Positions 1-64,000 of a stretch of DNA of 64,000 nt are shown piece by piece (positions within the stretch are counted from its first letter, which is position 1; the number at the start of each line of letters is the position of its first letter). The notes below the pieces were generated by a model, which was given only the letters and a program-made list of their open reading frames with translations, had not been told where the DNA came from and searched no databases. A program made the position numbers and the translations under genes. The stretch comes from an uncultured Saprospiraceae bacterium (GTDB lineage: Bacteria > Bacteroidota > Bacteroidia > Chitinophagales > Saprospiraceae). The stretch spans positions 1 through 64,000 of the forward strand of contig CALJPQ010000026.1 of assembly GCA_937980645.1 (NCBI GenBank). Direction: 5' to 3'.

Positions 1-1423
1 TGGCCAAATTAGGAGCGTCGCAGGCCAAAAAGAGGCCGCTCGGATTGGGTCCCCAGACGGGAGCCACGTTGTCGTTGACGGTAATGACCTGCGTAGCTGT
101 TACTGAATTGCCGGCGCAGTCGGTAACCCGATACGTTCGAACAATGGTCTGAGCGCCTGGGCAGCCCGTTACTGTCGCCGGCACGTCGCTCACGTGCTCG
201 CGGATGAGCTGCCCCGAAGGCGTGCAGTTATCCGTGGCAGTCACAGCTGCAGGATTGGGACCCGGCACCAAGTTGGCACAGGTATATGGGCCAAGCGTCG
301 GACCGCCGGGAAGGCCGGTAATCGTCGGCGGGACGGCATCCACAAAGATCACCTTGGCCGTCGCAAAGTTTTGATTGCCGCACTCGTCTTGAACGAAAAA
401 GCCCACCTGCACTTCTCGAGGCTGAGGAGCACAAGGCGGTGGCATCTGGGCTAAGACCGTAGCAGCAGTAGCTGGAGTTGGAGAGGTGCATGGAAATCCG
501 CTTCCTGGGCAGAGCACCGGACTAACACTAAACGAACCACCACAGTTGTCTGTTACCACTCCTCCACCGAAAGTATTCAACCAATTCTGGATAGGGGTAG
601 AAGGATCCGGATCGTCACACGCAAGCGTGAGATCGCTCGGAAGCGTCGTAAACTGCGGCGGCACATTATCCGACACCGTAATCACCTGAGTGCACGTGGA
701 GGTGTTACCATTAACATCCGTTGCCGTGTAGGTATGCAGCACCTGAAAACCGTTCACGCACGTGAACGAAAGAAGTGAAGTCGTGTAACTCACCGATGCA
801 ACCGCGCAGTTATCCGACACCGAACCACCCAAGGCAGCAAACTGAGCCGGTGTCAGGGGGCTGGGTGGAAAGGCCGCTGCATAGGCTGAAGCGCACGCAA
901 AAGACGCCGGCAGCGGACAAGTAATTACCGGGGGCGAGCAGTCCAGAATGGTGATGTTGAACTGAATCGCCGCACTTTTCCCTGTACCCGAAGGAGGTAG
1001 ATTCACCTCGCGGGTAACCCAAACGGTGTAGGTATTACCCACATCCGTGCAGTCCACGTCGTAGTTAGGGTCAGATGGCTCCAACGGATTCGTTGCAGCG
1101 GCATCTTCCCACACCTTGACCACGGAGCAGCAGCCCGGGTTAGAGGTTGTAGTGTACGTCGCCATCAGCGCAGCATTAATCTGCGCCTCGCCCAGCGAGT
1201 TCAAGCAGAGGTTGATGTTCATCGAAACGCCAGGAGCGTAGCTGATATCGCACGATACACCCGAGCAGGGCTGGGCATAAGCGGCATGCGCCCCTAAAAG
1301 CGTTAAGCAGAACATTGTCGCTAAGCGGGGTAAAGCGGACAGTGTTCTGCTCGAAAAAAAGTTGGTCAGCATTGTTCCAGCACGACCACAACCAGGCTGA
1401 GAGGCCTCGTAGACTTTTTTCAT
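1..1423 (-). CDS. Large secreted HYR-repeat protein, C-terminus beyond left edge (partial)
   Basis: The minus-strand frame starting at ATG 1423 stays open to the window edge, about 474 residues, and has no stop inside the window. The N-terminus has a basic start (MKK), then a hydrophobic stretch ending in AHAAYAQ, which looks like a signal peptide, although the start ATG gives an unusually long leader; the internal ATGs at residues 18 and 38 are alternatives. After that come Cys-rich repeats of the HYR/Ig-like kind, each with phrases such as TDNC, TATDVNGNTSTC and QVITVSDNVPP. Proteins of this type in Bacteroidota are cell-surface or extracellular and usually end with a T9SS sorting domain, which would lie outside the window. 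It is adjacent to two other giants of similar design. Partner and ligand are unknown. Confidence 0.85.
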   Translation of the reverse strand, partial: MKKVYEASQPGCGRAGTMLTNFFSSRTLSALPRLATMFCLTLLGAHAAYAQPCSGVSCDISYAPGVSMNINLCLNSLGEAQINAALMATYTTTSNPGCCSVVKVWEDAAATNPLEPSDPNYDVDCTDVGNTYTVWVTREVNLPPSGTGKSAAIQFNITILDCSPPVITCPLPASFACASAYAAAFPPSPLTPAQFAALGGSVSDNCAVASVSYTTSLLSFTCVNGFQVLHTYTATDVNGNTSTCTQVITVSDNVPPQFTTLPSDLTLACDDPDPSTPIQNWLNTFGGGVVTDNCGGSFSVSPVLCPGSGFPCTSPTPATAATVLAQMPPPCAPQPREVQVGFFVQDECGNQNFATAKVIFVDAVPPTITGLPGGPTLGPYTCANLVPGPNPAAVTATDNCTPSGQLIREHVSDVPATVTGCPGAQTIVRTYRVTDCAGNSVTATQVITVNDNVAPVWGPNPSGLFLACDAPNLA

Positions 1424-1705
1424 GAGATTGACAATTTAGTTAAGCGTTATTAGAGATAACCGGTAATTCCTTACATCTCAAGGGATTAAATGCGCTTTTT
1501 GAACGGTAATATCGGTTTTGGGTCGTTCGCTAAGCGCCGTGAGAGGCAGTCTTTTCTTGTATGCAAAAATAATGCCTGTCTTAAAAAGAACTTTAAACGC
1601 GATGTTTCATCGCTCTTTTACCGTGCGAAGGTACGCACGCGCTTCTTATCAATACAAGGGATAAGCGATTTTTTTTTCCACATACCCCATTTTTTTTCTC
1701 AAGGG

Positions 1706-1736
1706 CAAAAGTAGGGTCGAAGGTCGAATGCGCCAA
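1706..1736 (-). promoter_or_regulatory. Bacteroidota-type promoter for the partial HYR protein
   Basis: Read on the minus strand, TTG (1736-1734) lies 20 nt before TACTTTTG (1713-1706), matching the TTG...TAnnTTTG pattern of the Bacteroidota housekeeping sigma factor. It would give a 5' leader of about 280 nt before ATG 1423. A second TAnnTTTG match, TATTTTTG at 1571-1564, has no TTG at the right spacing. The rest of the 1424-1752 gap is AT-rich and shows no gene. Confidence 0.45.
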
Positions 1737-1752
1737 CAGCCTGGCATTTTTT

Positions 1753-2418
1753 TTATTTTAAGAAATACGCCAGCGAGCAGCGCAAGGCCGATGTCCGAAG
1801 GTATGGACCGGGTGCGGCGAAGTCCAGATAGCGGTACAAGTTTTTCATTCCCAGGTAGTAGCGGGCGCTGGCGCGGAAGCGCCCTTCGCCCAGCGCCAAG
1901 CCGACGGCGGCACCATAGTCTAAGCCCGAAAAGGCGTCGTTGAGTTCTACGGCGCGCACAGCACGGTTGATATTTTCATAGTCTCCTATCATATACTCGC
2001 GCTGCTGACGGTTGAGGTGGTCGAAGTTGCCGCCCAAAAAGGCGCCCGCCTGCAGCCACAACGGAACCTCTCGGGAGGGCTGCCAGCTGGCAAAAAGTGA
2101 AGTCTCAAAGGAATAATATTTATAGGTGTAGAGGTGATCCTCCGGCGGCGCACCAGCCCGAAAGTAAACCGCCCGCGCATGAGCGCCGCCCTCCGTCAGC
2201 ACCACCTCCTGCACCAGCTCCCAGCGCCGACGCGGGCCAACAGCAAAGGCAAAACCCACCACCGGCGCCACCCGCCCTGAGGCCGTTGTGAACAAATCCG
2301 AACGCAGCAGGGTGTACTGAACGCCCGTCAGAAGCCCCATCTGATACCGCAGCTGAGCCGTCAGCCCTAAAGGCCATAGCAAGAATAATCCGCTCCAAAA
2401 AAGTAACCTATGTCTCAT
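1753..2418 (-). CDS. Outer-membrane beta-barrel protein (PorT/OMP_b-brl-like)
   Basis: About 221 residues from ATG 2418 (MRHRLLF...). The reading frame is open further upstream to 2493, but that extension is the dispersed palindrome (encoding GQTSLAVT), so I chose the later ATG, which begins a clean signal peptide ending near GLTAQ. The mature part alternates polar and hydrophobic residues in strands rich in Tyr, Phe and Gly and ends with an aromatic-containing strand (LRCSLAYFLK), as in small 8-strand outer-membrane barrels of Bacteroidota. It lies between two giant T9SS-type genes, which might suggest a role in anchoring, but it does not resemble PorP/SprF. Function unknown. Confidence 0.7.
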   Translation of the reverse strand: MRHRLLFWSGLFLLWPLGLTAQLRYQMGLLTGVQYTLLRSDLFTTASGRVAPVVGFAFAVGPRRRWELVQEVVLTEGGAHARAVYFRAGAPPEDHLYTYKYYSFETSLFASWQPSREVPLWLQAGAFLGGNFDHLNRQQREYMIGDYENINRAVRAVELNDAFSGLDYGAAVGLALGEGRFRASARYYLGMKNLYRYLDFAAPGPYLRTSALRCSLAYFLK

Positions 2419-2431
2419 CTTCCCCGTAACC

Positions 2432-2447
2432 GCCAAACTTGTTTGGC
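2432..2447 (-). repeat. Dispersed palindromic repeat, copy A
   Basis: Minus-strand GCCAAACAAGTTTGGC followed by GGTTACGGGGAAG and then the ATG at 2418. The 7-bp arms GCCAAAC/GTTTGGC are perfect around an AA centre. It lies 14 nt ahead of the start codon of the small barrel protein. Confidence 0.85.
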
Positions 2448-2647
2448 CGTTCATTGTCGCTAAAAAAAACGTAAACCCAATCCCCCCTTGCACGCACTTC
2501 CCGTCTCAGATTGCCCAGCATTCCACTCTCGCACCCATGACGCGATAGCGATACCACGTACCGACAAAGCCGTTTTGAATAAAAAACAAACCCGGATCAC
2601 AGCCGAGGAATTCTTTGTGCGAAGATGCAGTATTGGATGCATACAGG

Positions 2648-2663
2648 GCCAAACAAGTTTGGC
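2648..2663 (+). repeat. Dispersed palindromic repeat, copy B
   Basis: Plus-strand GCCAAACAAGTTTGGC followed by TGCTACCGG, a diverged form of the GGTTACTGG tail of the other copies. It lies 3 nt beyond the stop codon of the 1983-residue protein gene, in opposite orientation to that gene and to copy A. Confidence 0.8.
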
Positions 2664-2665
2664 TG

Positions 2666-5600
2666 CTACCGGAGCAGGGTAACATCGCCTCGGCGCAGGC
2701 GCCGTTCGCCGTTGCCGGCGCAGGTAATTTCTATGAGCCAGACATAGACGTCGGACGGTGCGGGCTGGCCGTCGGCAGTGCCGTCCCAGGCGGCGGAGGC
2801 ACCGAAGGCCTCGTAGATTTTTTGCCCCCAGCGGTTGTAGATGGCTAAGTAGGCGATGGTCTCCACGCCTTCGTAGGGAGCGGGTTTGAAGACATCGTTG
2901 TGGCCGTCGCCGTCGGGAGTGAAGGCGTTGGGCATGCGAATGCGCATCGGGTCGCAGGGAGGCAGCGGGAAGAGCCGGTAGGTGAGCGTATCGGCGCAAC
3001 CGTCGGCGTTGAAGATGAATACCGAGTAGGTGGCCGTGTCGGTGGGCGTTACGGAGGGTGAAGTACAGTTGGTACAGGAGAGGCCCACCGTTGGCGTCCA
3101 CAGGTAGTTGGCGTATCCGGCGGGTGCCTGGAGCGCCAGCGTCTGGCCAGGGGTGAAGAAGAGGGTATCTTCGCTTTGCGGCAGCACGGGTGCGGTCAGG
3201 TCTTCAATCCAAATGCAGTGGGTGCTGTCGCAGCCGGCGCTGGAGGGAAACTTGCGGCAGTACTGGCCACTCTGGAGCACGGGTTCGCCGAACACCCACA
3301 CGGTGTCGGAGGGGCAGCGGGCGACGCGCTCTTCGGTGTCGGGTACGCGCTCGAGGCGTAGGAGCAGGACACTGTCGCAGCCACCGGCGTTTTTGAGCCG
3401 ACGGGTGTAGAGGCCAGGCTCGTCGGTCAGCATGTCGAAGACCAGTACTGGTGTGCCCTTGCAGGTGCGTAGGTGGCCCAGGTCGGTAGTGTCGGGCTGC
3501 AGCACCACGATGCGGGCCGAGTCGCGCAGCTCGCAGCCTTCGGCGTTGGTTGCTATAATATAATAGGTGTGGGTAGCCGTTGGCGTCAGCGTCTGGGTGA
3601 GCGCATTCGGCTGAGTGATGCCTGGTCCTTGCCATTGCGCGCTGGTGGCGCCGATGAGTTGCAAGGTAACAGCATCGCCTGAGCAGACGGGGCTGGGATA
3701 CGGCGCCAGCTGCGGCCCGGGCACCGCGCGCACCTCGAAGAGGTGAGTGATAGTGCAGCCGGCGGCCCCGGTCTCCTGAAGCACAAAGGGGAAGATGCCG
3801 ACGGCAGGCGGCGTAAAGGCAAACGCTGGGCATGGGCAGGGTGGCAGCGCCAGGCCTCCCGTCCAGGCATAGGCGCGGTCGGGCAAGCTGTCAGGCAGGC
3901 CGACGGTCGTGATCTGCCCCACACAAGTCGTCTGCTGTTGCCACAGGACGGAGTCTATAGCGATGCGCAGGGCAGTGTCAGCACAGGTGCAGTTCTCGGC
4001 GCCCGGCAGCACGAGGAGCAGGCGGCAGAAGTCAGGCGCCGCCGGGCCGCTGAACGGCCGGGCAATGCTCTGGCCGGCGGCTAAGGTAAGGTTGGTGTTG
4101 TCCTTAGTCAGCACTGAGTCGGTACCAGGGGTGTAACGGCCGTCGCCGTTGACATCGTGGACGAGCCACAGCGCGGCGAGCGAGACCGGCGACGGCCCGT
4201 CGTTGCGCACTTCGGCGCGATACTGGCCGTTGCCGCCCACTACTCTGCCCGATGCGTTCAGGAGGACCAGGTCGGCGGCGTAGGGAGGCAGCAGTAGGAT
4301 GGTATTGCCTGTAACGGTGTAGATCACGCAGTTGCTGTTGAGCGTCGGGCAGAAGGCCACGGCGCGCTGCCGCGTCTCGACGCGCAGAGGAGCACCGTGG
4401 CAATCGGCCTGCTCGCCCGTGCGCAGGCGCAGTCCAAAGCGTATTACGTCACCGCTGGCGAGCCCCGCTGGCAAGGACAGGCGCAACTCCTGCCCCACCT
4501 GTTGGGGCGGCCCGACGGGCGCGTTCGACCCGGGTACATACGAGCCCAGCACATACGCATAACCCGGTGGTAGAGCAAGGTACAGGCTGTCGCCGGCCTG
4601 AGGCGAGCCACCCAGCAACACACTGACCTCCAGCAGGCGCTCAGCACGACACGACAGCGGCCCGCCCCCAGCATCCGTCAGCGCAATTTGGGTCGTGTAG
4701 GAAGGAACCGTGCCCTCCACCGCAATCGGGTCGCTGGCCTTGCGCAAGACATTGCTCGGCCGACCGCAGTACCACTCAGCGCGCCCGCCCAGAACAATCT
4801 GGCCGTTCGACACTACTCCGCACGTCGTTACCACCCGGAAGCGAATGCGCATGGCGTTCTGCGGCGCCATATTCACGCCGGGCAAGCCATCGGGAAGCGC
4901 TGCACCCAACAGAGCGGCCACGTCCCATTCCAGCACACCACCGCCCGTCGGCGTCGGGTCAGGGATATTCATCCACGCACTGCCCGCCGGATAGGCCAGC
5001 TGACACGAACCCGGCAACAGCTGAAAGCCCGCCGGCAACTGGATGGCCGCCACCGGCTTGTAGGCATGGCCCAAATCGGCGTTGGACAACTCCAACTCGA
5101 AATAACCCGACGTGTCGCACAGCGGGACGTTGTTGGACAGCCGCACCAGCTCCAACTCTATCTCCGGCTTTCGCGGCACTAAGCGAATGGTCAGAGTATC
5201 CTCGTCGCACACAAACGGCGGCTCAGGCGAGCAGGACCAGCCGAAGAGAATCTGTACCTGTTGGGGGTCGCAGGTCAGGTTGCGCGCCCGGAAGCGTAGC
5301 GTCCAGGTAACCAGCGGAGGCACCGTGCCCAGCTGAAACAGGCCATTGACGGCCGAAAACGTCTGGCCGGTCTCGACCACCGTCAACGTCGCGTCGGCCA
5401 GTCCACCATCTGGCGGCGTTACGAAGCGCACGTGATAGGCGGGCATGGGAAACGGCGTCAGGTTACGCAGCGTCAGGTCGAACATTGCCTCACCTTTTGT
5501 AACCCCGTAGGAAGGCTCAGCCGTACGAAGGGAGTCGCGCGGGACACTGCTAAAGAAACCAATGCCGCTCGTGAGCGAGTCCTGTCGAGTCTGCCCCTTG

Positions 5601-8600
5601 TTGATGCAGCCGCTGTAAGTGATGGTGAAGTACTGTGGCGCTCCGGCTGGCTCCTCCATCCGGCAATTGGGTGAGAACACATAGCGCGTGCTGAAGCGAT
5701 AGCCTTCGTCTAAAAGCTGAGCATAGAGGCTGGAGAAGTCCACGCGCACTTCGCCATCTATGAACTGGAAAGGCAAAGGCTGCGCCGGTAACAAAGGTTG
5801 ATTTTCCTGCAGGCGCAGCCATTCGAGCTGTACGGATTGGGGGCTAAGCCCCGTAGGCAAGCGAAGCCGATAATCAGAAAGCACCGAAAGCGGGCGTACC
5901 TCGTAAGGGAAAAAGTTGGGACGCGCCAGCTGGGCCGTATAGCCAAAGGGCACGGATTGCAGCGAAGCCTCGCATGGGCGGATGTTCCACCTACCCGCTC
6001 TTATGGTATCGCTCACGCCTGAGTATTGGAGCATAACGGTATCGCCTTCACGATATAAAAAACCACGCAAGTCTCCTGTTAATGTAGCGTGCAAACCTGC
6101 TTCTATATTGACTAAAGGAGGTCGGTTTAGTTGGGTGCGAATAAAGTTGAGGTCGTACTTCCAACGTGTAAACAGCGCCAGAGAATCGCCCGGCTTAAAA
6201 CGAAAGCCAGGCGGTAGGCATCCCTCCCCAGCCAGTGCTTGAAAATTAAGATTAAAAGCGCGACTCTGAGAAACCAATTCGTCTTTTGTAACGAAAGGTT
6301 TGATATTTATTGCCTGAACAACCGCGTAGATGCGCTCTATTTCTTTGGAGAAGTTGATATTTGGGCAATAGTAATACACGCCGGCAGTGCTGTCCCATAC
6401 CTGAACTGCCGCATCTAACAAGCGCACAGAGTCCTTATTGGCAAAATTGTATTGGGCGGAGTAGAGTGGATGGCCCCCTATAACAAACGTATCAAAAGCG
6501 TTGTCGTAAGCAAAATCGGTTCGGACCACCTCAAGAAAAACCTGGTGGAGAAGAGCACCCAAGGGCTCGCCCGCTACCATCTTCGTCGAAGAAACCATAA
6601 GCATGGTATCCCCCGCCATGAAACGGTTTAGCCGAATCTTGCTCTTGTCCAGCATGCCCGGCAGGTCGGCCATGCGATTATCGTCCGGGTCAGGAAAGCC
6701 CAGGCTTAAACGCTCGGCCCTCATGTGATGCCGTAAAAGGTACCCGTTTCCACCTATTGCTCCTCCGCCCCCCCCCGTACACCCCGGCCACACGCAGGTA
6801 GTCCGTAGCGCAAATGAGTCGCACGCTGATATCGCACAAGATAAATTCGCTTGTAAATGACGACTCAGCGAAATACGTGCAGCACCTAAATATCCGCAGT
6901 TACTGCAACTATCTCCCACTGCGGGGACCTGAGTCACCAGCGTACTGCCAGAGGGAGGCACTGTGCTCGCCCCTTCCCAAAGAGCAACGAAATTGGCCTG
7001 GGGAGAACACGTGTTTAACACCTTAAAATCCAGACGCAACAGTGAGTCCTGTATAGGCAATGCAAAGGCCATGTGTACCCGCTGATAAAAAGACGACGTG
7101 TCAATAGAAAACACCACAGGAGCCTTTCCACCGAGTAAAGGGAGGCCATTTGAGGGTGCCCAGAAAAGTCCCCAAGGCAATTCCAGCTGGATCCACACAT
7201 AACCGGAGTCGTTTCGCAGGCGATTGCTGTTGAGCACCACCTGCAGTTTGTATTCCTGCCCATCTTCCAGACACCGACCGATGCTGTAGTGAATGCGCCC
7301 TAAGAGCAAATCCTGGGGGTCTATTTTCACGGTAGTTATTTCTACCTCCGCATTTTGGCAGGGCCTGGGATAAAACTGCAGTAATGTCATTTCGGGAGAT
7401 AAAAGAGCACATACATCCCCACAGTAGTAGAAGTCATAATAAACCCACGCCGTATCACCCACAGGGATAAGGGGGAGTACAAAGTTAACTTTAGTTGCCA
7501 CCTCTCTGCCACATTCCGTAAGCGTAAGGGTGTCAAACTGAATAAGAGACAGCGGTGTGGTCTGCCCACCCTTTACAATACGAAAAGAGTAGGGGTCGAA
7601 GCCGGCCCATGACACGGAGGAGGAAAGCCCTGCCTCCATGAATACATTCTGTGCTTCCAGCTGCCCGACATTAAAAATGCCAAAAGCCCCGATTGAAGCT
7701 TCCTGAGCGCACCCGTCCCAGGCAAGTGGATAGCGAGCCGTCACGTCCACATCTACAGTTTTAGACGTCGGCTGGATAAACACATCCGCTAGCGCGCTAT
7801 CTCCCTGGCAAGGCGCCAGCGCAGGCGCGCAACTCCACGCCACAGACAGGTATGAGCGTGATTTCATGGAGGTGCAGGTGTCAATTTTCAGCCGCTCCAC
7901 GATGCGCACCGTTTCCCCGAAGTCGAGCAGGGTATCGCCATTGCCAAACTGACTGAAGAACGCGCCACTGAAGTAAGCCCGGTAATTGCTGCCGGTTTGT
8001 TGCTCTGCTGCTGCGCCCGGGGCGTGCACAGTGAAGCCGCCCTGCGAGGTGTCGCGCAAGAACAAATGCCGCACCGGCGCCAGTCGCGTATTGCGCACGT
8101 GGATGGTGCGCACCAGCGTGTCGCCGTATTCGCCCGAGAGCACGGCGTTGTCCACCTGCACGATGACCAACAGGCTGGTCTGTATCTGGAAATTGGAAGT
8201 TGTCAGCCATTCGCTGATGTTGCCGCTTTTCACCTCCAGCACAGCGCTGAACAGCTGCCCAGCATTGATGGCATCCGCCAGCGCGCAATCGGCATACACC
8301 TGAAAGCGCAACGCTGCCAGGGCGCCGATGCCCAGGTCGGACAGGCGGAAAACGGGCTGTTCCAGGTTGTTCAAATTCAACTCTGAGGCTCCCACGATGC
8401 TGCCCGGCACGTACTGCACGCCCGCTGGCAGCGTAACGGTCAGCGAGGCGCCAGCCACGGGAGCCCCCGTCTGGTTGCGCACCGACACAAAAAAAGTGTC
8501 GGAAGCGCACACAGCCAGCTGGTCAGGGGTCTGGAAAAACAGGGCGAACGATTGCCCGAAGGCAGGCGCCACAGCGCTAGCAATGCATAAGGTCAAAAGG

Positions 8601-8617
8601 AGGTGAAAAATACGCAT
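2666..8617 (-). CDS. Giant secreted protein with T9SS type B (gliding-motility-type) C-terminal domain
   Basis: 1983 residues. It has a signal peptide (MRIFHLLLTLCIASAVAPAFGQ), then a series of DUF11/Ig-like modules with phrases like LTVTLPAGVQYVPGS, and near residues 1700-1890 short modules resembling PKD/immunoglobulin repeats (SVTPTDTATYSVFIFN). The last 90 residues are a clear type B sorting domain: MPNAFTPDGDGHNDVFKP, YNRWGQKIYE, WDGTADGQPAPSDVYVW. That domain directs export by the type IX system and attachment or release at the cell surface. Promoter with good spacing at 8652-8683. Two oddities: a run of nine G/C at 6768-6776 in a Gly-rich segment, and a stretch around 5.8-7.7 kb that is visibly AT-richer than the rest of the gene. 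Adhesin or structural surface role is inferred only. Confidence 0.9.
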   Translation of the reverse strand: MRIFHLLLTLCIASAVAPAFGQSFALFFQTPDQLAVCASDTFFVSVRNQTGAPVAGASLTVTLPAGVQYVPGSIVGASELNLNNLEQPVFRLSDLGIGALAALRFQVYADCALADAINAGQLFSAVLEVKSGNISEWLTTSNFQIQTSLLVIVQVDNAVLSGEYGDTLVRTIHVRNTRLAPVRHLFLRDTSQGGFTVHAPGAAAEQQTGSNYRAYFSGAFFSQFGNGDTLLDFGETVRIVERLKIDTCTSMKSRSYLSVAWSCAPALAPCQGDSALADVFIQPTSKTVDVDVTARYPLAWDGCAQEASIGAFGIFNVGQLEAQNVFMEAGLSSSVSWAGFDPYSFRIVKGGQTTPLSLIQFDTLTLTECGREVATKVNFVLPLIPVGDTAWVYYDFYYCGDVCALLSPEMTLLQFYPRPCQNAEVEITTVKIDPQDLLLGRIHYSIGRCLEDGQEYKLQVVLNSNRLRNDSGYVWIQLELPWGLFWAPSNGLPLLGGKAPVVFSIDTSSFYQRVHMAFALPIQDSLLRLDFKVLNTCSPQANFVALWEGASTVPPSGSTLVTQVPAVGDSCSNCGYLGAARISLSRHLQANLSCAISACDSFALRTTCVWPGCTGGGGGAIGGNGYLLRHHMRAERLSLGFPDPDDNRMADLPGMLDKSKIRLNRFMAGDTMLMVSSTKMVAGEPLGALLHQVFLEVVRTDFAYDNAFDTFVIGGHPLYSAQYNFANKDSVRLLDAAVQVWDSTAGVYYYCPNINFSKEIERIYAVVQAINIKPFVTKDELVSQSRAFNLNFQALAGEGCLPPGFRFKPGDSLALFTRWKYDLNFIRTQLNRPPLVNIEAGLHATLTGDLRGFLYREGDTVMLQYSGVSDTIRAGRWNIRPCEASLQSVPFGYTAQLARPNFFPYEVRPLSVLSDYRLRLPTGLSPQSVQLEWLRLQENQPLLPAQPLPFQFIDGEVRVDFSSLYAQLLDEGYRFSTRYVFSPNCRMEEPAGAPQYFTITYSGCINKGQTRQDSLTSGIGFFSSVPRDSLRTAEPSYGVTKGEAMFDLTLRNLTPFPMPAYHVRFVTPPDGGLADATLTVVETGQTFSAVNGLFQLGTVPPLVTWTLRFRARNLTCDPQQVQILFGWSCSPEPPFVCDEDTLTIRLVPRKPEIELELVRLSNNVPLCDTSGYFELELSNADLGHAYKPVAAIQLPAGFQLLPGSCQLAYPAGSAWMNIPDPTPTGGGVLEWDVAALLGAALPDGLPGVNMAPQNAMRIRFRVVTTCGVVSNGQIVLGGRAEWYCGRPSNVLRKASDPIAVEGTVPSYTTQIALTDAGGGPLSCRAERLLEVSVLLGGSPQAGDSLYLALPPGYAYVLGSYVPGSNAPVGPPQQVGQELRLSLPAGLASGDVIRFGLRLRTGEQADCHGAPLRVETRQRAVAFCPTLNSNCVIYTVTGNTILLLPPYAADLVLLNASGRVVGGNGQYRAEVRNDGPSPVSLAALWLVHDVNGDGRYTPGTDSVLTKDNTNLTLAAGQSIARPFSGPAAPDFCRLLLVLPGAENCTCADTALRIAIDSVLWQQQTTCVGQITTVGLPDSLPDRAYAWTGGLALPPCPCPAFAFTPPAVGIFPFVLQETGAAGCTITHLFEVRAVPGPQLAPYPSPVCSGDAVTLQLIGATSAQWQGPGITQPNALTQTLTPTATHTYYIIATNAEGCELRDSARIVVLQPDTTDLGHLRTCKGTPVLVFDMLTDEPGLYTRRLKNAGGCDSVLLLRLERVPDTEERVARCPSDTVWVFGEPVLQSGQYCRKFPSSAGCDSTHCIWIEDLTAPVLPQSEDTLFFTPGQTLALQAPAGYANYLWTPTVGLSCTNCTSPSVTPTDTATYSVFIFNADGCADTLTYRLFPLPPCDPMRIRMPNAFTPDGDGHNDVFKPAPYEGVETIAYLAIYNRWGQKIYEAFGASAAWDGTADGQPAPSDVYVWLIEITCAGNGERRLRRGDVTLLR

Positions 8618-8651
8618 GGGCGGCAGGTTGAGTTTATGGCTTAATTAAATG

Positions 8652-8683
8652 CAAACGTACAGCATCCTCAGGCATTTACGCAA
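8652..8683 (-). promoter_or_regulatory. Promoter for the type B sorting-domain giant
   Basis: Minus strand: TTG (8683-8681), 21-nt spacer, TACGTTTG (8659-8652), about 35 nt before ATG 8617. It matches the Bacteroidota consensus in both boxes and spacing. Confidence 0.7.
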
Positions 8684-8853
8684 TGGATCGCATGCCAGAA
8701 AAAAGCAGAAAGGCTATTCTTTTTACAGCCACTGACACGAGAGGCATTTAGCCTCCGTTGCACCTGAAAAACCACAGAAGGCAGCCCCCCTGCCGTGGCG
8801 GAGGATGCCGGAAGCAAACTTTTAGCACATGTTCCAGCGTACGCTAGCCCTCC

Positions 8854-11800
8854 TTATTTGCGCAACCGCACCAGCCGGTGCACAACGCGCCCGTGGGCCG
8901 TTTCTGCAGAGAAGAACAACACGCCTGCGACGGCTCCCAACCCCTCATCGTTGAGGCGTATGGCCTGAATGCCGGCGCTCAGGTGGCCCGCCCTTTCCCA
9001 GATTAAGCGCCCTGCGGCGTCGTGGATGCGCAATACCACGTGGCCTTCCTGAGGCAGATGAACAAACACCTGAGTCTCTTCTCCAAACGGATTGGGCTGG
9101 CTGCTCAACACCAGTGCGGCATCGGTCTCAGCCGGCAGTTGCCCCGAAAAGCGCAGCTGTGGGCGCAGCGTCTGCTGGCGGTCCGGGCTGTAGGCTTCGG
9201 CAGGTGTAACGGCATCCGACAGCGTCAGGCATTCGCTCAGGCGGCCCGAACGCCGGGCGCGCACGCGCAGGCGCAGCTCGGGCACACCGCCCGCATCCCA
9301 GCTGAACGTCAGGCGCTGACCGCCGTTGAGCACAGCGTAATGCTCAGGCGTGAAGCCCTCGGAGGGCAACACCTCCAGCACCTCCAGCCCCGGGCATTCC
9401 AGCGTACCCTGCATGCCCGCCACAGCCTCCTGTGCGCGCAGCGTGAGGGTCATCGCTTCGCCGGCGGTCAAGCGGCAGTCTTCCACATCCAAGTACAGCG
9501 GCTGACGTTCTTCAGAAGTGTTATCATGGAAGCTGAACTTGACGCTAGCATTGGCGTCACCCACTTTAATGATGATAAAGCTCAGCGGTATGGAGTCGAG
9601 CGAGCGAATGTGTTCCGGAAAGGGCGGTGAGAAAGGATTGACCGGGTCGGAAAAGGCATGAGCCGCAGGCACAAAGCGCCACGGGGGCGAGGCCGGCAGT
9701 TCGGTATAGATGCCGAGAATGAGTTTGCGCAGCTCCAGGATGTCGAAGGTGGTTACCGTGCGCGAGCTGTTGGCGTCGGCAGCGATGATACGGTAAGGCG
9801 TGGGCAACAGCTCCAGATTCAGGATATGCCGATTGATGGTGAGCAGGTCTAAGGTGGTAACTCCTTTGACGTGTTCCTCATCGTAGAAGGGCTGCACCGC
9901 AAACGTAGTGGCAAAGGGTACGGTGAAGGAGAATTCGCCTTTGGGGTCAGTAACGTCGTAGAGCGTGATAGGGCCTTGCAGCGGCGAGGTACCCTTTAGC
10001 TCGACGATGATGCCGGGCGCTCTTTCGTTCAATTCGGTGCGAATGTCGCCGGAGAAGGTTTCCTCAAATGGCGCGCACTGGTAAGGCGAGGCACCTATCT
10101 GGATTATCTGCGTACAGGTTGTTTTGTTGCCACAGCGGTCTTCCACCGTCCATTCGATGCGGTGTATGCCACGCGGTAGCTTGGGTGTTACGAATGCCGG
10201 ATTACCGCTTTCGCGCCAGACCAATTGCACCTGAAGCGTGTCGCCAACCGGGGTGCGGGCCAGGTCGAACTGGTACTTGTTCTGCGTCGGCACATTGCGC
10301 TGGTCAAATTCGATTTGCGTGCCGCCCGAGTAGTTAGGGTTGTTGATGTTATTGTAGCGAATGGAACCCGGCGGCGTCTGGGTGGGCGAGGGAAACACCG
10401 ACTCCACCTGCCGATCGCCATCCAGGTCTAAGAACAAGCGGTATCTGACCGTAACATCCGCGCGTTCGCAGGCATCCGTCGCCGCGATGGAGACGACGAC
10501 ATCGGCTTCGCACAAATCCAGGTTCTGGAATACCCAGAAATCTTTGTTGTCAAAGGTTACGTTGGTAAACTTCAGCGTGTCAGAAGCGCAGATGAGGTCA
10601 GGCTCCTGATTGTCCTGCACCCAAATACGCTGTTCATAGGTATAGCCATTGCCATAGGGGTCCCAGAACGTGCTGAAATTGGTGGGGGCATGCCCGGGTG
10701 TGATCGCCACCTCTGTGGCCGCGAGGTTGGTTGGAGCATTGGGGGACGATACCAACGGACCGGGTCGGTTGTTTGAATGCAAAGGAATGGGATGGGGCTG
10801 CGGGTTGGGCACGGCCGTCAGCGGCAGGTCGGGGTTGTAGCTGCACCGGTTGTAAACCCTCCATCGGCGCAGAATGAGGTAACACGCATCCGGAGCGTTC
10901 ACCCGCTCGTCGGAAAATTCAAAGGTTACATCTTCGCATCCGAAGCCAAAAATTTCGGGAAAGTTATCGCTGTTGGAACCGCAGTCCGTCAGGAGGAGGT
11001 CATCCGGGAAACGAACGTAGTAGTCGAAGCCGGCCAGACCCGTGATTTGTTGGGTGCACTGGGCGCTATTGCCCTGTTTGTCAAAGACCTGGAAGGTGCG
11101 TACCAGCGTGCCGCTGCCACAGTTCCATTGAAAGTTGGCCGTGTCCAATACCACGGCAACGGAGTCCACGCCGCAAGAGAGGGTTGCCTGTCCGTAGCTC
11201 TCCAGGGCAGGGTCGAAGTCGGCACAGGTGATGGTAACGTCTGCTGGGGCCTGGCAACGGGGCGGGTTATTGTTGAGTACCTCGATGCGTGTCTGGCATT
11301 CCGAGTAGTGTCCTCCGCCGAGGCTGTCGGGTACTGGGCCGGCAGGTACAGCAGCGTCGTAAACCCTCAGAATGGCCATAACGTCGGTTCCGACGTCAGC
11401 ACAGCAGACCCGCACAAAGTCGTTCCACACGGGCAGGGTGTCGCATTCGGAAGGCGCTGAGCGGCGCACCTTCAGGCGCACCGGCCGGCAGTCGTCCGTA
11501 GAGCCGTCGTTGAACAGGTCGGCAGGCGCGGCGCCATTGCCGTTGTCGTCTAAAAAGATAGTGATCAGCGAGTCGCACAATGCTGTGGGTTTCTGCTGGT
11601 CGCGCACGTCTAAGTTGAACTCACACACGCTGACGTTGTCGCACTCGTCGTAAAGGGTCAGGGTCATGGGCAGCAGGCCCGTATTCAGCCCAGCCAATTC
11701 GCCAAAAACAGCCAGAGTGTCGAGGCGGAGCGAGTCGCTGCCGGCAAAGTCGGTCAGTTCGGCCTCGAGCGAGTCGGCGACGCCCCAATGCAGTACGGCG

Positions 11801-13107
11801 CGCACCACGTGCGAGCAAGCATCGGTGATGACAAAATCGGGCAAATCTACCGTACCCGAGCATCCGGCTTCCAGCAGCGTTACCCCCAAGACGGGTGGGC
11901 AGTGCACTGTTGGCCCCTGGTCATCGGCCAATTCCACCACTTGCTCGCCCACGAGCGGCTGTGCGTCCGGGTCATTAGCCTGACAGGCATTGCGCACCGT
12001 CCACAGGCGCGTCAGCAAACGCGCACCGCCGCACAAGGGCTGCTCCGTGTCAGAATACTCGGCCTCCAAATCGCAAACGACATTTGGCCCCAGCGCATAA
12101 CGCCGTGTGCCCACCTGGAAGTAAGGCCAGCCCAGTGCATCGGGCTGAGCCGACGCCGAGCAGGTGATGGTAGTGTCCGGAGGCAACTGCACATCTTGCA
12201 AAAGTCGCACGCGCTCAATGACTTGCACGCAAGTGCTGAAGTTGCCGTGCGCGTCGCCCACCGTCCAGAAGCGGCGAATGACCTCGAGCACGTCCACCGA
12301 GTCGCACGAATAGCTGTTGCGCAGGTCGGTGAAGAGCGTGCTCACATTGCCCGGGCAGTTCTCCGCAATATCCGGGTAAGCACCAGCGATGCCCAGCGAG
12401 TCGCGCAGAAAGGTCGGCGTGAGGTGCTCGAGCGGCACCACGCACGGAATTTGCAACGTGGGGCACGTCAGTGCCGGCGCCAACGTGTCGCGCACATCCT
12501 CCACCTCGACGACGCATTCGCTGCCCAGCAGACTATCGCGCACGACCAGCTGAAATTTCTTGCCCAGGTCGTCGAAATCGAAGGCGGCAGGAACGCGCTT
12601 TGCGGGCGGGGCGGCAATCCACGTACCCAATTGGTTGGGGCAGGTGTAGTGGTCATTGTTCAAAAGGCTCTCCGCGCGCGGCACAGTGGTGCATTGCGGC
12701 CCCAGATAGATGACGATTTTAGGTTGGCAGATCAAGGGAAGCGTGTCTGGTTTCACCTCCACGGTGAAGGCACAACTGACAGCGTTGCCCGCGGAGTCGG
12801 CAGCGGTGAAAATGTTTTGCGTCAGCCCATAGGGGAAGGTAGCCCCCGAAGGCAGGCCGCTCAGCTGGGTTACCGCCAGCGTGTCAGGGCCATCGAAGGC
12901 CAGCACCTCATACGTGTACTCTGCACCACATAGACCTTTGGCGGAAAAAAGCGTCGTGTCCGGAGGGCACACTATCGTCGGTCCAGTCGTATCCGGCGAG
13001 GCCCAAAAGACGGCTGCACGTTCAAACGATGAAAAAGCGGTATTGGCAATAGAAAAAGAGGTAGCGCTAACGAAGACCCCAATACAGGCAGGTATCCATC
13101 GGTTCAT
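8854..13107 (-). CDS. Giant secreted HYR protein with dockerin-like, cohesin-like and T9SS type A domains
   Basis: 1417 residues. The signal peptide is followed by many HYR-like Cys-containing repeats (for example TTGPTIVCPPDTTLF near residue 40, and repeated CxVQVIERV and CTQQITG phrases) to about residue 1000. A carboxypeptidase-regulatory-like segment follows (about 1010-1065), then a dockerin-like stretch at about 1075-1185 (VTTLDLLTINRHIL, ADANSSRTVTTFDILELRKLI, VGDANA), with the paired Asp/Asn-rich turns expected of duplicated EF-hand-like loops. A cohesin-like beta module lies at about 1205-1310. The last 85 residues form a T9SS type A sorting domain (QPNPFGEETQV..., HDAAGRLIWE..., GVLFFSAET). 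Extracellular location is well supported; ligand unknown. Downstream neighbour on the same strand is the type B giant, 236 bp away with its own promoter. Confidence 0.88.
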   Translation of the reverse strand: MNRWIPACIGVFVSATSFSIANTAFSSFERAAVFWASPDTTGPTIVCPPDTTLFSAKGLCGAEYTYEVLAFDGPDTLAVTQLSGLPSGATFPYGLTQNIFTAADSAGNAVSCAFTVEVKPDTLPLICQPKIVIYLGPQCTTVPRAESLLNNDHYTCPNQLGTWIAAPPAKRVPAAFDFDDLGKKFQLVVRDSLLGSECVVEVEDVRDTLAPALTCPTLQIPCVVPLEHLTPTFLRDSLGIAGAYPDIAENCPGNVSTLFTDLRNSYSCDSVDVLEVIRRFWTVGDAHGNFSTCVQVIERVRLLQDVQLPPDTTITCSASAQPDALGWPYFQVGTRRYALGPNVVCDLEAEYSDTEQPLCGGARLLTRLWTVRNACQANDPDAQPLVGEQVVELADDQGPTVHCPPVLGVTLLEAGCSGTVDLPDFVITDACSHVVRAVLHWGVADSLEAELTDFAGSDSLRLDTLAVFGELAGLNTGLLPMTLTLYDECDNVSVCEFNLDVRDQQKPTALCDSLITIFLDDNGNGAAPADLFNDGSTDDCRPVRLKVRRSAPSECDTLPVWNDFVRVCCADVGTDVMAILRVYDAAVPAGPVPDSLGGGHYSECQTRIEVLNNNPPRCQAPADVTITCADFDPALESYGQATLSCGVDSVAVVLDTANFQWNCGSGTLVRTFQVFDKQGNSAQCTQQITGLAGFDYYVRFPDDLLLTDCGSNSDNFPEIFGFGCEDVTFEFSDERVNAPDACYLILRRWRVYNRCSYNPDLPLTAVPNPQPHPIPLHSNNRPGPLVSSPNAPTNLAATEVAITPGHAPTNFSTFWDPYGNGYTYEQRIWVQDNQEPDLICASDTLKFTNVTFDNKDFWVFQNLDLCEADVVVSIAATDACERADVTVRYRLFLDLDGDRQVESVFPSPTQTPPGSIRYNNINNPNYSGGTQIEFDQRNVPTQNKYQFDLARTPVGDTLQVQLVWRESGNPAFVTPKLPRGIHRIEWTVEDRCGNKTTCTQIIQIGASPYQCAPFEETFSGDIRTELNERAPGIIVELKGTSPLQGPITLYDVTDPKGEFSFTVPFATTFAVQPFYDEEHVKGVTTLDLLTINRHILNLELLPTPYRIIAADANSSRTVTTFDILELRKLILGIYTELPASPPWRFVPAAHAFSDPVNPFSPPFPEHIRSLDSIPLSFIIIKVGDANASVKFSFHDNTSEERQPLYLDVEDCRLTAGEAMTLTLRAQEAVAGMQGTLECPGLEVLEVLPSEGFTPEHYAVLNGGQRLTFSWDAGGVPELRLRVRARRSGRLSECLTLSDAVTPAEAYSPDRQQTLRPQLRFSGQLPAETDAALVLSSQPNPFGEETQVFVHLPQEGHVVLRIHDAAGRLIWERAGHLSAGIQAIRLNDEGLGAVAGVLFFSAETAHGRVVHRLVRLRK

Positions 13108-13263
13108 AGAGAACGATTTTTTGTTGTGATAAAAAGAGCACGAGGATTAAGCAGTATTAGCGGCTGCACACTGGCGAAAATCGCGCCAAAAGGCCTACCT
13201 TTTGCGGCCTAAGTTGCCGGGGTTGTCTGCCCATGGCAAAAAAAGAGCTTGCAAAATACCGAC

Positions 13264-13293
13264 TTGTACCCTCGCCTCCGCACCCGACCTTTG
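13264..13293 (+). promoter_or_regulatory. Promoter immediately upstream of rlmI
   Basis: TTG (13264-13266), 19-nt spacer, GACCTTTG (13286-13293), one mismatch from TAnnTTTG. The ATG at 13300 follows only 6 nt later, so the transcript could be leaderless or nearly so. Confidence 0.45.
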
Positions 13294-13299
13294 TGCCCC

Positions 13300-14475
13300 A
13301 TGAAATTGTATCTGAAACCCGGTAAAGAGGCTTCCGCACGCCGTTTTCACCCCTGGATTTTCTCCGGCGCACTGAGCGAAATGCCCAACGACGCCGCCGA
13401 TGGCGACATTGCAGAGGTGTACGATAGCCGCGGGCAGCTGCTCGGTGTGGGCCACTTCCATCGCGGCAACATTGCCGTGCGCCTGCTCAGCTTCGAGAGC
13501 GCCGACCTGAACGCCCCGGATTTCTGGGAGCAAAAGCTGCGCTCCGCCTTCGCCCTGCGCCAGCAACTGGGCCTGACCCAACAGGGCGCCTACCGCTTAG
13601 TACACGGCGAGGGCGACCACCTGTCCGGCCTGATTATAGACCTCTATGGCCACGTCGCCGTCATGCAGTGCCACAGCATCGGCATGCACCGCCAACGCGA
13701 CCTCATCGCCCAAGCGCTCCAGCGTGTAGTAACGCCGCCGCCGGAAGTCATCTACGACAAAAGCCGCGAAACACTACCCGAAAACTACGCCCGAAGCGTC
13801 CAGAACGGCTACCTCATGGGCAACGCTCCGGGCAGCACCATCGTCAGCGAAAACGACGTCAGGTTCCGAATAGACTGGGAAAACGGCCAGAAAACAGGCT
13901 TCTTCTTAGACCAGCGCGACAACCGCCAGCTGCTGGCAAGCCTGTGCGCAGGCAAGCGCGTCCTCAATGCCTTCGCCTACACCGGAGGCTTCTCCTGCTA
14001 CGCCCTGCGCGCGGGCGCAACGCTCGTCCATTCGGTGGACATCTCGGCCAAAGCCATCGCCCTGCTCGAAGAAAACGTCGCCCTCAACCAACCTTTCGCA
14101 GGCCAACACCAGGCCTTTGCCGAAGACGTACTGGCGTTTTTAAAAAAAGCCAACCAGGCGGCATACGACATCGTCGTCATTGACCCGCCCGCTTTTGCCA
14201 AAAGCTTAGACAAGCGCCACAACGCCGTGCAGGGCTACAAGCGGCTAAATGCCGCAGCCATGCAGTGCGTGGCTCCTGGTGGTTTACTCTTCACTTTCTC
14301 TTGCTCACAGGTAGTCAGCCGCGAACTCTTTGAACACACCGTGGCCGCCGCCGCCATCGAGGTGGGCCGCCCAGCACGCATACTCTACCACCTCTCGCAG
14401 GGCGCCGACCACCCCACAAACCTCTATCACCCGGAAGGCGCCTACCTCAAAGGGCTGGTGCTCCAACTGGAATAA
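13300..14475 (+). CDS. rlmI: 23S rRNA (cytosine-C5)-methyltransferase, RlmI family
   Basis: 391 residues from ATG 13300 (MKLYLKPGKEASARRFHPWIFSGAL), the conserved N-terminus of the family; an upstream in-frame ATG at 13249 would overlap the promoter and is unlikely. An N-terminal PUA domain (about 1-75) is followed by a central domain and a Rossmann SAM-binding methyltransferase domain: VLNAFAYTGGFSCYALRAGA (motif I), VIDPPAFAK (motif IV), and the catalytic-type Cys in TFSCSQVV. The family methylates C5 of a cytosine in 23S rRNA (C1962 in E. coli) using SAM, in the cytoplasm. It converges with the SGNH-UbiA fusion gene 104 bp downstream. The family call is firm; the exact target base is by homology. 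Confidence 0.9.
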   Translation: MKLYLKPGKEASARRFHPWIFSGALSEMPNDAADGDIAEVYDSRGQLLGVGHFHRGNIAVRLLSFESADLNAPDFWEQKLRSAFALRQQLGLTQQGAYRLVHGEGDHLSGLIIDLYGHVAVMQCHSIGMHRQRDLIAQALQRVVTPPPEVIYDKSRETLPENYARSVQNGYLMGNAPGSTIVSENDVRFRIDWENGQKTGFFLDQRDNRQLLASLCAGKRVLNAFAYTGGFSCYALRAGATLVHSVDISAKAIALLEENVALNQPFAGQHQAFAEDVLAFLKKANQAAYDIVVIDPPAFAKSLDKRHNAVQGYKRLNAAAMQCVAPGGLLFTFSCSQVVSRELFEHTVAAAAIEVGRPARILYHLSQGADHPTNLYHPEGAYLKGLVLQLE

Positions 14476-14578
14476 GGTGAAAGGGAGCAATTGCCTGTTC
14501 GCCGCCGGCTTTACGCCAGCCGAACGAAAGCCCGTCTCCTACCAATCCGTGTCATCTCCGCGTTTTTCGTTGCTCCCC

Positions 14579-16222
14579 TCATTTTATCAGCAACAGCCCC
14601 AGCAATCCGGCCAGCATCAGTATTTTTATCCCTAAACTCACCTGCGAAAAATGCCTCCGCTCAGCAGCGCGGTAGAACAAGCCTACCAGAAACACTGAGG
14701 GCAACCCCAGCAAGACGACGCCGAGGACCAGGGCAAACGCGGGGCTTCCGGCCTCTGCTCGCCAACCCAACAGCCCGCCGATGAGCGCAGACAGTAGCAG
14801 ACCCGTCCCGGTGGCAAGCCTTTGCGCCGCCGGCACACCTAGCCATACGGGCAGCGTCCGACAATGGCCAGCAGCATCGCCCGCCACATCTTCGAGGTCT
14901 TTCACCTGTTCGCGCCAGAAGTTGCTCAAAAACGCGAATAGCCCGTACAAACCCGGCCACAACAGCGCCATCCAACCGGCATCTGATGTTGTGAGCGCTT
15001 CTACATAAGGCCTTTCAGCCATCAGGGGCAGTAATGGCACTACGCCGCACAGCAGCGACACCGCCACATTGCCCACCAAAGGCGTGCATTTGAGCCATCG
15101 GGCATAGAGGAACAATAGCAGCGTTGCGCCTGCAAACACTGCCGCCACAAGCCCATTGCCCAGCCACAAGCCCAGCAACAGGCCCAGCAACAGCGCAAGA
15201 GGCCATAACATCCTATGAAACCGTCGCACCCGCTCCGGCGAAAGCCAGCGCCCGACCACTACCCTACCAGGACGGTTGAGGGCGTCTATAGCACGGTCGC
15301 AATAGTCGTTCAGGGCATAACCGGCAGCGGCCGTCAGCACCACAGCCAGTGATAGAACCGCAAATCGGAAGACATTCAGGACAGGCTCCTTACCGCTTTG
15401 CTCTATGACAGGCCGCAACACTGCCCAATAAGGCAACGCCAGTGCCAGAGTGAGGATGAGCAAATTGGGCAGGCGCACAAGGCGCATCCACGCTCTTAGC
15501 GCCTGAGCGAAAGAAAGCAACGGCTGCCGGGGCTGTGGCTGATGTTCGGCCTCGTGCGCTAAGACAGGCACGTGCTTCGTCCAGAAATCCGGTTCTTGGG
15601 CGGCGCGGGCCAACATGCCCGGGATGTCGGCGCGCAGCACGGCCCGTAGGATGCGCGCGTGTCCTTCGTTGTTCAGGTGCGCTCCGTCGCCGCTGTCGCA
15701 TTCGGGCAGCAGGCCATCGTCGGCGTCGGCCAGAAGGTCCCAGGCGTCTATGAGGAGGGGGTCGTAACGCGCCTGCATGGCCTGGCGCAATTCGCGCTGG
15801 ATGCGCCGCTGCTCGGGCGAAAAGTTGCGCGGCTGCGGGGTGCAGAGCCACACGGGCACGCCCTGCTGCAGGGCATGCGTGAGCATCTGGTCGAAGTTGG
15901 CCAGCTGCTCTTGCGGGCCGTAGTAGGCGGCAGCATCGTTGGAGGGCGCCTGCACGATGACGGCATCCGGGCCAAAGGACAGCGCTTTTGTGAGGTTGCG
16001 CTCCGCATCGGGCAACGGGCGCGCCGGCGGTGGACGGTGCTCCGTAGGCATCAGGTGAAACGTCTGCAGGCCGCCCTGAGCCAGATTGACGATTTCGCTG
16101 GCCGCATGCAGCGCTTTCAAATAGGCGCCATAGCGATGCGCCCACGCCTGTTCGGGCGGGTCTGCTCCCTGGCCGGCAGCCGTAGAAGAGCCGATAATGA
16201 CCAGACGAAGGGGTCTGTGCAT
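14579..16222 (-). CDS. SGNH/GDSL hydrolase fused to UbiA-type prenyltransferase
   Basis: 547 residues from ATG 16222 (MHRPLRLVIIGSS); an ATG six codons upstream is the alternative. Residues 5-200 form an SGNH hydrolase: block I GSSTAAGQG with nucleophile Ser about 13, an N-containing PSNDAAAYYGPQ block, and block V DGAHLNNEGH with the Asp/His pair near 180. From about residue 240 a polytopic membrane domain follows with both UbiA signatures: NDYCDRAIDALNRPGR (about 304) and DLEDVAGDAAGHCRTLP (about 440), the two DxxxD-type motifs that bind Mg and prenyl diphosphate. UbiA enzymes transfer a prenyl chain to an aromatic or glycerol-phosphate acceptor at the membrane. The fusion to a hydrolase is unusual. 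No stop or frameshift separates the halves. Acceptor and hydrolase substrate are unknown. It ends the minus-strand run that starts with the DUF1573 gene. Confidence 0.85.
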   Translation of the reverse strand: MHRPLRLVIIGSSTAAGQGADPPEQAWAHRYGAYLKALHAASEIVNLAQGGLQTFHLMPTEHRPPPARPLPDAERNLTKALSFGPDAVIVQAPSNDAAAYYGPQEQLANFDQMLTHALQQGVPVWLCTPQPRNFSPEQRRIQRELRQAMQARYDPLLIDAWDLLADADDGLLPECDSGDGAHLNNEGHARILRAVLRADIPGMLARAAQEPDFWTKHVPVLAHEAEHQPQPRQPLLSFAQALRAWMRLVRLPNLLILTLALALPYWAVLRPVIEQSGKEPVLNVFRFAVLSLAVVLTAAAGYALNDYCDRAIDALNRPGRVVVGRWLSPERVRRFHRMLWPLALLLGLLLGLWLGNGLVAAVFAGATLLLFLYARWLKCTPLVGNVAVSLLCGVVPLLPLMAERPYVEALTTSDAGWMALLWPGLYGLFAFLSNFWREQVKDLEDVAGDAAGHCRTLPVWLGVPAAQRLATGTGLLLSALIGGLLGWRAEAGSPAFALVLGVVLLGLPSVFLVGLFYRAAERRHFSQVSLGIKILMLAGLLGLLLIK

Positions 16223-16252
16223 CACCTGAAAACCAGACAAAAGATAGTGGTA

Positions 16253-19200
16253 TTATTCTCGAAACAGAGAAATGGGCGTTCGTTCGACCATTTGCCGGTA
16301 CTCGTTCCAGGGGGTACCCAACACCTCCTCCACGCGCTTGCTGGCCGCATCCACGGCTTTTTCGGCCTCGCGAATGGCGATTTGCGCCGCCGCATTGGGC
16401 GCTCCGGGCGAGGCGTTGAGGTAGCTAATGGCGCGATTCAGCGCGCTGTTGACACCCTCGGGGTTGCGCTGAATGCCTTTGCCCTCCTTTTGGGCAAAAA
16501 ACAGCTCTTTCAACACCGAAAGGCTGTCGCGAAGGGCTTTTCCGCGCTCCAACACCTCTTTTTTCAGGCTGTCGGGCGTATTGGCTAAAGCACTCTCGAC
16601 GGTTTGGATGTTTTTTTCGGCCTTTTTCAGGCGTTCGTACAGCTGGGTAGCGCGCTCGACAGTGGGGTAAAACTGCCGCAGGGCTTCGGCTTTGGCGCGG
16701 CGTTGCTCCGTGGGAAAGTGGAGGCGCGGGTCATCCTGCACGGTTACGGTGGTGGAGTCGGCGTGGTCGCGCACGTGGACGACGATGCGGTATTTTCCGG
16801 GTAGTACGGCAGGCCCACCGCCCGGCTCGAGGCGGTCGGCGTCGGGTTCGCGGTTGGAGGGCATGTCCACGCCGCGCGTGTCTAAGTTCCAGGTGATATA
16901 ATTGAAGCCCGTATCCACGTCTGCTTTCCAGCGGCGCAGGGTATCGCCCTGCATAGAGAGGACGAACACCGTGGCCTTTTCTTTTTTGGCATTGCCGCTC
17001 TGGCCGCGGCCGCGCGAGCGGGGCGTTTCGCGGGTGGGTTCGGCTTTTTCCTCTTTTTTGTTGTCCTTTTTTTCTTCAGTTTTGGCCAGTAGTTCCGGGC
17101 TAATCCAGATGGGAATGCGCGCGGCGGTGCTTTTGGTAGGGGCTTCGTAGAAGGCGTCGGCGGCAAAGCGCGGGCCGTCGTAGGAGCGCCAGGCGGCCAG
17201 ATAGGCCGTTTGCGGTTCAAGGGCGCGCAGTGGTTTGTCGGTGCGCTGGCGGCGGGCCATGTCGCGCAGCGGGGCGAGGTTATCCAGGATCCAGATGCCG
17301 CGTCCGAAGGTGCCGAGGATGAGGTCGCCGTCGCGCGGGTGGATTTTCATGTCCTGTACAGGCATGGCGGGCAAACCGTTGGGTTTGTCGGGGGTGGGGC
17401 GTGGCCAGGTCGTCCAGGTTTTGCCATAGTCGAGGCTAAAGTAGAGGCCCTGGTCGGTGCCGAGGAAGAGCAATTCGGGTACTTCGGGGTCTTGCACGAC
17501 GGACAGGCAGAAGGTAGGGATGTCTTTTTCATCCACCAATCGCTTCCACCGGCGGCCATAGTCGGTGGTGTGGTATAGGTAGGGCCTCCAGTCGTTGTTG
17601 CGGTAATGGTTGACGACGACGAAGGCCTCACCGGCGTTGCGCGTGGAGGCTTCGATGTGCGGTATCCAGGCGTTTTTGGGGCAATCGGGCAGGCGGTCGG
17701 TCAGGTTTTGCCAGGTGCGGCCGCCGTCGCGCGTGAGTTGCAGGTTACCATCGTCGGTACCCACCCAGATGACGCCTTTTTCGACCGGGCTGGGGGCAAT
17801 GGCCAGCAGGGTACAGTGGTTTTCAGCGCTTGTTACGTCGGGGGTGAGGCCGCCCGACTGGCGTTGCTTTTGTTTGGTGGTGTCGTTGGTGGTCAGGTCG
17901 GGCGACAGGATTTCCCACGTCTGGCCATAGTCGAGCGAATAGTGGAGGAATTGACTGCCGAAGTAGATGCCGCCATCGCGGAAGGGGTCCTGAGCTATGG
18001 GCGCGTTCCAGTTGAAGCGCAGCGGAATGCCGTCGGGGTGCAGCGGTTTGATATAGCGCGTTTGGCCCGTTTTGCGGTCCACGTAGTGCAGTTCGCCGCC
18101 CTGCGACATAGCGAAGAGGTAGCGGTTGTCGTCGCGCCGGGGCAGCACATCGAAGCCATCGCCGAAGAGCACTTCCTGCCAGTCGGAGTTGCGGATGCCG
18201 CCGCTGCGCCACACGGCGGAGGGGCCTACCCAGGAGCCGTTGTCTTGCAGGCCGCCATAGACATTGTAGGGCACGTCGTTATCCACATTGATGTGGTAGA
18301 ACTGGCCTACCGGGATGTTCTCGGCGTAGCGCCAGGTGCGGCCGCCGTCGTAGGTAATGTTGAGGCCGCCGTCGTTGCCGTTGATGATGTAGTCCGGGTT
18401 GTCGGGGTGTATCCAAAAGGCGTGGTGGTCTAAGTGGATTTTCCAGCCTATCCAGGTTTCGAAGCTCTTGCCGCCGTCTTCGCTGCGGTTGAGATAGGTG
18501 TGCAGGCTGTAGATGCGGTTTTCGTTTTTAGGGTCTACGTAGATTTCGGCATAGTAGAACGGCCTTCCGCCGATGTTTTCGGTGGTGGTTTTGCGCCAGG
18601 TACGACCACCATCGTCGCTGCGGTAGAGGGCGTTTTCTTCAGCCTCGACGAGGGCATAGACGACGTTGGGCTTGCTGCGGGCGATGGCGATGCCGATGCG
18701 GCCCAGTTCGCCTTTGGGCAGGCCATCGCGGTCGGTGCGTTTTTCCCAGGTTTCGCCGCCGTCGTAGGAGACATATAGTCCAGAGCCGGGGCCGCCCGAT
18801 TTGAAGTGCCAGGGCCAGCGCTGGTATTCCCACATGGCAGCGAAGAGTTTGTTGGGGTTGCTGGGGTCGGCCACCAGCTCGGCGCAGCCCGTCAGGCCGT
18901 TGACAAACAGCACGCGCCGCCAGGTGCGGCCGCCGTCGGTGCTTTTATAGACGCCACGCTCTTCGGTAGGGCCATAAGGCGAGCCAAGCACTCCGACCCA
19001 CACCACGTCGGGATTGTCGCGGTGCAACAGCACGCGGTGTATGGCGCGTGTTTTTTCTAAGCCCATGTGCTGCCAGGTACGCCCGCCATCTATAGATTTA
19101 AAAATGCCGACGCCGAAGTTCTGCGAATTGCGCGGGTTGCCTTCGCCCGTGCCTACCCAGATGAGGTCGGGGTTTTGCGGATGAATGGCGATAGCGCCGA

Positions 19201-19480
19201 TGCTTTGCGTGGGCGCAGCGTCGAAGATAGGTTCCCAGCTTGTACCGCCGCTGCGGCTGCGCCAGACGCCACCCGAGGCCGCTCCGGCATAGATAACGTT
19301 CGGGTTGGCCGGGTCGCAGGCTAGGGCCGTAATGCGGCCCGACATGGCGCCCGGGCCAAGGTTGCGCCACGTCAGTGCCCGCAAGTGTTCGGGTGTTTGA
19401 GCGCATACGAGGTTGGTGAAAATGCCAACAACAGTAACGGCCAAACTTGTTTGGCCAAAACGCATAGCAAATCTGAGCAT
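16253..19480 (-). CDS. Secreted BNR/Asp-box (VPS10/sortilin-like) repeat protein
   Basis: About 1075 residues from ATG 19480 (MLRFAMRFGQ...); ATG 19465 is equally possible, while the ATG at 19549 reaches into the preceding gene's stop region. An N-terminal hydrophobic segment ends in NLVCAQ, a signal peptide. Residues about 40-790 carry at least ten Asp-box turns (KSIDGGRTW, KSTDGGRTW, VSYDGGETW, RSDDGGRTW, LTRDGGRTW, FSLDYGKTW), the signature of BNR/sialidase-like or VPS10 beta-propellers. A charged Lys/Glu-rich segment (about 840-870) and a helical C-terminus follow. No T9SS sorting domain is seen, so a periplasmic location is possible. The family is often annotated as glycosyl hydrolase, but catalytic residues are not evident; binding is a safer call. 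The start region contains copy C of the dispersed palindrome in frame. Confidence 0.85.
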   Translation of the reverse strand: MLRFAMRFGQTSLAVTVVGIFTNLVCAQTPEHLRALTWRNLGPGAMSGRITALACDPANPNVIYAGAASGGVWRSRSGGTSWEPIFDAAPTQSIGAIAIHPQNPDLIWVGTGEGNPRNSQNFGVGIFKSIDGGRTWQHMGLEKTRAIHRVLLHRDNPDVVWVGVLGSPYGPTEERGVYKSTDGGRTWRRVLFVNGLTGCAELVADPSNPNKLFAAMWEYQRWPWHFKSGGPGSGLYVSYDGGETWEKRTDRDGLPKGELGRIGIAIARSKPNVVYALVEAEENALYRSDDGGRTWRKTTTENIGGRPFYYAEIYVDPKNENRIYSLHTYLNRSEDGGKSFETWIGWKIHLDHHAFWIHPDNPDYIINGNDGGLNITYDGGRTWRYAENIPVGQFYHINVDNDVPYNVYGGLQDNGSWVGPSAVWRSGGIRNSDWQEVLFGDGFDVLPRRDDNRYLFAMSQGGELHYVDRKTGQTRYIKPLHPDGIPLRFNWNAPIAQDPFRDGGIYFGSQFLHYSLDYGQTWEILSPDLTTNDTTKQKQRQSGGLTPDVTSAENHCTLLAIAPSPVEKGVIWVGTDDGNLQLTRDGGRTWQNLTDRLPDCPKNAWIPHIEASTRNAGEAFVVVNHYRNNDWRPYLYHTTDYGRRWKRLVDEKDIPTFCLSVVQDPEVPELLFLGTDQGLYFSLDYGKTWTTWPRPTPDKPNGLPAMPVQDMKIHPRDGDLILGTFGRGIWILDNLAPLRDMARRQRTDKPLRALEPQTAYLAAWRSYDGPRFAADAFYEAPTKSTAARIPIWISPELLAKTEEKKDNKKEEKAEPTRETPRSRGRGQSGNAKKEKATVFVLSMQGDTLRRWKADVDTGFNYITWNLDTRGVDMPSNREPDADRLEPGGGPAVLPGKYRIVVHVRDHADSTTVTVQDDPRLHFPTEQRRAKAEALRQFYPTVERATQLYERLKKAEKNIQTVESALANTPDSLKKEVLERGKALRDSLSVLKELFFAQKEGKGIQRNPEGVNSALNRAISYLNASPGAPNAAAQIAIREAEKAVDAASKRVEEVLGTPWNEYRQMVERTPISLFRE
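19439..19456 (-). repeat. Dispersed palindromic repeat, copy C (inside a signal peptide)
   Basis: Minus-strand GGCCAAACAAGTTTGGCC followed by GTTACTG. This copy lies inside the coding sequence of the BNR protein and encodes GQTSLAVT within the hydrophobic signal peptide. Confidence 0.85.
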
Positions 19481-19545
19481 AAGTTGGTCTGTGTTTATCT
19501 GTTCATGTCCGGCAAAAATGCCGCATTTTTCCTTTTCGCGCCCTC

Positions 19546-20049
19546 TCAAGGCACAATCTCAAACTGATATTCCACCACTTCGATACGCGGCAGGCCGTTG
19601 GCATGGGTGTTTTTGAAGACGATGGTGATGCGGATGGTTTCGGCCTTTTCCTTTTCGGTGCTGTCAAAAACGACGTCTAAGCGGCCCTTTTGGCCCGGCT
19701 CGATGGGGCGGCGCGGGTAGTCCACCTTCGTACATTCGCAGGCGTCCACGAGGTCAATCTGGACATTTTCGCCAGAGGTGTTGGTAAATTCAAAAAACAT
19801 CGTGCGCTTTTCGCCGCGCTTGACGGCACCCAGGTTGATGAGTTTCTTGTCCCAGGTAACGAATGCCGATGCCAGAGCGCCCGGCGCGGGTGCTGGCAGT
19901 GATGAAGCCGGCGAGTTAGGCACCTCCGTAGCAGCAGATATTGGCGATGCCGAGGGCGTTTTAGAGGATGACGCAGCTTCTTTGGGCGCATGGCAGGCTG
20001 CGGCGGCCCATACCATTGCGGAGAAAAGCAGAACAGACAGGTACTGCAT
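19546..20049 (-). CDS. DUF1573 lipoprotein
   Basis: 167 residues from ATG 20049 (MQYLSVLLFSAMVWAAAAC); the frame is open upstream to 20223, but that part covers a promoter and a palindrome, so the later start is chosen. The signal peptide ends in a lipobox-like AAAC (Cys about 20), followed by a Ser/Pro/Ala-rich linker. The C-terminal 100 residues match the DUF1573 Ig-like fold: VTWDKKLINLGAVKRGEKRTMFFEFTNTS, CECTKVDYPRRPIEPGQKG, VVFDSTEK, ITIVFKNT. It is predicted to be anchored in a membrane by its lipid. Family function is unknown. The gene has its own promoter, and the next gene (BNR protein) follows with a 65-bp gap, so the two may be cotranscribed. Confidence 0.8.
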   Translation of the reverse strand: MQYLSVLLFSAMVWAAAACHAPKEAASSSKTPSASPISAATEVPNSPASSLPAPAPGALASAFVTWDKKLINLGAVKRGEKRTMFFEFTNTSGENVQIDLVDACECTKVDYPRRPIEPGQKGRLDVVFDSTEKEKAETIRITIVFKNTHANGLPRIEVVEYQFEIVP

Positions 20050-20088
20050 AGCGGTGTCCTTTGATGAATAGCGTATCAAACGAGCGAG

Positions 20089-20096
20089 CAAAGGTA
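20089..20096 (-). promoter_or_regulatory. -7 element for the DUF1573 gene
   Basis: TACCTTTG on the minus strand (20096-20089), 39 nt before ATG 20049. No TTG is found at normal -33 spacing; that position is occupied by the 15-bp inverted repeat at 20106-20138. Confidence 0.55.
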
Positions 20097-20105
20097 GGAG
20101 AGAAC

Positions 20106-20138
20106 GAGGTGACACCTCCCACGGGGAGGTGTCACCTC
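20106..20138. repeat. 15-bp perfect inverted repeat over the -33 region
   Basis: GAGGTGACACCTCCC (20106-20120), 3-nt loop, GGGAGGTGTCACCTC (20124-20138). Each arm is itself nearly palindromic (GGAGGTGTCACCTCC type). It begins 10 nt upstream of the -7 box of the DUF1573 gene. It could be an operator or a mobile repeat; related sequence occurs in tandem at 23290-23369. Confidence 0.75.
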
Positions 20139-20161
20139 GCTGCAGGAACAACATTCGCCAA

Positions 20162-20196
20162 TAAAAAACGGCGCCGCTCTGCGAGGAGGGCGCCGT
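20162..20196 (-). terminator. Rho-independent terminator after the MotA/ExbB-like gene
   Basis: On the minus strand ACGGCGCC, a 13-nt loop, GGCGCCGT, then TTTTTTAT. It lies 24 bp after the stop of the 20220-21038 gene and separates that operon from the DUF1573 gene. Confidence 0.75.
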
Positions 20197-20219
20197 CGGC
20201 TGGTCAGGCAATACAACGA

Positions 20220-21038
20220 TCACAGATGAATGCGGTTCACTAAATTCTCGACAACGTAGCGTTTGCTGCCGGTGAGGAAGTCTTCGACGCGCGTTTCTAA
20301 GCGCTTGACGACGACGCTCACGACGATGCCCAGCACGATGGCCAGGATGGTGGTAAAGAAGGCTGTGCCGAGGCTGTCAATGAGCGTCGAGATGTCGGCA
20401 GCACTGACGGTGGCCTGCGGCACAGCGGCAGCAACCGTACTGTTAGATGAAGCAGCCTGGGCCGTGGGCTGCACCTTGCCCATGTTCAGGATGGCGGCAG
20501 CCATGCCGAGCACCGTGCCCAAAAATCCGAAGGCGGGGATGAGCGTCTGGCAGGTGTTGACCAACCAAAATTCGCGTTCCAGCGACTTGCGGTGCATATC
20601 GCTCACCGTTTCCACCATAGCCAGCGTTTCGGCGGGCGAATGGCTGGAACGAAACTTCGTGGCGGCCTGCTTGATGAGGTCGGTTACGATGCTCTGGCCC
20701 AGGTGACGCTCTACCTCGATAGTGTTCAATTTAATCTGGTTGACGTCTTCGGGATAGAGTACGTACTGCTCCGTTTCGGGCAGCAGCCGGGCCGTAAAGG
20801 CAAACTGCTCGCGACGCAGCCGCACATTAAGCGCATTGACGCCAAAAATGGCGGTGAAAAAGCAGAAGTATATAGCGCCCTGGATGAGACCTTCGGGCAT
20901 TTTGCCGCCCAGGGCGAAGAAGAATGTTTCGGCAAAGGAGCCTGTGGGCGACATCTGATAACCGGCAACAACGATGGTGAGCACGATGGCTGTAAGGCCG
21001 AGGCTGTAAGCGATATGGCTATTTTTTTGAGCAAACAT
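20220..21038 (-). CDS. MotA/TolQ/ExbB-type proton channel protein
   Basis: 272 residues from ATG 21038 (MFAQKNSHIAYSLGL); the upstream ATG at 21119 would overlap the preceding gene. Membrane spans at about 10-28 and 52-72, then a cytoplasmic stretch (about 73-165), then the family signature LIPAFGFLGTVLGMAAAIL and a final span with LGTAFFTTILAIVLGIVVSVV. This is the MotA_ExbB layout, in which a pentamer around a two-helix partner converts ion flow into motion or force. The C-terminus ends shortly after the last span, so there is no long cytoplasmic tail of the ZorA kind. It lies 68 bp after the gene for its likely partner and ends the operon at a terminator. Ion and target are unknown. Confidence 0.85.
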   Translation of the reverse strand: MFAQKNSHIAYSLGLTAIVLTIVVAGYQMSPTGSFAETFFFALGGKMPEGLIQGAIYFCFFTAIFGVNALNVRLRREQFAFTARLLPETEQYVLYPEDVNQIKLNTIEVERHLGQSIVTDLIKQAATKFRSSHSPAETLAMVETVSDMHRKSLEREFWLVNTCQTLIPAFGFLGTVLGMAAAILNMGKVQPTAQAASSNSTVAAAVPQATVSAADISTLIDSLGTAFFTTILAIVLGIVVSVVVKRLETRVEDFLTGSKRYVVENLVNRIHL

Positions 21039-21106
21039 GGCGTTGGAATGCTTTAGCGTGAGCAAATGAGGAAGAGAAGAAAGCGGTGTTGGATAGGTTA
21101 GGCGTC

Positions 21107-21997
21107 TTAGCGGCCCCATTTGCCGCTGCGTTTGGGTTCGGGGCGCGGTGAGTGAGCAGGTGCAGGTGTTGTAGGAGCCGGTGGCGCGGGTGCGGCGGGT
21201 GCGGCCTCGTCAGTGGGTTTGACGGCAGTGGCAGTTGGCAGCACCGACTGATAGTTGAGAGCATTGTGCAGGATGGTCAGTGTGCCGGCGAGCACCCACT
21301 CAGTGCTGGAGGTGGCAAACGTTCCGAAGTTGTGCGTGATGCTGCGGTAGCCGGGTTGCACGATCTTGCCGTACAAGGCAAAGGGCTGCTGGCCGGAGGC
21401 GTTGGTGCGCTTCTTGACGCGCACCCACACTTCGTAGCGACCGGGCTTGATGCTGGCCTGATAGAAGTAGTTCAGGCTCTTTTCGTACTGAAAGTCGTCG
21501 GTCTGGTATTTGCCAGCGCGGCCAGGCTTCCACACCTGACTGCCCTGCTTGAGCATGAACTCGACACTTTGCTTCGCCACACCCTCTTGCTGCAGGAGGA
21601 TGGTTACATCGCCTTTGGTTTGCTTCATCAGGTCCACAGCTACCGGGTCTTGTGGTGGTGCGGGTGGCAGCGGCTCTGCGGGTTCGGGCTTGGGTTCGGG
21701 CGCCGTCGTTTCGGGCTTGGGCTGCGGCTTTTCCGCAACTACGGGTGCAGGTTTCTGCGGCGGCGCTGAGCGCTGCTCCGGTTGTGGGCGATGCTGTGGC
21801 GTCGGCTTGTAGGGCTGCGATTTTTCCTTTTCTTTTTTCGCCTCCTCCTGTTGAGCGACCGGCGGCGTTGGCGTGTGTGGCCCGGTGCCGTTCATGCGCG
21901 TGTTGAGAAAGTTGAGCACGATGAACACACCCAGTGCGCCGGTCAGAATATCTAAGGCGGAGAGGAACATCGGGTTAACGCTCTTGTGGTTGGCCAT
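21107..21997 (-). CDS. Single-span partner protein (ExbD/MotB-like membrane segment) with novel C-terminal domain
   Basis: 296 residues. The N-terminus is short and cytoplasmic, then one membrane span (about 11-31, FLSALDILTGALGVFIVLNFL) with Asp16 at its beginning, the place of the ion-carrying Asp of MotB and ExbD. A long Pro/Lys/Glu-rich linker (about 38-125) follows. The C-terminal part (about 130-270) looks like a beta-rich domain (DVTILLQQEGVAKQSVEFML, GRYEVWVRVKKRTN, RSITHNFGTFA). It is not an OmpA-type peptidoglycan-binding domain, and I do not recognise it. The extreme C-terminus is Pro/Ala-rich. Its start overlaps the end of the zinc-ribbon gene by 23 bp, suggesting translational coupling. 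The role as second stator subunit is inferred from the span, the Asp and the neighbour. Confidence 0.7.
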   Translation of the reverse strand: MANHKSVNPMFLSALDILTGALGVFIVLNFLNTRMNGTGPHTPTPPVAQQEEAKKEKEKSQPYKPTPQHRPQPEQRSAPPQKPAPVVAEKPQPKPETTAPEPKPEPAEPLPPAPPQDPVAVDLMKQTKGDVTILLQQEGVAKQSVEFMLKQGSQVWKPGRAGKYQTDDFQYEKSLNYFYQASIKPGRYEVWVRVKKRTNASGQQPFALYGKIVQPGYRSITHNFGTFATSSTEWVLAGTLTILHNALNYQSVLPTATAVKPTDEAAPAAPAPPAPTTPAPAHSPRPEPKRSGKWGR

Positions 21998-22238
21998 GGC
22001 GGTAAGCGTTTAAGGTGATCGAATGGGTGCGGCGTTGGGCCGGGGCGTCTTCTAATCGGGCGTTGCAGCAGGCGCAGCGGCTGTGGTGCGCGGGATTTTG
22101 CGCAGCGCAGTTCCAGCAGGCGATGACCTCTGTTGCAGGAGCAGCGCCGGGCGTTTCCACCTGCGGCAGCTTGTAGTTGCACTGGCGGCAGCGCGTCTGA
22201 GGGGCTTGGGCGGCATGGCCGCAATTCGGACAGCACAT
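21975..22238 (-). CDS. Double zinc-ribbon protein
   Basis: 87 residues with two CxxC...CxxC modules: Cys3/6/17/20 and Cys41/44/55/58, each fit to bind one zinc. No membrane span or signal peptide, so it is probably cytoplasmic. The C-terminal 25 residues are polar and basic. It overlaps the start of the ExbD/MotB-like gene by 23 bp in another frame and therefore belongs to that operon. A role as adaptor or assembly factor for the motor pair is inferred. The frame is also open on 22305, but ATG 22238 (MCCPNCGH) gives the compact zinc-ribbon start. Confidence 0.7.
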   Translation of the reverse strand: MCCPNCGHAAQAPQTRCRQCNYKLPQVETPGAAPATEVIACWNCAAQNPAHHSRCACCNARLEDAPAQRRTHSITLNAYRHGQPQER

Positions 22239-22323
22239 AGCGCAAAGAATGGTTTTGACGATAAGAGCCTGGAAGTGAGCGAGATAAAGCCGCGCGCCTG
22301 CGCAAACGCCGGGGGGCGGCAGA

Positions 22324-23052
22324 TTAGAAGTAATGCATGTAGGACAGACCTACCTGAAGCGTGCGGTTCTTGATGCCGCTGATGTCAATGTTGCGAAGCC
22401 CGTGGGAGTAGCGCACATCAAGGCCAATTTCACCTTTGTCTAAGATGAGCACCAGACCCGTGCCGAGGTTGACACTGAAGTCGCCTTTGCGGTAGTCGTC
22501 GTTGCGGCCTTTGCCCATCTCAATGATGTACTCCTTGCGGTCGGTGAACGACGTCTCCTTGCCTTCAGAGTTCAGGTGCGTAACGAACAGCTCCTCGCGG
22601 CCTGAGCCATTGGCTACGGCAATGGAAATGGCCGGGCCAAAAGCCACATAGGCGCCCACGTTGCCGCCGCCAAAGTTCTTCTCGAACATAAGCGGGATGT
22701 CAATGTAATGCAGCGTCTCCTGCTGGCGGATTTCGTTCACCCGGTAGTCGCGCGGGTAGCCAAAGTGGTGCCCGTCCCAGTACAGCCGGCTCTCGCTCTT
22801 AATGTTCGCCCCGCGCTGCACATAGACAACCTCAGGCTGAAAGGTGAAGCGGCTGCCCAGATTGAACTCGGCGAACAACGCACCGCCCCCGCCCAGACGC
22901 AGGTAGCTGTCGTAGTTGTCGTTGAGGTCTTGAGACAGCTTATAGGTGGAAAACGTCGCCATCGGGCGGAAGCCAATACCGCTCAACTGGGCAAAAGCGG
23001 CATTCAGGGAAACCAGAACAAAAGCGGCCAGAAACAATACGCGGTTTTTCAT
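22324..23052 (-). CDS. Outer-membrane beta-barrel (PorT-like) protein
   Basis: 242 residues. The signal peptide MKNRVLFLAAFVLVSLNAAFAQ is followed by an 8-strand-like barrel: FRPMATFSTYKL, SRFTFQPEVVYVQRG, LHYIDIPLMFEKNF, VGAYVAFGPAISIAV, FSVNLGTGLVLIL, IGLDVRYSHGL and the terminal LQVGLSYMHYF. This strand pattern (in particular IDIPLMFEKNFG and the terminal aromatic) is typical of the PorT/OMP_b-brl_2 family in Bacteroidota. It is located 85 bp upstream of the zinc-ribbon gene on the same strand and might be cotranscribed with the motor-like set. Ligand or function unknown. Confidence 0.8.
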   Translation of the reverse strand: MKNRVLFLAAFVLVSLNAAFAQLSGIGFRPMATFSTYKLSQDLNDNYDSYLRLGGGGALFAEFNLGSRFTFQPEVVYVQRGANIKSESRLYWDGHHFGYPRDYRVNEIRQQETLHYIDIPLMFEKNFGGGNVGAYVAFGPAISIAVANGSGREELFVTHLNSEGKETSFTDRKEYIIEMGKGRNDDYRKGDFSVNLGTGLVLILDKGEIGLDVRYSHGLRNIDISGIKNRTLQVGLSYMHYF

Positions 23053-23289
23053 GACTAAATCTGCTTTTTGACTTGCGATGAAGAATGTGTTTGCTGCTTA
23101 ATGCCGCCCCCTTTCGGCGGGTAACCACAAAGGCCAATTTTTTAAGAAAATGGTAACGTTGCCTCCTCGGAAGCAGCCCTACACTACCCCGCATTTCTGC
23201 CTATCCTGCAATGACTTATGTGAAAAATCGCGGCTCGCGCGAGACTCCAACTCACCACCCTCATTCCCGAGGCTCTACCCTGGGGCGAC

Positions 23290-23369
23290 AAAGAGGTGTC
23301 GTCTCCCTCAAGGAGGCGACATCTCCTTTAAAGAGGCGACATCTCCCTCAAAGAGGTGCCGTCTCCCAT
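23290..23369 (+). repeat. Four tandem 20-bp imperfect repeats
   Basis: Four units with starts at 23290, 23310, 23330 and 23350, consensus AAAGAGGYGNCRTCTCCCTC; the second and third units are the closest pair. Neighbouring units contain the half-palindromes GGAGGCGACATCTCC, related to the inverted repeat at 20106-20138. The array sits about 80 bp upstream of the sigma-factor promoter. The rest of the 23053-23509 gap holds no gene that I can support. Confidence 0.8.
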
Positions 23370-23448
23370 ATTCCGCAGTTTGTATGAGATTCCGTCCCGC
23401 ACATCCTATTGGCTGTGCCCTGGACACCGCTGCTGACGCCGAGAGCGT

Positions 23449-23456
23449 TACTTTTG
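23449..23456 (+). promoter_or_regulatory. -7 element for the ECF sigma gene
   Basis: TACTTTTG at 23449-23456, 53 nt before ATG 23510, followed by TGCG as in other -7 boxes of this window. No TTG at standard spacing. Confidence 0.5.
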
Positions 23457-23509
23457 TGCGCATTTTTTAATCCTCTACAGGTTACCCTCATCACGCGAAC
23501 AGCATCAAC

Positions 23510-24106
23510 ATGGCAAACACCGATTGGAGCGATGAAGCCTTAGTATCAGGCATTCGAACAGGCGGCTCTGCGCGCGACGAAGCGCTCAAGCGCCTGTACC
23601 TGATGCCGGGCTTGCGCGAAACGGTCATCCGACACGTTATGGCAAACGGCGGCTCCCGACAAGACGCTCAGGACATTTTCCAGGAAGCACTGGTCATTCT
23701 CGACCGCAACGTCCGCGAAGGACGCTACGAGGCGCGCAGTGCCCTGACCACCTACTTCGTAGCCATTGCCAAATGGCGCTGGGTAACGGTGCGACGCCAA
23801 CACGGCCGCTACACTGAGATCTCGCCTACTCACTACGACACTGAGGTGGAAAGCCCGGAAGCCGAAACCATCCGAACCGAATACCGCGAACTGTTTCAGG
23901 AAGCCCTGGCGCAAATTGGCGAACGCTGCCGCGAGCTGCTGCGTCTGTATCAGTTAGACCACTCGATGGAAGAAATCGCTCAAATCATGCACTACAACAG
24001 TGCCGACGTGGCTAAAAAGGAAGCCTACCGCTGCCGCACGCGCTTTCGCGAACTGTTGCAAAACAATCCGGCGTTTGCCCCCCTATTGGAAAATCGCCGT
24101 CCGTAA
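23510..24106 (+). CDS. ECF-type RNA polymerase sigma factor
   Basis: 198 residues. Region 2 lies at about 40-95 (RQDAQDIFQEALVILDRNV, ALTTYFVAIAKWRWVTVRRQ), and region 4 at about 130-185 (ERCRELLRLYQLDHSMEEIAQIMHYNSADVAKKEAYRCRTRFRELL), the helix-turn-helix that would read the -35 region. No region 1 or 3, as in extracytoplasmic-function factors. The next gene, 34 bp downstream, has one membrane span and looks like its regulator. Upstream lie a -7 element and a tandem repeat array that may be its control region. Target genes are unknown. Confidence 0.88.
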   Translation: MANTDWSDEALVSGIRTGGSARDEALKRLYLMPGLRETVIRHVMANGGSRQDAQDIFQEALVILDRNVREGRYEARSALTTYFVAIAKWRWVTVRRQHGRYTEISPTHYDTEVESPEAETIRTEYRELFQEALAQIGERCRELLRLYQLDHSMEEIAQIMHYNSADVAKKEAYRCRTRFRELLQNNPAFAPLLENRRP

Positions 24107-24140
24107 TACCCTGACCTCCACACTTTAAAACCTTCTCGCC

Positions 24141-25064
24141 GTGCTTCGCTTCGAACAAATAGAACAATATCTCACTGGCAAAATGCCGCCTGCCGAGCGC
24201 CAGGCCTTCGAGGCTGAAATGGCCCGCGATGCCGAACTGGAAGCTTTGGTGCGCCAGCATCGCATCGAGCGCATCGGCCTGGAAATGCTTGTGGAGCAAG
24301 AGCTGCGCGCTAAAATGCGCGCCTGGGACCGCGAAACGGAACTCTTGCAACAACTGCAGCCCAGGCGTGCCCGTATTCAGCCTCTTACGTGGGTGCTGCG
24401 CGCCGCCGCCGTCGTCGCTGCCCTCGCCGTGGGCTACTGGCTGCTGCGCGACCGCCTGAGCGACACACCCGCCCAGCCCGACATCGTGCAGACGCAACCC
24501 AAACCCAAAAAGCAAACGCCTACCTGGCGCAAACCCGCCCGGCAGCCCGGCGCCACCGGCGAACACAACATGGCCCAAAACGACCTGCCGCCTGCACCCA
24601 TAGAGGAAATGCAGCCCAACGGCCCGGCCATTGACTACGCCGCTGTGGCGGACGAGTTCTTCACTGAGCGCGACTTCTTGCCCCCACGCGGTGCTAAGGG
24701 CGGCTCGAAAGCCTACTTGGAGGGCCTCAAAAACCTGCAAGACGGCCGCTATCAGGACGTTACCAGTACCTTCAAGCCTGAACTGGTGCCCGCACCTACC
24801 GCCGAAGACGTGCAGCAACAAGAGCTCTTAGCCGTCGCCTACTATAAGAACGGTCAGTATGCCGATGCCGAAATGACCTTCCGGCGCATCGCCATCAGCC
24901 GCATGCAGCCCTATGCCCAGCGCGCCGAGTGGGGGGTGGTGCTGTCCATCCTCAAACAGATGCCCCAACGCCAAAGCGCCTTAGACTCCGCACTCGACGT
25001 CGTGCTGCGCCAGCCCGAACACCAGTTCTACACCAAAGCCCAACAGCTGCGCGAACGCTTATAA
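24141..25064 (+). CDS. Probable membrane anti-sigma factor with TPR-like C-terminus
   Basis: 307 residues with GTG start at 24141. The N-terminal 75 residues are a helical, charged cytoplasmic segment beginning FEQIEQYLTGKMPPAERQAFEAEM, a phrase typical of zinc-less anti-sigma N-termini in Bacteroidota. A single span follows at about 84-102 (WVLRAAAVVAALAVGYWLL), then a Pro/Gln-rich linker, then a C-terminal helical region with TPR-like pairs (YLEGLKNLQDGRYQDVTSTFK, LLAVAYYKNGQYADAEMTFRRIA). It directly follows the sigma gene, which supports sigma control by membrane sequestration. Direct binding is inferred. Start choice: no in-frame ATG exists before residue 15. Confidence 0.7.
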   Translation: MLRFEQIEQYLTGKMPPAERQAFEAEMARDAELEALVRQHRIERIGLEMLVEQELRAKMRAWDRETELLQQLQPRRARIQPLTWVLRAAAVVAALAVGYWLLRDRLSDTPAQPDIVQTQPKPKKQTPTWRKPARQPGATGEHNMAQNDLPPAPIEEMQPNGPAIDYAAVADEFFTERDFLPPRGAKGGSKAYLEGLKNLQDGRYQDVTSTFKPELVPAPTAEDVQQQELLAVAYYKNGQYADAEMTFRRIAISRMQPYAQRAEWGVVLSILKQMPQRQSALDSALDVVLRQPEHQFYTKAQQLRERL

Positions 25065-25158
25065 ATCACGCGCATACGTGCCCCCCTCGCGCACATCAAC
25101 GGATGCCATCGCTCTGCTACGGCGCCGCGCTCCTTTGGAGCCACGCAGCAATTGCGCG

Positions 25159-25166
25159 CATCTTTG
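25159..25166 (+). promoter_or_regulatory. Possible -7 element for maf
   Basis: CATCTTTG at 25159-25166 followed by CGCC, one mismatch from TAnnTTTG. ATG codons follow at 25175 and 25190, so the leader would be extremely short. Confidence 0.35.
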
Positions 25167-25189
25167 CGCCTGCCATGCACACGAACACG

Positions 25190-25762
25190 ATGTTTCCCAC
25201 CCGACCGCTCATTCTGGTTTCCAAAAGCCCGCGCCGCCGGCAGCTGTTGCAGGAAGCTGGCTTCACCTTCAGCATCCAGGGCTTAGACGTGGATGAAAGT
25301 TTCCCTGAAGACATGCCCGCAGAAGAAGTTGCCGAGCACCTGGCCCGCCGAAAAGCACACGCTGGGCGGCATCTGATAACCGACCAGGAGATCTTGATTT
25401 CCGCCGACTCGGTAGTCATCTGCCAGGGCCGCATTTACAACAAACCCGCCGACTATGACGAGGCCGTGCACATGCTGCGCCAGTTGTCGGGCAACCAGCA
25501 CACCGTCATCACGGGCGTTTGCCTGTTGGCCGCTGACCAGGAGCGCTCGTTTTCCGACCGCTCGAAGGTATTCTTCGAGCCGCTGACCAACGAGGAGATG
25601 GATTTCTACATCCGTCAGTATCAGCCCTTCGACAAGGCCGGCGCCTACGGCGTGCAGGAGTGGATTGGCCTGTGCAAAATTCGCCGCATCGAAGGCTCAT
25701 ACGCCAACGTGATGGGCCTGCCGGTACATCGCGTGTATGCCGAACTCAAGGCCTTTGGATAA
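25190..25762 (+). CDS. maf: Maf-family nucleoside triphosphate pyrophosphatase
   Basis: 190 residues from ATG 25190 (MFPTRPLILVSKSPRRRQLLQEAGF); ATG 25175 adds five residues and is possible. Signature SxSPRRxxLL at the N-terminus, the DESFPEDMPAEEVAEHLARRKA loop, the catalytic-base region ISADSVV, and GAYGVQEWIGLCKIRRIEGSYANVMGLPVHRVYAEL at the C-terminus. The family hydrolyses dTTP/UTP or modified nucleotides to the monophosphate plus pyrophosphate and is linked to house-cleaning and septum formation. It is followed by a glycosyltransferase gene after one base, so the two are cotranscribed. Confidence 0.9.
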   Translation: MFPTRPLILVSKSPRRRQLLQEAGFTFSIQGLDVDESFPEDMPAEEVAEHLARRKAHAGRHLITDQEILISADSVVICQGRIYNKPADYDEAVHMLRQLSGNQHTVITGVCLLAADQERSFSDRSKVFFEPLTNEEMDFYIRQYQPFDKAGAYGVQEWIGLCKIRRIEGSYANVMGLPVHRVYAELKAFG

Positions 25763-25763
25763 A

Positions 25764-26864
25764 ATGGCTCGCATCGCGCTGACGGTAACGAACGACCTGA
25801 CCTGCGACCAGCGGATGCAACGCATCGCCCGCACCCTGTCGAACGCAGGGCACCGCGTCCTGCTTATTGGGCGGCAATTGCCCGAGTCGGTGCCTTTGCA
25901 AAGGATGCCTTTTGGGCAAAGGCGCTTGCGCTGCCGGTTTCGGCGCGGGCCGCTTTTTTATGCCGAATACAACCTCCGGTTGTGCTGGTTTTTGTTGCGC
26001 CTGCCGGTGGACGCCATCGGCGCCGTGGATTTGGATACGCTGCTGGCGGCCTGCTTTGTGGCGCGTGTGCGCCGCAAGCCGCTGGTCTTCGATGCGCACG
26101 AGTATTTCACGGAGACACCTGAGGTAACCCACCGCCCATGGGTGAAGCGCGTTTGGGAGACGGTAGCTCGCCTCTGTCTGCCTTTTTGCCGAAAGGCCTA
26201 CACCGTCGGACCAGCATTGGCCAGCATTTTCACCCAAAAATACGGGCTGCCCTTTGGCGTCGTGCGCAATGTGCCTGAAGCCATGCCGACACCACCTGAG
26301 CGAGTGAACGCCGGCCCTCCCTATGTGTTGCTTTATCAGGGTGCACTCAATGAGGCGCGCGGCATCGAGCAAATGCTCCAGGCCCTGACGGCATTGCCCG
26401 ATTACGAACTGTGGTTAGCCGGCGAGGGCGACCTGTCCGCTCCGCTTCGGCAACTGGCCCAACAACTCGGCCTGGGCCAGCGAGTGCGCTTCCTGGGCCG
26501 TCTGACGCCGGATGCTTTGCGCGCGCTGACACCACAAGCCTGGCTGGGGGTAAATGTTCTGGAGAAAAAGGGCCTGAGCTACTACTACTCGCTGGCCAAC
26601 AAGTTCTTCGACTACGTGCAGGCCGGTGTACCCGTGCTGACAATGAACTTCCCAGAATATCAGGCGCTCAATGCGCAGTATCCGGTGGCGTATTTACTCG
26701 ATGAACTTCAACCCGAGGCCGTAATAACCGCCATCCGGGAGTTGCAGCGGTGCCCCGAGCGCTACGAGGCCATGCGTCAGGCAACACTCCAGGCGCGGCA
26801 GGTATGGATATGGGAACGCGAAGCACCAGCCCTTTTGGCCCTTTGGAACGAGGTGTTCGCCTGA
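25764..26864 (+). CDS. Glycosyltransferase, GT4-like (GT-B fold)
   Basis: 366 residues from ATG 25764, one base after the maf stop. The N-terminal Rossmann half (MARIALTVTNDLTCDQRMQRIARTLSNAGHRVLLIGR) would bind the acceptor; the C-terminal half has YQGALNEARGIEQMLQALTAL, LWLAGEGDL, RVRFLGRLTPDALRAL and the nucleotide-sugar-binding stretch LANKFFDYVQAGVPVLTMNFPEYQ. This is the GT-B arrangement of GT4-type enzymes. No signal peptide or membrane span, so cytoplasmic or peripheral. Sugar donor and acceptor cannot be read. A surface glycan role fits the nearby tyrosine autokinase and flippase genes, but they are not in one operon. Confidence 0.85.
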   Translation: MARIALTVTNDLTCDQRMQRIARTLSNAGHRVLLIGRQLPESVPLQRMPFGQRRLRCRFRRGPLFYAEYNLRLCWFLLRLPVDAIGAVDLDTLLAACFVARVRRKPLVFDAHEYFTETPEVTHRPWVKRVWETVARLCLPFCRKAYTVGPALASIFTQKYGLPFGVVRNVPEAMPTPPERVNAGPPYVLLYQGALNEARGIEQMLQALTALPDYELWLAGEGDLSAPLRQLAQQLGLGQRVRFLGRLTPDALRALTPQAWLGVNVLEKKGLSYYYSLANKFFDYVQAGVPVLTMNFPEYQALNAQYPVAYLLDELQPEAVITAIRELQRCPERYEAMRQATLQARQVWIWEREAPALLALWNEVFA

Positions 26865-26871
26865 GACAGAC

Positions 26872-26879
26872 TACCTTTG
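26872..26879 (+). promoter_or_regulatory. -7 element for the SixA-like gene
   Basis: TACCTTTG at 26872-26879, followed by CGCC, 25 nt before ATG 26905. A TTG lies at 26843-26845, a spacing of 26 nt, longer than usual. Confidence 0.55.
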
Positions 26880-26904
26880 CGCCTCAATTGCTCACTTTCT
26901 GTCT

Positions 26905-27399
26905 ATGCGCTTCCTGTATCTTATTCGCCACGCCAAGTCCAGCTGGGACCATCCGGGTCTGCGCGACTTCGAGCGCCCGCTCAACGACCGAGGCCACCGC
27001 GACGCGCCCGAAATGGCGAAACTGCTCCGCGACAAGGGAATTCGGCCCGACCTCATCGTCAGCAGCCCGGCCAAACGCGCTCTGACCACCGCCCAGTACT
27101 TCGCTCAGGCCTTCGGCATCGCCGACGAAGATATCCGACGCGAGGAAGACATCTACGAAGCCTCGACATACGATATTCTAGGGGTCATACAGTCCCTGCC
27201 CGATGAAGCGCACACGGTCTTCCTCTTCGGACATAACCCGTCGCTGACCGATACGGCCAATCATTTTTCGCAGCAATATATCCCGAACGTGCCTACCTGC
27301 GGCATTGCTCAACTGGAAACAAAGGCCGAGCGTTGGGCTGACTTCCAGAAAAGCAACACGCGCTTAGTCCAGTGCTTTTTCCCAAAAGATATGTTGTAA
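26905..27399 (+). CDS. SixA-type histidine phosphatase
   Basis: 164 residues. MRFLYLIRHAKSSWDHPGLRDFERPLNDRG carries the RHA/RHG phospho-acceptor His near residue 9 and the family's RPLNDRG loop. VSSPAKRALTTAQYF and FLFGHNPSLTDTAN supply the second Arg and second His of the histidine phosphatase active site. The short length (about 160) is that of SixA, which removes phosphate from phosphohistidine proteins; the bacterial substrate here is not known and could also be a small molecule. Cytoplasmic. Its own promoter lies just upstream, and a DUF4296 gene follows. Confidence 0.85.
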   Translation: MRFLYLIRHAKSSWDHPGLRDFERPLNDRGHRDAPEMAKLLRDKGIRPDLIVSSPAKRALTTAQYFAQAFGIADEDIRREEDIYEASTYDILGVIQSLPDEAHTVFLFGHNPSLTDTANHFSQQYIPNVPTCGIAQLETKAERWADFQKSNTRLVQCFFPKDML

Positions 27400-27496
27400 A
27401 CCCATGCACACATCACCAGCGGGCCAGGCGATATCCTGCCATATTTTCCAAGAGGCCAAAGGCAGCGCAGAGGGCCAAACGGGGCGGTTTTTGTGG

Positions 27497-27850
27497 ATGA
27501 AAAACCTCCTCTACCGGCTTAAAGCCACCTCCTGGTGCTCCAGCATTTGCTTTGTGGGAGTGCTGGCGCTTTCCCAATGTCAGCCCGCTGAGCAAACGCG
27601 CCTTCCAGAAGAAACTTTAGTACGCATCATGGCCGACCTGCACATCGCCGAAGCAGCCACTACCGGCCTTACGGGCTTCCGAAAAGACAGCCTGCTCTAC
27701 CTGTATTACGAGCAAATCTTCGACCTACACGGCGTCGAGCGCGCCGATTATGAGCACGATATACGCTTGCTGAGCCACGACGAAGACCGTATGATGCGCA
27801 TGGTGGAAGAAGCCGAAGCCCTGCTGAAAGAGGCTGCCGGCGAACAATAA
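27497..27850 (+). CDS. DUF4296 lipoprotein
   Basis: 117 residues from ATG 27497 (MKNLLYRLKATSW); the frame is open to 27404 but the upstream part is not signal-like. The N-terminal leader ends in a lipobox LALSQC, so the protein is probably lipidated and exported. The mature part is the DUF4296 pattern: LPEETLVRIMADLHIAEAATTGL, DSLLYLYYEQIFDLHGVERADYEHDIRLL, a helical domain restricted mainly to Bacteroidota. Function unknown. It lies between the SixA-like gene and the tyrosine autokinase. Confidence 0.8.
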   Translation: MKNLLYRLKATSWCSSICFVGVLALSQCQPAEQTRLPEETLVRIMADLHIAEAATTGLTGFRKDSLLYLYYEQIFDLHGVERADYEHDIRLLSHDEDRMMRMVEEAEALLKEAAGEQ

Positions 27851-27907
27851 ACCGGCAACTACTCAGCACCCGCCAAACACACGCACCCAAACGCCGCCGC
27901 TATTCCT

Positions 27908-30232
27908 ATGTCGTCTGTCCCTGTGCACGAAACTGCTTTTGATTGGCGCGAGTTCTTCTTCCGACTCGTGCGCCAGTGGTACTGGGTAGCCCTGTCACTG
28001 CTGCTGGCACTAGCCTTAGCCTGGGTCTATCTGCGTTATGCAGTGCCGCTCTACCAGGTATCGAGCACGATTTTAATCCAGAGCGACAAAAACCAGCGCA
28101 CTGTTACGGAATCGTACATTGCCGAGAAACTCGGCTTAGAGACCAACTTTGAGATAGAGGACGAGATCCAGGTTTTCAAATCGCGCTCGCTGATGCGCCG
28201 CGTAGTAGATAGCCTCCGCCTGCACGTACAGTATTTTTCGGAAGGGCGCGTGAAAACCTCTGAAATTTACCCTACCCCGGAGCAGCCGTTAGCCGTCCGT
28301 CTTCGCTACGCGGCACCGGAGCGGCAGGCTTATGGCGTAAGTTTGCGCATTGAGCCTATTGCTGGTCAGCCGGATGCCTTTGCCTGTTCGCTGGCGGAGG
28401 GCGATACGATGCACGCGCGTTTTGGCGAGCCATTCACATTGGGTGGCGTTACATATTGCTTAGACCTGAACGACACCCTTTTTCACCGTTCGGCCCTGCC
28501 GCACCTCATTCGCTTGAGCAATCCGGAAGCGGTGGCACAAGGATATGCCGCCAACGTATCGGTGCAGCAGGTCGGTCAGTCCAACGTGCTGGCATTGAGC
28601 CTGGCCAGCCCGGTGCCCGAAAAGGCCATTGCCACGCTAAACGCGCTGATGGATACCTACGCCCAGTCGGTCATTGAAGATAAAAACAAGGTAGGTCTGC
28701 AAACGCTGCGTTTCATTGACGAGCGCCTGCGCTTTGTAGCCGAAGAGCTTTACGGCGTGGAGAAAGCCGTTGAGCACTTCAAGAGCGCCCGCAATCTGCC
28801 GGTGGATTTGCCCGTGCAGGCACAGCGCTTTCTGAGCGAAATTGCCGAGCAAGACCGCGCGCTGGCCGAACTCGACCTGCGCGAGCGGCTTTTAGACAGC
28901 ATTGCCCTGTTTTTCCGCACCGACTCGGCGCTGTGGCAACCGCTGCCAGTGGCCTCTGAAATCATCAGCGGCGAGCTGGCTGCCCAGGTGCGGCAGTACA
29001 ACGAGAGCGTCCTGCGCCGCCGCCTTTTGCTCGAAAACGCCACGCTCGAAAACCCGGCCGCCCGGAACACCTTGCGCCAATTGAGCGAGCTGCGCCACAA
29101 CATCCTGCTCAGCGTGAGCAACCTCAAGCGCGAAACTGCTGAACGCCGCCAGCAGCTGCAGCAGCGCCTGCAGCCCTTTGAGCGGCAAATGGCCCTCATG
29201 CCGCGCAACGAACGCGAGCTGCTTCAAATCATGCGCCAGCAGCAAATCAAGGAAAACCTCTTCCTCTTCCTACTGCAACGCCGCGAAGAGACGGCCCTAT
29301 CCGTTGCGGCGCAGGTGAGCAACTCGCGCATCATTGACCGCGCCGCCAATGTAGGCCTCATCGCACCCAAGCGCTTCCAAACCTTTCTCTTTGCCATCTT
29401 CGCCGGCCTGCTCTTGCCGCTGGTGTTCTTCTATCTGCGCATGCTGTGGCGCAACACGGTGGACACCGAGGCCGACCTCAAGCAAATCACCTCCCTGCCC
29501 TTTTTGGGCAGTATTGCTGCCAACCGCAAAAGCCGCAAAACGCCCATTGTAGTGCAGCCCAACAGTCGCTCGGCCATCGCTGAAATGTTCCGGCTGCTGC
29601 GCACCAACCTCCAGTTCGTCCTCGGCGACGAACCCGCGCCCGTGGTACTCATCACCTCCGGCGTCAGCGGTGAAGGTAAAACCTTCCTTTCGGCCAACCT
29701 CGGCGTCGCCATGGCCCTGTCGGGCAAAAAAACAGTGGTCGTGGGCCTCGACCTGCGCAAACCCAAACTCACCCAGTACTTCGGCGAAAACAAAGACGCC
29801 AAAGGCCTCACCCACTTCCTCATCGGCCAGGCGACACCCGAAGAACTCATCCTGCCCGCATCGGTATCCGAAAACCTCTTCTACGTGCCGGCCGGCCCCC
29901 TGCCGCCCAACCCGGCCGAACTCATCCTCAATGGAAAACTGGAAACCTTCTTCCAGCACCTCCGCGAACGCTTCGACTGCATCTTAGTGGACACAGCACC
30001 ACTCGGCTTAGTGGCCGATGCCCTCCTGCTCATGCCCCACGTCAGCGCCACCATCTGTGTGGCCCGCGCCGGCAAAACCGACAAAAACCTCATCCGCCTC
30101 ATAGACCAACTGCACCGCGACGGTAAACTCAAGCGCCCCGCCTTAGTGCTCAACGGCGTCAAAAAGGGCAAAGGCTACGGATATGGATATGGCTACGGGT
30201 ACGGATACGGATACGGATACTACCAGGATTGA
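27908..30232 (+). CDS. Wzc-like polysaccharide co-polymerase with tyrosine autokinase (BY-kinase)
   Basis: 774 residues. An N-terminal span (about 23-42), a Wzz chain-length domain (about 10-110), a long periplasmic coiled-coil region (about 270-470), a second span (about 490-513, FLFAIFAGLLLPLVFFYLRM), then a cytoplasmic BY-kinase: RLLRTNLQFV, Walker A SGVSGEGKTFLS (about 582), Walker A' VVVGLDLRKP and Walker B FDCILVDTAPLG. The C-terminus is a Tyr cluster of eight Gly-Tyr units with a ninth Tyr before QD, the expected site of autophosphorylation. Such proteins control export and chain length of capsular or exopolysaccharide. No polymerase or export-channel gene lies beside it here; a flippase gene is 390 bp away on the other strand. 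Confidence 0.9.
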   Translation: MSSVPVHETAFDWREFFFRLVRQWYWVALSLLLALALAWVYLRYAVPLYQVSSTILIQSDKNQRTVTESYIAEKLGLETNFEIEDEIQVFKSRSLMRRVVDSLRLHVQYFSEGRVKTSEIYPTPEQPLAVRLRYAAPERQAYGVSLRIEPIAGQPDAFACSLAEGDTMHARFGEPFTLGGVTYCLDLNDTLFHRSALPHLIRLSNPEAVAQGYAANVSVQQVGQSNVLALSLASPVPEKAIATLNALMDTYAQSVIEDKNKVGLQTLRFIDERLRFVAEELYGVEKAVEHFKSARNLPVDLPVQAQRFLSEIAEQDRALAELDLRERLLDSIALFFRTDSALWQPLPVASEIISGELAAQVRQYNESVLRRRLLLENATLENPAARNTLRQLSELRHNILLSVSNLKRETAERRQQLQQRLQPFERQMALMPRNERELLQIMRQQQIKENLFLFLLQRREETALSVAAQVSNSRIIDRAANVGLIAPKRFQTFLFAIFAGLLLPLVFFYLRMLWRNTVDTEADLKQITSLPFLGSIAANRKSRKTPIVVQPNSRSAIAEMFRLLRTNLQFVLGDEPAPVVLITSGVSGEGKTFLSANLGVAMALSGKKTVVVGLDLRKPKLTQYFGENKDAKGLTHFLIGQATPEELILPASVSENLFYVPAGPLPPNPAELILNGKLETFFQHLRERFDCILVDTAPLGLVADALLLMPHVSATICVARAGKTDKNLIRLIDQLHRDGKLKRPALVLNGVKKGKGYGYGYGYGYGYGYGYYQD

Positions 30233-30275
30233 CCCGCAAGCGACATCTGGCGTTGAAAAAATTTTTTCACCCCTC

Positions 30276-30307
30276 TTGCACAGATCTTCTTTGTGCCTTT
30301 ACCTTTG
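30276..30307 (+). promoter_or_regulatory. Promoter for tRNA-Gly
   Basis: TTG (30276-30278), 21-nt spacer, TACCTTTG (30300-30307), 40 nt before the tRNA 5' end. A consensus match in both boxes. Confidence 0.7.
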
Positions 30308-30347
30308 TGCCCGCATTTGAGGAAAAGTTCCTCGACAAACTTTACAA

Positions 30348-30420
30348 GCGGAAATAGCTCAGTTGGTAGAGCGCAACCTTGCCAAGGTTGAGGTCGCGAG
30401 TTCGAGTCTCGTTTTCCGCT
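30348..30420 (+). tRNA. tRNA-Gly (GCC)
   Basis: 73 nt. The acceptor stem GCGGAAA pairs with TTTCCGC (one G-less match throughout), the D-arm AGCTCAGTTGGTAGAGC, anticodon stem CAACC/GGTTG around loop TTGCCAA (anticodon GCC at 30381-30383), and T-arm GAGTTCGAGTCTC all fold. The discriminator base is T; the CCA end is not encoded. Confidence 0.95.
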
Positions 30421-30434
30421 CTCTCTTTTTCCGG

Positions 30435-30458
30435 CCCACGCACAGGCGTGGGTTTTTT
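30435..30458 (+). terminator. Rho-independent terminator between the two tRNAs
   Basis: CCCACGC, loop ACAG, GCGTGGG, then TTTTTT (30453-30458). It follows tRNA-Gly by 14 nt, so tRNA-Leu may need its own promoter or read-through. Confidence 0.8.
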
Positions 30459-30490
30459 CTTTCTCAAGCATGCCTCTGGCAAAACCCGTT

Positions 30491-30574
30491 GCCCGGGTGG
30501 TGGAATGGTAGACACGCAGGACTTAAAATCCTGTGGCCGTTGAGGCCGTACGGGTTCGAGTCCCGTCCCGGGCA
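30491..30574 (+). tRNA. tRNA-Leu (TAA)
   Basis: 84 nt. Acceptor arm GCCCGGG/CCCGGGC, D-arm with TGGTAGACAC, anticodon stem CAGGA/TCCTG around CTTAAAA (anticodon TAA at 30524-30526), a long variable arm (TGGCCGTTGAGGCCGTA region) and T-arm CGGGTTCGAGTCCCG. A class II structure as expected for Leu. Discriminator A at 30574, no encoded CCA. Confidence 0.95.
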
Positions 30575-30621
30575 CCGATATATCGCTGTGGCAAGGCTCC
30601 TGCCTCGCCAAAACTTATTCC

Positions 30622-31923
30622 CTACCGCCCCACCAACGCCCACAATAACCCCAGCGCTGCGCTATACACTGCAAACCAGCGCACGTCGAGCCATTGGCCC
30701 ACCACTACGCCTAACCGCTGCCGGACGTACCACGTAAGCGCCATTTTTTCCCAGAAGAAAGACAGCACTGCCGACCAGGCCACGCCCGGTAAGCCCCATA
30801 GGTGGATGAATAGAAAACCCGTGACAACTTTCAGCAAAAGTTCTGAGAGACCGACGCGGAGCAAAGCATGGGCATGCCCATAGGCCAACACAATAGCATT
30901 GGGCAGCAATACGCGGCTAATGGTGAGCAGCAGGTAAATACTGAACAGCGCTGCCGCCGGCTCGAAGGCCGGGCCGAACAGCGTGCGAAACAGCCAGGGC
31001 GACACGACGAGCAGCGCCATACTGACGGGAAACACGCGGTGAAACAGCCGCACACCCTCGCGCCGCATTTCGGCCAGCCCGGCAGCCGGTTCGGAAGCGA
31101 TGCGGGCCGTGAGCGCGGTGCTCAGCCCCGAAGCCAGCGCCAGAGCCAGCGGCAGCTCGCGCGAGCCGTAGCGGTATAGGGCAAAAACGGCCTCGTCGCC
31201 ATAGTACCAGCCCACTAACCAACTGTCAAACAGGACAATGGCCTGGCCCACCATCAGGTTGAGCACCAAAGGTGTCGAAAACCGCACATAACGCCGCCAG
31301 AACAACGGGCGCCACGACGGGCGAACGACGCCGCGAAGGGCTGCGACACACCACAACAGCCGGAGGAGGCCCAGCACTGCCAGCGCCTTCAGGCTGCCCA
31401 ACAACCCCCAACCGGCAAAGGCCGGAAGCGCTACCGCTGCCACATAGCCGCCAAACGACAGCACGCCCCAGCCCACCAACGCCACCGAACGCCCGCGCAG
31501 CACATAGGCATGCTCAAGCGGGAGCGTGGCCAGCTGCGCCCACAAATGCAGCAGAAACCAGCCCCAACCGGCGGCGAGCGGTAGCCCCGTCAGCGCGGGC
31601 AACAGCGCCGCCCGTGCCGCCCAAAAGGCGCCGCACACGAGGGCTGATAGCAAGCCAAACAGCGCAAAAACCTGAAATAGAAAAACAGGTCGTTCCTCCG
31701 CTGCCAGGCTATGGTATTGCGGAATAACGCCTTGCAACAGGCCATTAGCCCAGAAGAAGGCCGCTACCGCGCCGGCGAAGAGCATAGCCTCAAATTGGCC
31801 GACGGCCTCCATGCCCACCGGGCTGCGCGCCAGCAACACACCGCCCAGCACCACGGCTCCGAGGCGCAGCACCTGGAAGACCTGTAAGGCCGCAGCAACA
31901 GAAAGCGGTGGGCTACGGCGCAT
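30622..31923 (-). CDS. Polysaccharide flippase / MATE-like membrane protein
   Basis: 433 residues, nearly all hydrophobic, with about 11-12 membrane spans and short loops. Loop residues such as YRYGSRELPLALALASGLSTALTARIA and LLLTISRVLLPNAIVLAYGHAHALLRVG are typical of the oligosaccharide flippase (Wzx/RfbX) branch of the MOP superfamily, which move lipid-linked sugars across the inner membrane. Begins 3 bp after the stop of the TamB-like gene, so it is cotranscribed with it. Substrate unknown; the tyrosine autokinase gene on the opposite side of the tRNAs fits a glycan export role. Confidence 0.75.
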   Translation of the reverse strand: MRRSPPLSVAAALQVFQVLRLGAVVLGGVLLARSPVGMEAVGQFEAMLFAGAVAAFFWANGLLQGVIPQYHSLAAEERPVFLFQVFALFGLLSALVCGAFWAARAALLPALTGLPLAAGWGWFLLHLWAQLATLPLEHAYVLRGRSVALVGWGVLSFGGYVAAVALPAFAGWGLLGSLKALAVLGLLRLLWCVAALRGVVRPSWRPLFWRRYVRFSTPLVLNLMVGQAIVLFDSWLVGWYYGDEAVFALYRYGSRELPLALALASGLSTALTARIASEPAAGLAEMRREGVRLFHRVFPVSMALLVVSPWLFRTLFGPAFEPAAALFSIYLLLTISRVLLPNAIVLAYGHAHALLRVGLSELLLKVVTGFLFIHLWGLPGVAWSAVLSFFWEKMALTWYVRQRLGVVVGQWLDVRWFAVYSAALGLLWALVGR

Positions 31924-31926
31924 GCT

Positions 31927-34900
31927 TCAGGAAGCGTTTTTGCGCCCGCGCATCCAGCCCGTCAGGCCTTCCATCATTTCGCCGAAGGTATCGAACTCTT
32001 TGCGGAAGACCACACCACCACCAGAGCGCGAGCGCCGGGTACCACCGGCAATGTCGGGTTCGGTGCGGTGATAGACACGCAGCCGCCAGTGGCGGTTTTG
32101 AGTAAACTGAATTTCTATAGTTACATCACCTCCCAAAAAAGCCTCGTTAGCGGCTGTGCCCGGGCGCGGTACACCAAGCACCTGGGAGCCTACCTGCACA
32201 GTAATGCGGTCGTCTTTGAAGCCGCCGGTCAGGCGTACTTGAAAGTCGCGGCCAACCCCGTTGAGCGCCGGCTGCTCGGGGTTGAGCTGGCTGCGGTATT
32301 CGTTGTAAATGATGTCGAATTCGATGCTCGACAACGAGCCGCCCACCCATTCGGAGGCCAGCTCATTAAGGTATTTGGACAGCTGGTTGCTCAGCATCTG
32401 GGTGAGCGTGTTGAACGCCGAGGCCATGTAGTCGCCTTCCTGGATGAAGCCAGCAGCGGTGGAGGGCGGCAGGAACGAGCCGACCACTACTAAGCCGAAG
32501 ACCTGGCGCGTCAGTTCGTTCTGGTCTTGCCGCAGCAGGGCCAGTTTGCTGTCAGTCAGAGACTTGAGCTGGCCGGCGATGTTGGGAAAGGCCAGGTCGA
32601 AGCTGATGGTGGGCTTGAAGAGGTCGCCGCGCAGGTGCATGGTAACCACCGCGCGGGTGGGGCGGTTGGCTTCTAAGGTCAAATTAGGAGCCGTCGCCAG
32701 TTCGTCGCGGATGAGGTTGGTCAGTGCAGTGTTTTCGGTGTAAACGGCCTTGAGGTTGATTTGAGCGCCGAAGGGGTCGCCATACCAGGTAATGGTGCCG
32801 CCTTCTTCAACGGTGAAGGGCTTATTAACCCAGTTGAGCAGGGTAAAGAGGTATTCACCGCGCAGGATGCGGTAGGTGCCGTACATGTTGAAATCGCCTT
32901 CGCGAGTGGTAACCATGCGGATGTCGCCCGAACCGCGGCCTTTGATGATGTCGCCGGCTTGCGCGTCGAAGATGAGTTGCACTTCGGCCTCTTCGGTGAT
33001 GCTCAGGTTCATCTCCAGCGACAGACCTGAGGCGGCAGGGCGCGGGCGTCGGCGGTCAGAAGTTGTTTCAGCGGTATCCGCAATGGCCGGAGCGGCGTTC
33101 CGGAAGGTAATGAAATTGATTTCCTGCACGTCGGTACTGGAGGAGCCTACCGGAATGTACAGGCGGGTATCGCGCCCTGTGGTAGCGTCAATGCGAATAT
33201 CTATCTTATCGAATCTGCCCTTGAAGACGGCGTCGAAGCTACCCATAGCCTGGCCGTAGAAGAGGTCGTTGTCGCCCTGTCGTGTATTGAGGATGTGGAA
33301 GTTCGGGCTAATGCTTCGGATGCGGCAATCCACCTGCCAGTCCTGAAAGTGGTGGTGTCGCAGGCCGCCCGTGATGATGGCGGCATTGCGGCGGGTGGCG
33401 TCGAGGATGGTGTCGCCGTCGGCCCAGATGCGGTCATGGGTCAAGATGATGCGCTCGCGCGGGAGGTAGAAGAGGGCTTTGAGGTAGTCCAGTTGGAAAT
33501 GCCCGTCGGCCCAGGCCTCGCCATTGACGCGGATGCGGTCGAAGGGGCCGCCCAGGTCAATGCGAGCATCGAGCGTACCGGAGGTTTTGGAGATGTCGGG
33601 CACGATGAGTTCGAGTACGCTCAGCGGGAAGGCGCGTGCGTGGACGGAGGCCTGGAACTCGCCCGGGCGAATTTCGCCCAGTTCGCCGTTGACATGTGGG
33701 CGTGCGTCGGGATTGAGCAGGAAACCCGCCGAGATGCGCAGGTCGTGCTTGTCGCGGTCTCTCAAGTAGAGCAGGGTCAGCAGAGGGGCTTTCCAGTGCA
33801 CCATTTCGGCAAAGCCCATGAGCGCGCCCAGTGGCTTTTCATTGACAAAAACCGTATCGGTAGTGATATAGGCCTGCAGGTTTTTTATTTCAAAAATATC
33901 CTCGACCTCACCGTCTAAGTTAAAGATGTTGCCGCGGTAGGTGATGTTGTCTAAGGGGAAAAAGCGCTCGAAGAAGCTGAGGTCGAAGTTGGCTAAGGCA
34001 AAGCGCAGGCCGCGGCCGTCGTTGTGGCTTTCTACCATGACGCGCTTGAGGTCGTGCATCAGGTAGATGTTTTGGGACTCCCAATAGCCAGAGCGGAAGC
34101 GCACGTAGTTATCCTCTTCCATTTCCCAGCGTTCGTCAAAGAGCGTGAGGGTTGCGGTGTTGAAGTGCACATTCCACATAGCGTCCACCGTTGAGAGTTC
34201 GCCCTTGAGGAAGAGGCGCTCGACGACGGAGGTGGTGTCTTCGGCTAAGAAGAGAAAGTCAATATGTTCGGCGGAGAGGTCGCCTTCGAGGCTGAAGTGG
34301 CCCAGCGTCTGTTCGGGTGAGAGGTTAGCCCAGGGCAGGTCTATTTTGAGGCGTCCGTTGTCGCGGTTGATGCGCCAGACGACTTCGGGCTGATAGGCTT
34401 CGGCGTTGCCATAGCGCAGGGAAGGTGCTGAGGCGCGCAGGTCAATCTGACCGGTGGGTGCGTTGACGCGGGCGTCGAATTGCACTTGCTGGAGCGGAGC
34501 CAGTTCAGGTACGAACAGCTGCAAAAGATTGCGCGTGTCCTTGATGCGCAGTTTGACCTGGTAGTTGTCATTTACAGCGGTTGTGTCGGGCAGGGTGTAG
34601 CCGATGGCCTGACGAACGAGTGTCGGGTAATACCGCTGGAGTACGGTCAGCAGATTCGTCCATAGGCGGTTGACCGTGAAGTGTCCGGTGAGGCTACCGT
34701 CCAGCACGTCGGAGAACAGGATAAAGCGCCGCTGCCCCCGGGCATTGGTGGAGGCGCCAAAGGTGAGCGAGTCTAAGCGGTACACCTGTCCGTATTCTTC
34801 CAGTCGAAAATGCCGCAGCACAACGGCGCCGTAGAGGTTGTCCCAGTCGGGCGCGTAGAGTTTCAAATGTTGTACTTTACCCGACAGTATCCAGTCGCGT

Positions 34901-36894
34901 TCGACCAGATGGAGTTCGCACAGGTCTAAGTGCCGGATATCGGCCTTAAAATCGAACTCTGGCGTAGAGTCCTTGAGGCTGATGGTACCGTCGAAGGAGA
35001 AGGCGATATTTCGGTCGTCCATTTCGGCGCGGCCCTTGAAGACGGCCTGCTCGAAGCGCCCGTCGAGCTCGATGTTGTGGTAGTTGTAGCCTCGAAAATA
35101 GAGCGAGTCAATGGTTCCTGTGGCGCGCGTGCGGATGGTGTTGAGCGTCAGGCCTGTTCCTTCGGCGATTTTGAAATTGAAGGAGGCCAACCCAAACTGT
35201 TTATCGCCCGTCCAGGCGGCCAGGTCAAAGTCGTGCATTTCCAGAAAGCCCGAATAGCGGGCGCGTTCCTGGCCGCCTTCGAGGTCTAATTTCATGTCTA
35301 AGCGGCCATAGCCGACGTCGGAGGTGAGGTCTCCGGCCAGAATGTGGTTGGTGCCGAACAGGAAGTGGTAGTATCCACGGAAGCGGACATTGCCCAGCGT
35401 ATTGAAATAGTCTGGCGGGTCGAAGCCGGGCAGGATGCGGCGCAGGGTGCGCATGTTGGTTTCGGCGCGTTCGAGGTCGAAGAGCAGGCGCATACGGTCG
35501 CTGCCTTCGGCCAGGTCGTCGCCGTCGAATTTGCCGCGCAGCATCAGGTCTTTGCCCGCATGGATGAAGAGGTTACGACCGTTGAGGCTGTTGACACGCC
35601 CATAGACCCAGCCGGAGATGTCGGCTATCAGGTCGCGGTTGTGTTCAAAGAACGTGTTGATTTTCAGGTCGGGGCTGAAAAAAGCGATGTCGCCCAGGCG
35701 GATGCGTGAGCCATCAGCCAACCGCCCGTCCAGATAGACGCGGTCGGTGAACCGCTCAAAGTCGTGGTAGGTGCGGTAGCGCAGGCTGATGGTATCGGTC
35801 AGCAGGCTGCCGTTGGTCTGCAAGCGCATGCCGTAGAGGGCCGTGAGGGTATCGGAGACATGCACCTGACGGGCCGACAGGTGTTCGATGACGAAGCCAC
35901 TCTGCTCGCGCGCCTGTAGTTGCTTCAGCTGGCCGCCAAAGATTAAATCGGTGCTGGCCGTTACGCTATCGGCCTCCACAGCAATGTCGCTGACGAGCAG
36001 GTGGTCGAAGTCCATGACGCCCACCAGCCCATGACGCACAGGGGAGGCGTCGAAGCGGTCGAGCGCAAAGCGGCTATCCTGGAGCAACAGCTGCCCGACG
36101 AAAATCTGCAAGGGCTTGCTGCTGGTCGAAGTGTCGGACGGCGCCTCGGCAGCAGGCGGCGGGCTTTTCGGAGCGGCGAGCGCGCCCTCGAACTCCGCAA
36201 TAGCAAAGCTGACTCCGTCCAGCGCCAGCCGCCGCACGTGCAAGCGCTGGGCGCCGGGGCTGAAGTCATCCACCTGCAGGATGCCTTCGCGCAAGTAAGC
36301 CTCCATGCGCTTGCCGTCGGCGCGGTCGTCCAGCAGAAAATACACATCGCGCAAATGCAAATAGCGCACGCTCAGGCGAAACGACGACGGCGCTTTGTCG
36401 GGCCGAGGCGGCTCTGAGGAAGCAAAGTAGTCCAGAATAAACTGCAGATTGAGCGCCTCCTTACCCTCACCGCGACGCAAAAAGAAGCGGGCTTGTTCCA
36501 GGTCAATCTGGTCGAACTCCAACCGCCCGCGCAACACCGACCACACACCACTGCGCAGCCCGGCCTTAAGCGCACCGGCATACAAAAGCGTGTCGCCTTG
36601 CTGGTCAGATACATATAGCCGGCTGAGTTCCACGCCGTCCACCAATGACAGATACACGTAGCCAACCGACACCTCCGCGCCCCAGGCCCTGGAAAGCGCC
36701 GAGGCCACCCGGTCCACTAACCAGTTCTGGACGGGCGGAAACTGGAGGACGAAACCCAGGATTATGAGCAGACTGATCCCCCAAAAGAGCACTTTTTCCA
36801 CAACGGCCCATACACGCTGCCCCCATGAGCGCGCTTGGGGCGGCTCGGGATGAGGGGACTCTTCGGGCGGCAAGAGGGGCGTGTGCTCGGGCAT
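31927..36894 (-). CDS. TamB-like translocation/assembly module protein (DUF490)
   Basis: 1655 residues from ATG 36894 (MPEHTPLLPPEESPHPEPP); an upstream ATG at 36960 would translate the palindromic repeat and is rejected. Pro-rich cytoplasmic tail, one span at about 32-53 (VLFWGISLLIILGFVLQFPPV), AsmA-like start QNWLVDRVASALSRAWGAEVSVGYV, then over a thousand residues of repeated beta strands (the long lipid-groove form) and a C-terminal TamB domain: GRGSGDIRMVTTREGDFNMYGTYRILRG and RVSTRGDLFKP-like segments, ending in a strand-rich domain. TamB proteins bridge inner and outer membrane and help insert barrel proteins or move phospholipid. The flippase gene follows directly. No TamA partner gene in the window. 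Confidence 0.85.
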   Translation of the reverse strand: MPEHTPLLPPEESPHPEPPQARSWGQRVWAVVEKVLFWGISLLIILGFVLQFPPVQNWLVDRVASALSRAWGAEVSVGYVYLSLVDGVELSRLYVSDQQGDTLLYAGALKAGLRSGVWSVLRGRLEFDQIDLEQARFFLRRGEGKEALNLQFILDYFASSEPPRPDKAPSSFRLSVRYLHLRDVYFLLDDRADGKRMEAYLREGILQVDDFSPGAQRLHVRRLALDGVSFAIAEFEGALAAPKSPPPAAEAPSDTSTSSKPLQIFVGQLLLQDSRFALDRFDASPVRHGLVGVMDFDHLLVSDIAVEADSVTASTDLIFGGQLKQLQAREQSGFVIEHLSARQVHVSDTLTALYGMRLQTNGSLLTDTISLRYRTYHDFERFTDRVYLDGRLADGSRIRLGDIAFFSPDLKINTFFEHNRDLIADISGWVYGRVNSLNGRNLFIHAGKDLMLRGKFDGDDLAEGSDRMRLLFDLERAETNMRTLRRILPGFDPPDYFNTLGNVRFRGYYHFLFGTNHILAGDLTSDVGYGRLDMKLDLEGGQERARYSGFLEMHDFDLAAWTGDKQFGLASFNFKIAEGTGLTLNTIRTRATGTIDSLYFRGYNYHNIELDGRFEQAVFKGRAEMDDRNIAFSFDGTISLKDSTPEFDFKADIRHLDLCELHLVERDWILSGKVQHLKLYAPDWDNLYGAVVLRHFRLEEYGQVYRLDSLTFGASTNARGQRRFILFSDVLDGSLTGHFTVNRLWTNLLTVLQRYYPTLVRQAIGYTLPDTTAVNDNYQVKLRIKDTRNLLQLFVPELAPLQQVQFDARVNAPTGQIDLRASAPSLRYGNAEAYQPEVVWRINRDNGRLKIDLPWANLSPEQTLGHFSLEGDLSAEHIDFLFLAEDTTSVVERLFLKGELSTVDAMWNVHFNTATLTLFDERWEMEEDNYVRFRSGYWESQNIYLMHDLKRVMVESHNDGRGLRFALANFDLSFFERFFPLDNITYRGNIFNLDGEVEDIFEIKNLQAYITTDTVFVNEKPLGALMGFAEMVHWKAPLLTLLYLRDRDKHDLRISAGFLLNPDARPHVNGELGEIRPGEFQASVHARAFPLSVLELIVPDISKTSGTLDARIDLGGPFDRIRVNGEAWADGHFQLDYLKALFYLPRERIILTHDRIWADGDTILDATRRNAAIITGGLRHHHFQDWQVDCRIRSISPNFHILNTRQGDNDLFYGQAMGSFDAVFKGRFDKIDIRIDATTGRDTRLYIPVGSSSTDVQEINFITFRNAAPAIADTAETTSDRRRPRPAASGLSLEMNLSITEEAEVQLIFDAQAGDIIKGRGSGDIRMVTTREGDFNMYGTYRILRGEYLFTLLNWVNKPFTVEEGGTITWYGDPFGAQINLKAVYTENTALTNLIRDELATAPNLTLEANRPTRAVVTMHLRGDLFKPTISFDLAFPNIAGQLKSLTDSKLALLRQDQNELTRQVFGLVVVGSFLPPSTAAGFIQEGDYMASAFNTLTQMLSNQLSKYLNELASEWVGGSLSSIEFDIIYNEYRSQLNPEQPALNGVGRDFQVRLTGGFKDDRITVQVGSQVLGVPRPGTAANEAFLGGDVTIEIQFTQNRHWRLRVYHRTEPDIAGGTRRSRSGGGVVFRKEFDTFGEMMEGLTGWMRGRKNAS

Positions 36895-36929
36895 GGTAAT
36901 GCAATGCGGTGATGGGTGATTGGGTAAGT

Positions 36930-36971
36930 GGCCAAACAAGTTTGGCCGGCACTTTGCCAAACAAGTTCGGC
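36930..36971 (+). repeat. Dispersed palindromic repeat, tandem pair D
   Basis: First copy GGCCAAACAAGTTTGGCC at 36930-36947, second copy GCCAAACAAGTTCGGC at 36956-36971 (one mismatch in the right arm), period 25 bp, followed by GGGTACGGG. It fills most of the gap between the coiled-coil gene's stop (36981) and the TamB start (36894), and resembles pair E closely over about 50 bp. Confidence 0.85.
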
Positions 36972-36980
36972 GGGTACGGG

Positions 36981-37883
36981 TTAGCGGAGGCGGAAACTGG
37001 AGGCGCCTAAGAGGCCTTTGTCGCAGTATATGGCAGCCACATAGCTACCAGCCTTGAGGCGCTCTTCCAACTGATAAGAGAACGACAGGCGCTGGGTGGT
37101 TTCCAACACGACTTGTTTGGCTTGCTGTGCCTGTATCTCGACTGGGCCAGTAGGCGCGTACACAGTCGTCTGGATGGGATTGGCAGTAGGAATGGGCTTG
37201 CCCTTATCGTCAGTAACGACCAGGTAGAGCTTCTGGGGGCCCTGATATACTGGCGGCACGTCCACTAAGTCGAAGCTGATGAGCAATTCGCGCGCCTGAC
37301 GGGCTTTGGTCACCAATTTATCTGCCCGACGCACCACCTCGACGCGGAACGACGTAGCGCGAAACTGGGCCGACTGGGTTTTACGGATTTGCTCTTCGAG
37401 CTGTTTGGCGATATCCTCCACGCGGCCCTGCAACTGGGTGTTTTCCTCTGTGAGGCGCTGGTTTTCTTCGCGCAGCTGGCGGTTCTCTTCGCGCAGCAGA
37501 GTGATGATGGTCTCATATTCGGCGCGGATTTTTTTCAAATCCTCTATTTGCTTTTCTAAGGCCTTCACCTCGCGGCTGGCGTCGGCTTTTATTTGCTTGA
37601 TGACAATTTCTTTCTGTTCGACAATCGTGGCCGATTGAGCGATCTGCCCTTGCAGGCTTTCGTTCTCGGTACGCAGGGCGGCGTAGTCCTGCGAGAGGTT
37701 GTCCAACTCTTGTTCCAATTGCAGTTTCACCTGGGTCAGGGAGTCCACCAATACTTCTTGTTGGCGAAGGCTTTTCTGATACTCCTGGCTTTTATTCCAG
37801 AATACCCACCCTATGGCTGCCGAGGCCAGCAGGAGCAGGGTAACGATGATGGCATAGATGCGAGAATTTCCCGTCGTGCTCAT
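36981..37883 (-). CDS. Membrane-anchored coiled-coil protein
   Basis: 300 residues. One span near the N-terminus (about 9-29, YAIIVTLLLLASAAIGWVFW), then a long coiled coil (about 30-170) with heptad-rich Glu/Leu/Gln/Lys sequence (LREENRQLREENQRLTEENTQ), then a compact beta-rich C-terminal domain (about 175-300) with FRVEVVRRADKLVTKARQARELLISFDL and QKLYLVVTDDKGKPI. This architecture recurs in Bacteroidota, but the family is not one I can name. It is probably anchored in the inner membrane with the coiled coil in the periplasm. Gene for TamB-like protein follows 86 bp downstream across the repeat pair. Confidence 0.6.
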   Translation of the reverse strand: MSTTGNSRIYAIIVTLLLLASAAIGWVFWNKSQEYQKSLRQQEVLVDSLTQVKLQLEQELDNLSQDYAALRTENESLQGQIAQSATIVEQKEIVIKQIKADASREVKALEKQIEDLKKIRAEYETIITLLREENRQLREENQRLTEENTQLQGRVEDIAKQLEEQIRKTQSAQFRATSFRVEVVRRADKLVTKARQARELLISFDLVDVPPVYQGPQKLYLVVTDDKGKPIPTANPIQTTVYAPTGPVEIQAQQAKQVVLETTQRLSFSYQLEERLKAGSYVAAIYCDKGLLGASSFRLR

Positions 37884-38064
37884 AGTGTGTGCTGCAAGTT
37901 AGAATGAGAAGAATGAAAAATGAAAGGTGAAGGATGTACCGTTATTTGCCGGGGTTGCCTCTTCGGTTTTGCCGTTATGCGTCTTTTCGACAACGACAAA
38001 AGCGGCCCAAACAGACGAATTTTTCATCAAAATACAGTTATTTTTTCGTAAAAAAAACCGACGG

Positions 38065-38754
38065 CTAACCGACGAAAGGCTGCACATGCAGCTGGCGCGT
38101 GTCGGCTTGGAAGGCCAGCAAATGGCCCAGACCTTTATCGCCGTGTGTGGGTGCATAAACGCAGCCGTTGTCCAAGTTGAGGTATCGCTGTTGGTCTAAA
38201 CGTTGGAGTTGTTGTTCGATGGTCTCCAGCGGCATGGGCGTGTGTCCGTGCAGGAGGATACGGTTGCCCAGCCATTCGTAGTTGATATCGCCATACCATC
38301 GGCGCGCCCACAGCAGAGAGATGGTATCTTCCAAAGGATCGGGGAAGTAGAAATTCACTCCAGCGTGCACGCATAGGTAGCCCTCCGTTTCATACCACAG
38401 GGGCATGGCTTGAAAGAATTCCATGTACTTTTGAGGAATATCTTCGGGCTTGCTGACGCCGAAACTTTCTAATGTTTGTGGGCCGCCGTTGAGTTCGAGC
38501 CAGTTTTCCCTGCAGTAGCGGTCTTCGAGGGCATCTAAGATCATTTGTTCGTGGTTGCCGCGCAGGCAAACGGTCTGGATGCCCGATGCCTGCAATTGCC
38601 ACGCGATATCCACGACGCCTTTGCTGTCGGGGCCGCGGTCTACGAGGTCGCCCATAAAAACCACTGAGTCGCCGGCTTTCGGCCTCAGGCGCTTCAGGAG
38701 GGCTTCCAACGTGCGGCGGCACCCATGCACGTCGCCAATGAAGTAGGTAGGCAT
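38065..38754 (-). CDS. Metallophosphoesterase, PPP-type (serine/threonine phosphatase-like)
   Basis: 229 residues from ATG 38754 (MPTYFIGDVHG). The metal-site motifs of the PPP family are all present: GDVHGC (about 6-11), GDLVDRGPDS (about 34-43), GNHEQM (about 68-73), a His in YLCVHAGVNF and one in ILLHGHTPM. Such enzymes use two metal ions to hydrolyse phosphate from Ser/Thr/Tyr residues or from dinucleotides such as Ap4A. Length fits the bacterial PrpA/ApaH-like group. Cytoplasmic. It lies 10 bp after the TPR lipoprotein stop, hence cotranscribed. Confidence 0.88.
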   Translation of the reverse strand: MPTYFIGDVHGCRRTLEALLKRLRPKAGDSVVFMGDLVDRGPDSKGVVDIAWQLQASGIQTVCLRGNHEQMILDALEDRYCRENWLELNGGPQTLESFGVSKPEDIPQKYMEFFQAMPLWYETEGYLCVHAGVNFYFPDPLEDTISLLWARRWYGDINYEWLGNRILLHGHTPMPLETIEQQLQRLDQQRYLNLDNGCVYAPTHGDKGLGHLLAFQADTRQLHVQPFVG

Positions 38755-38764
38755 AAGCAAAGGG

Positions 38765-39856
38765 TTACCTGGATTTCTGTTTGTTGAGCCGCTCTAACGC
38801 TTCTTTGGGTTCGGCGTAGTTGGGCGACATTTTGCTGGCCTGCACATAGTCGGCGCGGGCGGCTTCGGGGTTGCCCATGAGTTCGCTGGTCAGGCCGCGA
38901 TAGTAGTAGGCCATGACGAAGAGCGGATCGGTCTTCACAGCAAGGTTGAAGTGATCGTAAGCCTTGCTCATGGAGTCTAATTCCAGGTAAATCATGCCCA
39001 TGTCGAAGTAGGCATTGGAGTAGTCGGGATTGCGCCGCACGATGTCGCGATAGATGGCGAAGGCCTGGTCAAATTCGCCGCGCACTTTGTAGAAGACGGC
39101 TTTAAACTCACGAGCCTCTAAGTTGGTCGAGTCCACGCGCAAGACGTTATCGAAGCATTGCAGGGCCATGGGGTTGTCCTGATTTAGGTAAATGCGGCCC
39201 ATGAACATCCAGGCGTCGGCGTTTTCGGCGTCGTGCTGGACGGCTTTTTTAAAGGAGGCAAGTGCTTTGGTAGTATCGCCCATGTCTAAGGCTACGCGCC
39301 CGGCCATGAAGAAGGCTTCGGGATGTTGCGGCTGCAGGCGGAAGATGCGGTCGAGGGTGGCCAGAGCGTCGCCGTGCTGGCGCACGATGAGCTGGAATTC
39401 GCTCAGTTTGAGCAGCGTAGGTATGCGCTCCGGGAAGCGCTCGGCGGCTAACTTCAGGACGTCAATGGCCCGTTTAGAATCGTTGGGGCGTGCGTAGTCA
39501 ATCAGCACGTCGGCCAACAGGTGGTAATACTCCGGCTTCATCGAGTCTATGCTCATGGCCGTTTGCAGGTCGGATAAAGCTTCATCGAAGCCATCCAGCT
39601 GGTAGTAAGCCTCCGCGCGCAGGTAATAAAGCGAGTCGTTTTTGGGCTCTTGTTCAATGAGGCGCGTCAGGCGTGCTATCTCCGGGTCGGTCGCCAGGTG
39701 CAGATAGGCCTCCGGAACCTTTTTAGAGTCGCTCTTGCAGGCCAGAAAGAGCAGACTACCGAGCAGCGCCGCAAAACCGGCCAACTTATGAACTATGGTC
39801 CTCTCTGTCAGGTACCATGTTGATGCTGTCAAATACTGCATTGTTATTTTCTTCAT
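38765..39856 (-). CDS. TPR-repeat lipoprotein
   Basis: 363 residues. An N-terminal leader (a 21-residue polar start, then VHKLAGFAALLGSLLFLAC) ends in a lipobox LFLAC; the real start may be the ATG at 39841 (MQYLTAS). The rest consists of about seven to eight tetratricopeptide repeats, e.g. SLYYLRAEAYYQLDGFDEALSDLQTAMSID, AWMFMGRIYLNQDNPMALQCFDNVLRVD, AYFDMGMIYLELDSMSKAYDHFNLAVKTD. TPRs serve protein-protein contact. Probably outer-membrane anchored, facing the periplasm. Upstream promoter at 39939-39946; metallophosphatase follows. Confidence 0.8.
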   Translation of the reverse strand: MKKITMQYLTASTWYLTERTIVHKLAGFAALLGSLLFLACKSDSKKVPEAYLHLATDPEIARLTRLIEQEPKNDSLYYLRAEAYYQLDGFDEALSDLQTAMSIDSMKPEYYHLLADVLIDYARPNDSKRAIDVLKLAAERFPERIPTLLKLSEFQLIVRQHGDALATLDRIFRLQPQHPEAFFMAGRVALDMGDTTKALASFKKAVQHDAENADAWMFMGRIYLNQDNPMALQCFDNVLRVDSTNLEAREFKAVFYKVRGEFDQAFAIYRDIVRRNPDYSNAYFDMGMIYLELDSMSKAYDHFNLAVKTDPLFVMAYYYRGLTSELMGNPEAARADYVQASKMSPNYAEPKEALERLNKQKSR

Positions 39857-39938
39857 GTCTCTTTATCCCTTCGTGTCTTAGCGGTGAAAACAGCCCGGCG
39901 AAAATTCTTCGGGCTTTTGTGGTGAAAACACGTCCCGG

Positions 39939-39946
39939 CAAAGGTA
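39939..39946 (-). promoter_or_regulatory. -7 element for the TPR lipoprotein operon
   Basis: TACCTTTG on the minus strand (39946-39939), followed by CCGGG, about 83 nt before ATG 39856. No TTG at normal spacing. The divergent alpha/beta hydrolase gene starts at 39993. Confidence 0.5.
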
Positions 39947-39992
39947 AACAACAAACGCACAGTGCCGTTTTAGTGCTATTTTAAGCCGAAAC

Positions 39993-40757
39993 ATGGAACT
40001 CTATTACCGCGAATTTGGGCAGGGCACGCCGGTGGTCATCCTGCACGGCCTATTTGGTTTTTCGGACAATTGGCAGACGCTGGCTAAAGCCCTTTCCGAA
40101 GACTACCTCGTCATCACGCCCGACCTGCGCAACCACGGTCGCTCGCCGCACGCGCCCACGCATTCGTATCCCGAAATGGCCGAAGACCTGCGCGCTTTTC
40201 TGGACAGCCATGGCATCTACACCACCACTCTCATTGGCCATTCGATGGGCGGTAAGGTGGCCATGCAGTTCGCGCTCGAACACCCTGACCGCGTAGAGCG
40301 CTTAGTCGTGGTGGACATCGCCCCGGGCGCCGCTGAAAGTAATCATGAGGGCATTTTTGAGGCGCTGTTATCCCTGAATATCAACGAACTGAAGACAAGG
40401 GAAGAGGCTGACGCCATTCTTCAGCAACGCATCCCGGAAGTGAGTATTCGGCAGTTTTTGCTCAAAAACCTGACGCGAAACCCTGACGGGTCATTTGCCT
40501 GGAAGATGAACCTACCGGTGCTGTGGGCGCATTACGCCGACATTCTGGCGCCGGTGCAGGGCGAACCATTTGACAAACCTACCCTATTTGTGCGCGGCAG
40601 CCGCTCGAATTACATCCAGGACGACGACCTGCCGCTCATTCGCACGCTGTTTCTGCAGGCGCGCGTGGAGACCATCGAGGGCGCCGGGCACTGGGTGCAC
40701 GCCGAAAAGCCGCAGGAGCTGCTCACGCTGCTCCGCAACTTCCTGGCATCCCCTTGA
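39993..40757 (+). CDS. Alpha/beta hydrolase (YbfF-like esterase)
   Basis: 254 residues. Standard fold landmarks: VVILHGLFGFSDNW (oxyanion region), DLRNHGRSPH, nucleophile elbow GHSMGGKVA with Ser about 84, PTLFVRGSRSNYIQDDD for the acid, and GHWVHAEKP for the catalytic His near residue 235. No signal peptide, so cytoplasmic. The RNHGRS phrase and length match the YbfF/PHYH-like acyl esterase branch acting on acyl-CoA or other esters; substrate not readable. Divergent to the TPR lipoprotein, convergent with ftsZ (32 bp between stops). Confidence 0.85.
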   Translation: MELYYREFGQGTPVVILHGLFGFSDNWQTLAKALSEDYLVITPDLRNHGRSPHAPTHSYPEMAEDLRAFLDSHGIYTTTLIGHSMGGKVAMQFALEHPDRVERLVVVDIAPGAAESNHEGIFEALLSLNINELKTREEADAILQQRIPEVSIRQFLLKNLTRNPDGSFAWKMNLPVLWAHYADILAPVQGEPFDKPTLFVRGSRSNYIQDDDLPLIRTLFLQARVETIEGAGHWVHAEKPQELLTLLRNFLASP

Positions 40758-40789
40758 TGGATTTACCTCAGGCATCGGATTGGCCCGGC

Positions 40790-42283
40790 TCAGTCCACGT
40801 TATCGTGCAGGTAGCTGTTGCCGTTGGGTCGTATTTCGACGTCGTCGTCTTCAATAGAGAGCGTCCATTCCGACATTTCACGCGCATCGGACTCGGGTAC
40901 GTCATCGAGTTTGAGGCCTTGGCGCAGGTAGGCGGGCTGGCTTTCTAGTTCGATGATGGTTTGCGGTGAGTTGAGCTTGACCACACTAAGTGGCCGGCTT
41001 TGGGCTTCCTGGCGGCGGCGCTGCGCTTCTATGAGGCGCTGGCGGCGTTCTTCGGGTGTCAGGTCAGGTGTGGATGCGCTGCTGGGCTTCAGGAACGGCT
41101 CACCGGATTTGGGCCGTGCGCTGTCCACGGTAGAGCGCACGCTGTCGAAGTCAAACTCGATGGTGGGCGCCTTTTTGGGCGTGTCCGGTTCTTCGTCGGC
41201 CTGAGCGGTGACGGTGGCCAACGAAGGTTTGGGCGCATCTTCGTCCAAATGCAGCACTTGCTTGCTGCCGGAAGAGGCTGGCGTTTGCGCGCGCGAGGTA
41301 GCGGGTACCTGAGGCATTTTGCGCGAAGCCTCGAAGCCGGTGGCGATGATGGTTACGCTGATTTTCTCGCCCAGCCGCTCATCGAAGCAATTGCCCCAGA
41401 TGAGGTTAGCGTTTTCGCCGGCCTCCTGCTGGATGAACTCCGTTATTTCGAAGATTTCATCCATGGTAGCCTCTTTGGTGCCGGAGGTAATGTTGACTAA
41501 GATGTTTTTGGCGCCGAAGATGTTGTTGTCTTCGAGTAAGGGGGAGTTGAGGGCTTCGTCCACGGCGCGGCGGGCGCGTCCGTCGCCTTCGACGGCGGCG
41601 GTGCCCATGACGGCCACGCCGGAGCCACGCATGACGGTGTTGACGTCCTCAAAGTCCACATTGACGTAGCCAGGCACGGTGATGATTTCAGCAATGCCTT
41701 TAGCAGCCGTGCACAGGATGCTGTCGGCTTGCGAAAAGGCCGCCGAGACGCCCATATTGCCGTAAATAAGGCGCAACTTGTCGTTGCTGATGACCACGAG
41801 GCAGTCCACGTTTTTGCGGAGTTCTTCTAGGCCCTCGTAGCCGTTGTTAACACGGATGCGACCCTCGAAAGAGAAGGGCAGGGTAACGATGCCCACCGTC
41901 AGGATGCCCATTTCCTGCGCCGTTTTGGCGATGATGGGTGCCGCGCCAGTGCCGGTACCACCGCCCATGCCGGCGGTGATGAAGACCATTTTGGCGCCAT
42001 CGTCCAGAAAGCGTTTGATTTCTTCGATGCTTTCCATGCAGGCGCGTTTGCCGATTTCGGGTTTGCTGCCCGCGCCGCGGCCCTCCGTCAAGCTGGCGCC
42101 CAGCGGAATTTTTACGGGCACTGGGCTGAGGCTCATGGCCTGTGCATCGGTGTTGCAAATGGCGTAGTCCACGCCAACGATGCCTTGCTTGTACATGTAT
42201 GTAACGGCATTCGAGCCGCCGCCGCCCACGCCAATGATTTTTATGATGGAAGGCTCTTCCTTGCGGTTTAAATCGAACAACAT
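40790..42283 (-). CDS. ftsZ: Cell division GTPase FtsZ
   Basis: 497 residues. The N-terminal GTPase domain begins FDLNRKEEPSIIKIIGVGGGGSNAV; the tubulin signature MGGGTGTGAAPI is at about 105-113, and the T7 synergy segment NVDFEDVNTVM near 205. A long variable linker (about 320-440) follows. The conserved FtsZ-tail motif appears as QPAYLR near residue 448, unusually followed by about 50 more residues. FtsZ polymerises at mid-cell to form the division ring. Last gene of the dcw cluster, 60 bp after ftsA; a hairpin at 42316-42340 lies between them. Confidence 0.97.
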   Translation of the reverse strand: MLFDLNRKEEPSIIKIIGVGGGGSNAVTYMYKQGIVGVDYAICNTDAQAMSLSPVPVKIPLGASLTEGRGAGSKPEIGKRACMESIEEIKRFLDDGAKMVFITAGMGGGTGTGAAPIIAKTAQEMGILTVGIVTLPFSFEGRIRVNNGYEGLEELRKNVDCLVVISNDKLRLIYGNMGVSAAFSQADSILCTAAKGIAEIITVPGYVNVDFEDVNTVMRGSGVAVMGTAAVEGDGRARRAVDEALNSPLLEDNNIFGAKNILVNITSGTKEATMDEIFEITEFIQQEAGENANLIWGNCFDERLGEKISVTIIATGFEASRKMPQVPATSRAQTPASSGSKQVLHLDEDAPKPSLATVTAQADEEPDTPKKAPTIEFDFDSVRSTVDSARPKSGEPFLKPSSASTPDLTPEERRQRLIEAQRRRQEAQSRPLSVVKLNSPQTIIELESQPAYLRQGLKLDDVPESDAREMSEWTLSIEDDDVEIRPNGNSYLHDNVD

Positions 42284-42315
42284 AGCGTCGAAAATTTTAG
42301 AAGGTGAACGAACAA

Positions 42316-42340
42316 CGCTGCCTCCGGCTCGGGGGCAGCG
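42316..42340 (-). other. Hairpin between ftsA and ftsZ
   Basis: CGCTGCC (42316-42322) pairs with GGCAGCG (42334-42340), 11-nt loop. No U tract on the minus strand (next bases TTGTTC), so a terminator is doubtful; RNA processing or partial attenuation is possible. Confidence 0.4.
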
Positions 42341-42343
42341 GCT

Positions 42344-43675
42344 CTATTTCTTAAAATCAATGTCAGGTTCAGCCTCGAACCACTCTTTGGTTTTGCGCAA
42401 GACGCTGTCTAACCAGCTGGCCGGCTTTTCTTCCGCCACGTTGGAAGGTTCTTTCTGGCCGTTGGCCGCCTGTGCTTCGGCGAGCTTTTCCTGGCGGCGG
42501 ACGTCGTCTAATCCTCTGATTAGCAGGCCGATACCCGTGCTGAAGATGGGACTGTTGACGCTTTCGCGGTAGCCGTGGGCCAGGTGCTCGACGGGCAGAC
42601 CAATGCGGCAGCTCATGCCGGTGTGCAGCTCGGCCAGCTTGTCGGCGTGTTGCAGCAGGGCGCCGCCGCCGGTGAGGACGATGCCACCGATGAGTTTGCG
42701 TTCGTAGCCGCTGCGCCGAATTTCCCACAGGACGTAGTCAAAGATTTCCTCCATACGCGCCTGGATGATGCGCGCCAGGTTCTTCTCGCTGATTTCCTTG
42801 TGGTCGCGCCCGCGCAGCCCCGGGATGGTGATGATGCGGTTGTCATAGACCTCTGAGGCCAGCGCCGAGCCAAAGCGCACTTTGAGCTTTTCGGCCTGCG
42901 GTTGCAGCACCGTGCAGCCCTCTTTGATGTCGGACGTAACCACATTACCCCCAAAGGGGATGACCGCCGTGTGGCGGATGATGTTGTCGTGGAAGACCGT
43001 GATATCGGTAGTACCACCGCCGATATCCACCAATGCTACGCCGGCCTGGCGCTCCTCTTCGTAGAGCACGGCTTCAGCGCTGGCAATGGGCTCCAGTGTC
43101 AGGTCGGCCACCTTCAACCCTGCTTTTTCAATGCAGCGATAGAGGTTGTTAATGGCCGTTATCTGGCCGGTGATAATGTGGAAATTGGCCTCCAGCCGCA
43201 CGCCACACATGCCGATGGGGTCGGAAATGCCCTGCTCGTTGTCCACCGTGAATTCTTGCGGAAAGACGTGGATGATCTTGTCGCCCGGCGGTAGCACGAG
43301 CTTGAACATGTCATTGACTAAGCGGTCAATGTCGCGCCGCGAGATTTCGGTGTGGTCGTTTTCGCGCGTCAGAATGCCGCGATGCTGCAGGCTCTTGATG
43401 TGCTGGCCTGCAATGCCGACATAGACGGTATGAAACTTCATGCCGGCCTGCCGCTCGCAGATGTCTACGGCTTCGCGGATGGCGTTGACGGTCTTTTCAA
43501 TGTTGCTGACGACACCGCGCAGTACGCCGGTGCTTTCGACTTTCCCTACACCGAGGATTTCGAGTTTTCCATGCGCGTCCCGGCGCCCGGCCAGACAACA
43601 CACTTTGGTGGTGCCAATGTCGAGCGCAACAACCACATCGGTGGTTTGTGGTGCTAATTCGGTCATGGTGTGCAA
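42344..43675 (-). CDS. ftsA: Cell division protein FtsA
   Basis: 443 residues from ATG 43675; ATG 43666 (MTELAPQTTDV) is a plausible alternative. Actin-like phosphate-1 motif VVALDIGTTKVCCLAG, SHS2/1C region, ATP-binding segments ALVDIGGGTTDITVF and GGIVLTGGGALLQHADKLAE, and a C-terminal basic/amphipathic tail (SWLDSVLRKTKEWFEA) that would bind membrane. FtsA tethers FtsZ filaments to the membrane and recruits later division proteins. Own promoter at 43742-43774; ftsZ follows. Confidence 0.95.
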   Translation of the reverse strand: MHTMTELAPQTTDVVVALDIGTTKVCCLAGRRDAHGKLEILGVGKVESTGVLRGVVSNIEKTVNAIREAVDICERQAGMKFHTVYVGIAGQHIKSLQHRGILTRENDHTEISRRDIDRLVNDMFKLVLPPGDKIIHVFPQEFTVDNEQGISDPIGMCGVRLEANFHIITGQITAINNLYRCIEKAGLKVADLTLEPIASAEAVLYEEERQAGVALVDIGGGTTDITVFHDNIIRHTAVIPFGGNVVTSDIKEGCTVLQPQAEKLKVRFGSALASEVYDNRIITIPGLRGRDHKEISEKNLARIIQARMEEIFDYVLWEIRRSGYERKLIGGIVLTGGGALLQHADKLAELHTGMSCRIGLPVEHLAHGYRESVNSPIFSTGIGLLIRGLDDVRRQEKLAEAQAANGQKEPSNVAEEKPASWLDSVLRKTKEWFEAEPDIDFKK

Positions 43676-43741
43676 AGGTTACGTGAAAAAATAAGGTTCC
43701 TGCCGTGGTTGTCCTTTGCACCCTTCCTGTATTCCCGGGCA

Positions 43742-43774
43742 CAAAGGTAATGTGCTGTTGTTGTTGATATACAA
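43742..43774 (-). promoter_or_regulatory. Internal dcw promoter for ftsA-ftsZ
   Basis: TTG (43774-43772), 22-nt spacer, TACCTTTG (43749-43742), in the ftsQ-ftsA gap, about 66 nt before ATG 43675. Confidence 0.6.
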
Positions 43775-43811
43775 TTTCTTACAAAAAATCGCATGAGCCG
43801 ATTGTTTTGTC

Positions 43812-44612
43812 TTATCGCCGACAGACCACCTGGCCGTCGTATTTGAGCGAAAGGGTCTTGTACTTGCGCCAGCCCGCATAGGGCATACCTTCTTGATAGA
43901 ATATTTTCAGACGTTTCAATTTGTCTTCCACATTCCGCAGGTTGCCTAGCAGGATTTTCTGGTCGCCAATGAGCGGTATGAGGGTGAATTCGCCCGCCTG
44001 GTTGAGGTGTATTTGCTGAATGAATACCGACCACACAGGGTCGTCCTGCAACAACAGGGCTAACTGAAAAACCTCTTTGAGCGTGTTTTTCTTTTTCATT
44101 AAAAAATCTGGCGCGTAGGGCGCTATGTGTCCTGTAGCTACCAGCACGCGCGGCGTGTGCAGCGGTGAGAACGGCATCATGGCGCCGGTTTTGTCTAAGT
44201 AGTAGTTGCCTCCGTTGTTGTCTAACACGCGCAGCACTGGCTCGCGCTGCTTAACGCGAATGTGCAGCACATTGTCTTGCGACACATACGCATCGGCCGC
44301 GACCACAAACGGGTCTTCTTCTACCACCGTTTCTATGCGGTGCAAATCGAGCTGGCCAATCTCGGTGCTCCGCAGGGTATTGCCAAAAGCGAGCACCAAG
44401 CGCTGACGCACTTCGCGCTCGCTCAGCAAGCTGGCACCGCTTTCCAACGGGCGAATGTCTATCTGGACTTCTGCCGTGAAATCGCGCTGCCGACGCGACA
44501 CCGACGACAGTAGAATAACGCCCACTGCGGCTAAAAAAAGCCACAGGACAATCCGCTCATATCGAATAGGCGGCAAACGGTAATTTAATAAATCAGATAA
44601 ACGCATATTCAT
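43812..44612 (-). CDS. ftsQ: Cell division protein FtsQ/DivIB-like
   Basis: 266 residues from ATG 44612 (MNMRLSDLL); ATG 44606 is possible. One membrane span at about 20-38 (IVLWLFLAAVGVILLSSV), then a periplasmic POTRA-like beta domain beginning DFTAEVQIDIRPLESGASLLSEREVR and a second beta domain with GDQKILLGNLRNVEDKLKRLKIFYQEGMPYAGWRKYKTLSLKYDGQVVCR, the conserved FtsQ end. FtsQ sits in the divisome with FtsL and regulates septal synthesis. Lies between murC and ftsA; its start codon immediately follows the repeat pair E. Confidence 0.88.
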   Translation of the reverse strand: MNMRLSDLLNYRLPPIRYERIVLWLFLAAVGVILLSSVSRRQRDFTAEVQIDIRPLESGASLLSEREVRQRLVLAFGNTLRSTEIGQLDLHRIETVVEEDPFVVAADAYVSQDNVLHIRVKQREPVLRVLDNNGGNYYLDKTGAMMPFSPLHTPRVLVATGHIAPYAPDFLMKKKNTLKEVFQLALLLQDDPVWSVFIQQIHLNQAGEFTLIPLIGDQKILLGNLRNVEDKLKRLKIFYQEGMPYAGWRKYKTLSLKYDGQVVCRR

Positions 44613-44620
44613 CAGTAACC

Positions 44621-44662
44621 GTCAAACTTGTTTGGCTAAGTACCGGCCAAACTTGTTTGGCC
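44621..44662 (-). repeat. Dispersed palindromic repeat, tandem pair E
   Basis: Minus strand: GGCCAAACAAGTTTGGCC (44662-44645) then GCCAAACAAGTTTGAC (44636-44621, one mismatch), period 25 bp, followed by GGTTACTG and the ftsQ ATG. It fills nearly the whole 57-bp murC-ftsQ gap. Confidence 0.9.
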
Positions 44663-44669
44663 CAAATTT

Positions 44670-46034
44670 TCAAATATTCAACCGCTCTGCCAGCGGTCGT
44701 ACCAGCGTATCAATATCCCCTGCCCCCATAGTGAGCACCATATCAGGCATTCGCCGGCCCACTTGCCAGACGAGGTCTTCTTTGCGCACGAGATGTTTGT
44801 CTTTGAGTTTCATTTTATCTAAAATCAGTTGTGAGCTTACGCCCGGTATGGGTTGTTCGCGCGCCGGATAGATGGGCAGCAAGAAGCAGGCATCCAGCAG
44901 GTCGAGCGCGGCGGCGAAGTCGTCGGCGAAGTCGCGCGTTCGCGAGTAGAGGTGTGGTTGGAAGACACCGACCAGTTCGCGGTCGGGGAAGAACATGCGC
45001 GCGGCCTGGATGGTAGCGCGGATTTCGGCGGGGTGGTGTGCGTAGTCGTCCACCAGGATGATGTCGGGCTGGCGCAGGATGAACTCGAAGCGGCGTTTGA
45101 CGCCTCTGAATTCGGACAGGTAGTAGCGCATCCCGTTTTCGTTGGCTCCGGCGGTGTGGGCAGCGCCCCAGGCGGCTAAGGTATTTTCCACGTTGTGGCG
45201 GCCTGGCAGCGCCAGTTGCAGGTTTGGATAGGTAGTGCTTGGGGTTTGAATGTCGAAGACGACGTAGCCGTCTTTGATGTGGATATCTTTTGCCTGGATA
45301 TCGCCGGCTTCGATGCCGAAGGTGAAGGCGTAGCGTCCGCTTTGGCGCAGCGTATTGGCTACGTCTTCTAAGGGCAGGCCGTGTTTGTAGAAGAGCGTTC
45401 CGCCCGGCTTTATTTGTAAGGCGAACTGTTTGTATGCGGCTATCACGGCTTCGGGCGAGCCGTAGATGTCTAAGTGGTCGGGGTCGAGCGAGTTGATGAC
45501 GGCGATTTCCGGCTCTAAGTGCAGGAACGAGCGGTCGTATTCGTCGGCTTCCACCACGACCCAGTCGCTGTGGCCCAGGATGAAGTTGCTGTCGAAGTTG
45601 ACGGCGATACCGCCGAGGAAGGCCGTAGGCGAGATGTCGCCGTTTATCAGGAACCACAGGGTGAGGGTCGAGGTGGTGGTTTTGCCGTGTGTACCGGCGA
45701 TGGCGATGCAGCGTTTGCCGCGGCTGATGAGGCCCAGCACTTCGGCGCGTTTCAGGATAGGGTATCCGTGTTGGCGCAGCCAGACGAGTTCAGCGTGGTC
45801 GGTGGGCACGGCGGGCGTCCAGACGACCAGGTCCACGTGTTGTGGGATTTGGCTGATGTCTTCGTGATAATGGATGTGCATGCCCTCTGCCGCCAGCGCG
45901 CGCGTCAGGTCGGTTTCGGTGCGGTCGTAGCCGTGCACTTCGGCGCCCAGATGGCGGAAATAGCGCGCCAGGGCCGACATGCCGATGCCGCCGATTCCGA
46001 TGAAATAGATTGTCCTGATGTCCTGCAGTTTCAT
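44670..46034 (-). CDS. murC: UDP-N-acetylmuramate-L-alanine ligase
   Basis: 454 residues from ATG 46034 (MKLQDIRTIYFIGIGGIGMSALARYFRHLG), the classic MurC start; the frame opens further upstream into murG, so the later ATG is chosen. UDP-binding Rossmann start, ATP loop AIAGTHGKTTTSTL, the EADEYDRSFL segment and the HHPAEIRATI region in the central and C-terminal domains. The enzyme adds L-Ala to UDP-MurNAc using ATP in the cytoplasm, the first peptide step of peptidoglycan precursor synthesis. It follows murG by 16 bp in the dcw cluster. Confidence 0.96.
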   Translation of the reverse strand: MKLQDIRTIYFIGIGGIGMSALARYFRHLGAEVHGYDRTETDLTRALAAEGMHIHYHEDISQIPQHVDLVVWTPAVPTDHAELVWLRQHGYPILKRAEVLGLISRGKRCIAIAGTHGKTTTSTLTLWFLINGDISPTAFLGGIAVNFDSNFILGHSDWVVVEADEYDRSFLHLEPEIAVINSLDPDHLDIYGSPEAVIAAYKQFALQIKPGGTLFYKHGLPLEDVANTLRQSGRYAFTFGIEAGDIQAKDIHIKDGYVVFDIQTPSTTYPNLQLALPGRHNVENTLAAWGAAHTAGANENGMRYYLSEFRGVKRRFEFILRQPDIILVDDYAHHPAEIRATIQAARMFFPDRELVGVFQPHLYSRTRDFADDFAAALDLLDACFLLPIYPAREQPIPGVSSQLILDKMKLKDKHLVRKEDLVWQVGRRMPDMVLTMGAGDIDTLVRPLAERLNI

Positions 46035-46050
46035 AGCATTTGCGGATGGT

Positions 46051-47193
46051 TTATGAGGTTGAAGGAGTGTAGGTGGTCTGTTCGCACAGGCGCAACGCTT
46101 CGAGGGCGATGGCTTCGGCGGCATTAGGCCGGGCAAAGGGTTGCAGGTGTTGGCGCAGGACGGCCTGGCGCTGTGGGTCGTCGAGTAGGGCCAGGGCTTC
46201 GGGCAGCAGACGCTCTGCGGCTTCGGCGTCGGGTACGAGCAAGGCGGCGCCGCATTTGGCCAATGCTTCGGCGTTGCGCGTCTGGTGGTCTTCAGCCACG
46301 TTGGGTGAGGGCACGAGCACGGCTGGCTTGCCCACGACGGCTAATTCGCTGATGGTCAGCGCGCCGGCACGGGCAATGACCACATCGGCAGCGGCATAGA
46401 GCAGGTCCATGCGCTCGATGAAGGGCCGCAATTGTATATTGGGCAGGCGAGCCGTTGCACCGTTGCGGTATTGTTTTTCGTAGTAGCGCCCGCATTGCCA
46501 CAGCACCTGAACGTCGGGGCGTTGGGCCAGCAGGTCGGTGCTCCGGGCCATGGCCTCGTTGAGTGTGCGCGCGCCCAGACTACCGCCCACGACGGCCAGC
46601 GTCTTACGGCCTTCTTTCAAGTCATAAAAAGCCAACCCTTCGGCACGCTTTGAGGCGACTTCCAGCAGATCGGCGCGCACCGGATTGCCGGTAAGCGCAA
46701 TGCGCTCGGCCGGAAAGTAGCGCTCCATGCCTTCGTAAGCCACGCACACGCGCTGCGCCCGGCGGGCCAGATGTCGGTTGGCGATGCCGGCATACGAGTT
46801 GGCTTCGTGGATGAGCGTCGGCACACCCATACGCTGGCTGACCCGCAGGGCCGCCCACGACGCATAGCCCCCTGTGCCGATGGCCACATCTGGCCTAAAG
46901 TCGCGCACAATGCGCCGGGCCGCCTGCCAGCTGCGCCACAATTTGAAGGGTAAAGCCAGGTTTTGCCGCAGGCTGTTCCACGAAAGACCACGCTGCAAGC
47001 CAGCGATGTCAATACCCACAATACGATAGCCCGCTTGCGGGATGCGCTCCATTTCCATACGGCCATTAGCTCCCACGAACAAGAACTCCGCCTCCGGCTG
47101 CAGGCGCCGCAGCGCGTCGGCAATAGCGATGGCCGGGAAGATGTGCCCTCCCGTGCCGCCACCGCTAATCAGTATGCGAAGTTGCTTGTTCAT
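46051..47193 (-). CDS. murG: UDP-GlcNAc:undecaprenyl-pyrophosphoryl-MurNAc-pentapeptide GlcNAc transferase
   Basis: 380 residues. N-terminal GGGTGGHIFPAIAIADAL is the signature Gly loop; HEANSYAGIANRHLAR and, in the C-terminal half, AGALTISELAVVGKPAVLVPSP with NVAEDHQTRNAEAL form the UDP-GlcNAc site of this GT28 family. It converts lipid I to lipid II at the inner face of the membrane. Start overlaps the ftsW stop by 4 bp (47190-47193), indicating translational coupling. Confidence 0.96.
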   Translation of the reverse strand: MNKQLRILISGGGTGGHIFPAIAIADALRRLQPEAEFLFVGANGRMEMERIPQAGYRIVGIDIAGLQRGLSWNSLRQNLALPFKLWRSWQAARRIVRDFRPDVAIGTGGYASWAALRVSQRMGVPTLIHEANSYAGIANRHLARRAQRVCVAYEGMERYFPAERIALTGNPVRADLLEVASKRAEGLAFYDLKEGRKTLAVVGGSLGARTLNEAMARSTDLLAQRPDVQVLWQCGRYYEKQYRNGATARLPNIQLRPFIERMDLLYAAADVVIARAGALTISELAVVGKPAVLVPSPNVAEDHQTRNAEALAKCGAALLVPDAEAAERLLPEALALLDDPQRQAVLRQHLQPFARPNAAEAIALEALRLCEQTTYTPSTS

Positions 47194-48341
47194 GATTTAA
47201 CCGCTTCGTCTAATTTTTCAATGAAACGCGACACACTCAGGATGGTGCCCACCGAAATGGCGCTGAACACCAGACTGGTGCCTCCTTTGGAAACAAACGG
47301 CAGCGTCAGACCCGTCGTCGGCACTAAGTGCACCGATACGGCGATGTTGGCCAGCGCCTGAATGGTAATGAGCAGGCCCAGCCCAATGGCCAAAAAAGCG
47401 CCGAAAACCTTCGGACTGCGCGTAACAAGCACTACCGTTCGGAAGAACAACAGTACATAAAGCCCTAGTACCAATAGCCCGCCTATCAGGCCGTATTCTT
47501 CGCAAATGATGGGGAAAATGAAGTCGTTTTGCGAATAGGGCAGGTAGTTGCGCGAAACCGAGTTTCCGGGTCCTACGCCCAGTAAGCCGCCGCGCGCAAT
47601 GGCGATTTTGGCCTGCTCCACCTGGTAGCCGCCGTTCTCATCGTGCAGAAAGGTATTCACGCGGCTGATCCATGTATCCACCCGAACCACATCAGGCGCC
47701 GAGCGACCAATGGCAATGAGCAGTGCCAGCGTAACTACGCCTAACAGAATGAGCAGGAAGATATATTTGTAATGCACCCGCCCAATGAACATCAACACTA
47801 AGCAGGTAAAAAACAAAATGGCCGCCGTCGAAAGGTTGGCCGGCGCTATCAGGCCGCAAATAAGAATGACCGGCACGATGATAGGCATAAAAGCATCTTT
47901 GAAAGACTTGATGTAATCCTGCTTTTTGGTTAGCTCCTGCGCCACGTAGATGATGAGGGCCAGTTTAGCCATGTCGGAGGACTGAAAGCCAAAGGGCATC
48001 CAGGGCAAGTCCAACCAGCGCGAAGCGTCGTTAACACTCTTACCTATTGCCAGCGTCAATATGAGTAGCGGCACGCTCCAAAACAGCAACCATTTCCCCA
48101 GCTGCTGATAGCGCCGGTAGTGGATCCGATGGCACAGCCACACTAGCCCCAAGGCGACCATTACATGCAGGAAGTGGTTGAGGAAATACGACGTCGTACT
48201 GCTGGCCCGCCCCTGCCACGTCAGCGCGCCGGCGGTGGAATAGACTGCCAACAGGCCGATGAAACTCAGCAAGACGACAACCATCCAGATGGCGCGGTCG
48301 CCTTTGATACCGGCAGTTATTTGTTGAACGAGGAACGTCAT
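47190..48341 (-). CDS. ftsW: Septal peptidoglycan polymerase FtsW (SEDS)
   Basis: 383 residues with about ten membrane spans. Family motifs: DASRWLDLPWMPFGFQSSDMAKLALIIYVA, VLIGRVHYKYIF-type loop, GPGNSVSRNYLPYSQNDFIFPIICEEYGLIGGLLVLGLY and the conserved end GLTLPFVSKGGTSLV. SEDS proteins polymerise glycan strands from lipid II and work with PBP3 (FtsI), encoded four genes upstream. Spaced 7 bp after murD, overlaps murG. Confidence 0.95.
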   Translation of the reverse strand: MTFLVQQITAGIKGDRAIWMVVVLLSFIGLLAVYSTAGALTWQGRASSTTSYFLNHFLHVMVALGLVWLCHRIHYRRYQQLGKWLLFWSVPLLILTLAIGKSVNDASRWLDLPWMPFGFQSSDMAKLALIIYVAQELTKKQDYIKSFKDAFMPIIVPVILICGLIAPANLSTAAILFFTCLVLMFIGRVHYKYIFLLILLGVVTLALLIAIGRSAPDVVRVDTWISRVNTFLHDENGGYQVEQAKIAIARGGLLGVGPGNSVSRNYLPYSQNDFIFPIICEEYGLIGGLLVLGLYVLLFFRTVVLVTRSPKVFGAFLAIGLGLLITIQALANIAVSVHLVPTTGLTLPFVSKGGTSLVFSAISVGTILSVSRFIEKLDEAVKS

Positions 48342-48348
48342 AGGATAG

Positions 48349-49722
48349 TCATTGAGCAGTTTTTTGAACGAGTGTTAGCACGGCCTGGCGGAACTGGTTG
48401 CCGCGGTCTTCGTAGTTTTTGAACAAATCGAAGCTGGCGCAAGCCGGGCTGAGCAGTACAGTGTCGCCCGGTTGGCTCAGGCGTGCGGCGGCGGCCACGG
48501 CCTGTTTGGCGCTGCGGGCTTCTTCTATGGGCTTACCTAAGGGCTGGAAGGTCTGAAGTAGCTTGCTGTTGTCGGCGCCCAAGAATACGAAAGCACGCAC
48601 CTTTTCGCGGGCCAGCGGCAGCAGCGGGGTGTAGTCGTTGCCCTTGTCGGTGCCGCCCATAATCCAGATGGTGGGTGTTTTCATGGCTTGCAGGGCGTAT
48701 TGGGCGGCCTCCACGTTGGTGGCTTTGCTGTCGTTGATCCAGGTGATGCCGTTGGCTTGGGCCACCTGTTCCATGCGGTGCGCCGGCGGTGTGTAGGTAA
48801 GCAGCCCTTCCTGTATTTTGTTGGGGGGGGCCTTCATGAGCAGGGCCATGCGTACAGCGAAATAGGCATTCATAGCGTTGTGCGGCCCGAGCAGTCGGCT
48901 ACCGTTGAGGTTGAAGACGCTTCGGCCTATGTGTATCTGCCCGTCTGTGATGTCGTGCGGATGCAGGGCAATTGCGGCGGCTCCGCTCCAGTAGGGGTGT
49001 CGGGTCATGTAGTCCACGGTTACGGCATCGGCGGCGTTGTAGAGAAAGGCATCGCGCGTGCGCTGGTTTTTGCGAATGCGAAACTTGGCTGCAGCGTAGC
49101 GCTCCATGTCGTAGCCGTAGCGGTCCAAGTGGTCGGGCGTGATGTTGAGCAGGGCAGCGATGTTGGGTTTGAAGCGCTCGATATCTTCCAACTGGAAGCT
49201 GCTCACCTCGAGCACGAAGATGCGCGAGCGGTCGCGGTTGCCTTCGCGCAGGTGTTGGCAGACCAATTCGGCAAAGCTGTTGCCCACGTTGCCAGCCAGG
49301 TACACGTTCAGCCCCGCTGTGCGCATCAGGTGATGCGTTAGCGTGGTCGTGGTGGTCTTGCCGTTGGTGCCCGTGATGGCCACGATGCGGCAGGGCCCTA
49401 CAAAGCGGGCGGCAAACTCGATTTCTCCTATAATGGGCACGTTATGCGCCCGAAATGCCTTGAGCACGGGGGTATCCTGCGGAATGCCGGGGCTTTTGAC
49501 CACCCGTTGCACCCAGTCCACCGAGCGGTGGCCCAACAGCCACGGCAGGGTGTGTCCGCCGCTTTCGTAAGGGATGCCCGCTTCGTCTAAGCGCTTGCGG
49601 TACTCCGGCCGGATTTCACCCGCATCTGACACACGCACCTCAAAGCCCAGCTGCCGGGCCAACAGGGCTGCCCCTGTGCCGGACTCTCCTGCGCCAAGAA
49701 TTACGATGTGTTGTTTGCCCAT
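48349..49722 (-). CDS. murD: UDP-N-acetylmuramoylalanine-D-glutamate ligase
   Basis: 457 residues. N-terminal HIVILGAGESGTGAALLARQLGFEV, ATP loop IVAITGTNGKTTTTTL (about 115-130), EVSSFQLE, LNITPDHLDRYG, and the C-terminal WINDSKATNVEAAQYAL and LLSPACASFDLFKNYEDRGNQFRQ are all MurD markers. It adds D-Glu to UDP-MurNAc-L-Ala. A run of eight G (48823-48830, plus) encodes a Pro pair and is not seen as damage. Two bases separate it from mraY. Confidence 0.96.
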   Translation of the reverse strand: MGKQHIVILGAGESGTGAALLARQLGFEVRVSDAGEIRPEYRKRLDEAGIPYESGGHTLPWLLGHRSVDWVQRVVKSPGIPQDTPVLKAFRAHNVPIIGEIEFAARFVGPCRIVAITGTNGKTTTTTLTHHLMRTAGLNVYLAGNVGNSFAELVCQHLREGNRDRSRIFVLEVSSFQLEDIERFKPNIAALLNITPDHLDRYGYDMERYAAAKFRIRKNQRTRDAFLYNAADAVTVDYMTRHPYWSGAAAIALHPHDITDGQIHIGRSVFNLNGSRLLGPHNAMNAYFAVRMALLMKAPPNKIQEGLLTYTPPAHRMEQVAQANGITWINDSKATNVEAAQYALQAMKTPTIWIMGGTDKGNDYTPLLPLAREKVRAFVFLGADNSKLLQTFQPLGKPIEEARSAKQAVAAAARLSQPGDTVLLSPACASFDLFKNYEDRGNQFRQAVLTLVQKTAQ

Positions 49723-49724
49723 GC

Positions 49725-50978
49725 TTACCGAATTTTAAGCGTGATGACGGCCAGTACCGCCAGCATAATTTGCACAATCCAGAAGCGCACCGAGATGGTA
49801 ACCTCGTGGTAGCCTTCCCTTTGAAAATGGTGATGCAGGGGCGCCATTTTGAAAATCCGGCGGCCCTCGCCGTATTTCTTTTTAGTGCGTTTGAAATACC
49901 ACACCTGCAAAATGACCGACAGGTTTTCTACCAAAAACACCCCGCACAGGATGGGGATGAGCAGCTCTTTGCGCAGCACAATGGCTAAGGCCGCAATGAT
50001 GCCGCCCAGCGTCAGGCTGCCCGTGTCGCCCATGAAGACGCGCGCCGGAAACACATTGTACCACAAAAACCCGATGCACCCTCCCAACAGGCAAGCCGAA
50101 AACACCACCAGCTCGCCCGTGTGCGGCAGGAAGAGGATTTTCAGATAATCTGCCGCCACTGCGTTGCCGCTTAGAAAAGCCATGATACCCAGCGACATGA
50201 TGACGATGGCCGAAACGCCTGCCGCCAGCCCGTCTAAGCCGTCGGTCAGGTTGGCACCATTGCTCACCGCTGCAATGACGAACACCGTCATGAGCAGAAA
50301 AACTATCCACACCAAGCGGCTAGCGTTGTCGCCCAAAAACCACAGCAGACGCGAGTAGTCGAGTTCATTGTTTTTAAAAAACGGCACGTTCGTAATCGGC
50401 GCTTTGGCATGCACCAGTTCCTTGTAGGTGTTGGGGCCGGTCTTTACATAGACGTACTTCTTGATTTCATAGCCGTGTTGAAGGGCCTTCTCGGGTTCCA
50501 TGCGCACCACTACGTCGTCGCTGGCCAGCATAGTGATGCCAACGATGAGGCCCAGCCCGACCTGGCCAAGGATTTTAAAGATGCCTTTCAGGCCTTTTTT
50601 GTCTTTTTTGAAGACCTTGATGTAGTCGTCCACAAATCCGATGGCACCCATCCAGAGCGTGGCCGTGATCATGAGCAGGATGTAAACGTTGTCCAATCGC
50701 GCCAGCAGCAGGCACGGGATGAGCGTGGCCGCAATGATGATGATGCCGCCCATCGTAGGCGTGCCCGCCTTCAGGTTTTCGCCCTGCAGCCCCAGATCGC
50801 GCACCGTCTCGCCAATCTGCAAGCGTCGCAGCATATTGATGATGCGCTTGCCGATGACCAGCGAAATGAGCAGCGACAGGATCATCGCCGCCCCCGCCCG
50901 AAACGAAATAAACTGAAACAAACCCGCCCCCGGCAGGTCAGTCATCTCGGATAGCCATTGAAAAAGGTGGTAAAGCAT
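49725..50978 (-). CDS. mraY: Phospho-N-acetylmuramoyl-pentapeptide transferase
   Basis: 417 residues, about ten spans. Markers: [49 protein letters not shown] (catalytic DD), [21 protein letters not shown] and [20 protein letters not shown]. It includes the extra loop (about 185-245) found in Bacteroidota MraY. It makes lipid I from UDP-MurNAc-pentapeptide at the membrane. The space before the gene holds a terminator and palindrome copy F, so expression from the upstream murE transcript may be limited. Confidence 0.97.
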
Positions 50979-51006
50979 CTATGTTGATTTTCATTTCCCA
51001 GTAACC

Positions 51007-51022
51007 GCCAAACTTGTTTGGC
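51007..51022 (-). repeat. Dispersed palindromic repeat, copy F
   Basis: Minus-strand GCCAAACAAGTTTGGC followed by GGTTACTGGG, 28 nt upstream of the mraY ATG and directly after the terminator-like hairpin at 51024-51058. Confidence 0.88.
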
Positions 51023-51023
51023 C

Positions 51024-51058
51024 GAAAAATGCCGGGGCGATTTTCCATCGCCCCCGGC
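51024..51058 (-). terminator. Terminator-like hairpin between murE and mraY
   Basis: Minus strand: GCCGGGGGCGAT, loop GGAA, ATCGCCCCGGC (one bulged G), then ATTTTTC. It lies 26 bp after the murE stop, inside the dcw cluster. Confidence 0.6.
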
Positions 51059-51083
51059 GTTGTCCAAAAAAATAGTCCCTCCA

Positions 51084-52592
51084 CTATTTTTCCTTAGCGA
51101 TGGCCTGGCCATAAGCCGTGCTATCGCTGAGTCCCAGATAGGTTTGCAGGACGAGTTTATCATCGAAAGCGTGTTTGACTCCGTTGATTTCCTGATACTT
51201 TTCGTGTCCTTTTCCGGCGACGAGGATGATGTCGCCGGGTGCGGCCATTCGGCAGGCAGTTTTGATAGCCTGTTCGCGGTTTTCGATGGTGAGCGTGCGC
51301 ATGCGGTCGTCGGGCGTGAGGCCTGCTTCCATGTCGTGTAGGATGGCGTGGGGGTCTTCGGTGCGCGGGTTGTCGCTGGTCAGGATGGCCTGGTCGCTCA
51401 TTCGGGCGGCGATTTGGGCCATGATCGGGCGTTTCGTTTTATCGCGGTCGCCGCCGCATCCGACGACGGTGAAGATACGCGCGGGTCGGCGGCGTAGTTG
51501 TTGGATGGTTTCCAGCACGTTTTGCAGGGCGTCGGGGGTGTGGGCATAGTCCACGATGCCGATGCGGGGCGGTTGGCTGTTATCCCGTACGACTTCGAAG
51601 CGACCTTCGGCGCCGGTGAGGTTGCTCAGTGCCGTGAGGGTGGGTTCTTTTTTGAGGCCGAGCAGGCTGGCCACGGCGTAGGCTGCGGTGAGGTTGTAGG
51701 CATTGAATACGCCGACCAGTCGGGCGTGCATTTGGGCGCCGTCTATGTCTAAGTGTAGGCCGGTCAGTGCGTTATCCAGTACTTTGGCTTTGAAGTTGGC
51801 CGGTGTTTTGAGTGCGTAAGTGTAGTGTTGGGCGCGCGTGTTTTGCAGCATGAAGGTGCCGTTTCGGTCGTCGGCATTGACGAGGGCGAAGGCCGAGGGT
51901 GGTAGTTCGTCGAAGAGCAGTTTTTTGGCGTTGCGGTAGTTGGCGAAGGTGCCGTGGTAGTCTAAGTGGTCGTGTGTCAGGTTGGTGAACACCGCTCCGG
52001 CGAGGTGGATGCCGGCGATGCGGCGCTGGTGGATAGCGTGGCTGCTGGCTTCCATGAACACTTCGGTGCAGCCGGCGTCGGCCATCTGGCGCAGTAGCAT
52101 ATGCAGGCTGACGGCGTCGGGGGTAGTCAGGGCGCTGGGAATGATTTGCTCACCGATGCGGTTTTCCACCGTGCCGATGAGGCCTGCTTTGCGGCCTAAG
52201 GCGGTGAAGAGCTGGTGCATGAGGGTGGTGGTCGTGGTCTTCCCGTTGGTGCCCGTAACGGCCACGACGCGCATCTGGCGCGAGGGGTGGCCGTAGAAGG
52301 CCGAAGCCAGATGGCCCAGCGCTTCGGCGGCATTGTTGACGGTTACAAAAGCCAGCAACGCCGGCTGCTTCAGCTCTTCTGGCCAGTATTCAGCGATGAT
52401 GGCCGCAGCGCCGCGCTCTAAGGCCTGGCCGATAAACTGGTGCCCATCTACCGAAACACCGCGCACGGCCACAAAGCAGTCGCCCGGCTCTACGCGCCGG
52501 CTATCGAACTGAATAGCGCGCACCTCCGTGTCTGACGGGTAGTGGGCGCTGTGTAGGCCGGGCACACTGTTCAAGAGTTGTTCCAGCAGCAT
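51084..52592 (-). CDS. murE: UDP-MurNAc-tripeptide synthetase, meso-diaminopimelate adding
   Basis: 502 residues. Substrate-binding N-domain, ATP loop VAVTGTNGKTTTTTLMHQ (about 115-130), FMEASSHAI, NLTHDHLDYH, and in the C-domain the DNPRTEDPH motif, whose DNPR sequence indicates selection of meso-diaminopimelate rather than lysine. It adds the third peptide residue of the peptidoglycan precursor. Nine bases separate it from ftsI. A terminator-like hairpin follows it. Confidence 0.95.
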   Translation of the reverse strand: MLLEQLLNSVPGLHSAHYPSDTEVRAIQFDSRRVEPGDCFVAVRGVSVDGHQFIGQALERGAAAIIAEYWPEELKQPALLAFVTVNNAAEALGHLASAFYGHPSRQMRVVAVTGTNGKTTTTTLMHQLFTALGRKAGLIGTVENRIGEQIIPSALTTPDAVSLHMLLRQMADAGCTEVFMEASSHAIHQRRIAGIHLAGAVFTNLTHDHLDYHGTFANYRNAKKLLFDELPPSAFALVNADDRNGTFMLQNTRAQHYTYALKTPANFKAKVLDNALTGLHLDIDGAQMHARLVGVFNAYNLTAAYAVASLLGLKKEPTLTALSNLTGAEGRFEVVRDNSQPPRIGIVDYAHTPDALQNVLETIQQLRRRPARIFTVVGCGGDRDKTKRPIMAQIAARMSDQAILTSDNPRTEDPHAILHDMEAGLTPDDRMRTLTIENREQAIKTACRMAAPGDIILVAGKGHEKYQEINGVKHAFDDKLVLQTYLGLSDSTAYGQAIAKEK

Positions 52593-52601
52593 GGCGGTCG
52601 T

Positions 52602-54752
52602 TCAGTTGAGGGTCAGGGTGATAATGGGGCGGCCCTGAATGGGCGTTCCCGGCGATAGGCTTTGGCCTACGACTTTGCCCACGCCCTTAATGCGGACGCG
52701 GCAGCCGCGATTTTCCAATAGCGGCAGGGCATCTTTGAGGCCCATGCCGATGACAGAAGGCACCAGCTGCTCCGACACGATGCGCGGCAGCACCAGCAGC
52801 GAGTCGTTGCGCGCCGTCAGAACGCCATAGGTGGGCCAGTTGCGCTCGATGTAGGCCTCCAGTTCGAGCCAGCGAAGGGCAGCCTTCAAGTCTTCGCCTT
52901 TGCCGGCATCTAAGACGGGCAGTTGGGCCGTTTCTAAGCGTGGGCGCTCGCCGCGGTTGACGGGCGGGTGCAGTTCGGGCTTGAGGGCGAAGCACTTATC
53001 TGCGATTTCGCGAAACACGGGCGCTGCCGCTTCGGCGCCGTGGTAGCCGCCGCGTTTGGGTTCGCTGATGACCACGATGCACGAATATACCGGATTATCG
53101 GCCGGGAAATAGCCGCAGAACGTGGCCTGGTAACGGATGCCGCCGCGGGCTTTGAACTTGTGGTAGTTCAGCTGCGTGGTGCCCGTTTTACCTGCGATGC
53201 TGTACAGGCTAGGACGGATGTTGCGCGCTGTGCCCGTTTCCACCACCTCGCGCATCAGCTCGCGCGCGCGGGCGATAGTGTTGCGGCTGGCGATGCGGCT
53301 GTCGAGCACCGTCGGTTTGAAGACTTTCAGCGGCTCGCCGTCGCGCTCGATACGCTCTACTAGATACGGCTTCATGCGGCGGCCATTGTTGGCCACCGAA
53401 TTATAGAAGGTGAGCGTTTGCAGCGGTGTGAGCAGCACCTCGTAGCCGATGCTCATCCAGGGCAGTGTGGTGCCCGACCAGCGCGCTTTGGTGTCGCCGG
53501 GTGTTTTGATGTACGGCGGTTCCTCGCCGCCCACTTCGATGCCGGTGGGCTGGTGCAGGCCGAATTGCTGTAAGCGCTCCACAAATGCTGAGGCGCGGCG
53601 CGTATCGCCGTAGTAGCGCTGTACCATGGTAGCCGTGCCCACGTTTGATGACTGGGCAAAGACCTGACGGATGGTCATCGAGTCCAGCCCGTGTGCAATG
53701 GCGTCGGCCAGTTCATCTTTGTAAAACTTCACTCGACCGCCATAGACCGGTATTTTTTGATTGAAATCATCGATGTGGTTATCTTCCAGAAGGGCCATGA
53801 AAGAGGCCAATTTGAACACTGAGCCGGGCTCAACGCGCTCGCCGATGGCGTAGTTGAACGTTTCCCACCAGTTGCCTTCCGGCGTTCGGCCCAAATTGGC
53901 AATGGCGCGAATAGCGCCCGTTTTGACTTCCATGACGATAGCGCAGCCGTGGTCGGCGTCGTGCTCTTTGAGCGCCTTCAGCAGCGCATTTTCTGCGGCT
54001 TCCTGGATGTTGATGTCAATCGTTGTAACTAAGTCATCGCCTGGGCGCGGTTCGATTTCGGCCAGGTCGTTTACCGGGATATACATATCGCCGGGCACGC
54101 GCAGCATGAGGCGTTGGCCTGGCTCTCCACCCAGCACGGCATTGAAGCTGCCCTCCAGCCCTACGGGCAAGATGTCTTTGCCGCGCACGTAGCCGATAGT
54201 GCGCTGCGCCAAGAGCTTGAACGGCCGCTGGCGGTTGTAGGTCTGCTCCACAATCAGGCCGCCTTTGTGGCGGCCCAAACGGAACATCGGGAAGGTTTTC
54301 ACCTGCATCATCTGGCTGTAATTCAGCCGCTTCGCAATGGGTACGTAGCGGATGCCCGGTGTCCGGTTGTCGGCCTGGCGCAATTTTATCAGCCAGTCCT
54401 TGTATGCCCCCGGGGTGTACTGCTGGTCAATGTAGGTGGATAGCAGCCAGGCCAGGCTGTCCACGTTTTCATAGAAGATTTTGTCGGTCAGCCCTTCGGC
54501 TTTAGGGTCGAAATAGATGTCGAAATACGGCAGCGATGTAGCCAGCAGACTGCCGTCGGCGGCCATGATGTTGCCGCGCTCGGGCGCCACCTCCACTATT
54601 TTGAGAAACAGCGTGTCGCCTTTGCTGCGCCAGCGGTCGGCGTTCACCACTGCCAGGTCGTACAGCCGCCAGCTGATGACAGCGCTCATCCCAATCACCC
54701 CGAGGGCGATGAGATACAGACGGATGAGCACTTCGTTTTTAATATTCAACAT
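52602..54752 (-). CDS. ftsI: Penicillin-binding protein 3 / FtsI-like transpeptidase with PASTA domain
   Basis: 716 residues. One N-terminal span (about 9-29), PBP dimerisation domain (about 50-230), transpeptidase domain (about 270-600) with active-site SVFK near residue 311, SSN near 367 and KTGT near 521, then a C-terminal PASTA domain (about 648-716, VPSVIGMGLKDALPLLENRGCRV). It cross-links septal peptidoglycan and pairs with FtsW. PASTA at the end of FtsI is common in Bacteroidota. Follows ftsL by 22 bp. Confidence 0.95.
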   Translation of the reverse strand: MLNIKNEVLIRLYLIALGVIGMSAVISWRLYDLAVVNADRWRSKGDTLFLKIVEVAPERGNIMAADGSLLATSLPYFDIYFDPKAEGLTDKIFYENVDSLAWLLSTYIDQQYTPGAYKDWLIKLRQADNRTPGIRYVPIAKRLNYSQMMQVKTFPMFRLGRHKGGLIVEQTYNRQRPFKLLAQRTIGYVRGKDILPVGLEGSFNAVLGGEPGQRLMLRVPGDMYIPVNDLAEIEPRPGDDLVTTIDINIQEAAENALLKALKEHDADHGCAIVMEVKTGAIRAIANLGRTPEGNWWETFNYAIGERVEPGSVFKLASFMALLEDNHIDDFNQKIPVYGGRVKFYKDELADAIAHGLDSMTIRQVFAQSSNVGTATMVQRYYGDTRRASAFVERLQQFGLHQPTGIEVGGEEPPYIKTPGDTKARWSGTTLPWMSIGYEVLLTPLQTLTFYNSVANNGRRMKPYLVERIERDGEPLKVFKPTVLDSRIASRNTIARARELMREVVETGTARNIRPSLYSIAGKTGTTQLNYHKFKARGGIRYQATFCGYFPADNPVYSCIVVISEPKRGGYHGAEAAAPVFREIADKCFALKPELHPPVNRGERPRLETAQLPVLDAGKGEDLKAALRWLELEAYIERNWPTYGVLTARNDSLLVLPRIVSEQLVPSVIGMGLKDALPLLENRGCRVRIKGVGKVVGQSLSPGTPIQGRPIITLTLN

Positions 54753-54774
54753 AGCGCGGCGGCAATGGGCAGAA

Positions 54775-55083
54775 TTATTTTACTTCAATGACTTTTGGCC
54801 CTTCGGGCGGCAACTCCAGCCCCAATGGGGCCACCGATGTGGCCACTTGCGACTGCATGGAGCGGTACATCATGTCGCTGACGATAGCGGTGTATTCCCA
54901 TTTAAGCTCCCGGATTTCGCGCTGGAGCAGCTGGATTTCGCGCACATTTCGCTCCGCGTAGTGGGCGTTGGCGATGTAAATGACCAGCAAACCCATCATG
55001 AAGAGCACGTACCGGAAGTTGGCAAATACCCACTCAGTTGTGCGCTTGCTGATGTTGAATGCGGCAAAAAAATTCTTAGCCAT
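54775..55083 (-). CDS. ftsL: FtsL-like division protein
   Basis: 102 residues from ATG 55083 (MAKNFFAAFNISKRTTEW); the frame is open farther upstream but that overlaps rsmH. One span at about 22-42 (FRYVLFMMGLLVIYIANAHYA), then a short coiled coil (ERNVREIQLLQREIRELKWEYTAIVSDMMYRS) and a polar end. Size, topology and place between rsmH and ftsI are those of FtsL in other dcw clusters. Sequence similarity alone would be weak; the call rests on layout and position. Confidence 0.8.
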   Translation of the reverse strand: MAKNFFAAFNISKRTTEWVFANFRYVLFMMGLLVIYIANAHYAERNVREIQLLQREIRELKWEYTAIVSDMMYRSMQSQVATSVAPLGLELPPEGPKVIEVK

Positions 55084-55126
55084 CGTTTGAGAATAAGAGT
55101 TGGAATATCTTGCGTTGGTACGGGCT

Positions 55127-56098
55127 TTATGGACCCGGCTCGTTGTCGTATTCAGGTTGGGCGGCTTCGCGTTTTTCCGCAACGCGCATTTTGGCGCTTC
55201 GGGCGCGCGGGTTTTGCTGAATTTCTGCTTCTGTTGGCTCTATGGGTTTGCGCGTCACGACCTCGAAGGGCCGGCGGATGTTTCCATAGAAATCGCTTTG
55301 GGGTGTGCCTTCGGCATTGCCGGCCTTAAGCCAGTTTTTGACTAAGCGGTCTTCTAAAGAATGGTAGCTGATAACGACTAAGCGCCCGGCCGGCCGGAGC
55401 ATTTCGGTAGCATCGCGCAAGAAATCCTGCAGGGCGCCCAGCTCGTCGTTGACGGCAATGCGCAGGGCCTGGAAGACTTGGGCCAGGTAACGCGCGCGGT
55501 CCATTCCCTTGAGGCTCTTGAGGGCCTGGTCGCACACCCTGACTAGATCGTTGGTCGTGCGGAATGGGGTGCTTTCACGAAATTGCACGCAGGCTCGGGC
55601 CAGTGTGCGGGCGTTGCGCACCTCGCCGTAGCGGCTGAAGAGGTCTTGCAATTCGGCTTCTGTGCTTTCATTGAGCCAGTCGGCGGCGGTGCGCTCTTCG
55701 CCGGGGTTCATGCGCATGTCCAGTGGCCCCTCGAAACGGAAGCTGAAGCCGCGTCCGGCAGTGTCGAGTTGGTGGCTACTGACGCCGAGGTCAGCCAGTA
55801 TGCCGTCCACGGTACCCGGCAGCACGCCCCATGCACGCAGATGGCGCTTCAGATGGCGGAAGTTGGCCCGGATGAACTGAAAGCCCACATGCCCAGCAAA
55901 CGGCGCCTGTTGGGCGTTGGCCTCCGCCTGTTCGTCCTGGTCGAACGCCAGAAGGCGACCGCCCTGGCCCAGCCGCGCCAGAATGGCACGCGCATGGCCA
56001 CCGCCGCCAAAGGTGGCATCCACGTACACCCCCTGAGGGCGAACTTGCAGGGCCTCGACAGCCTCCGTCATCAGTGCCGGTACGTGATACATGCCCAT
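55127..56098 (-). CDS. rsmH: 16S rRNA (cytosine-N4)-methyltransferase RsmH
   Basis: 323 residues (mraW family); ATG 56092 (MYHVPALMTEAV) is an equally good start. Markers: VDATFGGGGHARAIL (SAM loop), FDQDEQAEANAQ, GILADLGVSSHQLD, RGFSFRFEGPLDMRMNP, VFQALRIAVNDEL and ISYHSLEDRLVKNW. It methylates N4 of C1402 in 16S rRNA. Second gene of the dcw cluster, 6 bp after mraZ. Confidence 0.95.
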   Translation of the reverse strand: MGMYHVPALMTEAVEALQVRPQGVYVDATFGGGGHARAILARLGQGGRLLAFDQDEQAEANAQQAPFAGHVGFQFIRANFRHLKRHLRAWGVLPGTVDGILADLGVSSHQLDTAGRGFSFRFEGPLDMRMNPGEERTAADWLNESTEAELQDLFSRYGEVRNARTLARACVQFRESTPFRTTNDLVRVCDQALKSLKGMDRARYLAQVFQALRIAVNDELGALQDFLRDATEMLRPAGRLVVISYHSLEDRLVKNWLKAGNAEGTPQSDFYGNIRRPFEVVTRKPIEPTEAEIQQNPRARSAKMRVAEKREAAQPEYDNEPGP

Positions 56099-56104
56099 GG
56101 GTTT

Positions 56105-56599
56105 TTAAGGTAAAAGGAGGTCTTCTTCGCTGCCCACGCCTTCCTCGCCACCGCCCAGAACGTCGTTGGCCAAATCGGAGATATCGTCCGTATCGGCGTT
56201 CAGCAGGGCGCTGTAGCGCTCCGGCGACCAGATTTCGATGTAGTTCCGGATGGACAGCAGAATGGCTTCGTCCGTCAGACCCGCGTATTCCATCAGCATC
56301 TTGGGCAGCAGGATGCGGTCAGCGCTGTCGGTAGTCAGCGCTGTGGCGCCCGAATGGAAAAAGCGGATCAGCTTCCGGTTGCGCTCATTGAAGCGGTTCA
56401 GTCGGTTTATGCGTTCCGAGATGACCTCCCAAACTGCTTTGGGGTACAGCGTCAGGGCGCCCTCGAAACCGCGGTTGATCACAAACTCGTAGCCACCCTC
56501 TTCGCCCGTCGGCTCGCCCAACTGCCGCAACAAGGCCGTCGGCAAGCGCAGACGGCCCTTGTTGTCTATGGATACCGGATATTCTCCTAATAATTTCAT
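56105..56599 (-). CDS. mraZ: Transcriptional regulator MraZ
   Basis: 164 residues. Two AbrB/MazE-like halves: MKLLGEYPVSIDNKGRLRLPTALLRQL (about 1-27) and FHSGATALTTDSADRILLPKMLMEYAGL (about 80-108), which form the ring-shaped DNA-binding protein that represses its own dcw promoter in other bacteria. The C-terminus has a short acidic tail (DDISDLANDVLGGGEEGVGSEED). First gene of the cluster. No clear tandem GTG-type MraZ boxes were recognised upstream. Confidence 0.93.
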   Translation of the reverse strand: MKLLGEYPVSIDNKGRLRLPTALLRQLGEPTGEEGGYEFVINRGFEGALTLYPKAVWEVISERINRLNRFNERNRKLIRFFHSGATALTTDSADRILLPKMLMEYAGLTDEAILLSIRNYIEIWSPERYSALLNADTDDISDLANDVLGGGEEGVGSEEDLLLP

Positions 56600-56652
56600 A
56601 GCAGTGGAGGACGAAGAGGACGAAAGCCGCGCACATTACGCGCTTTGAGCCA

Positions 56653-56660
56653 CAAATGTA
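56653..56660 (-). promoter_or_regulatory. -7 element of the dcw promoter
   Basis: TACATTTG on the minus strand (56660-56653), followed by TGGC, 54 nt before the mraZ ATG. No TTG at exact spacing (TGG at 56684-56682). Confidence 0.5.
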
Positions 56661-57116
56661 ATGACATCTTCCCACTTTTTACCACTTTTCTCCAATTTTT
56701 TTGCCAAAAAAATTTACACTTGCGCGAAAATAAGACTCAAACAATTGAATTTCAATTTGTTAAATCCGTGTCAAATTGTGGGAAAAAACTGATAACAAGG
56801 GCGCCATCGAGGGTAAAAGGAAGCCAGGCGGAGAAAAAGTAGGCCCAGCATGACGCGGGAGATGCCACCAAAATCGGAAGAATGGCGCTAAAACAGGCAC
56901 CAAAAACGGATCGGCGGCAGCTAAGGAGGCCAGGAAGAATCCGCTTGCCGCCGGCAAGGCCTCCCGAAACAACCGGGGCAGCCAAAAGAGTGGGAAGATG
57001 TGGGAATGGCTGTATGCAAAAGGGCTGCCTGCTTCCTCCGTACGGAGGTTATGCCAGGGGGACATGCCTCTTTTCGCTCTCGAGGCACCGCTTTGGCGCG
57101 CCTCGGATTAGCACAC
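56661..57116. other. Intergenic stretch with a 14-bp palindrome
   Basis: No supported gene. AT-rich near the dcw promoter, then GC-richer. It contains the perfect palindrome CCTCCGTACGGAGG at 57035-57048. Short open frames here have no recognisable content. Confidence 0.5.
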
Positions 57117-57213
57117 ATTTCCAGCCAAAACCTCTTTTTGGAGGGCGTTTTGGCTGGAAATCCTTCTGCATTTTCAGCCAAAACTGCATTTTTGAGGGAG
57201 CTTTGGCCGAAAA
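57117..57213. repeat. Two tandem hairpin-forming repeat units
   Basis: Unit 1 has perfect 15-bp arms: ATTTCCAGCCAAAAC (57117-57131) and GTTTTGGCTGGAAAT (57147-57161). Unit 2 (57171-57213) is a diverged copy with TTTTCAGCCAAAAC and a CTTTGGCCGAAAA right arm. Start-to-start distance 53 bp. The loops are also similar (TTTTTGGAGGG and TTTTTGAGGGA). The array ends 12 bp before the ATPase remnant. Confidence 0.8.
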
Positions 57214-57225
57214 TATCGCTGCTGT

Positions 57226-57640
57226 ATGGAAAATCTGGTCGGGCGGGAGCAGGAGATTGCGCTATTAAAAGAGGCTTTAGCCTCGCCTGAAGCGGAGCTG
57301 ATTGCTGTTTATAGGCGTCGGAGAGTGGATAAAACCTATTCGATTAGAATGGTTTATGAAGAAAGCATTGTCTTCGGGCTTACAGGCGCGAACCGCTCCA
57401 GCACGGAGGAACAGCTGAGAAACTTTGCGCTGGCTGCTCAGAAATATTTTTTCAAAGAAGCCGGATATTTCCTCGGCGCCGCCCCAAAATTGGGCGGAGG
57501 CTTTTGCTCTTTTGTCGGATTGGCTCAAGCGGTTACCTGCGACGGGGAAAAAGGTCGTTTTCTTAGCCGGATCTCGCTGCTTTTTTAATTACGACCTGAG
57601 GGAGCCCTGTTTAAGGTTCGTTTTTAAATGCGACTGCCTC
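57226..57640 (+). pseudogene. Decayed AAA ATPase (archaeal-type/DUF234-like)
   Basis: The first frame from ATG 57226 reads ENLVGREQEIALLKEALASPEAELIAVYRRRRVDKTYSIRMVYE in pieces typical of the family whose Walker A is GRRRVGKT; here both Gly are replaced (RRRRVDKT). After about 85 residues a one-base shift near 57475 moves the homology to another frame (PPQNWAEAFALLSDWLKRL, then TGKKVVFL, the Walker B region), and the similarity ends before the expected DELPWL. The family is normally several hundred residues long, so this is frameshifted, truncated and mutated at the active site. The intact family often occurs in selfish or defence-linked contexts. No function expected. Confidence 0.7.
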
Positions 57641-57645
57641 CGGGC

Positions 57646-59229
57646 TTAAAGCGAATAGTTGGCAGATTTTAAGGCTTTTCTGTCAATCTTCCCGGTATCG
57701 TTTTTGGGCAGAGTGGTCAGGAAGAGGAACTGCTTAGGGATTTTGTATTTGGCCAAGTGGTTGGTACAGAACTGTATTAATTCCTGTTCGACGTGGGCGG
57801 TGCTTTTGGGCAGGCCGGTTTTCATGACTACAAAGGCCCGTCCTACTTCGCCCCATTTTTCATCCGGCACACCGATGACAGCGGCTTCGGAGACTTCGGG
57901 ATGTTGCACCAGAACTCTTTCCACTTCTGCTGGATAGACATTTTCGCCGCCGCTGATGAACATGTTTTTCACGCGGTCCACCACGAAGAGGTAGCCTTCT
58001 TCGTCTTGTCGGACCAGATCGCCGGTTCGGAACCAGGCACCTTTAGTACAGGGCATGAAAAGTCCGGAAGCTGCGGGTGTATCGTTGGGCCAGAGGAAGG
58101 CGTTTCGCGTTGCCTCTGGATTGCGCCAATAGCCTGGGGTAACCATGGGGCCTTTTAGGAGGAGTTCGCCGGGCTGGTCAGGCGGTACGTCGTTGCCGTG
58201 TTCGTCCACGATGCGAGTCTCGACGTAAAAGTTGGAGCGTCCGATGCTGCCTTTTTTGCGCACGGCATCGCGTTGGTGCAGGCTGGTCAGGTTGGGGCCC
58301 ACTTCGGTCATGCCATAGCCCTGCCGGATGAATACGCCCTTTTCGTGCCATTTTTCGATGAGCGGCACCGGCATAGGTTCGCCGCCGACGATGATGTAAA
58401 GGAGGTGAGCGAGATTGGCCCGCTCAAAGGCAGGATGTTCGGCCAACATTTTCAGCATTGTCGGCACACCCATGAAGATGGTGCATCGCTCTGCTTCGAG
58501 CAGCTGCAGCACGGTGCCCGGGTCGAATTTTTTCAGAAGGCAGGTGTAGCCGCCATGATGCCAAAACGGCGTGGTCAGGACGTTCCAGCCGCCGGTGTGG
58601 AAGGGCGGCATGACGTTGACGGTACGGCTTTCTGTGTTGATTATCAGCGACATGGCTGTATTGATACTGTTCCAAAACAGCATGCCGTGGGTGTAGAGGG
58701 CACCCTTAGGAAAGCCCGTGGTACCCGAGGTGAAGAGGATGAAAATAGGGTCGTCCTCATGCAGGAGCACGGAAGGAAAAGGCGCGTCGAGGTCGGGATC
58801 TTCTTCGGCACTCATCAGGTTGGTCAGCTCTTCCAGCGACCAGCGATGCGGCAGGGCGTGGAAGGCAGCAGTGGCATCGAGCAGGTGCTGAAACTTGTTT
58901 TCTGCGAGGGCTACCCGAGGTTCGGCCAGTGTCAGCAGGTAGTCGAGTTCGGGTGGTGCCAGGCGGTAGTTGAGCGGGACGAGGACAAATCCGGCTTTTT
59001 GGGCGGCAGCGAACAGGCACAGGTATTCTAAGCAATTTTCTGCCAGCACGGCCACGCGGTCGCCTTTGCCGACGCCGAAGTGTTGCTGGAATAAATGCGC
59101 CACGCGGTTGCCCAGGCGGTTGAGGCGGCCATAGGTGAGTGTTCGACCGGTTTCAAATTCTTTAAAAGCAACCTTTTCAGGAAAATACACGGCCCATTTG
59201 GCCGACCAGTCTTGCTGATAAAGCGCCAT
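57646..59229 (-). CDS. Long-chain acyl-CoA ligase (AMP-binding)
   Basis: 527 residues. ANL-superfamily motifs in order: P-loop ILFTSGTTGFPKGAL (about 163-177), GYGMTEVGPN (A5), GELLLKGPMVTPGYWRN, FRTGDLVRQDEEGYLFVVDRVKNMFISGGENVYPAEVE (A7-A8) and C-terminal LPKNDTGKIDRKAL with the catalytic Lys. It would activate a carboxylic acid with ATP and join it to CoA. No signal peptide. It follows the KAS III-like gene by 15 bp, so the two form an operon and may act on the same acyl chain. Exact acid unknown; it could also be an O-succinylbenzoate-like or beta-lactone-type ligase, which I consider less likely. Confidence 0.85.
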   Translation of the reverse strand: MALYQQDWSAKWAVYFPEKVAFKEFETGRTLTYGRLNRLGNRVAHLFQQHFGVGKGDRVAVLAENCLEYLCLFAAAQKAGFVLVPLNYRLAPPELDYLLTLAEPRVALAENKFQHLLDATAAFHALPHRWSLEELTNLMSAEEDPDLDAPFPSVLLHEDDPIFILFTSGTTGFPKGALYTHGMLFWNSINTAMSLIINTESRTVNVMPPFHTGGWNVLTTPFWHHGGYTCLLKKFDPGTVLQLLEAERCTIFMGVPTMLKMLAEHPAFERANLAHLLYIIVGGEPMPVPLIEKWHEKGVFIRQGYGMTEVGPNLTSLHQRDAVRKKGSIGRSNFYVETRIVDEHGNDVPPDQPGELLLKGPMVTPGYWRNPEATRNAFLWPNDTPAASGLFMPCTKGAWFRTGDLVRQDEEGYLFVVDRVKNMFISGGENVYPAEVERVLVQHPEVSEAAVIGVPDEKWGEVGRAFVVMKTGLPKSTAHVEQELIQFCTNHLAKYKIPKQFLFLTTLPKNDTGKIDRKALKSANYSL

Positions 59230-59244
59230 GTTTTTGCTGGAAAG

Positions 59245-60243
59245 TTACATTCTGAACGCTGCTGCTGCAAACGCCAGCCCGCCACCCGACCCGATGAAAA
59301 AGCACAGGTCGCCGGAGCGTACGGTGCCCTTTTCCCAGGCTTCGTTAAAAGCCATCGGAATGCAGGCGCTGCCGGTGTAGCCGAAGCGGTGCATTACGGT
59401 AGTGGCCCGCTCGCGGGGCACACCCAAACGGTCCATCGTTTCCCAAATGCTGTTGATGTTGATTTGGGTGAGAAAAAAATGCTGTACCTGGTGCGGTTCG
59501 ATGCCGATGCGCCGGCAGAGTTGCTGTGCCATGTCCGACCAGATGGTGGGATTGAGCTCTTTGGGGAACTTGCGCACAAACTGCAGCTGGTGATGGTGAT
59601 TGGCCAGAGCCGCCTCTGTTACCGGTTTGCGTGTACCGCCGGCATAGATGCCCATCCAATCGTAATATTCGCCCAGTGTGCGCAGTTCGCTGGCCAGAAA
59701 GCCCACTGGTGGCTGCCCTCCGTTGGGTCTGGCCTGGAGCAACACAGCTCCGGCCCCGTCGGCAAACAGGGTTACGGTTTTCTTGTCTGTCGGGTTCAGG
59801 TGCTTACTCATAGCATAGGCGCCGATGACTAAGACATTCTGATAGCGCTCGTCGGAGCGGATGTATCTGGCCCCGACGTCGAGTGCAGTTACGAAGCCGG
59901 CACATGCGGCGTTGAGGTCAAAGGTGCCGGCTCTCTTTGCGCCGAGGCGATGCTGCAAAACCGCCGCCGTGGACGGAGAGATGTACTCCGGAGTATCGGT
60001 GGCGACGATGAGCAGGTCGAGCGCTTCTGCTTCAATGCCTGCCCGTTCGAGGGCCTGACGGGCAGCGCCTTCCGCCAAAGTGGCGGTGCTTTCGCCCTCT
60101 GAGCACCAGCGTCGCTCGTAAATCTGCACGTTGGTGCGCAGCCAGGTATCTACATCTTCACCCAGCAGCTCGTTAAAATAACTATTAGGCAGAACCCGCT
60201 GAGGCACGGTGGCGCCGACAGAGGCAATAATTGAATTGAACAC
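59245..60243 (-). CDS. KAS III (FabH)-like protein lacking catalytic His and Asn
   Basis: 332 residues from GTG 60243 (codes FNSIIASVGATVPQRVLPN after the start). The ATG at 60285 would start inside the terminator hairpin at 60261-60295, so GTG is preferred. Thiolase-fold landmarks: Cys114 in NAACAGF, VIGAYAMSKHLN, LFADGAGAVLLQ and SGGGLAFAAAAF near the end. At the place of FabH's PHQAN the sequence is LTQIN (Thr259), and at DRHGNTS it is HRFGYTG (Tyr289), so the usual Cys-His-Asn triad has only Cys. The residue numbering of Cys fits E. coli FabH. Such proteins may use thioester transfer or a different decarboxylation route. In an operon with the acyl-CoA ligase. Confidence 0.75.
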   Translation of the reverse strand: MFNSIIASVGATVPQRVLPNSYFNELLGEDVDTWLRTNVQIYERRWCSEGESTATLAEGAARQALERAGIEAEALDLLIVATDTPEYISPSTAAVLQHRLGAKRAGTFDLNAACAGFVTALDVGARYIRSDERYQNVLVIGAYAMSKHLNPTDKKTVTLFADGAGAVLLQARPNGGQPPVGFLASELRTLGEYYDWMGIYAGGTRKPVTEAALANHHHQLQFVRKFPKELNPTIWSDMAQQLCRRIGIEPHQVQHFFLTQININSIWETMDRLGVPRERATTVMHRFGYTGSACIPMAFNEAWEKGTVRSGDLCFFIGSGGGLAFAAAAFRM

Positions 60244-60260
60244 GATCAGTAGCGAGGATG

Positions 60261-60295
60261 AAAAAGACCGGGGCGACCATTGCAAGCCGCCCCGG
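60261..60295 (-). terminator. Rho-independent terminator after the TonB receptor
   Basis: Minus strand: CCGGGGCG, 12-nt loop, CGCCCCGG, then TCTTTTT (60266-60261). Located 11 bp after the stop of the receptor gene and just before the GTG start of the KAS III-like gene. Confidence 0.75.
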
Positions 60296-60305
60296 AGGTT
60301 GACGG

Positions 60306-62912
60306 TTACTTTTTGGAGAGGCCGGGCAAATTCACTTTGAGTTCTACGGAGTACAGCCGACCAATGGGCGGTGAGGCCACAAACTCCCGGATTTGGACAC
60401 CCAGTACGTTGACCACCTGGGCCGACAGGGTGTAGCGCTCTTTGAAGGTGTAGCCTGCGCTGAGGTCGAGGTTCACCTGGCCACCTAAGGGGCCGTAGTT
60501 AAACGAACGGCCCACGCGTCGGCCTTCGATAACGGGGCTGCCGGCGTAAATCAGGCTCTCGTTGGTACGAGCAGCTACGTTGATGCCGGAGAAGAAGTCA
60601 TAAGCATTGTACCAGCGCCCAAAGAGGTTGGCAAAGAAGCCGCCTCTAACGTAGTTCAGACCCGCGCCCACTTTGTGTGTCGGGGTGTTGATGGGCAGGT
60701 CATTTTCATCCACCACACCGTTGCGGTTGCCATCATTGCTGGGGTCGTTTCTGTCGAGGGTATAGCCAAACCAGGAGTAGTTGAGTACGCCCGACAGACC
60801 TTTCGTCAGGTTGACGTTCAGGCCAAGGTCAAAGCCGTAGGTGTATACCTGGCCAAAGTTGACGTAAGTGAGCACGATATCGGCACCTCTGTCTCCATCC
60901 GGCAGGGGAGTAGTAGCGGCGATTTCGCTGATGGGCTGATTGCCTCGCAGGACACCGTACCCCCGAATTCTGGGAATTTTGGGAGTGCTGGGGTTATCGT
61001 CGTGGTCAAACAGTTCCCGGTCGGTGGCAACGTTGATGGCCGGGCTCAGGAAGTTTTTCGAGCGGTTGTAGTAGGCGTTAGCATCTAGATAGACTCGCTT
61101 GCCCAGTTGGGCTTTATAGCCCATTTCGATGGTTTGAATGCGCTCGACCTGAAGTTTGGGCACCTGAAATTGTCCGACGACCGTATTGGTAACGATGTCC
61201 ACCTCTTTAATGGTAAAGCCTTCGCCGTTGCCGAGCAACAGGCCACCGAAGATGTTGGCGCTCAGGTTGAGGATAGTGGGCGCAGCAATACCTTCGCCGT
61301 AAGTGAGGCGCAGGGCGCTGTTGTCGGTGGAGTACACCAGAGCTGCTTTGGGTATGAAGTTGAAGCCGTACAGATCGTGGTTGTCGGCGCGAGCGGCCAC
61401 TACGGTGCGCAGGCGGCCAAACTTGCGCTCCAGCTGCAGATAGCCACCCAGTTGGTTGATAACAATAGGACCGTCTTTGTCGAGCAAATAGGTCTGGCGG
61501 CTATCAGCTTTATCGCGCTGGTACTGAACGCCCACGATGAAGTCGAACAGTTGAGGAAAGGCATAATTATATTGCGCCTCCGCGTTCAGCCGCTGCGAGT
61601 AATCCTGGAAAAGCGCGCCTCTGGGCAGGTGTAGTCCTGTGGTGGGAGACAGCGGGAAGTACTGAGTGGCGATGGAGCGGGTGCGCGCCTCCTCTTCCGA
61701 AAAGCCATTGGCGATATAGGAGAAGTAGTTCACCGTGCGCTGGTTCATGGCGATAGTGCTGTCGGTGGTGCTCCAGGTATTGTACACGTTGAGGAAGAGC
61801 CGCGGCGACACATAGCGGGCCTGAAGCCACGACACACGCCAGTCCCTTATCTGGTTACGACCAGCGTTGGTATTTCCGATGTTGTTGCTGTTGCTGGCGC
61901 CGTAGCCGACGATGATGTCGCTGGTCTTACTTACGCTGTAATACAGCTGTGCTTCACCTCGCAAGGAGTTGAAATTTCGGTCGAGCGAGTACTCTGGCAG
62001 GGCAAAAGCACCGCCCGGTGCCGCTGCGCTGAGCACATACACGGTATCGGTAAAGTCAAACTCTTCGCCCTGTGTGTATTCTCCACTGATTTTGAAAGCA
62101 AACCGATCGCCCAGCTTCATGGCGTGGCGCAGGCGTGCGGTCAGCACTTTCTGATTGCCAGCGCCCAGGGCGACGGTAGTGCCTTCCGAAGTGCGCGGGT
62201 CTTTAGTAATGGTGTTGAGCAAACCGTTGTGGGCGTTTGGGCCATACAGGGCTGACGAAGGCCCCAAGATGACCTCAATGCGCTCTACATCTTCCTTCAC
62301 GGTGGTGCTCAGAGCACCGAGGGGCAGCCCTGTGGCAATGAGTGCAGAAAAACGGTTGTCGTTGATTTGCAGGTTTTTGGGATTGAACGCCGAGTTGAAG
62401 CCCCGAGCATTGATGCCGATACCGAGTACTCCGGAGCGCACATAGTCCACCCCTTTTTGCCGGCCCAGTAGTTCTGCTACGTTGAAAGAGGGTAACTCAG
62501 CAATAGCCCTGGCATTGATTACCGAGATGGTAGCCGGCGCGTTGGTTAGTTTTTCTGCCCGGCGGCTGGCAGACACGACCACCTCGTTGCCCCGAATGCC
62601 CGACTCGCTCAGCGCCACATCGAGGGTGGTGGTGCGGCCCGCCTCCACACGCACGGCGAACGTTCTGGTCTGGTAGCCAATGAAAGAGAAAAGCAACGTG
62701 TAGTTACCCACCGGCAGAGAAAGGGTGTAGGTTCCGTCCGACTGCGTGAGAGCGCCTGTAGTGGCACTGGCTGTAGCACCGTCCACCACGATAGATGCTC
62801 CGGGCAGCGGCTCATTGTTCGCCTGGTCAGTAACCTTGCCGCTGACAGTTCCACGCTGTGCAGCCATGCTCAGGCTCCACAGGACACAGAGGAAAGTAAA
62901 CAATTGTTTCAT
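60306..62912 (-). CDS. TonB-dependent outer-membrane receptor
   Basis: 868 residues from ATG 62912 (MKQLFTFLCVLWSLSMAAQ), a signal peptide; upstream in-frame ATG at 63017 is not signal-like. A carboxypeptidase-regulatory-like domain (about 20-105, GTVSGKVTDQANNEPLPGASIVVDGA) is followed by a plug domain (about 115-235, SVINARAIAELPSFNVAELLGRQKGVDYV, ILGPSSALYGPNAHNG) and a 22-strand barrel to the C-terminus, ending YSVELKVNLPG. TonB-dependent receptors import large or scarce ligands at the expense of the proton gradient; this one shows no SusD partner, so a metal-chelate or small-molecule ligand is as likely as glycan. Terminator follows. Confidence 0.9.
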   Translation of the reverse strand: MKQLFTFLCVLWSLSMAAQRGTVSGKVTDQANNEPLPGASIVVDGATASATTGALTQSDGTYTLSLPVGNYTLLFSFIGYQTRTFAVRVEAGRTTTLDVALSESGIRGNEVVVSASRRAEKLTNAPATISVINARAIAELPSFNVAELLGRQKGVDYVRSGVLGIGINARGFNSAFNPKNLQINDNRFSALIATGLPLGALSTTVKEDVERIEVILGPSSALYGPNAHNGLLNTITKDPRTSEGTTVALGAGNQKVLTARLRHAMKLGDRFAFKISGEYTQGEEFDFTDTVYVLSAAAPGGAFALPEYSLDRNFNSLRGEAQLYYSVSKTSDIIVGYGASNSNNIGNTNAGRNQIRDWRVSWLQARYVSPRLFLNVYNTWSTTDSTIAMNQRTVNYFSYIANGFSEEEARTRSIATQYFPLSPTTGLHLPRGALFQDYSQRLNAEAQYNYAFPQLFDFIVGVQYQRDKADSRQTYLLDKDGPIVINQLGGYLQLERKFGRLRTVVAARADNHDLYGFNFIPKAALVYSTDNSALRLTYGEGIAAPTILNLSANIFGGLLLGNGEGFTIKEVDIVTNTVVGQFQVPKLQVERIQTIEMGYKAQLGKRVYLDANAYYNRSKNFLSPAINVATDRELFDHDDNPSTPKIPRIRGYGVLRGNQPISEIAATTPLPDGDRGADIVLTYVNFGQVYTYGFDLGLNVNLTKGLSGVLNYSWFGYTLDRNDPSNDGNRNGVVDENDLPINTPTHKVGAGLNYVRGGFFANLFGRWYNAYDFFSGINVAARTNESLIYAGSPVIEGRRVGRSFNYGPLGGQVNLDLSAGYTFKERYTLSAQVVNVLGVQIREFVASPPIGRLYSVELKVNLPGLSKK

Positions 62913-63312
62913 ACGCCTTTTTAATGTGTGAGTGAAAGAGAAAATGGTTTGAGTCAGCAAGCAAAACCATCTCCGCGGCAAGCGCAGCAACGCTTCCCTC
63001 AGATCAAAAGATACCACCTGCCAACGCTTGTTCGTTTGGCAAAAAACCAGAGCAGCCCTACCCTGAAAAACAGCAGGGTTTTAAAATTTCAACGACGTGT
63101 TTGCCGCCAAGACAACGATGATTATTGCGCTGTGAAGGTAAATTTTAAACAATATTCCGCAGCAAGGACGCTTGCGCTTTTCAACCCTTGACGCAAAAAA
63201 CCACTGACGAGAAAAACGCTTACAATAGCCTGATTTTTAAAAACTTACATGATAGACTAAGGTAGGTGGACTAATCGGTGCCTAGGGCTGTGGTTCTCGT
63301 TAAAATTTCCCT
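62913..63312. other. Intergenic stretch upstream of the TonB receptor
   Basis: AT-rich, no gene recognised. A weak hairpin CCCTG/CAGGG near 63060-63080 and a TTTACCTTCAC sequence (minus) near 63130-63140, only partly like a -7 box, are the only marks. No Fur-like 19-bp palindrome was recognised. Confidence 0.4.
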
Positions 63313-64000
63313 TTACCGCCCTAGCAAAAAGTGCTTGATGGCTTCGTTGACCTCTGCCGCTCCTTCCCATTGCACAAAGTGCCCGCAGTTGGGCAACAGA
63401 ACCAATTGGCTGCCGGGAATGCGTTCCTGCGCCAGTTGCGCCACCTGTTGAGTGGTCAGGCGGGGGTGTAAAATGCGGTTGGGTATAAGAGCGTCGTTTT
63501 CTCCAAAAATAATCAGCACCGGCAGACGCAGCTCACCTAAGTGCTCAAAAACTGGCTCTTCGAGCATGCCGCTGACGCATTTTGGTATCATTCGGCAATA
63601 GGCGGCATACTCTTCCGTCTGGCGCAAAAGCAGGCGATCCTGATACATGAACTCCGCATCGGCCGGGAACTTGACGAAGTTCAATTCAAAATTCCTTCGA
63701 ATTTGCGCTTCCGAAGTATTCATCAACATCTCAGGGGTATAGACAGTACGGAACCACATCTTTTCTTGGTCGGAGAACGTTTCAATGCCGGCAGGCGCGA
63801 GCAGCACCATTTTCTTCACTCGGTCATTACTGCGCAATGCCTCGGTCAGGGCAATTTGTCCACCCATAGAATGCCCTACCAGTACGACGTTTTGCAGTTG
63901 AAGGGAGTCCATGAGTTCCCGCACGACATTGGCGAAGAAGGTCATTCCGTACGGGTAAGCGTCGCTTTTAGAAGACATGCCATAGCCCGGCAAGTCGAGT
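63313..64000 (-). CDS. Alpha/beta hydrolase, N-terminus beyond right edge (partial)
   Basis: At least 229 residues; the frame is open to the window edge and reads LDLPGYGMSSKSDAYPYG at the boundary, so the start lies to the right. Nucleophile elbow VGHSMGGQIAL, acid in VLIIFGENDALIPN, catalytic His in NCGHFVQWEGAAEVNEAI. The DLPGYGMS phrase and lid region YQDRLLLRQTEEYAAYCRMIPKCVSGM resemble the C-C hydrolase/epoxide-hydrolase-like group. Substrate unknown. Same strand as the TonB receptor, 400 bp upstream of it. Confidence 0.85.
   Translation of the reverse strand, partial: LDLPGYGMSSKSDAYPYGMTFFANVVRELMDSLQLQNVVLVGHSMGGQIALTEALRSNDRVKKMVLLAPAGIETFSDQEKMWFRTVYTPEMLMNTSEAQIRRNFELNFVKFPADAEFMYQDRLLLRQTEEYAAYCRMIPKCVSGMLEEPVFEHLGELRLPVLIIFGENDALIPNRILHPRLTTQQVAQLAQERIPGSQLVLLPNCGHFVQWEGAAEVNEAIKHFLLGR

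Follow-up and report, generated by a model that had tools for sequence, protein, structure and literature searches.

Among the described enzymes of archaeal-type lipid synthesis, the DGGGP synthase (DGGGPS) of M. jannaschii (PDB 6M31/7BPU) is one whose N/D/D, Y/K and D/D/D motifs have been studied by mutagenesis, the DGGGPS opening lying on the cytosolic face (PMC9385802), and functional GGGPS and DGGGPS have also been found in FCB bacteria, namely Ca. Cloacimonetes (PMC7852524); DGGGP synthase activity has been demonstrated for no Bacteroidota member in the literature covered. Fusions of a UbiA prenyltransferase with a soluble enzyme are known from sulfate reducers, where IspH, predicted to be cytosolic, stands N-terminal to UbiA, an arrangement read as functional linkage (PMC4746011). 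Acetylated isoprenoid ether (glycerol) lipids are known too: O-acetyl groups occur on isoprenoid glycerol lipids made by way of YvoF acetylation in the ether-lipid synthesis of bacteria and haloarchaea (PMC9179154).

The window analyzed here (64,000 nucleotides, positions 1 to 64,000 of contig CALJPQ010000026.1 of an uncultured Saprospiraceae bacterium) encodes, at 14579..16222 on the minus strand, a 547-aa protein in which an SGNH/GDSL hydrolase is followed by a UbiA prenyltransferase. The archaeal and Cloacimonetes enzymes are like it in their nine-helix UbiA fold, three motifs, cytosolic opening and the presence of a GGGP synthase in the genome, whereas the fusion adds a 240-residue N-terminal stretch (SGNH domain plus linker), and its UbiA half is ~22% identical to the M. 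jannaschii enzyme, its function being predicted from sequence. In the IspH-UbiA fusions the partner supplies the prenyl donor, whereas here it is a putative ester hydrolase; YvoF, in turn, is an unrelated acetyltransferase that adds the acetyl group, and no esterase is part of that description (PMC9179154). The original prediction knew of no characterised example of such a chain, and no SGNH/GDSL-UbiA fusion was found described in the literature searched, the coverage of which was partial.

One frame, two domains

The frame runs from an ATG at 16222 to a stop at 14579 (547 codons; an in-frame TTG at 16240 is a possible alternative start) through a region where the plus strand is stop-rich, and both Pfam domains score above their cut-offs: Lipase_GDSL_2 at residues 10-190 (65.8 bits vs 32.9, 9e-18) and UbiA at residues 282-507 (83.5 bits vs 34.2, 2e-23). 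The single uninterrupted SGNH-UbiA frame originally predicted is, thus, borne out, only its strand having been left unstated. The SGNH domain (residues 1-200; 15623..16222, minus strand), which has no signal peptide, is joined to the predicted DGGGP-synthase-like UbiA domain of nine helices (residues 241-547; 14582..15502, minus strand) by a variable linker (residues 201-240; 15503..15622, minus strand), recognizable by a drop in identity between the fused orthologues (21-54% vs 56-80% in the SGNH half) and by low pLDDT (<50 at residues 228-235) in a structure model built on five sequences (pTM 0.62).

A frame of this kind could also be an assembly chimera or a pair of neighbouring genes misread as one, and as the other four fused genomes are all MAGs, the junction is without confirmation from an isolate. 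The same fused architecture was, nevertheless, found in five separately assembled Saprospiraceae MAGs, the window's included, the four further full-length homologues (G019, contig JANWVR010000062; G002, CALHAM010000093; G011, JANWXM010000010; G020, JAEUUV010000241) sharing 73, 65, 58 and 47% identity with the window protein; the in-frame junction, free of stops between the domains, recurs on contigs 8 to 127 kb long; and a comparison of the window copy with that of G019 gave dN/dS values of 0.22 (SGNH half) and 0.24 (UbiA half), which indicates that both are maintained under purifying selection. We consider the chance of an artefact negligible: the fusion is a genuine protein, an artefact being excluded for practical purposes. 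Besides an artefact at the junction, orthologues devoid of one of the catalytic sets had been named as grounds against the prediction, and none of the five fused orthologues is of that sort, all thirteen catalytic positions checked across both domains being identical in each of them. What is encoded here is a lineage-restricted two-domain enzyme assembled from two known families, with no counterpart described in the literature searched.

The prenyltransferase half and its likely acceptor

All three DGGGPS motifs are present in the UbiA half. The first Asp-rich motif, NDYCDRAID (residues 305-313, with N305-D306-x2-D309-x3-D313; 15284..15310, minus strand), aligns to N62/D66/D70 of the M. jannaschii enzyme, motif 2 (Y373-x4-K378; 15089..15106, minus strand) to Y125/K130, and the second Asp-rich motif, DLEDVAGD (residues 442-449, with D442-x2-D445-x3-D449; 14876..14899, minus strand), to D180/D183/D187; these residues are invariant in 5/5 fusions, and, as other UbiA subfamilies share similar motifs, they are to be seen as necessary but not sufficient for the assignment. 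The best solved fold for this half is M. jannaschii DGGGPS (6m31, Z 22.6 over 275 residues by VIA-align; 7bpu, Z 22.4), the next UbiA reaching 20.1, and DGGGPS was the only match of phmmer against PDB (2e-10). The best family models are likewise prenyltransferases of the GGGP geranylgeranyltransferase group; the NCBI equivalog cut-offs for this function were not reached (168 bits vs 288, 135 vs 278), but the unfused relatives also fall below them, which indicates that these models are narrow. The model has nine helices, and the positive-inside pattern of the five sequences places the motif loops in the cytosol. Membership of the UbiA half in the DGGGP-synthase-like group is, therefore, strongly suggested, if predicted, and favours glycerol-phosphate acceptors over aromatic acids, both of which had been listed as candidates in the original prediction.

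The rest of the genome bears on this assignment as well. The fusion is the only DGGGP-synthase-like UbiA there, the three other UbiA proteins being of the UbiA/MqnP type, a heme o synthase and a phosphoribosyltransferase-like one (the latter, at L072 1408-2280, resembles decaprenyl-phosphate phosphoribosyltransferase, scores 230.6 vs an NCBI cut-off of 234 and adjoins a purN-like gene). A bona fide GGGP synthase is encoded elsewhere in it (G000 C27; 183 bits vs the TIGR01769 cut-off of 161.6), not adjacent to the fusion gene. Across genomes, this UbiA type and GGGP synthase are weakly associated (Fisher p 0.017 in 60 genomes, but a non-significant 0.35 in the 46 most complete ones), and no GGGP synthase was detected in the fused genome G002 (L083), which is 99% complete.

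This last absence fits an alternative in which UbiA prenylates an acceptor other than GGGP, aromatic or quinone-like, with SGNH removing an ester from the acceptor or the product. The shared motifs likely serve donor recognition and catalysis and cannot be read for the acceptor (PMC9385802), and prenylation of quinolines in vitro is known for a different group of flavobacterial UbiA enzymes (PMC9235831). The window copy of the UbiA half is 39-47% identical to unfused relatives within the genus, and in the four-genome fused clade (the window's genome, G019, G002 and G011) this half has evolved ~4x faster than in unfused relatives, relative to housekeeping proteins (tree path lengths); such fast divergence in four of the five fusions means that the acceptor may have changed, even with every motif residue kept. 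The closest characterised and solved relative is, however, still DGGGPS, separate UbiA/MqnP-type and heme enzymes are present in the genome, and the identified neighbours of the fusion (Maf, glycosyltransferase and VPS10 protein) betray no aromatic pathway, which makes the alternative an unlikely one to our minds. The quinoline-prenylating Ubi-297 (PMC9235831) was considered as a member of the same group as the fusion's UbiA and rejected, as it belongs to a different UbiA group (ebo cluster).

The hydrolase half and the proposed reaction

Blocks I, II, III and V of the SGNH family are represented by S13 (within GSST), G51, N95 and D179/H182, all invariant in the five fusions, the GSS of block I aligning to the GDS of a solved SGNH lipase; the predicted Ser and Asp/His blocks, just as both Asp-rich motifs of UbiA, are thus in place in every fused copy. 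The fold was confirmed against SGNH structures (Z 16-18 over 168-187 residues by VIA-align, with low pLDDT at residues 13-21 and 50-71), with carbohydrate acetylesterases (acetylxylan-type), aryl esterases and TesA among the matches, and such matches to a model point to ester hydrolysis or acyl transfer chemistry, not to a substrate. Signal peptides were seen on the secreted SGNH paralogues of these genomes but on none of the 5/5 fused copies, nor on their closest unfused relative, all of which begin directly at the domain. By the positive-inside rule (five sequences), the distribution of charges assigns the N-terminus to the cytosol, together with the loops that carry the prenyltransferase motifs; the SGNH half is, accordingly, predicted to lie where the prenyltransferase opens to the cytosol.

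Stand-alone SGNH proteins of the genus (L045 5975-6826 in G030 and the secreted paralogues beside MlaDEF) share 44-56% identity and the same catalytic set with the fused domain, but have a C-terminal tail of their own, or none, where the fusion has UbiA, and the paralogues are exported. Genes of exported SGNH relatives adjoin those of MlaD/MlaF/MlaE at five loci (L044 4087-8367, L045 3266-10392, L047 3690-7755, L048 3371-7496 and L113 2294-8479), in several genomes together with a Crp-family regulator, an adjacency that suggests a lipid substrate for this exported group.

The reading we tentatively prefer, while rating it somewhat short of probable, is that of a bifunctional ether-lipid enzyme of the inner membrane, in which UbiA adds a prenyl chain and the cytosolic SGNH half acts on an O-acyl group carried by the prenyl-glycerol, be it acceptor or product. 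With Mg2+, the UbiA half would transfer a C20 (or similar) prenyl from prenyl diphosphate to a prenylglyceryl-phosphate acceptor (DGGGP-synthase-type), the latter being supplied by the GGGP synthase encoded separately in the genome, and the SGNH half, a putative serine esterase (or acyltransferase) placed where acceptor and product would enter and leave, might remove or move a small O-acyl group, e.g., acetyl, on either of them; this editing would then decide if the hydroxyl of the glycerol is available for the second ether bond. Both the substrate of the SGNH half and its coupling to prenyl transfer are what we infer here; an acylated prenyl-glycerol substrate is chemically plausible given the acetylated isoprenoid glycerol lipids already known, and the coupled processing of the original prediction agrees with the retention of the catalytic residues, the cytosolic topology common to the two halves and the constraint under which each evolves. 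The more specific version, in which a second-chain prenyltransferase of archaeal type has its own cytosolic esterase that takes a protecting or blocking O-acyl off prenyl-glycerol, strikes us as improbable; if true, archaeal-type lipid synthesis would include a step controlled by acylation, such as is described for no organism in the literature found.

The main competitor of the coupled bifunctional enzyme is mere membrane tethering, by which a chance rearrangement anchored an SGNH protein whose substrates, on the cytosolic side, would be lysophospholipids or acyl-thioesters, UbiA having an unrelated job. The narrow distribution and probably single origin (see below) speak for it, TesA (lysophospholipase L1/thioesterase I) is among the fold matches of the SGNH half, the secreted relatives beside MlaD/E/F suggest general phospholipid chemistry, and the variability of the linker leaves a fixed domain interface not evident; both active sites have, however, been kept intact in the fusion through 47-73% protein identity, and none of the genomes examined showed the fusion split again. 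On balance tethering is quite possible, if rather doubtful. Preferring the coupled enzyme does not mean that a single chain is required, as nearly all relatives have separate UbiA genes and G030 has a separate SGNH. For the archaeal-type lipid genes of Bacteroidota, the fusion points to ester hydrolysis or acyl transfer at the glycerol as a candidate partner reaction, and it offers a single-gene handle for testing that reaction.

Distribution, gene context and origin

Looking for the fusion and for its unfused counterparts in other genomes, as had been proposed together with the original prediction, turned up both: five of the 42 genomes of the genus-level group, i.e., the window's and the four further Saprospiraceae MAGs, carry it, nearly all others having a separate UbiA, and an SGNH of the same type (56% identity) stands alone in G030. 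Outside the genus, no full-length match was among those listed for 396 genomes of the order (a listing that stops short of the weakest matches) or for 395 genomes of the phylum (at E 1e-42, by which weak cases are missed), the two parts being separate genes in the genomes sampled there. In 84,980 species genomes, a scan with SGNH-derived patterns only, and hence blind to a fusion between SGNH and UbiA proteins of unrelated types, returned the four further fusions and one separate SGNH.

The unfused Bacteroidota UbiA proteins (annotated as GGGP geranylgeranyltransferase, PRK12872 type) are direct orthologues of the fusion's UbiA but lack the SGNH domain, and in some genomes (G030, G005) their genes stand in the order UbiA-Maf-glycosyltransferase. 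The parts are separate in G030, where aceE is followed by the signal-peptide-free SGNH with its own tail, UbiA-Maf-glycosyltransferase being elsewhere. The fusion takes the place of UbiA, before Maf, in G019, G002 and G011, but that of SGNH, after aceE, in G020, the Maf locus of which is without UbiA. In the SGNH tree, the domains of the five fusions form a group with the G030 copy (support 96/96), whereas the first UbiA-domain tree set G020 apart from the other four and rejected one clade (p 0.008); the species tree (rpoB, uvrA, gyrA and aceE) places G020 with the other four fused genomes (85/87), and the one-clade test without distant outgroups gave p 0.09-0.10. Two independent fusions, as suggested by the first UbiA tree and by the two differing contexts (VPS10-fusion-Maf and aceE-fusion), are not claimed, the last two results allowing a single origin. 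A single rearrangement bringing together aceE-SGNH and UbiA-Maf accounts for both gene contexts, and the simplest account is one such aceE-SGNH-UbiA-Maf arrangement, later broken on different sides; two separate fusion events are possible.

In relatives, UbiA or the fusion is immediately followed by genes for a Maf pyrophosphatase and a family-4 glycosyltransferase; in the window's genome, these have been relocated (25187..26864, plus strand). Directly upstream of the fusion lies a gene for a Sortilin/VPS10 BNR-repeat protein of 1098 aa (16253..19549, minus strand), as is also the case in G019, G002 and G011, a functional link not being evident. A KdsC-type HAD phosphatase gene adjoins UbiA in unfused relatives (L035 7107-8842, L038 7870-10054, L049 6274-7965 and L050 7915-9516), the product of which could dephosphorylate the UbiA product. 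Two very large genes (1983 and 1417 aa) occupy 2666-13107 of the window on the minus strand, their products being, as judged by eye, secreted and repeat-rich, with apparent C-terminal sorting domains.
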